This document shows positions 1 to 22,451 of a stretch of 22,451 nucleotides of DNA, in pieces. A program made the position numbers and the translations under genes. Every line of letters begins with the position of its first letter. Position 1 is the first letter of the stretch. Source of the stretch: a virus. The stretch lies in IMG/VR virus record IMGVR_UViG_3300036985_003666, positions 1 to 22,451 of that record; one strand, given 5' to 3'. The notes under the pieces are model-generated. The model was given only the letters and a program-made list of their open reading frames with translations. It searched no databases and was not told the DNA's origin.

Positions 1-2580
1 GCGTACCAGGGGAATCGTCCCAGGGACGTAGGCGCCGGCCACCTTCTGCTCGAGTATAGAGGTGAATGGAAGCCGACCCAGGCTGTTGATCTTTACCTGG
101 AAGGGACCCGAGTTGAAGCTCGAGAAAGTCAGACGGTGGATGACTGGGATATTCCTGGTGTCACTCTTTTTGTCCTTGTTCCGCAGGTAGAAGGCGGGCA
201 TAGTGGCCTCGGCCAGGAACCGAATGCCAATGGCATAGGGCACCGTGCTGACGTTGCCTGGGATACGAAGGTGCCACTTCCGGCCAACGGGATTGGCAGG
301 GGTGTTGATGAGGGGTCCGGTAAACGTTACGCCAGGATCAACAGCCCCCACGGTGACGCATTCCCAGGTCTGACCCTGGAAGTCCGCCAAGTAATCAGGG
401 ATGCCTACCTCGGTGGTGTTGTTGGTGGAGTTATAGACCACAGGCGGATTGTAGTTGTGCATGTCTAGACGCACGTCCACCTGTTCACCCTCGAAGGTGA
501 GAGGACTGTTGGAGTTGTTGTTGTCGGCGGTGAGCTGAACCAGGCTGACACTGGCTGCATTGGTCTCCGACCGGAGCACAGCTGTCAGGACGTTACCGGA
601 GAAGTGGTGGTGCTCCACCAGGCCAGGCACGGTCCAACGGAACCAGGCAGCCTGCTGACGCTCCCCTGCGACGTCGTAGAATTTGAAGACGTGCAGCTGA
701 CCTCGTGCCCTCCGGCTGCGGAAGACGACCATGGAGGCCGAGGTGGAGGCCCTCATAGCCTGGATGTCAGGAGGCAGGTAGCTAGGGGTCACTCTGGTAA
801 TGTCGGCCACCCTTGTCCGGTTGTTCTCCCCGGTGGTAAATTGCGCTTCAAATATGGCGGTGGCTCGCGCACTTTGACTGGCAAAGGCCAGACTGGGACC
901 GATGTCAACCGGAGCAACGCGAGTAAGCAGATCATAGGCACCCACCTCGACCATTTCAGCTGTCTGGACCGTGAAGGCTTCGCCATTGGCTTCCAGGCTG
1001 TATTGTCCATTATCGGAGAAGCAGAGAAGGCCTCGCTGGTAAGGCTTCATGTGCCTGAACCTCAGCGGTCGCGTGGAGCCAGCGGAGAGGTCGATGGGAT
1101 CGGATGCTAGGACCGTGACGACGGTGGTCTGGAAGAAGTTGAAGAAGTCTCCTGCCACGCTGCAGATGATGTTGTCCTGGCTAGATAGGACTAGGCGGTT
1201 CTTGAAGAAGGAGATCCCCTCAATGGCCTTATCCTTGAAGCTCGCCCATCCATTAGATGTGAGGTCTCCGGACTGACGGTCAACCCAGTAAAGGAGAGCA
1301 AAGGGATCTACCTTGGTGGTGATGCTGGCAATGGAAGCTACGGTGAATGTATCTCCGAACTCATTGGTTACCACGTTAGATGCGGTGAAGCCATACCCAG
1401 CTCGGCTGGGTTCCACGGTTAGGATGTTTCCGTTGACGTCTGTGGTAAGGATGCGGAGACGTAGATTCTTACCTGTACCTCCCTTGGCCCAGAAGGTCTG
1501 TCCAACCAGGTAGCGGCCTCGAGTGGAACTCAGGACGGTGACGGTTGCTGCGGTTCCTGTGGTGGTGATAGACGGCACGGTAGCCAGGGCTTCTGCCAGT
1601 CCCAGGCGCCTGACGGTGAAGTTGTTATTAGCTTCTCGGATCAAGGCGTGAGGAAGGGTGTCGACGTTGAATCCGTTGAGGACTCCAGGGCCGATTGTTT
1701 CTTCCCAGGCCCCGACGCCGGTGGTGGCCCCGTTATCGGTCTTGAAGGTAACCCAGTAGTCGTCCCCGTCCGATCCCTCGTTGCTGAGGACGCGGACCCT
1801 GGCATTGTTGAGGAACTGCCTGGGTAACTCTGAGGGACTTGTAACCTTTCCTTTGGCGATGGACATAGCTGAGCCGCCAAGGCCGCCTTGTACCGTGGCA
1901 TCAAATTGAGCCCCGTCGACTCGACGCACATATAGGTATGGTCCAATCACCGTGGCAGTCAGTATGCCGCCAGCGTTGATGATCGCGGCTAGCCCATCGG
2001 TGACATCCCGAAGAGTCAGGTGGGTACTGCCGCTAGCGTGAACGGTCGTGAAGGTGTAGACGGTAGACGGCGACAAGGTAAACTCGTAGCGGCTGCTGTA
2101 GCCGATGGAGTTGATGCTGACGATCGCAAAGGGGGTGTCGGTGGGACTGGACACGCTCCCTTGGGTCACGGTGATGCTGCGGTTCACCAGAAGGGTGTAG
2201 TCCCCAACGGTGAACAGCTCTAGGTCGTCATCATCCGTATGGGCTAGGTAGGCTTGTGCTCCGGCAGAGATGGAGTTGACGGTCTGGGCTTCTCCACTTT
2301 GGGCATCCCATACCTTGAGCATGGAGGCCCCGGCGGTACGCCCAATCTGCACGATGTACTTCTCCTCGTCGTCCCGGTCGATCTCACCCCACCTGGAGGC
2401 GGTGCTGATGGCTCCAGTCAACTGAGAGATATGCTTGAAGCCCGGACGCTTGGTGAGGCCAAAAGCCGGATCAGGCAAGTAGTTGTCACAGGTGACGAAG
2501 GTCCCCTCCAGCTTGATAGCATCAGGCTGCTGGGAGACGCCTCCAATCAGGTTGTCGATCTTCTGGGAAACAGCGGGCAT
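1..2580 (-). CDS. Tail tubular protein B / nozzle (T7 gp12-like), C-terminus beyond window
   Basis: An open frame of 860 codons from ATG 2580 to the left edge with no stop; I checked the frame through every line. T7 gp12 is 794 aa, so this protein is already longer. The N-terminus (IDNLIGGVSQQPD, then LPDPAFGLTKRPGF) matches the T7 pattern IKNLKGGISQQPD ... LQKRPP. The segment IDRDDEEKYIVQIG ... LKVWD followed by LELFTVGDYTLLVNR also fits (T7 MVTVADYTFIVNRN). The remainder is beta-rich, as expected for the nozzle that opens the tail at the host surface. The frame is still open at position 1. Confidence 0.93.
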   Translation of the reverse strand, partial: MPAVSQKIDNLIGGVSQQPDAIKLEGTFVTCDNYLPDPAFGLTKRPGFKHISQLTGAISTASRWGEIDRDDEEKYIVQIGRTAGASMLKVWDAQSGEAQTVNSISAGAQAYLAHTDDDDLELFTVGDYTLLVNRSITVTQGSVSSPTDTPFAIVSINSIGYSSRYEFTLSPSTVYTFTTVHASGSTHLTLRDVTDGLAAIINAGGILTATVIGPYLYVRRVDGAQFDATVQGGLGGSAMSIAKGKVTSPSELPRQFLNNARVRVLSNEGSDGDDYWVTFKTDNGATTGVGAWEETIGPGVLNGFNVDTLPHALIREANNNFTVRRLGLAEALATVPSITTTGTAATVTVLSSTRGRYLVGQTFWAKGGTGKNLRLRILTTDVNGNILTVEPSRAGYGFTASNVVTNEFGDTFTVASIASITTKVDPFALLYWVDRQSGDLTSNGWASFKDKAIEGISFFKNRLVLSSQDNIICSVAGDFFNFFQTTVVTVLASDPIDLSAGSTRPLRFRHMKPYQRGLLCFSDNGQYSLEANGEAFTVQTAEMVEVGAYDLLTRVAPVDIGPSLAFASQSARATAIFEAQFTTGENNRTRVADITRVTPSYLPPDIQAMRASTSASMVVFRSRRARGQLHVFKFYDVAGERQQAAWFRWTVPGLVEHHHFSGNVLTAVLRSETNAASVSLVQLTADNNNSNSPLTFEGEQVDVRLDMHNYNPPVVYNSTNNTTEVGIPDYLADFQGQTWECVTVGAVDPGVTFTGPLINTPANPVGRKWHLRIPGNVSTVPYAIGIRFLAEATMPAFYLRNKDKKSDTRNIPVIHRLTFSSFNSGPFQVKINSLGRLPFTSILEQKVAGAYVPGTIPLVR

Positions 2581-2582
2581 GA

Positions 2583-3188
2583 CTACCTGGCAATAATGGA
2601 AAGCGCGGTCTGAGTTGGGGACTGGAAGTACTTACCCTTGTCTCCCTGGACCAGTGCATTGAACCTCCCAGTGGTGCAATCATAGGCGAGGCAGGCAGCA
2701 CGAAGCAACGCCTCATCCTGCATATTGAAGGCCACCAGGGTCTCTGATCCAAGGGCACGGCCGGCGAAGACCCTGCAGGCCCGCTGGACGATGTAGTTCT
2801 GGAAGACGGCGGGGATGTCCTCGAAGTCGGCATCCCAGACAATGTCGAGGCTGACGGACGTGTTGACCCCCCAGTTGAAGCTATGGCTAAGGGTGTCGTA
2901 GAGCTTTCCGTTTCTCTGGATAGCACGGAACCGGAAATTGCAGTCCTCCTGGTTCACGCTCATGTTGAGGATGCCAGGGGGAATGATCAGCTCGCCGTTG
3001 CCGTTAGCCAGGAGGGTGTAGCCCTTTTCGGAGTTGAAGTTCCAGCCCTCACCAAGGACCTCCGAGCGTACGGTGTCCAGGATAAGGGTGGACGTAGCAA
3101 TCTCTGGGTTGGCCATATCGAGGCCGGTGATTGGCGCCTGACCAATGGAGGTCAGCATCGAGTTGACTGCTTGAAGCTGTGAAGTCAA
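2583..3188 (-). CDS. Tail tubular protein A (T7 gp11-like)
   Basis: 201 aa (T7 gp11 is 196). It forms the ring that joins the portal to the tail nozzle. Conserved pattern along the length: AVNSMLTSIGQAPITGLD at the N-terminus (T7 AVNDILASIGEPPVSTLE), then GWNFNSEKGYTLL, RNGKLYDTLSHSF, DFEDIPAVFQNYIVQRACRVFAGR (T7 [24 protein letters not shown]) and a helical C-terminus. The start is TTG at 3188, overlapping the HNH TGA as TTGA. There is no in-frame ATG until residue 11, which would cut into the conserved block. TAG is followed 2 bp later by the gp12-like ATG. Confidence 0.94.
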   Translation of the reverse strand: MTSQLQAVNSMLTSIGQAPITGLDMANPEIATSTLILDTVRSEVLGEGWNFNSEKGYTLLANGNGELIIPPGILNMSVNQEDCNFRFRAIQRNGKLYDTLSHSFNWGVNTSVSLDIVWDADFEDIPAVFQNYIVQRACRVFAGRALGSETLVAFNMQDEALLRAACLAYDCTTGRFNALVQGDKGKYFQSPTQTALSIIAR

Positions 3189-3640
3189 TGTCTTAAGTGC
3201 GGGGGATCAAGGAGGTAGTCGATGGCGCGGGCGAGGAGAAGGGGATCGTCCTTCAGGTTGCCGATGCCTATATTGCAGTGACCACAAAGCAGACCACGGA
3301 CTTTACCGGTGTCATGACAGTGGTCGATGTGGAACATTCCGTTTCTCTTGGGATCCGATGTCCCGCAGATGGCACAGCAGCCACCCTGTTTCTCGAGCTG
3401 CTGCTCATAGTTGGTAATGTCCCAGCCATACTTCCGTTTGTAGCTTTCCGCCCGCTTGACTTGCGCCAGGTTGGCTTGGAACTCGAGGCAGGGGTTGGTG
3501 TACTTCTTCTTGGATGAAGCTCTGGCAGCTGCTCTAGCGCACTCCTTGCATTGGCTCTGAAGGCCATCCCTGGTCTGAGAGTGGCGATTGAAGTCTTCAG
3601 GAGTCTTGATCTCGAGGCACTTGGAGCATGTCTTCATCAT
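3185..3640 (-). CDS. HNH endonuclease, Endonuclease VII-like, between capsid and tail genes
   Basis: 151 aa. An N-terminal zinc knuckle (C5, C8, C31, C34) and a Lys/Arg-rich linker lead to an Endonuclease VII fold. This fold has CCAICG (C89, C92), HIDHCH (104-109) with the catalytic D106-H107, and CGHCN (C119, C122, N123). Architecture and length match the HNH protein at 12511-12945, so the two are probably members of one mobile family. The gene lies between the capsid terminator and tail tubular protein A, where T7 has nothing comparable; a free-standing homing endonuclease is the likeliest reading. The start is ATG at 3640 (a second ATG follows directly). Its TGA overlaps the TTG of the tail gene. 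Confidence 0.88.
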   Translation of the reverse strand: MMKTCSKCLEIKTPEDFNRHSQTRDGLQSQCKECARAAARASSKKKYTNPCLEFQANLAQVKRAESYKRKYGWDITNYEQQLEKQGGCCAICGTSDPKRNGMFHIDHCHDTGKVRGLLCGHCNIGIGNLKDDPLLLARAIDYLLDPPHLRH

Positions 3641-3654
3641 GGGAGGTTATTCAA

Positions 3655-3685
3655 GAAAAAGGACCCAGGCTTGAATAAGCCCAGG
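3655..3685 (-). terminator. Rho-independent terminator after the major capsid gene
   Basis: On the minus strand a 9-bp stem (CCTGGGCTT with AAGCCTGGG, including two G-U pairs) closes a 4-nt ATTC loop at 3664-3685 and is followed within 3 nt by five T residues (3660-3656). It lies about 32 bp after the capsid stop, the same place as the T7 T-phi terminator after gene 10, and just before the HNH gene. Confidence 0.75.
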
Positions 3686-3716
3686 CCTTATTAAAGGTCA
3701 GGTGGATATACCTAAC

Positions 3717-4733
3717 TCACGCAAGATTCTGGAACTCGCCTGCAACGGAAACACGGACTGGGCCGGCTCCGAGTGCAAGTTTTCCGACAATGACGTCCCC
3801 CTGATATATCACCTTCGTATCTGCACCGGTGGTTTCGACACTTGGGCCGATTCCAGTTAGAACGGCAGCAGCATCCCGATGATAGATCAGGCCGCAGCTG
3901 TTGTTGAAGGTGGCGGGAGCGCCGTAGTTGTTGCGCTCACCGTAGGTGCCAGAGCCGCCCGTGACGACCGCCTCGATGGCGGTGCCGGTGGGGGAGCCGT
4001 AGCGACCCAGGAAGGGCACGTTGTTGGAACGGCGGATCTTGATGCCGGCGATCTCATAGAGACCTTCGCCGCTGTTCAGGTTACCCTGGGTGCCACCGAA
4101 ATCCCGGTTGAGGATGTTGGTGTCGACCTGGGAGACCAGGGCGTAATACTGACGAGGAGCCAGCACAGCGAAGCGGCCGTCCTTAGGAGCGGCAACTTCG
4201 TCCAGACGAGCGGCAGCTTCAAAGAAGCCGTCCACCAGAGCCTGGGCATTGTACTCTTGGTTGGCACCGATGTTGATCCGGAAGCCGCCAGGGTCGCCGG
4301 TAACAGGGGCGGACAGGGAGGCAGCACGGCTTAGGGTACGAGCAACACGACGGTCGTAGTGCTCAGCTAGAGCCTGACCGATCTGACGGCTGATGGGGCC
4401 ACGGATGTCGTACTGAGAGATCACCTCGTCGAGCTTGTAGACGAAGGCGCTGGCAATCAGCAGGTCGTCCAGCTCAACGGTGGTCTCAGCGGACGGGGGG
4501 TTGCCCGAGCCGAGGATAGCTGTACCAGGGGTGTGGTAAGCAGCGGAGATCCGGCCAGTGTGAATGAACTGGTGGGAGCGGCCACCGGAGATCGACTTGT
4601 TCAGGACGGTGTCCTTGAAGATCGTCGCGTTACGGAAGGCCTCGTACACCTCACCACTGAAGAGCTTCAGGAAGAGGGCGCGTTGGTCGCCGGCGCCATT
4701 GACGCGGCCGGGTTGGGTTACGGTAAAAGTCAC
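3717..4733 (-). CDS. Major capsid protein (T7 gp10-like)
   Basis: 338 aa (T7 gp10A is 345). It forms the icosahedral shell on the HK97 fold. The N-terminal segment (QPGRVNGAGDQRALFLKLFSGEVYEAF) and the blocks GRSHQFIHTGRISAAYHTPGT (about 50-70), DFGGTQGNLNSG and IAGIKIRRSNNVPFLG are typical of T7-like and cyanopodovirus capsid proteins. The reading frame has an in-frame TGA upstream and no ATG before the conserved N-terminus, so the start is GTG at 4733. No Shine-Dalgarno sequence precedes it, which is odd for the most abundant virion protein. A terminator follows. I see no slippery site suggesting a T7-style 10B frameshift product. Confidence 0.95.
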   Translation of the reverse strand: MTFTVTQPGRVNGAGDQRALFLKLFSGEVYEAFRNATIFKDTVLNKSISGGRSHQFIHTGRISAAYHTPGTAILGSGNPPSAETTVELDDLLIASAFVYKLDEVISQYDIRGPISRQIGQALAEHYDRRVARTLSRAASLSAPVTGDPGGFRINIGANQEYNAQALVDGFFEAAARLDEVAAPKDGRFAVLAPRQYYALVSQVDTNILNRDFGGTQGNLNSGEGLYEIAGIKIRRSNNVPFLGRYGSPTGTAIEAVVTGGSGTYGERNNYGAPATFNNSCGLIYHRDAAAVLTGIGPSVETTGADTKVIYQGDVIVGKLALGAGPVRVSVAGEFQNLA

Positions 4734-4916
4734 AGGATTGAAGTCGAAGGGATGTGAACCGATCGACTGAGCTCAGTCAAATAGAAATGAAGCAAAGATT
4801 AACGGGTATGGATTATCCTCCGCAGAGGGTCCAACCGAACGTTCGGCTGTTAATGGGAGCCACCCAATACCAGCCCCGGGAGTCGAACCCGGGGTGCTCC
4901 AACTGGCGTTATGAAC
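4734..4916 (-). promoter_or_regulatory. Inverted-repeat-rich leader in front of the major capsid gene
   Basis: This is the largest non-coding stretch of the window (183 bp) and corresponds in position to the region before T7 gene 10, which carries a strong late promoter and an RNA processing site. It contains the tRNA-T-arm-like hairpin (4870-4906), a 12-bp perfect palindrome CCGAACGTTCGG (4835-4846), a small CCTC/GAGG stem (4817-4828) and a 14-bp perfect palindrome GACTGAGCTCAGTC (4765-4778) within an otherwise A+T-richer segment. I cannot name the promoter: a TTGACT next to the 14-bp palindrome has no convincing -10 partner, and the phage polymerase consensus is unknown here. Confidence 0.55.
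4870..4906 (-). other. tRNA T-arm-like hairpin
   Basis: On the minus strand a perfect 7-bp stem (CCCCGGG with CCCGGGG) encloses the loop TTCGACT, giving the T-arm consensus G-TTC-G-A-C-T-C. An outer CCAG/CTGG pairing flanks it, and with G-U pairs the outer part can reach seven bases (GCCAGTT with GGCTGGT) followed by A, like an acceptor stem. Only 8 nt lie between that 5' strand and the T-stem, so D and anticodon arms are absent and this is not a complete tRNA. It starts 10 bp after the scaffold stop. It could be a tRNA remnant, an attachment-site core derived from a tRNA 3' end, or a structural mimic. Confidence 0.6.
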
Positions 4917-5759
4917 TTAGAGGAGTTCGCCGGAGACCGCAAGGCGGTTCTCGACGTCGATGCGGAAGGCAGGATCCTGGGCGTACAGAGGATTGGAGAG
5001 GTCGCGCCGGAGCTCGGCCTCGGAGCGATACCCCTTGACGCCTGGGTTCTTGGCCCGTCCACCGGATACCTGCTCCCCGTCGAAGCCCACGGCCGCCTTG
5101 TAGCGTTGCGTGAGGGCCTCCACGGCGAACTGAGTGGCCGCCTTGTTGCCTGAGGTGATTACCTGGTCGTAGGATGCCCGGTCCTCAGGGGATAGGTTCT
5201 CGGCCGCCCACTGCAGGGCCTGGTTGTAGGCCTCCTGGCCGCCTACTGCGGTGACGATCTCCGAGGCCTCAGCATCAGAGATAGGGGATACAAGGGGGGT
5301 CTGAGCCTGAAGCTCTTGCCATGCCTTGATCAGGTCAGCACTGGGCAGCTCCGAGAGCTTGGAGATGGTCGCCTCGTCCAGTTTGCCGTCGTTCTTGTAG
5401 AACTCCTCAGAGGCCTCCTTGAGGGCCGTGACGACCTCTGATTCCTCCTCTGCGGGTACTTCTTCAGTGGACTCCTCGGAGGCACCTTCAGGGGCATCCT
5501 CCGTGGACTCACCGTTCTTGGCCTGTTCGGCTTTGTAGGCTATCTCCTTCTGCAGCAGGTTGTAGACCTCGGCGGCCGTCTTGCCCTGGTACTTCTCCGG
5601 GAGCTGGCCGACCTCTGCTTCCTGAGCCTGACGGGCCCGGGTGAAGACGGCTTCCTCCTGTCGAGCCTCCTCTTCCGCAAGGCGGGTGCCTACCTCAAAA
5701 GCTTGCTGCTCCTGGGCGACCCGCATGGAGGCGTCGATCTCGTCGTTGATGACAGTCAT
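4917..5759 (-). CDS. Capsid assembly scaffolding protein (T7 gp9-like)
   Basis: 280 aa (T7 gp9 is 307). It drives procapsid assembly and leaves before DNA packaging. Identification rests on position between portal and major capsid genes, a very acidic, glutamate-rich and largely helical sequence (a run of Glu-rich residues around 83-105), and a C-terminal segment (241-280, with GYRSEAELRRDLSNPLY and DPAFRIDVENRL). That segment resembles the conserved scaffold C-terminus that contacts the capsid protein. ATG at 5759 is coupled to the preceding stop. TAA at 4917 is followed by the 183-bp gap before the capsid gene. Confidence 0.92.
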   Translation of the reverse strand: MTVINDEIDASMRVAQEQQAFEVGTRLAEEEARQEEAVFTRARQAQEAEVGQLPEKYQGKTAAEVYNLLQKEIAYKAEQAKNGESTEDAPEGASEESTEEVPAEEESEVVTALKEASEEFYKNDGKLDEATISKLSELPSADLIKAWQELQAQTPLVSPISDAEASEIVTAVGGQEAYNQALQWAAENLSPEDRASYDQVITSGNKAATQFAVEALTQRYKAAVGFDGEQVSGGRAKNPGVKGYRSEAELRRDLSNPLYAQDPAFRIDVENRLAVSGELL

Positions 5760-6028
5760 GAATCAGTGGTTTCGGGGGATGCGACGATCAGTTTGATCTG
5801 GTTGAGGCCAGGCGTCTTTACCAGGGACTTGGCCCCGATGAGAGGCTTGGCCACCCGGTTCTTCACGGCCTTGTTGCTGATCATTGGGCGTGTAGTGGAT
5901 CGAATGGTCAGTTCGACGTCTTGGGGTTCAGGCTCCGGCGGGAGCTCCAGGCTGGCCGCCGTCTGTAGGACCAGCGGCGGTGGCTGCTTGGGGCTGGCCG
6001 ATGGCTTGCGCGAGGTTCGGGTTGACAC
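5756..6028 (-). CDS. Small protein between portal and scaffold, start uncertain
   Basis: The stop TGA overlaps the scaffold ATG (ATGA at 5759-5756), which argues that the frame is translated. The C-terminal 50 residues are basic and look like a real fold (LTIRSTTRPMISNKAVKNRV and following). The start is unclear: GTG at 6028 gives 90 aa but overlaps the portal gene by about 100 bp with a Pro/Ser-rich, shadow-like N-terminus; ATG at 5884 gives 42 aa with no overlap. Neither has a ribosome binding site. No family is recognised. Confidence 0.45.
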   Translation of the reverse strand: MSTRTSRKPSASPKQPPPLVLQTAASLELPPEPEPQDVELTIRSTTRPMISNKAVKNRVAKPLIGAKSLVKTPGLNQIKLIVASPETTDS

Positions 6029-7586
6029 TTGGATCCATTAGGGGGGCTTTGGCCAGCTGACCTGCCTGCGAGAGGAGGGACTGCTGGGTCTGATTCTGCA
6101 CGGCTTCCTGCTTGGCCTGCTCCTGTACTTCTGGGGTAATGAGTAGCTCCAGGGGGTCGATGCCTTCTGAGGCGAATAGCCGCTTCAAGAACTCGTCGGC
6201 GTTGACCTTCTGGACGAAGATCTCGGGACCGAGTACCTGCTGGATCGTGGTGGCGACCCGTAGAAGGGCCTCCCGATCCTGGCCACGGCCGACGCCATCT
6301 AGGCCGGCTACCACGGTGGGAAGCACGAGACCCTTGGGTAGCTTAGGCAGTTGGCCCTTGCGCTGCAGGACGGAGAGGCGGCGCTTCAGGAAGGGAGCCA
6401 CGACCTCGGTGGTTAGGGTTCCCAGTATGCCACCGAGTTGTTCCATCACCTCCTGCTGGACGGCGCGGACTTCTTCCGCAGTTGTGCGTTCTGACTGGCG
6501 AACGGACAGGATCAGGAAGGCTTCGGATAGGCTCTTGGTCAGGGCCTGGATCATCTGATAGGCCGTGGCGAAGTCAGCCTGCTTGCCAAGCTGGACGGCT
6601 ACCAGGTCTTCAGGTCGTCCCACCAGGATGTCGCCGTTGTCGGCCTCGGCAAACTCCTTAGGCTTGGAGATGGCTCCAGGATTCAGGAGGTAGCGGATCT
6701 TGGCGGCTTCGGCTGAACCTTCCACCAAAGTCTGGGTTAAGCCCTCGAGACTCTTCAGGTCTCCGATGAACTCCTCCACTCGACCACGGCCGTAGTTCTC
6801 ACCGTCGACAATGTTGAAGCGGCAGGGGAGCCACGCAGGAGCATCTATAGGACACTGGCCCGCAGAGTTGGGGAGCTTTATCCCCTCAACCTCCTGATGC
6901 CAACGCCACTGACCCTCTATTACCTTGGCCCAGGTGTAGACCAGGACCTCATCCTCTTCTAGGGTGATGGAAGGAACCGCCGAGGGACCATCAGCATCCT
7001 TCTGGACGCTATTGGTGTTTTCCTTTTGGCGCCGGTAAAACTCCTTGGGCAGGGTCTCCTTATCTACACCCTCGACGGTGACGATCTCCACCGGGCGGCT
7101 GTTGCCGTCGCGGACGCAGACGAAGCGATCGAATGGGTAGAACTTGAGACCATCCTTATGGTCGAACAGAAGGCCGTTGCCAGTAGCCACGGCATGACGC
7201 ACGGCCTGGGTCAGGGTGACCCGGTCCATGCCACCGGTGATGCTCTGGTTGACGATGCGCTCCATCTTGGCGAGGCTTTGGTCGACCTCGGAGCGGATCT
7301 TGGAGTTAAGCTCGGGGTTGGCAACGAACTCACCATCCGATACCTGCAGCTTGAAGAAGCTCGTGTTCACGGGAAACAGAGCCATCATCAGCTTCGAGGC
7401 CATGACGTTGACGCCTCGGGCACCCATGGATTGCCAGGGGGTCCGCAGCGAGGAGCCAGCACTGTGGCCGGAAGGAGACAGCAGATAGGGGAGGGAGAGA
7501 CTGGTAGCGTAGCGGGCCGCGTCCAGGAACTCGGTGCGATATGACGTCAGAAACTCGTAGCGTTCGGCTGCGGTGCGGGTCTTCAT
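5928..7586 (-). CDS. Portal protein / head-tail connector (T7 gp8-like)
   Basis: 552 aa (T7 gp8 is 536). It forms the dodecameric ring at one capsid vertex through which DNA is packaged and ejected. The N-terminal segment (YRTEFLDAARYATSLSLPYLLS) and the following block (WQSMGARGVNVMASKLMMALFPVNTSFFKL, residues about 51-80) are characteristic of podovirus connectors. The long helical region around residues 340-395 and the QxxVMEQLGGILGTL segment also fit. The last 60 residues are Gln/Ala/Pro/Gly-rich and probably disordered. The ATG at 7586 has a GGGAG six bases upstream, one of the few good ribosome binding sites here, and also overlaps the previous stop. The 3' end may overlap the next small gene. 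Confidence 0.95.
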   Translation of the reverse strand: MKTRTAAERYEFLTSYRTEFLDAARYATSLSLPYLLSPSGHSAGSSLRTPWQSMGARGVNVMASKLMMALFPVNTSFFKLQVSDGEFVANPELNSKIRSEVDQSLAKMERIVNQSITGGMDRVTLTQAVRHAVATGNGLLFDHKDGLKFYPFDRFVCVRDGNSRPVEIVTVEGVDKETLPKEFYRRQKENTNSVQKDADGPSAVPSITLEEDEVLVYTWAKVIEGQWRWHQEVEGIKLPNSAGQCPIDAPAWLPCRFNIVDGENYGRGRVEEFIGDLKSLEGLTQTLVEGSAEAAKIRYLLNPGAISKPKEFAEADNGDILVGRPEDLVAVQLGKQADFATAYQMIQALTKSLSEAFLILSVRQSERTTAEEVRAVQQEVMEQLGGILGTLTTEVVAPFLKRRLSVLQRKGQLPKLPKGLVLPTVVAGLDGVGRGQDREALLRVATTIQQVLGPEIFVQKVNADEFLKRLFASEGIDPLELLITPEVQEQAKQEAVQNQTQQSLLSQAGQLAKAPLMDPSVNPNLAQAIGQPQAATAAGPTDGGQPGAPAGA

Positions 7587-7804
7587 GGCTTACTCCCAGC
7601 TAGAGGGATCAGAAGCCCAGCAGGGCCTTTGGATGCACGACGAGGGGCCGTCCGTTGGGCTTCAGTTTTGCGGATGATGCCAGCACCCGTGGGTGAAGCA
7701 GCCATCCAAACAGGAAGCCCCGGGGCTGCCGGGGCGGGTTCAGGAAGAACCGGGGGTGGTAGGGGAGCAGCCGGAGGCGGCGGTTTTGGCTTAGAAAGAC
7801 ACAT
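7583..7804 (-). CDS. Small proline-rich virion-assembly protein, T7 gp7.3-like in position
   Basis: 73 aa, ATG 7804. It starts MCLSKPKPPPP and has an N-terminal half made mostly of Pro and Ala, then a basic segment (RKTEAQRTAPRRASKG) and the end GPAGLLIPLAGSKP. Small proteins ending in a basic stretch plus a Gly-Leu-x-Ile-Pro-Leu-like motif are frequent directly upstream of the portal gene in T7-like phages; T7 gp7.3 is a virion protein needed for tail assembly. The match is by position and C-terminal pattern, not overall similarity. The TGA overlaps the portal ATG (ATGA). Confidence 0.7.
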   Translation of the reverse strand: MCLSKPKPPPPAAPLPPPVLPEPAPAAPGLPVWMAASPTGAGIIRKTEAQRTAPRRASKGPAGLLIPLAGSKP

Positions 7805-7807
7805 TAG

Positions 7808-8149
7808 TTACTTAGCAATGGAGAGCTGAGCTTTCTTCCTTTGGACCTGTTGACTCAGGCTGCCCATGGGATCCTCCAGGGCTGGAGCGTTTAGGGTAAA
7901 AGGAGACGCTGTCAGTGACTCGATTGTGGCTAGGCCGTTACGCAGTTCCATAGACTGGATGACTTGGTTGCCGTAGTCGGGAACAGAGGGGGCTACCAAG
8001 GGGGCTACCAAGGGAGAAACAGGCGGAACTGGTTGGACAAACCTAGACCTTTCTAAGCCACCCCTTGAGTTTCTTGTAAAGCCAGTAAAACCCTTTGTTG
8101 GGTTGTTGGATGAGGTAGGATCCATTCCCTCTTTAGGAGGTCTACACAT
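7808..8149 (-). CDS. Hypothetical protein upstream of portal, 113 aa
   Basis: ATG at 8149. The N-terminal half is polar and low-complexity (Asn, Thr, Ser, Gly, Arg), followed by a Pro/Val-rich stretch (residues about 40-58, with LVAPLVAPSVP duplicated). A more ordered C-terminal half with a Lys-rich end completes it. In T7, the genes just ahead of the portal gene encode minor virion or tail-assembly proteins (gp6.7, gp7.3), and this could be a functional counterpart; that is inferred from position only. The TAA is 3 bp before the next ATG. Confidence 0.65.
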   Translation of the reverse strand: MCRPPKEGMDPTSSNNPTKGFTGFTRNSRGGLERSRFVQPVPPVSPLVAPLVAPSVPDYGNQVIQSMELRNGLATIESLTASPFTLNAPALEDPMGSLSQQVQRKKAQLSIAK

Positions 8150-8348
8150 GATCTAAGGAATAGGGGGGCAAGTTAAGGTCTAGGCCCGATGCGGGATCAA
8201 AGCCTTCCAGAGCAGCACTGAGTCTCCTGCAGATGTCGACCTGACCAGCTCGAAAGGCAAACTCCTTTTCCGAAAGGGAAATGGAAGGATAGGTATCCGG
8301 GAAGGCAAGAACTAGCTGGCGGACCAGGACGTGGAGAGGACTATCCAT
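8142..8348 (-). CDS. Hypothetical protein, 68 aa
   Basis: ATG at 8348, 8 bp inside the end of the beta-subunit gene; its TAG overlaps the next gene start by 8 bp. The protein is helical, with a middle segment EFAFRAGQVDICRRLSAALEG that looks like a conserved amphipathic helix, and an Asp/Leu/Pro-rich end. No family is recognised. It lies at the transition from nucleotide metabolism to virion genes. Confidence 0.65.
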   Translation of the reverse strand: MDSPLHVLVRQLVLAFPDTYPSISLSEKEFAFRAGQVDICRRLSAALEGFDPASGLDLNLPPYSLDHV

Positions 8349-9063
8349 AGGAAGGGAGATCGACGTTAGAGGCCTCGAAGAAGGCAGGCATACGAGCAGA
8401 GCGGGTAGCCTTGAGCTCGGGGGCTTTGCCGCGCTCGAAGAGGTTGTCGGAGGCGGATAGCCAGAAATCCTTGCTCAACTGACCAGCACCGGCCAACTTG
8501 CCAAAGGTCCAATCGACGGTCGCCTTTCGCAGGACATTGAGGCTAGGCGAAACCTTCAGCCCCAGCTCCGATGCAACCATGTGGTGGACCGCAACGTGGA
8601 CCTGCTCGTCACGGCTGATGTCGGCCGCAACGGTTCGGATCCCGACGTCACCGGCGAAGCGGAGGAAGGGCAAGAGGACGAAAAAGACGGATCGCTCGAG
8701 GACGGCCGCCTTCAGGATGGGGTGATCAGGGTGATTGACCCAGGCGTCACGGATGTTGATCCCTGCGGTCTCGACTAAGGCGTTGGTGCCGTGGGCATCA
8801 ACCACGAACTGCAGTGCTTGGTCGTGGCGCTCCTCGTCGGCCATGTTGGACTCGAGGGCTTGGACCACCCCGGGGGTGCCGGGAAGGTCCTTGGTCAGGC
8901 CAGAGGCCAGAAGGTCACGAACTGGCAGCTCCAGGTGACGGAGAGCCAGGCAGCGACTGAGGGTGGCATCTGTGCCCTCCTTCAAGACTCCCTTAGAAAC
9001 TTGGGTGGGTGCCCAGGTGCGCTTGCGGGTGAGGACGGAGACGTACGGACTGGGGGAGCTCAT
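8341..9063 (-). CDS. Ferritin-like protein, ribonucleotide reductase beta (small) subunit candidate
   Basis: 240 aa, shorter than NrdB/NrdF (about 320-375). All six carboxylate/histidine ligands of a dinuclear metal site can be placed: E45, E77-x2-H80 (DEERH), E123 (VLERS) and E153-x2-H156 (RDEQVH). Class I beta subunits store the radical-generating oxidant that starts catalysis in alpha. The radical tyrosine position, four residues after the first His (E. coli H118 to Y122), is Leu84, and the only tyrosines in the protein are Y7 and Y239. Y239, next to the C-terminus, could be the relay tyrosine equivalent to E. coli Y356. The cofactor would therefore have to work without a tyrosyl radical. 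From memory, a published reannotation of cyanopodovirus reductases reached a similar class I assignment. ATG at 9063. Confidence 0.8.
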   Translation of the reverse strand: MSSPSPYVSVLTRKRTWAPTQVSKGVLKEGTDATLSRCLALRHLELPVRDLLASGLTKDLPGTPGVVQALESNMADEERHDQALQFVVDAHGTNALVETAGINIRDAWVNHPDHPILKAAVLERSVFFVLLPFLRFAGDVGIRTVAADISRDEQVHVAVHHMVASELGLKVSPSLNVLRKATVDWTFGKLAGAGQLSKDFWLSASDNLFERGKAPELKATRSARMPAFFEASNVDLPSYG

Positions 9064-9410
9064 CAGATGACAATGCGAGTGAGGTGATTTGGATCGGATT
9101 CATCCAGGGCATGTACCTCCGGGCCCCAGCCGGTGGCTAGCAGCTCGTCAGATAACGACGAAGCTGCTTGTTGATCATGAGCCGGGGGTGCGTGATCCAC
9201 AATAGGATCAAAGCCCTTCAGCCATTCCCTAAGGGCATCGCCGGTGGGTGTTTTTACGGGCCAAGAGATGAACCGGAGCAGGGCCTTACGGTCAGTAAAG
9301 CCTCTGCTGGTGTGAGGGATCCAGGCAATGAAACTCTCGCCGTTCCACCGATCAACTTGCCTTTCGACGAGCAGGGCACCAGGAACGTGGAAACGCTTGG
9401 TGCGGCTCAC
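9063..9410 (-). CDS. Unknown protein between ribonucleotide reductase alpha and beta, 115 aa
   Basis: GTG at 9410 shares a base with the alpha-subunit TAG (TAGTG), and the TGA shares a base with the beta-subunit ATG (TGATG). The protein is tryptophan-rich in its first 70 residues (several Trp, Phe-Ile-Ala-Trp, Trp-Leu-Lys-Gly-Phe), then has a polar His/Ala/Gln-rich stretch and an acidic C-terminus. There is no CxxC, so it is not an obvious glutaredoxin or NrdH, and there is no flavodoxin-like motif for NrdI. No family is recognised. Its coupling on both sides suggests it is made together with the reductase. Confidence 0.75.
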   Translation of the reverse strand: MSRTKRFHVPGALLVERQVDRWNGESFIAWIPHTSRGFTDRKALLRFISWPVKTPTGDALREWLKGFDPIVDHAPPAHDQQAASSLSDELLATGWGPEVHALDESDPNHLTRIVI

Positions 9411-10816
9411 TACTCGCTGCAGCCTCCGTTGGCACCACTGCAGAAGCCAGACACCTGGTCCTCGTCTTCCTCGTCAATGGGGTCGAACTTGAACCAGCTG
9501 GCATCGTCTCCGAGGATACCTAGGGCATCATCTTTGGCTTGTGTATCTGGAGCCACCTGCAGGGCGTAGTAGAGGCTGGTCTGGGGGCTATCGAGCCACT
9601 CAGCCAGGAAGTCCCGGTCGTAGGTGACCAGGTCGCTCCAGGAGTTGAAGCTGTAGCCGTGGAAGAGGTGGGTGTCTCGGAAGAGACCAACGATGCCATC
9701 GGCCACAGTTTTGTAGACATTCCAGCCAACCTCGGATGCGGTCTCCACATTTGGTGGGTACTCGTAGGTCTGGACGCCGAAGGTGCCGGAGTCCCGATCG
9801 ACGCTGCGGCTGACAGGAGGGGCCAGTTCAGGCGTACAGGCGTAGCCGTTTGAATCGCTACTGCGGTAGGAGCAGGAGGCGGTAGGTGCGATTGCAAATG
9901 CACGTTCAAAGCCGGCTCCCCTGGCAACCTGAGCAGCAGCTGGGATGGCTTTCAGCAGGGCATTGGCGATCTCTAAAGCCTTAGGCTTGACTTGATTGAC
10001 TGTCCAGACTTCAGCCAGTTCGGCGTAGGTCACGCCTTCTTGAGCCAGGAAGTTGGCCAGACCTAGGATGCCCAGGCCTACCTGCTTGTCCACCGTGGGA
10101 CTGAGGTAGACCCCATCGGCATCGACCCCTGTTTTGGGGTGCATGGCAGCCAGTGATTCCATACCTTCAACGAAGGCATCCTTCAGGGTGTCGACGGTGC
10201 ATTGACCCAGGTTGACGTGCTGCAGGAGGCAGGTTCCCCGGTGCGGCAAGTAGACCTCGAGGCATACGTTGCCGTAGATTCGCCTTCCCTGTGCGTCGTA
10301 TTTGATCTTGTTGAGCCAGAGGTCTCCTGAGGCAATAGCCAGGAGCACTGCATCAATCAGCTCGGGAGAAGCCTCATCAAGGAACGCCTCGTTCACATCC
10401 AGGCACCGCTTAACCCATGGGAGTTCCCGGCGGTCGGCCTGGACAAACTCGAGAGCATCGGCGTGGGTGTAGTCGAGGTGAAGCGTGATGGCTCCATTCT
10501 TGAAGGTGCCACCCCGACGAAGGATCTCGTTGAGGGTGCTGTAGATCTTGGCGAAGGAGACGGGACCGGAAGCGGTCAGGCCACGGCCGTTATCGTGTCC
10601 TTTGGGACGAAGGTTGGAAAGGTGGATCGAGACGCCGGCGCCGTTGCGTAGGGCGTAGGAGGTGAACCTCCAGGAGTCCTCGATGCCATCGGGACCCTCC
10701 ATGCGATCCTGCACCACGAAGACGGTACAGGAGACGGGAAGACGACTGTCGGGGTTGTCCACCCAGGACTGGACCCGACCAGTGCGAGAGATGAGGTTGG
10801 AGACGTCCTGGGTCAT
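9410..10816 (-). CDS. Class I ribonucleotide reductase, alpha (large) subunit, compact form
   Basis: 468 aa from ATG 10816, much shorter than cellular NrdA (700-900 aa) and lacking an N-terminal ATP cone. It reduces ribonucleotides to deoxyribonucleotides for phage replication. The catalytic barrel shows the N183, C185, E187 triad (NVCLE), probable redox partners C30 and C196, the phosphate-binding PTAS (311-314), and C-terminal cysteines C459 and C466 for reduction. Y416-Y417 in SLYYALQ correspond to the Tyr-Tyr pair of class I alpha subunits (E. coli Y730-Y731) that passes the radical from beta, which argues against class II. A ferritin-like beta candidate lies two genes downstream. The start overlaps the zinc-protein stop (ATGA); an upstream in-frame codon at 10864 would add a basic, His-rich stretch and is unlikely. 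Confidence 0.88.
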   Translation of the reverse strand: MTQDVSNLISRTGRVQSWVDNPDSRLPVSCTVFVVQDRMEGPDGIEDSWRFTSYALRNGAGVSIHLSNLRPKGHDNGRGLTASGPVSFAKIYSTLNEILRRGGTFKNGAITLHLDYTHADALEFVQADRRELPWVKRCLDVNEAFLDEASPELIDAVLLAIASGDLWLNKIKYDAQGRRIYGNVCLEVYLPHRGTCLLQHVNLGQCTVDTLKDAFVEGMESLAAMHPKTGVDADGVYLSPTVDKQVGLGILGLANFLAQEGVTYAELAEVWTVNQVKPKALEIANALLKAIPAAAQVARGAGFERAFAIAPTASCSYRSSDSNGYACTPELAPPVSRSVDRDSGTFGVQTYEYPPNVETASEVGWNVYKTVADGIVGLFRDTHLFHGYSFNSWSDLVTYDRDFLAEWLDSPQTSLYYALQVAPDTQAKDDALGILGDDASWFKFDPIDEEDEDQVSGFCSGANGGCSE

Positions 10817-10974
10817 GTGAGGTTTTCGGTGACGATGGGGGTGGAAGGAAGGTGACGGCCGCACCAGTCGTCGAGTTTGACGAAGGGAAAGCCAGGTAAG
10901 GGAAGTTTCCGCTCATGGCAGGTCCCATCGTAGGCCTCGAAGAAGCGGCAGGTTTTGCAGGTAGGTTGAGTCAT
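10813..10974 (-). CDS. Small zinc-knuckle protein, 53 aa
   Basis: ATG at 10974 and TGA at 10813, each overlapping a neighbour as ATGA, which strongly supports translation. Four cysteines (C6, C9, C19, C37) lie in the pattern CxxC-x9-C-x17-C, around CRFFE and DDWCG. This is a pattern I know from small phage and bacterial zinc-binding proteins of unknown function. It is inserted between the MazG-like protein and the ribonucleotide reductase large subunit, so a part in nucleotide metabolism is possible but unproven. Confidence 0.7.
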   Translation of the reverse strand: MTQPTCKTCRFFEAYDGTCHERKLPLPGFPFVKLDDWCGRHLPSTPIVTENLT

Positions 10975-11351
10975 GGGATCAGATCGGACAACTGGGGTTC
11001 AAAGTAGCCTGGACCCTTCAGAACCTTACCACGCTCATCAAGGATCGGTTGCCCATCAATGTCGAGCTTGCTCATGTTGCTTTCAAAGAGCCGGGTCAGG
11101 GCTAGGTCAAGATTCCAACCCTTAGCCGCAGCGAACTGGTAAGCGGTGAAGACCACGTCAGCCAGCTCCTTGAGGGTGTGGGCTTCGTCATCCTCGCCGC
11201 AGGCCTCCAGGAACTCGGTGTACTCCTCGTCAATCAGGGTCAGCTGGAAGCCGGCCGTATCTGGAGCAGGAGTCGCGACCTTAAAGGCGCTGCGCCAGGT
11301 GAGAGCCTCGTGGGTGTGGCTCATGTCGGGGGTGAGGTTGGTTCGGGTCAC
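10971..11351 (-). CDS. MazG-like nucleoside triphosphate pyrophosphohydrolase
   Basis: 126 aa. The all-alpha NTP pyrophosphatase signature E-x2-E ... E-x2-D is present as E43/E46 and E62/D65, the four acids that bind magnesium. The following helix (DVVFTAYQFAAAKGWNLDLAL) is typical. These enzymes hydrolyse NTPs or dNTPs to monophosphates. In cyanophages MazG homologues are common, and proposed roles include nucleotide recycling and altering host alarmone signalling. The C-terminal part (LDERGKVLKGPGYFEPQL) resembles phage versions. The start is GTG at 11351, overlapping the DUF3310 stop; ATG at 11324 would remove nine residues. The stop overlaps the next ATG. Confidence 0.85.
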   Translation of the reverse strand: MTRTNLTPDMSHTHEALTWRSAFKVATPAPDTAGFQLTLIDEEYTEFLEACGEDDEAHTLKELADVVFTAYQFAAAKGWNLDLALTRLFESNMSKLDIDGQPILDERGKVLKGPGYFEPQLSDLIP

Positions 11352-11548
11352 TTCAGGTTTTCCAGTTCGTTGGTAAGGTAGTGGATGGCCTTCTTGAGAT
11401 CATCCTTGGCGCTGTCTTTGTAGCCAGCACGGCAGATGTACTTGATGGCGTTGCCTAGGTGGTAGTTGAGGTTCTGATCTCGGATAAAGTCCCAGACCTC
11501 AATCTTTCCCCTCTTGTAGTGGCTCGGGCCGTGGCTTGAAGAGCTCAC
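11348..11548 (-). CDS. DUF3310 family protein
   Basis: The C-terminal 58 residues (HYKRGKIEVWDF through the end) match the DUF3310 pattern common in phages: HY-x-x-G-x-IE at the start, LGNAIKYICRAG in the middle, and DLKKAIHYLTNELENL at the end. The domain is helical and its function is not established; it often sits near nucleotide-metabolism genes. I place the start at GTG 11548, which gives a 66-aa protein and a 50-bp overlap with the membrane protein. The same frame stays open up to ATG 11728 (126 aa), but that extension is Ser/Gly/Pro-rich, overlaps the neighbouring gene by 230 bp and looks like a shadow of it. The TGA overlaps the MazG GTG (GTGA). Confidence 0.75.
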   Translation of the reverse strand: MSSSSHGPSHYKRGKIEVWDFIRDQNLNYHLGNAIKYICRAGYKDSAKDDLKKAIHYLTNELENLK

Positions 11549-11795
11549 GGTAGGCAGGGTTGCGCTGGATGGAACGGAGCTCGATGTCTCGAAGTCTCCG
11601 TCCGAGCCAGTCGTCTCGAAAGGAGCGCCGGGTGACAGACAGTCGGGCCAGGAGCCTGAGCCGTAACCCGGTACCTCGAAGAGTGGTTGTAACTTGAAGG
11701 AACCTGAGTTTGATGAACTCTGGGACATTGGGATCTTCAAATAAAAGGAACAGGATGAAGGTAGTTACCGCCCAGCAGGCTAGGAGGGTGTCCAT
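11499..11795 (-). CDS. Small membrane-anchored basic protein, 98 aa
   Basis: One predicted membrane segment near the N-terminus (residues about 3-19, LLACWAVTTFILFLLF) is followed by a strongly arginine-rich soluble part ending in EGKD. The arrangement suggests a single-pass inner-membrane protein with a cytoplasmic basic domain. Function unknown; a holin-like or membrane-tethering role is conceivable, but there is no family match I recognise. The ATG at 11795 overlaps the exonuclease end by 16 bp; a TTG at 11819 would add eight residues. Most of its 3' two-thirds is also open in the frame of the following DUF3310 gene, whose start is therefore uncertain. Confidence 0.6.
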   Translation of the reverse strand: MDTLLACWAVTTFILFLLFEDPNVPEFIKLRFLQVTTTLRGTGLRLRLLARLSVTRRSFRDDWLGRRLRDIELRSIQRNPAYRELFKPRPEPLQEGKD

Positions 11796-12514
11796 AGGAT
11801 GGGTGCGTGGGCCGTCCAATCATACTCCCCTGTTCGGAGAATCCGTGCAAGCTGGGCATTCTGGAGAGCGTCTGCTTCCGTGAGGCCAGCCTTGACGAAG
11901 GCACCGACCACCGCCTCCCACCAGAACTCCCTAGGGGTCTTGTTGAGCAGGGCCTGGGCCTTGACCGCTCCGATGCCGGGGCAGCCCTTGTAGCCATCCA
12001 CAGCGTCCCCTGTGAGGATCTGCTGGAAGAAGAAGTAGTCGCACTCCTCCAGGGTTGGCGTGGTTTCGTCTGCGCCATTCCACTGACGACACTGGATCTG
12101 TTTGAGATCCTTATCGGCGGAGATCAGCACCACGTTTTCGGTGGTCTGGTGGCAGCGCATCCCTAGGAGGTCATCGGCCTCTAGGCCTTCTTCCAGGTGA
12201 CAGGGGTAGGTTTCGCAGGCCCACTTGACAAGGCGGTGGAAGCCAAGTGGTTTCCGCTTGAGGCGGTGGCCTTTGTATTCAGGGTCGACGAGCTTACGAA
12301 AGTTGGCTCGACCTGTAAAGAAGAGCTCGACGTCTTGACACTGGAAGTGCTGCTTCCAGAGGTTCAGGGTCTCGAGGAAGCGGCGTTGAGCCTGTTTGAA
12401 GTCTGAGGCGACCATGTGCCAGTCCCCATGCTCTACCTCTACCTCACAGGATTGGCAAGAGGTGTAGGCCGGGGTGTCGGCGTCAATGAGAAGGATGTCG
12501 GGTCGTTTGATCAT
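11780..12514 (-). CDS. 5'-3' exonuclease (T7 gp6-like, FEN superfamily)
   Basis: 244 aa (T7 gp6 is 300). It removes RNA primers and degrades host DNA from 5' ends. Metal-binding acids of the FEN fold are visible in order: D11 and D13 (LLIDADTPAY), E112/D114/D115 (LEADDLLG), D134 and D136 (SADKDLKQ), and D170/D173 leading into the helix-turn segment around 176-184 (KGCPGIGAV), which grips duplex DNA. The C-terminal part (about 195-244) is helical and less conserved. The ATG at 12514 overlaps the HNH stop (ATGA). Confidence 0.93.
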   Translation of the reverse strand: MIKRPDILLIDADTPAYTSCQSCEVEVEHGDWHMVASDFKQAQRRFLETLNLWKQHFQCQDVELFFTGRANFRKLVDPEYKGHRLKRKPLGFHRLVKWACETYPCHLEEGLEADDLLGMRCHQTTENVVLISADKDLKQIQCRQWNGADETTPTLEECDYFFFQQILTGDAVDGYKGCPGIGAVKAQALLNKTPREFWWEAVVGAFVKAGLTEADALQNAQLARILRTGEYDWTAHAPILWTPS

Positions 12515-12945
12515 GTATTTCGAGCCTGGGCTCGTTGAAGGTATTGAAGGGCCCGCCCGAGTGATTCAATGGAATCGCCCAGCTTGCCTAAACCAGTGTT
12601 GCAGCCTTGGCAGATCCAGCCACGGAAGTATTCTCCAGCAGGATCGTGATCAAAGCACACCATCGCAGCTCCACGATGGTGCGTCATAGGAGTTCCACAG
12701 TTTTCGCATGGTGTCTTCTCGGGAGGACGATGCTGGGAAAGGGGCTGGGTGCGTCCCACCATTTTACCAAACTGCTTCTTGTAAGCTCGCTGCTTCGACA
12801 TCGCGGATGTCACGTTGCAAGACTTACAGGCACTCATTTTACGGACTTGCCCAGATCTCCGGGTGTTGTCAGCGTGGAAGTTGTCCCAGGATTTGTAGAC
12901 ACCGCATTTGGTGCAAGTTCTCCCAAGATCATCAAGAGGTGACAT
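12511..12945 (-). CDS. HNH endonuclease, Endonuclease VII-like, between DNA polymerase and exonuclease
   Basis: 144 aa. An N-terminal zinc knuckle (C11, C14, C40, C43) is followed by a basic linker and a C-terminal Endonuclease VII-type HNH fold. In that fold C80/C83 and C112/C115 hold zinc, and FDHD (98-101) and N116 supply the catalytic His/Asn set. Such proteins cut DNA, either as branch resolvases or as free-standing homing endonucleases. The gene sits exactly between the polymerase and exonuclease genes, sharing one base with the polymerase stop (TGATG) and four with the exonuclease start (ATGA). It has the same two-part architecture as the HNH gene at 3185-3640. Homing enzyme near the polymerase gene is the likelier role, since endonuclease I is already present; this is an inference. 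Confidence 0.88.
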   Translation of the reverse strand: MSPLDDLGRTCTKCGVYKSWDNFHADNTRRSGQVRKMSACKSCNVTSAMSKQRAYKKQFGKMVGRTQPLSQHRPPEKTPCENCGTPMTHHRGAAMVCFDHDPAGEYFRGWICQGCNTGLGKLGDSIESLGRALQYLQRAQARNT

Positions 12946-14744
12946 CAGTGTGTTTCGCTCCAGTTACTTCCGTGTTTGGCTTCAGCCGCAAGAGGAACGT
13001 TCAAGGAGAAGGCTTCCCCAACGTCTATCATTGACTGAATAAGGATATTTTCAACTATCTCTACCCAAGCAGGACTAACTGCAATCTGGACTTCATCATG
13101 GATCATGCCTAGGGGGGTATAATGAACCCCGAGAGTAATCTGGGCGTCGATCCGCCTGTAGCTCTCCACCACCCAGTTCTTGCAGACGATGGCGCCAGCA
13201 GACTGGAGCAGGTAGTTCAGGGCGGCGTGTTGCTTGCCCTGGAGGTAAAGCACCCGGCCATCGAGAGCCTTAAGGGTGTCGTCTTTGGAGCGAGCCTTGA
13301 CGGACTCCAGGAGGGGCCCAAGACCAGGGATGGCGGCCACGAAGGCCACCCGGACCTTCTTGCCCAGTGCAGAGGCCTGTCGGCCCTTTAGAAGGGGGTT
13401 GACGGTGCGGCCGAGTTTCTCGTCGCCTGCCCCGTAGAGGAAGGCGTAGGTGATTGTCTTGACGGCCTTCCTGGTAATTTCGAGTCCCAGGGCTTTGGTA
13501 GTGGCGTCGGCGTTGATCTGATGAATGTCTCCGTTGACAACAATGTCAGCGAAGCGGCCGGAGTCGAAGAAGGCAAGGTAGTGACCGAGCATTCTGAGCT
13601 CAAGGCCGGAGGCATCAGCACCAACCTCCACAAAACCAACACCAGGGCCAAACAAAGCGCGACAACGCGGATCAGATGAAACCTGGCCCAGATTGGGGGA
13701 GCGATGAGCATTACGTCCGGTGTTGGTTGCGAGGGAACAGCTGTGGTGGATACGGCCTTGACGGGTGACCTGCTTGAGCCAGGAGTTCTTGCCTTCGCTC
13801 AGCTGGCCGAGGCCCTTCTGGAGTTCGAGCATCCTGGCGAACTGGGGAGCCTCTGGGGCGTCCAGGGCCAGCAGGACCGACTCGTCGATCTTGGGCTTGC
13901 CGGTGTCGGTGAACTCCTCAGGCTGCCAGTCACGCCAGGTTTGGAAGACCCAAGCGATGTGATCACGAGAGGTCGGATTGAAGTCGATCAGCTTGGTGAA
14001 GGGTGCTCCCTCGACGTAACCCAGGGTGCGGTTGTTCCGCTTGGGGGTCATGGGTTTGCCGGCCACATAGGGGAAGGCATCACGAAGCTGGGTGGCCAGT
14101 TCCTCGGACTCAGATCGGAGTACGCTTTCCAGCTGTTCTCCTGCTTTGACGTCGAAGGGCCAGCCGTAGCGTTCCTGGATGGCCATGACGCGGGCACAGT
14201 CGTGCTCCATCTTGACCGAACGGATAAAGGCTTCAGCCTTGGGCTGGAAACGCTTCCAGAGGAGGCTTGTGACCTCCACGTCGCGGACGCAGTAGTCCTG
14301 CATCTCCTGGGACCAGGCAGACCAGTCGGCGTGATCCTTGTAGTCGCCCTTGTGGTAGTCGAGGCGCCAGCCCCAGGCCTCCAGGGAGTGACGGCCGTAG
14401 AGCTTCATGGGCATGTCCTTCTTGCGGATCTTGTAGTCGATCCCCAGGACGTGCGGGAAGAAGAGGCGGCTCAGGATCAGGGTGTCGCAGAGCTCGATCC
14501 CCTTGGCGTCGAACCAGGGGTAGATCTCGTGGAGGATCTCGATGTCGTAGCCGATGATGTTGTGGCCGACCAGGAGGTCAGCCTCAGCCAGGTAGTTTAC
14601 GCCGGTCGAGATCGACTCGTGTGTGCCCTGGTCGTTGTAGACGTGGACCTCGTTGGTGTCCAGGTCACGGGTCACGAGGCAGTGGATCGTGTCGAATCCC
14701 TGCCGCATGAAGCCGTTGGTCTCTAGGTCGAAGGCTAGTCTCAA
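12945..14744 (-). CDS. Family A DNA polymerase with 3'-5' exonuclease (T7 gp5-like)
   Basis: 599 aa, about 105 shorter than T7 gp5 (704). The exonuclease domain has D6 and E8 (FDLETNG), D67 (GHNIIGYD) and Y151/D155 (YCVRD). The polymerase domain has motif A D377 (GADASGLELR), motif B R425, K429, Y433 and Y437-G438 (spacing as T7 R518, K522, Y526, Y530), and motif C H549-D550-E551. The shortening falls in the thumb region, where T7 has its 76-residue thioredoxin-binding loop, so this enzyme probably does not use thioredoxin that way. The start is TTG at 14744: it overlaps the helicase TGA as TTGA, has a good AGGAGG ten bases upstream, and places the exonuclease motif at residue 6, as in T7. 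No in-frame ATG fits. Confidence 0.96.
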   Translation of the reverse strand: MRLAFDLETNGFMRQGFDTIHCLVTRDLDTNEVHVYNDQGTHESISTGVNYLAEADLLVGHNIIGYDIEILHEIYPWFDAKGIELCDTLILSRLFFPHVLGIDYKIRKKDMPMKLYGRHSLEAWGWRLDYHKGDYKDHADWSAWSQEMQDYCVRDVEVTSLLWKRFQPKAEAFIRSVKMEHDCARVMAIQERYGWPFDVKAGEQLESVLRSESEELATQLRDAFPYVAGKPMTPKRNNRTLGYVEGAPFTKLIDFNPTSRDHIAWVFQTWRDWQPEEFTDTGKPKIDESVLLALDAPEAPQFARMLELQKGLGQLSEGKNSWLKQVTRQGRIHHSCSLATNTGRNAHRSPNLGQVSSDPRCRALFGPGVGFVEVGADASGLELRMLGHYLAFFDSGRFADIVVNGDIHQINADATTKALGLEITRKAVKTITYAFLYGAGDEKLGRTVNPLLKGRQASALGKKVRVAFVAAIPGLGPLLESVKARSKDDTLKALDGRVLYLQGKQHAALNYLLQSAGAIVCKNWVVESYRRIDAQITLGVHYTPLGMIHDEVQIAVSPAWVEIVENILIQSMIDVGEAFSLNVPLAAEAKHGSNWSETH

Positions 14745-16375
14745 AATGGGGATTCCTCCTCAGATGGCGGGAAGTATCCGGAGAGATCTTCGAGCATCCT
14801 TCCGGTTGTTGAATTGTAGCAGACCTTCCCGGCAGGGCCGGTGCGTCCGTTGTGGCGGGACTTGAGGACCCGAACAGTTGTCCCGTTCTCACCTTCTTCT
14901 AGGTCCCGCTCCAGGGCGATGACGCAGTCCGAGAGCTGGCCGATGGACCTACTGCCGCGCAGCTGGTTGAGGTGGGCCCGACCGCCGCTCTCGTGGGACT
15001 TGCCGCCGCCCTGGACACCGGTGAGGTGGCTGATCAGGAACATGCCGCAGTTGGTCTCCTCCACGAACTGCCTGAGGCGGGTCATGGTGACGTCGATCAG
15101 CTTGCGTTCGTCGCCGTCGTCGTTGCCAGATACCAGGATCGAGAGGTGGTCGACAAAGAGCCAGTGGCATTCCTCAGCCATGACCATGAAGCGGAGCTCG
15201 TTCAGGAGTTCCACGGGGTCGACGGCTCGGAAGCCAGAGTTGAAGACCACCCGGCCAGAGCCGACGGAGTTGTCGAACGCTCGCCTGAGATCTTCAGCGG
15301 GGATGCTGTTGTCGATGTGGAGAGGCCTGTTTGCCTCCACGGTCATGAGCCTAAGGGCACACCGCTGGAGGGATTCCTCGAGGGCCACATAGCCGATCTT
15401 TTCGCCCTGCTGGACGAGGTGCTGGGCTACTTCACCGCAGAAGGTTGATTTGCCGACGCCGGTGCCAGCTGTAAGGGTGACCAGTTCGCCACGCCTGAGG
15501 CCACCGGTGAGGTCATTGAGATCACTGTAAGGCCACAGAGCATCCCGACCGCGAAGTGGGGCAGAAACGAGCGCAAAGAGTGATTCACCGGACACAACGG
15601 CCGCAGGACGCCAGGGCTTCTTGTTCCAGATGGCTTGACGAACATGCTCAGGAGCGGATAGGAGGGCTTCGTTGGCGTCCTTGAGGGGCGCAGCGGTGGC
15701 GATAAACGTCCGAGCACCAGGTAGCAGGGGGGCGCATTCTTGCGCTGCTGCTTGGCCGGCCTCGTCGTTATCGAAGAAGAGGATGACCTCTTCAAAGTTG
15801 AGGAGGTACTTGAGGTTGGCCTGGATGGCCTTTTTGGCTGCCTTGGCTCCCAGGGGGACCGAGACGACAGGCCAGTTGGGACGGCACTGCCAGACGGCCA
15901 GGGCGTCGAGTTCGCCCTCGGTGATCACGATCGACTTGCCTCCTCCGAAGAGGTGCTGGCCGAAGAGGGTGCCGGGTAGGTCACCGGTTACCGGGTGAGT
16001 CTTGTCCTGGTATTTGGACTTGTAGGCGACGAGCTGCCCAGATTCAGAGTGGTAGGGCAGGATGATGCGTTTCTTGACAGCATCGAGCCGGACACCAAAC
16101 TTGCGGCAGGTTTCAGCGGAGAGGCCACGACTGCGTAGGGCTTGAACCTCGCCAGGGAGAACAACGGCTGGGGTTTGTGAGGCTCCTTTTTCCCCACCCT
16201 CTGGAGGGGTGTAGGTGTTGCAGCTGTGACAGTAGTGATGACCATCCGTGTACTCACTGTTGGCATCCGAGGAGCCGCAATGAGGACAAGAAACGTGTCT
16301 AATGAACTCAGATTCAGATTCCTTGGGTGGCATGTAGGATTGTTTTGGTAAGCGAGGCTCCACTAGGTCAGCCAT
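14741..16375 (-). CDS. Bifunctional DNA primase-helicase (T7 gp4-like)
   Basis: 544 aa (T7 gp4A is 566). It primes lagging-strand synthesis and unwinds the fork as a ring helicase. The N-terminal zinc domain has C30, C33, C49 and C52, with the same spacing as T7 C17/C20/C36/C39. The TOPRIM primase core has E154 (ITEGELDAL) and D202/D204 (FFDNDEAG). The RecA-like helicase has Walker A GTGVGKST with K309, Walker B D409 (LFVDH), the LRGS block at 472-475 and the arginine-finger position R507. The C-terminus is acidic and ends EEESPF, like the T7 acidic tail with terminal Phe that docks on DNA polymerase. The ATG at 16375 lies inside the end of the endonuclease gene; the TGA overlaps the polymerase TTG start. 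Confidence 0.97.
   Translation of the reverse strand: MADLVEPRLPKQSYMPPKESESEFIRHVSCPHCGSSDANSEYTDGHHYCHSCNTYTPPEGGEKGASQTPAVVLPGEVQALRSRGLSAETCRKFGVRLDAVKKRIILPYHSESGQLVAYKSKYQDKTHPVTGDLPGTLFGQHLFGGGKSIVITEGELDALAVWQCRPNWPVVSVPLGAKAAKKAIQANLKYLLNFEEVILFFDNDEAGQAAAQECAPLLPGARTFIATAAPLKDANEALLSAPEHVRQAIWNKKPWRPAAVVSGESLFALVSAPLRGRDALWPYSDLNDLTGGLRRGELVTLTAGTGVGKSTFCGEVAQHLVQQGEKIGYVALEESLQRCALRLMTVEANRPLHIDNSIPAEDLRRAFDNSVGSGRVVFNSGFRAVDPVELLNELRFMVMAEECHWLFVDHLSILVSGNDDGDERKLIDVTMTRLRQFVEETNCGMFLISHLTGVQGGGKSHESGGRAHLNQLRGSRSIGQLSDCVIALERDLEEGENGTTVRVLKSRHNGRTGPAGKVCYNSTTGRMLEDLSGYFPPSEEESPF
14755..14760 (-). promoter_or_regulatory. Strong Shine-Dalgarno sequence deciding the TTG start of DNA polymerase
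   Basis: Read on the minus strand, AGGAGG lies inside the last codons of the primase-helicase gene with 10 bases between it and TTG at 14744. It is one of very few textbook ribosome binding sites in the window, which supports TTG as the polymerase start. Confidence 0.7.
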
Positions 16376-16734
16376 TCAGGAGGGATCTTGAGATAATGAG
16401 CCCACGGAAATCCGTGCTTATCACACCAATCTGCGTGAGTCATTTTCGCTCTAGGAGTAACAGGCAGTCCTGGGGTTTGCAAGATAAACCGAATGTCGAG
16501 GTCAGGAAATGCCCTTTTAATGGCAAGCATTTTTGGGCGACAATCCTGACCTTTGACAATAAAGCGGCCCTTTACTTCTAACACAACTCCACTTGGGAGA
16601 ATAATGTCGGGAGTGTAAGTGTGCTCAAGCGTGTAAGGCAGCTTGAGAGACTCAAACTGAGCCCTTGACTGCACCGCTTCGATCTTGCCCCAGACAACCT
16701 GCTCGAGCTTCGATCGGAAGCGGTGCGAGGCCAT
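16363..16734 (-). CDS. Endonuclease I (T7 gp3-like Holliday-junction resolvase)
   Basis: 123 aa (T7 gp3 is 149). T7 endonuclease I cuts branched DNA, resolving junctions and helping degrade host DNA. The catalytic set of the PD-(D/E)xK fold is visible: E11 in the N-terminal helix, then D43 in YTPD, E53 and K55 in LEVKG, matching T7 E20, D55, E65 and K67 in order. The following strand (DLDIRFIL) and the end (WCDKHG...PPEWLT) also match the T7 pattern (FCEKHG...IPAEWI). Shorter because the C-terminal basic tail is missing. The ATG at 16734 shares a base with the ssDNA-binding protein stop (TAATG); the 3' end overlaps the primase-helicase start by 13 bp. Confidence 0.93.
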   Translation of the reverse strand: MASHRFRSKLEQVVWGKIEAVQSRAQFESLKLPYTLEHTYTPDIILPSGVVLEVKGRFIVKGQDCRPKMLAIKRAFPDLDIRFILQTPGLPVTPRAKMTHADWCDKHGFPWAHYLKIPPEWLT

Positions 16735-17282
16735 TAGAACGGGATGTCGTCGTCTTCTTCGGCTGTAGCCACAGGGCCTGCACCGAAGAGATCAGCAGCT
16801 TCGGCAGCAGACACGGGTTCAGGAGCCTGACCCTGGGATACCACCGAAAGGATCTTACCGGCTACCACCCGCAGGGAGAGGCCGCATTTGGTGCCAAAGA
16901 CGTAAGGCTTCAGGCGGATGGCCAGCTGAACCTTGGTGCCTTCGCGTACCGTTTCGGTCAGGTCGAAGGGTAGGTTGTCAGGGCCGTAGACCCACAGGAA
17001 GTCAGGCTTCTTGCTGTCATCGGGACCCGGGTCGGGGTTGCCGTAGCTGTACTTGATGCAGCCATCCTCGCCCCAGGGCTGGGGATCGTGACCGATGCGG
17101 CCCTTGCCTGCCAGTTTTGTAGCGCCCCACTCGAGGGCTCTTTCGTATTCAGCCTCGAAGGTTTCAAACTCCTCGTCGGAAAGGTTGAAACCGATGCGGC
17201 AGTTGTTGAACTTGCCAGAAGGCTTGAGGGAGATGAAACCCTCGAGCTTGGTGGTGATGATGTGGAGATCCTTGTTGCTCAT
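16734..17282 (-). CDS. Single-stranded DNA-binding protein (T7 gp2.5-like) with bacterial SSB-type tip
   Basis: 182 aa, shorter than T7 gp2.5 (232 aa). It coats single-stranded DNA at the replication fork and recruits replication partners. The OB-fold core spans residues about 1-150; the segment around residues 113-147 (GTKVQLAIRLKPY and following) aligns by pattern with the gp2.5 strand that reads SKLKVKYSLVPYKW. An Ala-rich linker (about 153-175) leads to an acidic end, EEDDDIPF. The last six residues, DDDIPF, equal the conserved C-terminal tip of bacterial SSB, whereas T7 gp2.5 ends in an acidic run with a terminal Phe. The start overlaps the previous stop (ATGA); the TAA shares a base with the endonuclease ATG. 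Confidence 0.85.
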   Translation of the reverse strand: MSNKDLHIITTKLEGFISLKPSGKFNNCRIGFNLSDEEFETFEAEYERALEWGATKLAGKGRIGHDPQPWGEDGCIKYSYGNPDPGPDDSKKPDFLWVYGPDNLPFDLTETVREGTKVQLAIRLKPYVFGTKCGLSLRVVAGKILSVVSQGQAPEPVSAAEAADLFGAGPVATAEEDDDIPF

Positions 17283-17434
17283 GAAGATTGAAGTTGGATG
17301 GTATTGAGGAAGGGCTCGAGAAAAACCGCGAGATCTTCAGGGTTGTTGCGATCTCCGTCAATGGTCTCGTCAAAGTAACGATCCACTAAATTGTCGATCA
17401 GCAATTTGTCGTCGGTCGGAAGCAAATCAGCCAT
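17279..17434 (-). CDS. Small acidic protein coupled to the ssDNA-binding protein, 51 aa
   Basis: A short ORF from ATG at 17434 to TGA at 17279. It starts 2 bp after the previous stop, and its stop overlaps the ATG of the ssDNA-binding protein (ATGA at 17282-17279). The product is acidic, with an amphipathic helical middle, and has no cysteines or membrane segment. Its position in a chain of coupled genes is the main evidence for translation. Function unknown. Confidence 0.6.
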   Translation of the reverse strand: MADLLPTDDKLLIDNLVDRYFDETIDGDRNNPEDLAVFLEPFLNTIQLQSS

Positions 17435-17436
17435 GC

Positions 17437-17706
17437 CTAAGCCTCAAGTGCTTCAGCGGTGACAGCCACCTCGTCCTCAAGAGTCTCGACGTCTTCACCG
17501 TCCTGGGCGATTAAGAAGGCATCGGCCAACAGAATCAAGCCATGGACCTGCTCAGTGATCTCGCTGATTGGGACCTCGGTGAAAGGCGTTTCCTCGTCTT
17601 CTACGAAGGTCTCGATCAAGTAGACCAGGGTTTCAGGCTGGAGCTTGGTGTCGAGCTTTGTGTTGATGTCGGAGGCCAGTTCGGCAATCTCCTCGAAAGT
17701 AGCCAT
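17437..17706 (-). CDS. Highly acidic small protein, 89 aa
   Basis: ATG at 17706. By eye the protein has close to thirty Asp/Glu residues and only two lysines and no arginine, so its net charge is strongly negative along the whole length. It is predicted helical with hydrophobic stripes (residues about 25-35 and 50-67), so it should fold and not be a simple acidic tail. Phage proteins of this composition include DNA mimics that block host nucleases and small inhibitors of host RNA polymerase. Nothing in the sequence identifies either role, and function remains unknown. The TAG stop is 2 bp before the next ATG. Confidence 0.7.
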   Translation of the reverse strand: MATFEEIAELASDINTKLDTKLQPETLVYLIETFVEDEETPFTEVPISEITEQVHGLILLADAFLIAQDGEDVETLEDEVAVTAEALEA

Positions 17707-17761
17707 GGAAGGAAGGGTGAGAAGGGAAGCCTAGGCCTCCCCGGGAATAGGGTGAATGAAC

Positions 17762-18076
17762 TCAGACCGCAGCTTTTTGGCGACCACGGGGGCGGCCGTT
17801 AGAGACGCTGATTACAGGAGAGCCGACATCAAGGGTGCCGGCGTTGAGGGCCTTGATGGTTTTCTTGGCCACCTTGACAGCCTCGTCGGTTTGGGCCCGC
17901 TCGAAGCGAACCTTGTAGTTGGTACCGATGCGCTTGAGATCATTGTCGGCTGCATTGCGGCCGTACTGGAAGATGGTGATCACTCCGATGGCCCGGGGGT
18001 CAAACAGGTGAGCAGGTTGAGGAGCGTGAAAGTCGTAGGTGTCTACCTTGGCTTCGTCGCGCTTGTTGAGTGCCAT
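17762..18076 (-). CDS. Basic hypothetical protein with an AT-hook-like C-terminus, 104 aa
   Basis: ATG at 18076, 71 bp after the coiled-coil gene; that gap shows no strong Shine-Dalgarno sequence. The protein is basic overall, with a central segment of alternating charged and hydrophobic residues and a C-terminal tail containing GRPRGR next to Gln-Lys. That resembles an AT-hook (Arg-Gly-Arg-Pro-type minor-groove binder), so DNA binding is possible but is an inference from one short motif. It lies between RNA polymerase and the replication genes, where T7 carries small regulators of host and phage transcription. No family assigned. Confidence 0.7.
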   Translation of the reverse strand: MALNKRDEAKVDTYDFHAPQPAHLFDPRAIGVITIFQYGRNAADNDLKRIGTNYKVRFERAQTDEAVKVAKKTIKALNAGTLDVGSPVISVSNGRPRGRQKAAV

Positions 18077-18147
18077 GAGGCTTGTGAGAGGCGGTGGAGG
18101 TGAGTATTGAATCCAGTGGTCTGAGTGACCTTGGGAGGGGCGGCTGG

Positions 18148-18327
18148 TCAGCCCCGGTTGAGACGATCGACCTCCTCCTCGAGATCGTTGACCTGAGAAG
18201 TCAGAGACGCGAGGGAGGTGTTGATTTCCTCGACCACACTGACTAACTTGACGTTTCCGGCAGCCAGGTTGTGGACCTGTTTGGCCAGTTCAGCCAGCGT
18301 AGCAGCATCTTGGGATCGGGAGGACAT
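18148..18327 (-). CDS. Small coiled-coil protein, 59 aa
   Basis: ATG at 18327 shares one base with the RNA polymerase stop (TGATG), and the ORF ends with TGA at 18148. Nearly the whole protein can be read as heptads with Leu/Val at core positions, and it ends in a run of glutamates followed by Asp-Arg-Leu-Asn-Arg-Gly. A short dimeric or oligomeric coiled coil is the best structural guess. No family is recognised. The overlap with the polymerase stop supports it being translated. Confidence 0.6.
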   Translation of the reverse strand: MSSRSQDAATLAELAKQVHNLAAGNVKLVSVVEEINTSLASLTSQVNDLEEEVDRLNRG

Positions 18328-20921
18328 CAGCAGAAAAGGTAGTTGGATTGGCGAATATCAGCTGGGTTGAGGGTGTTGATCATAACCTCAGGATCCAGGG
18401 GGACCCCGAGCTGATCAGCCCAGTTGCGCAGTTGAGGTTCCGCGTACATCGTAGCAAACGTATCCCGAATGTGATCCATGGTCCAGTGGACGTCGCAGCT
18501 CAGGGTTGAGATGCAGTCGTGGACCAAGGCAATGGGGCGCTCCCAGTCGACGAAGGCCTGATGGAGCAGGGCGGCATCGAAGGCGTGGATCAGGTTGGGG
18601 ACCGATCCAATGGTGATCTTGCGGGTGTTGAGGGGTGCGTGTTCGGCGTCGAAGTCAGCCACCGTGAGGCGGATGCGCTTTCCCATGAGCTTGGTGTCGA
18701 CCAGTTCAGTGGGAAAGACTCGTTTGTCGAGAACCACAGGGAAGCCTGAGGGGCTTGTGAAGGCCACAGGGAGGCCGGTGTCGTTGGCTGCCTGGTCGAC
18801 GGCCTGCTGGATCCACTTCCGAGCCTTCATGGGGCCAGGAAGGACCTCAGGGATGGCCTTAACGTAGACGGCCTGCACAAGGTCCTGGAGAGGGATCCCG
18901 TGACCCTTAAGAAGGGCTTGACGCAGGTAGTCCCGGGCAGAGCTCTGGGTGAGGCCGTAGGGCAGGCACATGACGACCCGCTTGGTGAGCTTGCGGGTGA
19001 TCAGGGGGTGGAACTCCTCCGGGAGGTGAGGCTTGGCTGCCTCGGCCACGGTCTTGTAGGCGTCGGAGGGGCGTTCGGTAGGAGCCACGTTGACCAGCTC
19101 GGCGGCCTTCCGGTCCCTGGTGAGGGCCGAGAGGTGCTGGAGGCCCGAGCAGGTGGCATCAAAGCCGACCAGGAGGTTTGACCAGGAGCGGGTCTTTGCA
19201 ATGAAGCAGGCGTGGAACTCGATGCAGGCTGCCAGGAACTGCCAGGGCTCGTCGGCTGCTTGCCAGGTGGAGATCGTGCCAATGGGGTCCAGGGCAACCC
19301 CTTCGATCAGGCCTTGGCTGGCCTCGACCCATAGCTGACGATCCATCATGGTCTCCTTACCCAGGCCGTAGGTGGTGGCTACCTGGAAGCCTAGCCACTC
19401 GCGGTCAGCAGGTCCTGAGTAGGCCGACACCAGGAGGGAGCGAGCAAAGTCGGTGCCCTGTGGATGGAGGTGGTTAGCCAAGGGGTAGACGCGACCCCGG
19501 AAGTCAAAGGACCACGGGAACCAGAATGACTCCTCGTCCTGGTACATCTTGGCAATGTGGATGGTCTCGGTGGTCTGGTAGTTGCGTTGGGCCAGCAAGA
19601 GGTTTTCCTCTTCGACCAAGACCCGACCCCTTTTGTAGGTCACCTGTTCTTCTTCTGTGGCCGTTTCCCAGGGATCTGGCTTGTGAGGAAGAGGCAGGGG
19701 GTCCGAGTTGCGGAAGGATCCGATCGACACCCGAGCCTCCTGACACCTGAGGGCTACTTCGAGGAGAGGTTTGTTGATTTGAAAGGCTACCTGCTGGATA
19801 GCATTCAGGAAGCGGACTGGGACCTCAAGAGAAGGGACACCTGGGGAAGGATGACACCTAGCAGGGACATGCTCAACGTTTGAGCTGGATTCCTGGGGAT
19901 GAAGAGGAGAAGAAACAAGTATAGCTGGATTATTTGTTTTGGGGCTCTCGCCCCCCTGGATTAATGTGAGGGCGGTTTCGCCTTCTCTCTTTACAGTGGC
20001 AAGCTCTGAGAAGCCTTGCTGTGACTGGGGTCTGAGATTGGTCTCTTCTTCGGGTCTCTCTTTCAGTGGAAAGCTCTGAGAAGCCTTGCTATGACTGAGT
20101 CCTCGGATAAGACGCCCTCGGCTCCCAGATCGGAGCTCTGCGGTGAGGTAGCCCCCTGATTCAGCTTGCAGATCAGGCTGCCAGTTGTTGGGTTCACAGA
20201 GCATGGGCCAGTAGCAGGCAGAGACGGCCTCAGCGGCCTTCATCAGGGCCTCTATGAAGGTAAGGACCTCAGGGGCAGCCTTGAGGGTCGTGAGCTGTCG
20301 TCCACGGCCGGTGAAGGTGTTGATGCTATGGAACCAGCCAGTGGCAGAGCACAGGCGATCCAGGAGCCATGCACCCACCTTGGTCTTTTGGCTGTGGGTC
20401 CAGGAGAGGGCCTCGTGAGAGATCCGACGCATGGCAGCGCGGTACTTGGCCACCCGGTAGCCGTAGCCTTTGGTTTTGTGGATGCGGGTGTTGCTGTAGG
20501 CCTCGGGTTGAGCTTGTGAGAATTGGGAGAGGAGGCACTCGTCGTAGACCCTGACGCCGATGCCTCTGACCACATGAGTCAGGGGGATGCCGTGCGGGGA
20601 GCGTTGGTCCTTGGAGAAGACCAGGTCGACGGCGGTCTTGACGGTGATCAGGGCCAGGGTTGAGGAAGGGATGTTGCTGAGGAGGGCTGTGGCTGCGGCA
20701 AACTCCCCGGTGGAGCCTGAGGCGATTTGGTTGCGTTTGGCCTCGATGGCCTCGATGGTGGCCCCCAGGCCTTGGTCTACGAGTTTCTGCCCGTACAAGG
20801 CGCTGGAGGCATAGCTACGCTCTTCTGCCCGGGTGGTGGCCAGGCGGAGCCGTTCGACTCCCTCCTGGTGGGCTTGGAGTTCACGCTGGAACTGGCGCTG
20901 GAGTTGAGCGGGGGTTGCCAT
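18327..20921 (-). CDS. T7-like single-subunit DNA-directed RNA polymerase
   Basis: 864 aa (T7 gp1 is 883). It transcribes the phage middle and late genes from phage-specific promoters. Motif A (residues 586-600) carries the catalytic D588 in the family pattern D-x-CSG-x-QH. Motif B has R643, K647 and Y655-G656 with the same spacing as T7 R627, K631 and Y639. Motif C is HDC with catalytic D802, where T7 has HDS. A conserved block near residues 474-479 (FDFRGRVYP) also matches the family. The C-terminus is Tyr-Leu-Phe-Cys, not the T7 FAFA foot. Between the conserved segment at about 250-280 and the helix starting near 370 there is about 75 aa more than in T7. This extra stretch is Ser/Pro/Glu-rich and is reported separately. 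Start ATG at 20921 abuts the preceding stop; the TGA shares one base with the next ATG. Confidence 0.97.
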   Translation of the reverse strand: MATPAQLQRQFQRELQAHQEGVERLRLATTRAEERSYASSALYGQKLVDQGLGATIEAIEAKRNQIASGSTGEFAAATALLSNIPSSTLALITVKTAVDLVFSKDQRSPHGIPLTHVVRGIGVRVYDECLLSQFSQAQPEAYSNTRIHKTKGYGYRVAKYRAAMRRISHEALSWTHSQKTKVGAWLLDRLCSATGWFHSINTFTGRGRQLTTLKAAPEVLTFIEALMKAAEAVSACYWPMLCEPNNWQPDLQAESGGYLTAELRSGSRGRLIRGLSHSKASQSFPLKERPEEETNLRPQSQQGFSELATVKREGETALTLIQGGESPKTNNPAILVSSPLHPQESSSNVEHVPARCHPSPGVPSLEVPVRFLNAIQQVAFQINKPLLEVALRCQEARVSIGSFRNSDPLPLPHKPDPWETATEEEQVTYKRGRVLVEEENLLLAQRNYQTTETIHIAKMYQDEESFWFPWSFDFRGRVYPLANHLHPQGTDFARSLLVSAYSGPADREWLGFQVATTYGLGKETMMDRQLWVEASQGLIEGVALDPIGTISTWQAADEPWQFLAACIEFHACFIAKTRSWSNLLVGFDATCSGLQHLSALTRDRKAAELVNVAPTERPSDAYKTVAEAAKPHLPEEFHPLITRKLTKRVVMCLPYGLTQSSARDYLRQALLKGHGIPLQDLVQAVYVKAIPEVLPGPMKARKWIQQAVDQAANDTGLPVAFTSPSGFPVVLDKRVFPTELVDTKLMGKRIRLTVADFDAEHAPLNTRKITIGSVPNLIHAFDAALLHQAFVDWERPIALVHDCISTLSCDVHWTMDHIRDTFATMYAEPQLRNWADQLGVPLDPEVMINTLNPADIRQSNYLFC
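19985..20100. repeat. Imperfect direct repeat inside the RNA polymerase gene, read in two frames
   Basis: Two copies of a segment of about 45 bp lie at 19985-20030 and 20056-20100. The 20-bp core AAGCTCTGAGAAGCCTTGCT is identical at 20001-20020 and 20071-20090, an offset of exactly 70 bp; over 37 aligned positions about 33 match. Because 70 is not a multiple of three, the two copies are translated in different frames of the polymerase gene. The copy at 20056-20100 encodes the T7-like HSKAS segment, while the other yields an unrelated peptide. Confidence 0.85.
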
Positions 20922-21170
20922 TCAGGGGTGCAAGAGCAGGGGGCAGATCTCTGGGTCTTGGATCAGCTTAGTGGCTGCTGTCCAGATTGGCATGGCAACA
21001 GAAGGGTGGATGCGAGGCAGGCCAATGGAGAGGAGGGCTCGATCGGCTGCAGCTTGGACCTCAAAGGAGGTGGCTGGGATTTGCTTGTCGAGGACCAGGC
21101 AGAGGCTTGTGGCTGCGGCAAGGATGGAGAGCTCAGTTGGGGAAGGAGGCGGAGGGAGGGCGTGGATCAT
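20922..21170 (-). CDS. Hypothetical protein directly upstream of RNA polymerase, 82 aa
   Basis: ATG at 21170, overlapping the previous stop as ATGA. The product starts with a short proline run (residues 5-10) followed by alanine-rich helices; it has no membrane segment and no metal motif. The stop abuts the RNA polymerase start with no spacing, so the two genes are likely coupled. No family is recognised. Confidence 0.65.
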   Translation of the reverse strand: MIHALPPPPSPTELSILAAATSLCLVLDKQIPATSFEVQAAADRALLSIGLPRIHPSVAMPIWTAATKLIQDPEICPLLLHP

Positions 21171-21490
21171 TGGTGAATTTCCTCTTCCAATGTGTAGAGG
21201 CCAGAGCGACGAGAGACAGCCACGTTGATGAGCAGGTTTAGAACAGCTCCAGTAGCTTGAAACTCAGCCCGTTCGGCTGGGGTGAAGTTGGCTTTTGAGC
21301 GGAGGATGCTGATGAAGCTGGAGACCTCTTCATTAGTATTTTCAGGATCAAGGTCGAGATCTTCCGGGTCTTCGGAAGTGTCTGCCTTGGCCCCTAGCTC
21401 GATGACGCGATCTACTACCTGGTGGAGGATGGTATAGAGGGCTTCGTCGTAAAGGTCAGGGTCGACCAGGTTTGTGCGGGTGAGGGTCAT
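21167..21490 (-). CDS. Early-region hypothetical protein, 107 aa
   Basis: ATG start at 21490, directly after the previous stop. The predicted protein has a helical N-terminal part (residues about 10-35), a very acidic middle (residues about 36-55, dominated by Asp and Glu) and a helical C-terminal half. There are no cysteines and no membrane segment. No family is recognised. Its TGA overlaps the ATG of the next gene (ATGA at 21170-21167), so the two are probably translated in concert just ahead of the RNA polymerase gene. Confidence 0.7.
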   Translation of the reverse strand: MTLTRTNLVDPDLYDEALYTILHQVVDRVIELGAKADTSEDPEDLDLDPENTNEEVSSFISILRSKANFTPAERAEFQATGAVLNLLINVAVSRRSGLYTLEEEIHQ

Positions 21491-21491
21491 G

Positions 21492-21728
21492 TCAGGGACG
21501 CAGCGAGAGGGTGAGCTGGTAGTTGAGGTGAGCGGCTTGGATCTCGCTGACCAGCCTTTTGGCGACCTTGTCCTCTTGGATGAAGGCTTGACGGGCCAGC
21601 TGGGCGATGAAGACAGACTCCTCGGGGAGGAGAGCTTTTTGACCCGCTTGCTTGAGCTTGGCGCAGATCCAGTTGGCCTTCTTGATGACGGGGTTGACGG
21701 GTGAGGTGTCCACGGAGGAGTTGTTCAC
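21492..21728 (-). CDS. Early-region hypothetical protein, 78 aa
   Basis: Starts with GTG at 21728; there is no in-frame ATG near the N-terminus. The protein is lysine- and alanine-rich and predicted largely helical from residue 15 onward, with a composition like a small nucleic-acid- or protein-binding helical bundle. No family is recognised. It begins 6 bp after the preceding stop and ends 1 bp before the next ATG, which fits translational coupling within the early operon. Confidence 0.65.
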   Translation of the reverse strand: MNNSSVDTSPVNPVIKKANWICAKLKQAGQKALLPEESVFIAQLARQAFIQEDKVAKRLVSEIQAAHLNYQLTLSLRP

Positions 21729-21734
21729 GGGAGA

Positions 21735-21899
21735 TCAGTAGATGTCGTTGGGTTGGAAGGTGTCACGAGCTGGAGGTTCAGGTTCGTCGATGCCGATGTC
21801 GGGACCCGACAAGTGTACCACGGAAGAGGGCTGAAGCTCGGGAACGTCTTCGAGGTAGTTGGGGAAGAAGGGTCGCTGGATGGTTTGGGGTTGGGTCAT
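21735..21899 (-). CDS. Small proline-rich hypothetical protein, 54 aa
   Basis: A short ORF from ATG at 21899 to TGA at 21735. The product is rich in Pro, Asp and Glu (about ten prolines in 54 residues), acidic, and has no membrane segment or cysteines, so it is probably poorly ordered. The case for coding is positional: it fills what would otherwise be a 200-bp gap in a tightly packed strand, starts 35 bp after the preceding stop, and ends 6 bp before the next start. No recognisable family and no clear ribosome binding site. Confidence 0.5.
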   Translation of the reverse strand: MTQPQTIQRPFFPNYLEDVPELQPSSVVHLSGPDIGIDEPEPPARDTFQPNDIY

Positions 21900-21934
21900 G
21901 GGAATAGGCTTTGAAAGGATGGCTTGTGAGGAGT

Positions 21935-22348
21935 TTAGAAGCAGTAGTTGGTGTAAAAAGCGTCTGAGAAGGTGAAGCCCTCCTTTTCGACGTGAAACTT
22001 GATGAAGGCTTGCCGTAGGACGTGATAGTAGGGCTTGTTGACGTTGAAGGATTCGGGTGCAGCTATCCAGGCTTTGAAGGCGCTGGAGTAGGCCTGCTGT
22101 TCTTTGGTTACTGGCAGCTTGATCAGGTCATGCTTAACAAGAAACTCAGCGACCTCGGTCGTTGTCAAGTAGAAGCGATCACAATCAGTAGGTGCTTCGT
22201 TTTGAATGTAATGACTGGCTGCTAATTTGCTGCCTACGTCAAAGACCTCATCGATGTCCCCTCGCAGGAATACCAGCAGGTACTGGCTGTTGCTGGGGAA
22301 GGGACGCTCCTCGGAAAGGGAGCGGAGCTGCAGCTTTGGAGTGGTCAT
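21935..22348 (-). CDS. Early-region hypothetical protein, 137 aa
   Basis: A complete ATG-started ORF in the early region. The sequence looks like a soluble mixed alpha/beta protein with no membrane segment, signal peptide or cysteine cluster. Its C-terminal third is aromatic-rich, with several Phe and Tyr residues, and it ends in Tyr-Cys-Phe. I recognise no family. The start at 22348 is the first ATG in the frame, with only a weak AAGG upstream. It sits 33 bp after the repeat-bearing partial gene and about 35 bp before the next small ORF. In T7-like phages this position holds small proteins that act on host functions early in infection, but no specific role can be assigned. Confidence 0.75.
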   Translation of the reverse strand: MTTPKLQLRSLSEERPFPSNSQYLLVFLRGDIDEVFDVGSKLAASHYIQNEAPTDCDRFYLTTTEVAEFLVKHDLIKLPVTKEQQAYSSAFKAWIAAPESFNVNKPYYHVLRQAFIKFHVEKEGFTFSDAFYTNYCF

Positions 22349-22381
22349 GCGCCTTGGGGATGTCGGTGTGACCTTTCAATC

Positions 22382-22451
22382 CTACAGCATCAAGTGGGAT
22401 TTGTCCACGCCCCAGTCGAGATCGGTCAAGTCATCCACGCCCCAGTCGGCT
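22382..22451 (-). CDS. C-terminal end of an unidentified protein with a ten-residue repeat (partial)
   Basis: Only the last 23 codons are inside the window; the gene enters from the right edge and stops at TAG (22384-22382). The visible part contains the pentapeptide DWGVD twice, exactly ten residues apart, followed by a short tail ending in HLML. The DNA shows the same thing as a 15-bp direct repeat with a 30-bp period. This suggests a protein whose C-terminus is made of tandem ten-residue acidic units. No family is recognisable from so little sequence. It lies 33 bp upstream of the next gene on the same strand and so belongs to the early region upstream of the RNA polymerase. Confidence 0.55.
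   Translation of the reverse strand, partial: ADWGVDDLTDLDWGVDKSHLML
22404..22448. repeat. 15-bp direct repeat with 30-bp period
   Basis: The segment TCCACGCCCCAGTCG occurs at 22404-22418 and again, identically, at 22434-22448. The period is exactly 30 bp, so the repeat stays in frame in the minus-strand reading frame that ends at 22382 and encodes DWGVD twice. More copies may exist beyond the window edge. Confidence 0.85.

Follow-up and report, generated by a model that had tools for sequence, protein, structure and literature searches.

Homology between an in-frame RNA polymerase insertion and a structured noncoding element in a clade of T7-like cyanophages

From what DNA does a T7-type RNA polymerase gain a loop some 75 residues longer than that of T7 itself, and is that DNA still anything other than protein-coding sequence? 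The question is raised by the window analysed here, a T7-like cyanophage contig of 22,451 bp, whose minus strand carries all of the genes for RNA polymerase, DNA polymerase, primase-helicase, portal, capsid and tail proteins.

The polymerase gene and its insertion

18327-20921, minus strand: T7-type single-subunit RNA polymerase gene, 864 amino acids (open reading frame, domain and fold matches)
19824-20102, minus strand: in-frame insertion, residues 274-366, about 90 residues (codon counts of relatives, pLDDT, T7 register)

The window polymerase has the RNA_pol and RPOL_N domains (PF00940, 1.2e-58; PF14700, 2.8e-16) and the T7 fold of T7-type RNA polymerases (Autographiviridae), and its model superimposes on the T7 RNA polymerase elongation complex 1s76 with a Z-score of 33.1 and an rmsd of 4.8 over 739 residues. 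An alignment to T7 polymerase sequences taken from solved structures shows that the insertion immediately follows the counterpart of T7 R298 and stands in place of about T7 residues 299-314. The gain of about 75 residues over T7 given in the earlier note is correct; it is counted from the HSK motif and lies between T7 R298 and about P314. The likeness of HSKAS to the T7 sequence THSKK is probably coincidental, because HSKAS is itself encoded by the DNA of the inserted element. When the insertion is mapped on an AlphaFold2 model, as had been proposed, it is left as a loop following the residue that matches T7 R298; residues 275-362 have a pLDDT below 50 and most of the remaining model exceeds 70, so that the loop is probably disordered. 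A single-subunit RNA polymerase loop that apparently tolerates about 90 extra residues should be useful for polymerase engineering.

A first protein scan of genome contigs found no relative. Scans of viral contigs yielded seven loci from one clade, with four distinct insertions, and an eighth clade locus, G005 (polymerase 75% identical), was reached via a DNA pattern. Six distinct insertions could be compared, that of the window and those of five relatives (polymerases 74-76% identical). Between the GGYL and FLN motifs they contain 118 (window), 94, 87, 87, 80 and 78 codons; the same interval has 35 codons in Syn5, 33 in S-TIP28 and a similarly short length, roughly 30-40 codons, in about 75 other, more distant cyanophage polymerases. 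The T7-type polymerases of Syn5 and other cyanopodoviruses belong to the same family (roughly 34-48% identical to that of the window), but their loop is about 30-40 residues long (GGYL to MLN), and the genomes tested contain no copy of the element described below. An insertion of about 45-60 residues is therefore clade-wide and old. Whether the insertion is lineage-specific, a point raised in the earlier note, thus has a divided answer: the whole clade has it, with variable sequence, and a 70-bp duplication inside it is confined to the window.

The noncoding counterpart downstream of the terminase gene

Searches of the relatives' records with the insertion DNA revealed homology (E 1e-8 to 1e-27) to a structured noncoding element of these phages, which lies in the gap separating the terminase gene from the first early gene. 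In G001 (45,280 bp), apparently circularised given its 99-bp end overlap, this second copy, 86% identical over 70 nt (E 2.3e-14), is in noncoding DNA at 44892-45060; on one side are the terminase gene end and a short reading frame on the minus strand, on the other the first early gene. The intergenic copy of G005 (45,195 bp, 127-bp end overlap), at 37051-37107, is also just downstream of the terminase gene, and a degenerate-pattern search located the element in L140, L141/L145, L142, L148/L149/L152, L150 and L151 as well. An identical 123 bp forms the end of L141 and that of the contig of L004 (G002), so the assembler has probably broken a single genome into these two contigs; the gene and intergenic copies of this pair are 77% identical over 92 nt. 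The window's insertion is most similar to the intergenic copy of L150, with 78% identity over 134 nt (E 9.4e-24). In all, the sample comprises two complete clade genomes and three same-genome pairs.

A covariance model of 72 positions (R1) finds exactly two copies in each of the circularised genomes G001 and G005, one intergenic and one in the polymerase gene. In the window it recognises:

19958-20028, minus strand: full-length element copy in the polymerase gene (67 bits, E 1.8e-16)
20043-20098, minus strand: duplicated half copy, overlapping repeat copy A described below (E 1.5e-9)

The model detects no credible element copy in Syn5, S-CBP2, S-SRP01, S-TIP28, SS120-1 or L016, and a weak match in G015 (24 nt, E 0.001) was judged to be noise. 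The intergenic copy has no blastn match among 50,697 phage records, and a 17-mer pattern gave one true match (L088/G005) and three chance matches in viral contigs. A host or bacterial source was discarded: the degenerate pattern matched seven times in 84,980 genomes, in unrelated phyla and always chance-like. Rfam contains no credible match at E up to 10 in 19600-20300, none at the gathering threshold in the whole window, and no family matching the intergenic copy.

Conservation was counted over 14 distinct copies. AGCTT(T/G)CC and GCGAAACCGC are invariant in all of them, and no invariant run in the six gene copies is longer than GCGAAACCGC. It is read as TRNR (phase 2) in three phages and as ETA (phase 1) in the other three. 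Because an invariant run is read in two codon phases, its conservation is at the nucleotide level; selection on the protein cannot account for the two phases. The same run forms the core of the first of two hairpins:

19971-19982, minus strand: hairpin P1, GGCG-AAAC-CGCC, core GCGAAACCGC
19891-19960, minus strand: long hairpin P2, predicted by folding (z -1.9 for this copy), including GGGGC-GAGA-GCCCC

P1 is GGCG-AAAC-CGCC in the window and G005 and CGCG-AAAC-CGCG in most other copies, the arm change amounting to one clear compensatory pair. Most copies have a longer hairpin after P1, with differing arm sequences; the 3' arm of P2 is the inverted complement of the G005 5' arm (27 nt, 92.6%). 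The GGGGC-GAGA-GCCCC hairpin of the earlier note is present at 19941-19954 and on its own forms an alternative fold of the P2 region; it is part of the structure of the element and not incidental. The short repeat AGCTGGATT, likewise noted before, is found at 19883 and 19923. Folding z-scores range from -1.3 to -4.3 for intergenic copies and from -0.9 to -3.2 for gene copies, with a background of -0.44 ± 1.02 for tiles over polymerase genes, giving moderate support for RNA structure in the gene copies. As we picture it, the element would consist of a single-stranded AGAGCTTTCC, hairpin P1 and long hairpin P2, in about 130-170 nt.

The surroundings of the intergenic copy are themselves structured. 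G001 44820-45200 (L124 1430-1810), like the same place in L140-L151 and G005, is an extended noncoding tract that follows the terminase gene and contains several hairpins; it is possibly the left-end control or packaging region of the clade. Just before the first early gene, many clade members have a palindrome, GTGCC-AGTGGCAC or GTGCC-ACTGGCAC. A sigma-70 promoter or intrinsic terminator was sought in the G001 intergenic copy and none was found, the noncoding gaps of G001, G005 and the window contain no repeated promoter-like 9-mer, and the motifs CTATAG and GACACC were rejected as phage promoters for want of specificity.

Reading frame, duplication and exchange between copies

The polymerase frame contains no stop codon in any of the six distinct insertions, the other two frames having one to five stops each; of the eight intergenic copies, seven are interrupted by stops in every frame. 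Gene copies differ in length by multiples of three and their indels compensate each other: L003 is out of phase with L002 around the invariant 10-mer and then returns to phase. Given this open frame and indels summing to multiples of three, the gene copies are under constraint to stay readable throughout, and they are presumably translated, since an open frame is consistently retained in the polymerase copies alone. In the insertion region GC3 is lower (0.48-0.59) than in whole polymerase genes (0.72-0.78), which fits recruited noncoding DNA.

The window's insertion contains, in addition, a direct repeat:

20061-20108, minus strand: tandem repeat copy A, upstream in the gene and in the ancestral frame, encoding HSKASQSFPL (repeat search)
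19991-20038, minus strand: tandem repeat copy B, out of phase, encoding QGFSELATVK (repeat search and phase comparison)

As the earlier note had observed, the two copies are offset by 70 bp; they are 83% identical over 48 nt and have a 20-nt exact core, AGCAAGGCTTCTCAGAGCTT. A 17-mer from this core occurs twice in the window, and none of 100 dinucleotide shuffles gave two matches, even with three mismatches. As 70 is not a multiple of 3, the copies are read in different frames, one as QSFPL (AGCTTTCC, codon phase 0) and the other as SELAT (AGCTTGCC, phase 1). The proposal of a recent tandem duplication turned into coding sequence holds in that a duplication did occur in the window's lineage; it provides only about 70 of about 280 nt, however, and is not of very recent date, given that its copies have 83% identity and differ by a 1-nt indel. 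It is absent from all five of the other distinct relatives, and both of its copies are of the polymerase-gene and not the intergenic type. It accounts for only about 23 residues of the insertion. The window loop is 24 codons longer than that of the longest relative, and the 72-nt difference from G005 is made up of the 70 duplicated nucleotides and 2 nt from other indels; the duplication therefore explains the surplus codons. Exact direct repeats also occur in the early region of G001 (3159-3750 and 4995-5410), with 15-mer runs about 454 and 394 nt apart, which suggests recent duplications there.

A tree pairs the window gene copy with the intergenic copy of L150 (UFBoot 95), apart from the other gene copies; it is based on about 140 nt and is weakly supported outside this pair. 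The pairing suggests gene conversion between the loci in the window's lineage. Clear concerted evolution is not seen in the same-genome pairs G001, G005 and L004/L141, and general concerted evolution of gene and intergenic copies was set aside, the window and L150 being the sole supporting pair. A diversity-generating retroelement was also rejected: the differences between gene and intergenic copies include indels and affect all bases, not only template adenines.

Origin of the insertion and possible role of the element

We favour, as probable, the in-frame capture of a self-derived noncoding hairpin element by the RNA polymerase gene in the clade ancestor. This reading draws on the homology between two loci, the presence of one copy at each in both circularised genomes, the absence of the element from the outgroups tested, an open frame kept consistently in the gene only, and conservation independent of codon phase. 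The element between the terminase and early genes would have been copied in frame into the polymerase loop, after the T7 R298 match, with the intergenic copy as donor and the gene as recipient. The enzyme would tolerate the translated copy as a disordered loop on its surface, and the copy may be kept element-like by occasional gene conversion or by selection at the nucleotide level. In the window's lineage, the 70-bp duplication within the gene copy and compensating small indels would then have lengthened the loop. The clade would be a candidate case, among phages, in which an essential gene has captured a structured noncoding element in frame and the likely source copy survives at a fixed place in the same genome, and would allow a test of how noncoding DNA becomes protein.

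The direction of transfer is not polarised, because both complete clade genomes have both copies and the outgroups neither. The insertion could accordingly have come first and a piece of it been copied to the left-end intergenic region; similarity that may extend a few codons upstream of the insertion (GACCC...TGATTCGA) and an AGCTATA loop common to the L150 intergenic copy and the gene copies agree with this. We nevertheless hold this order to be unlikely, in view of the nucleotide-level, phase-independent conservation within the gene, the stops in most intergenic copies, their more stable folding, and the atypically low GC3 of the gene copy. Still less likely is plain protein loop expansion, in which an unconstrained, fast-evolving surface loop grew by tandem duplication and indels with no noncoding donor. 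The disordered loop, its variable peptide and the true tandem duplication in the window all suit such growth, and for the 70-bp step it is the correct reading; taken as the whole explanation it is contradicted, leaving unexplained both the homologous noncoding DNA in the same genomes and the invariant 10-mer read in two phases. That the segment is an intron or is bypassed by the ribosome, and so missing from the protein, is scarcely credible, even for a structured segment midway in an essential gene and with bypassed hairpin elements on record in Magnusiomyces mitochondria (PMC6649704): the six variants share the same stop-free frame, multiple-of-three differences and compensating indels, the extra sequence of about 135-250 nt is short for a group I or II intron, and Rfam has no match, all of which makes splicing unlikely.

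Returning to the captured element, its location, with the terminase gene on one side and the early genes on the other, suggests a signal for the end of the genome or for left-end control; a left-end leader, an end-of-late-operon signal and a genome-end signal are candidate roles, and the likeliest function is one exerted in cis, at the nucleotide level, on phage transcription or on DNA processing. The analysis points to an uncharacterised element at the genome left end of this cyanopodovirus clade. In T7, the concatemer junction and left-end control region is a structured noncoding stretch between the terminase and early genes; the likeness is one of position and structuredness, and no copy of the element is known in T7 gene 1. 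More speculatively, and in our judgement doubtful, the gene copy could itself be a working regulatory element: a common factor (phage polymerase, terminase or RNase) would read both copies, tying polymerase expression to a genome-end event and giving the polymerase gene a dual-coding regulatory RNA or DNA module. The system allows a test of such retention of a regulatory element within the polymerase gene.

Rickettsia palindromic elements (Ogata et al. 2000), palindromes of about 150 bp lying in frame in protein genes (PMC10969869; PMC6649704), are the nearest parallel. They form hairpins. Like the polymerase insertion, they lie in frame and are apparently translated as an added segment, and the host reading frame of the polymerase stays open. 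Hairpins are predicted in all copies of the phage element, with stability only moderately above background in several gene copies. The Rickettsia elements are, however, dispersed in dozens of unrelated genes, whereas the phage element has two fixed copies per complete genome and no sign of transposition. For lack of this dispersal we do not class it with them; it resembles them in effect. The bypassing elements of Magnusiomyces mitochondria are hairpin elements in essential genes that are not translated (PMC6649704), whereas the frame is open in all variants of the phage gene copy.

Elsewhere on the minus strand of the window there are two free-standing genes of the recombination endonuclease VII type (PF02945), one at 3185-3640 and one at 12511-12945; one of them lies between the capsid and tail genes and the other adjoins the DNA polymerase gene. 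A gene resembling the large chain of ribonucleotide reductase (PF02867, 9410-10864, minus strand) is located between the structural and replication genes.
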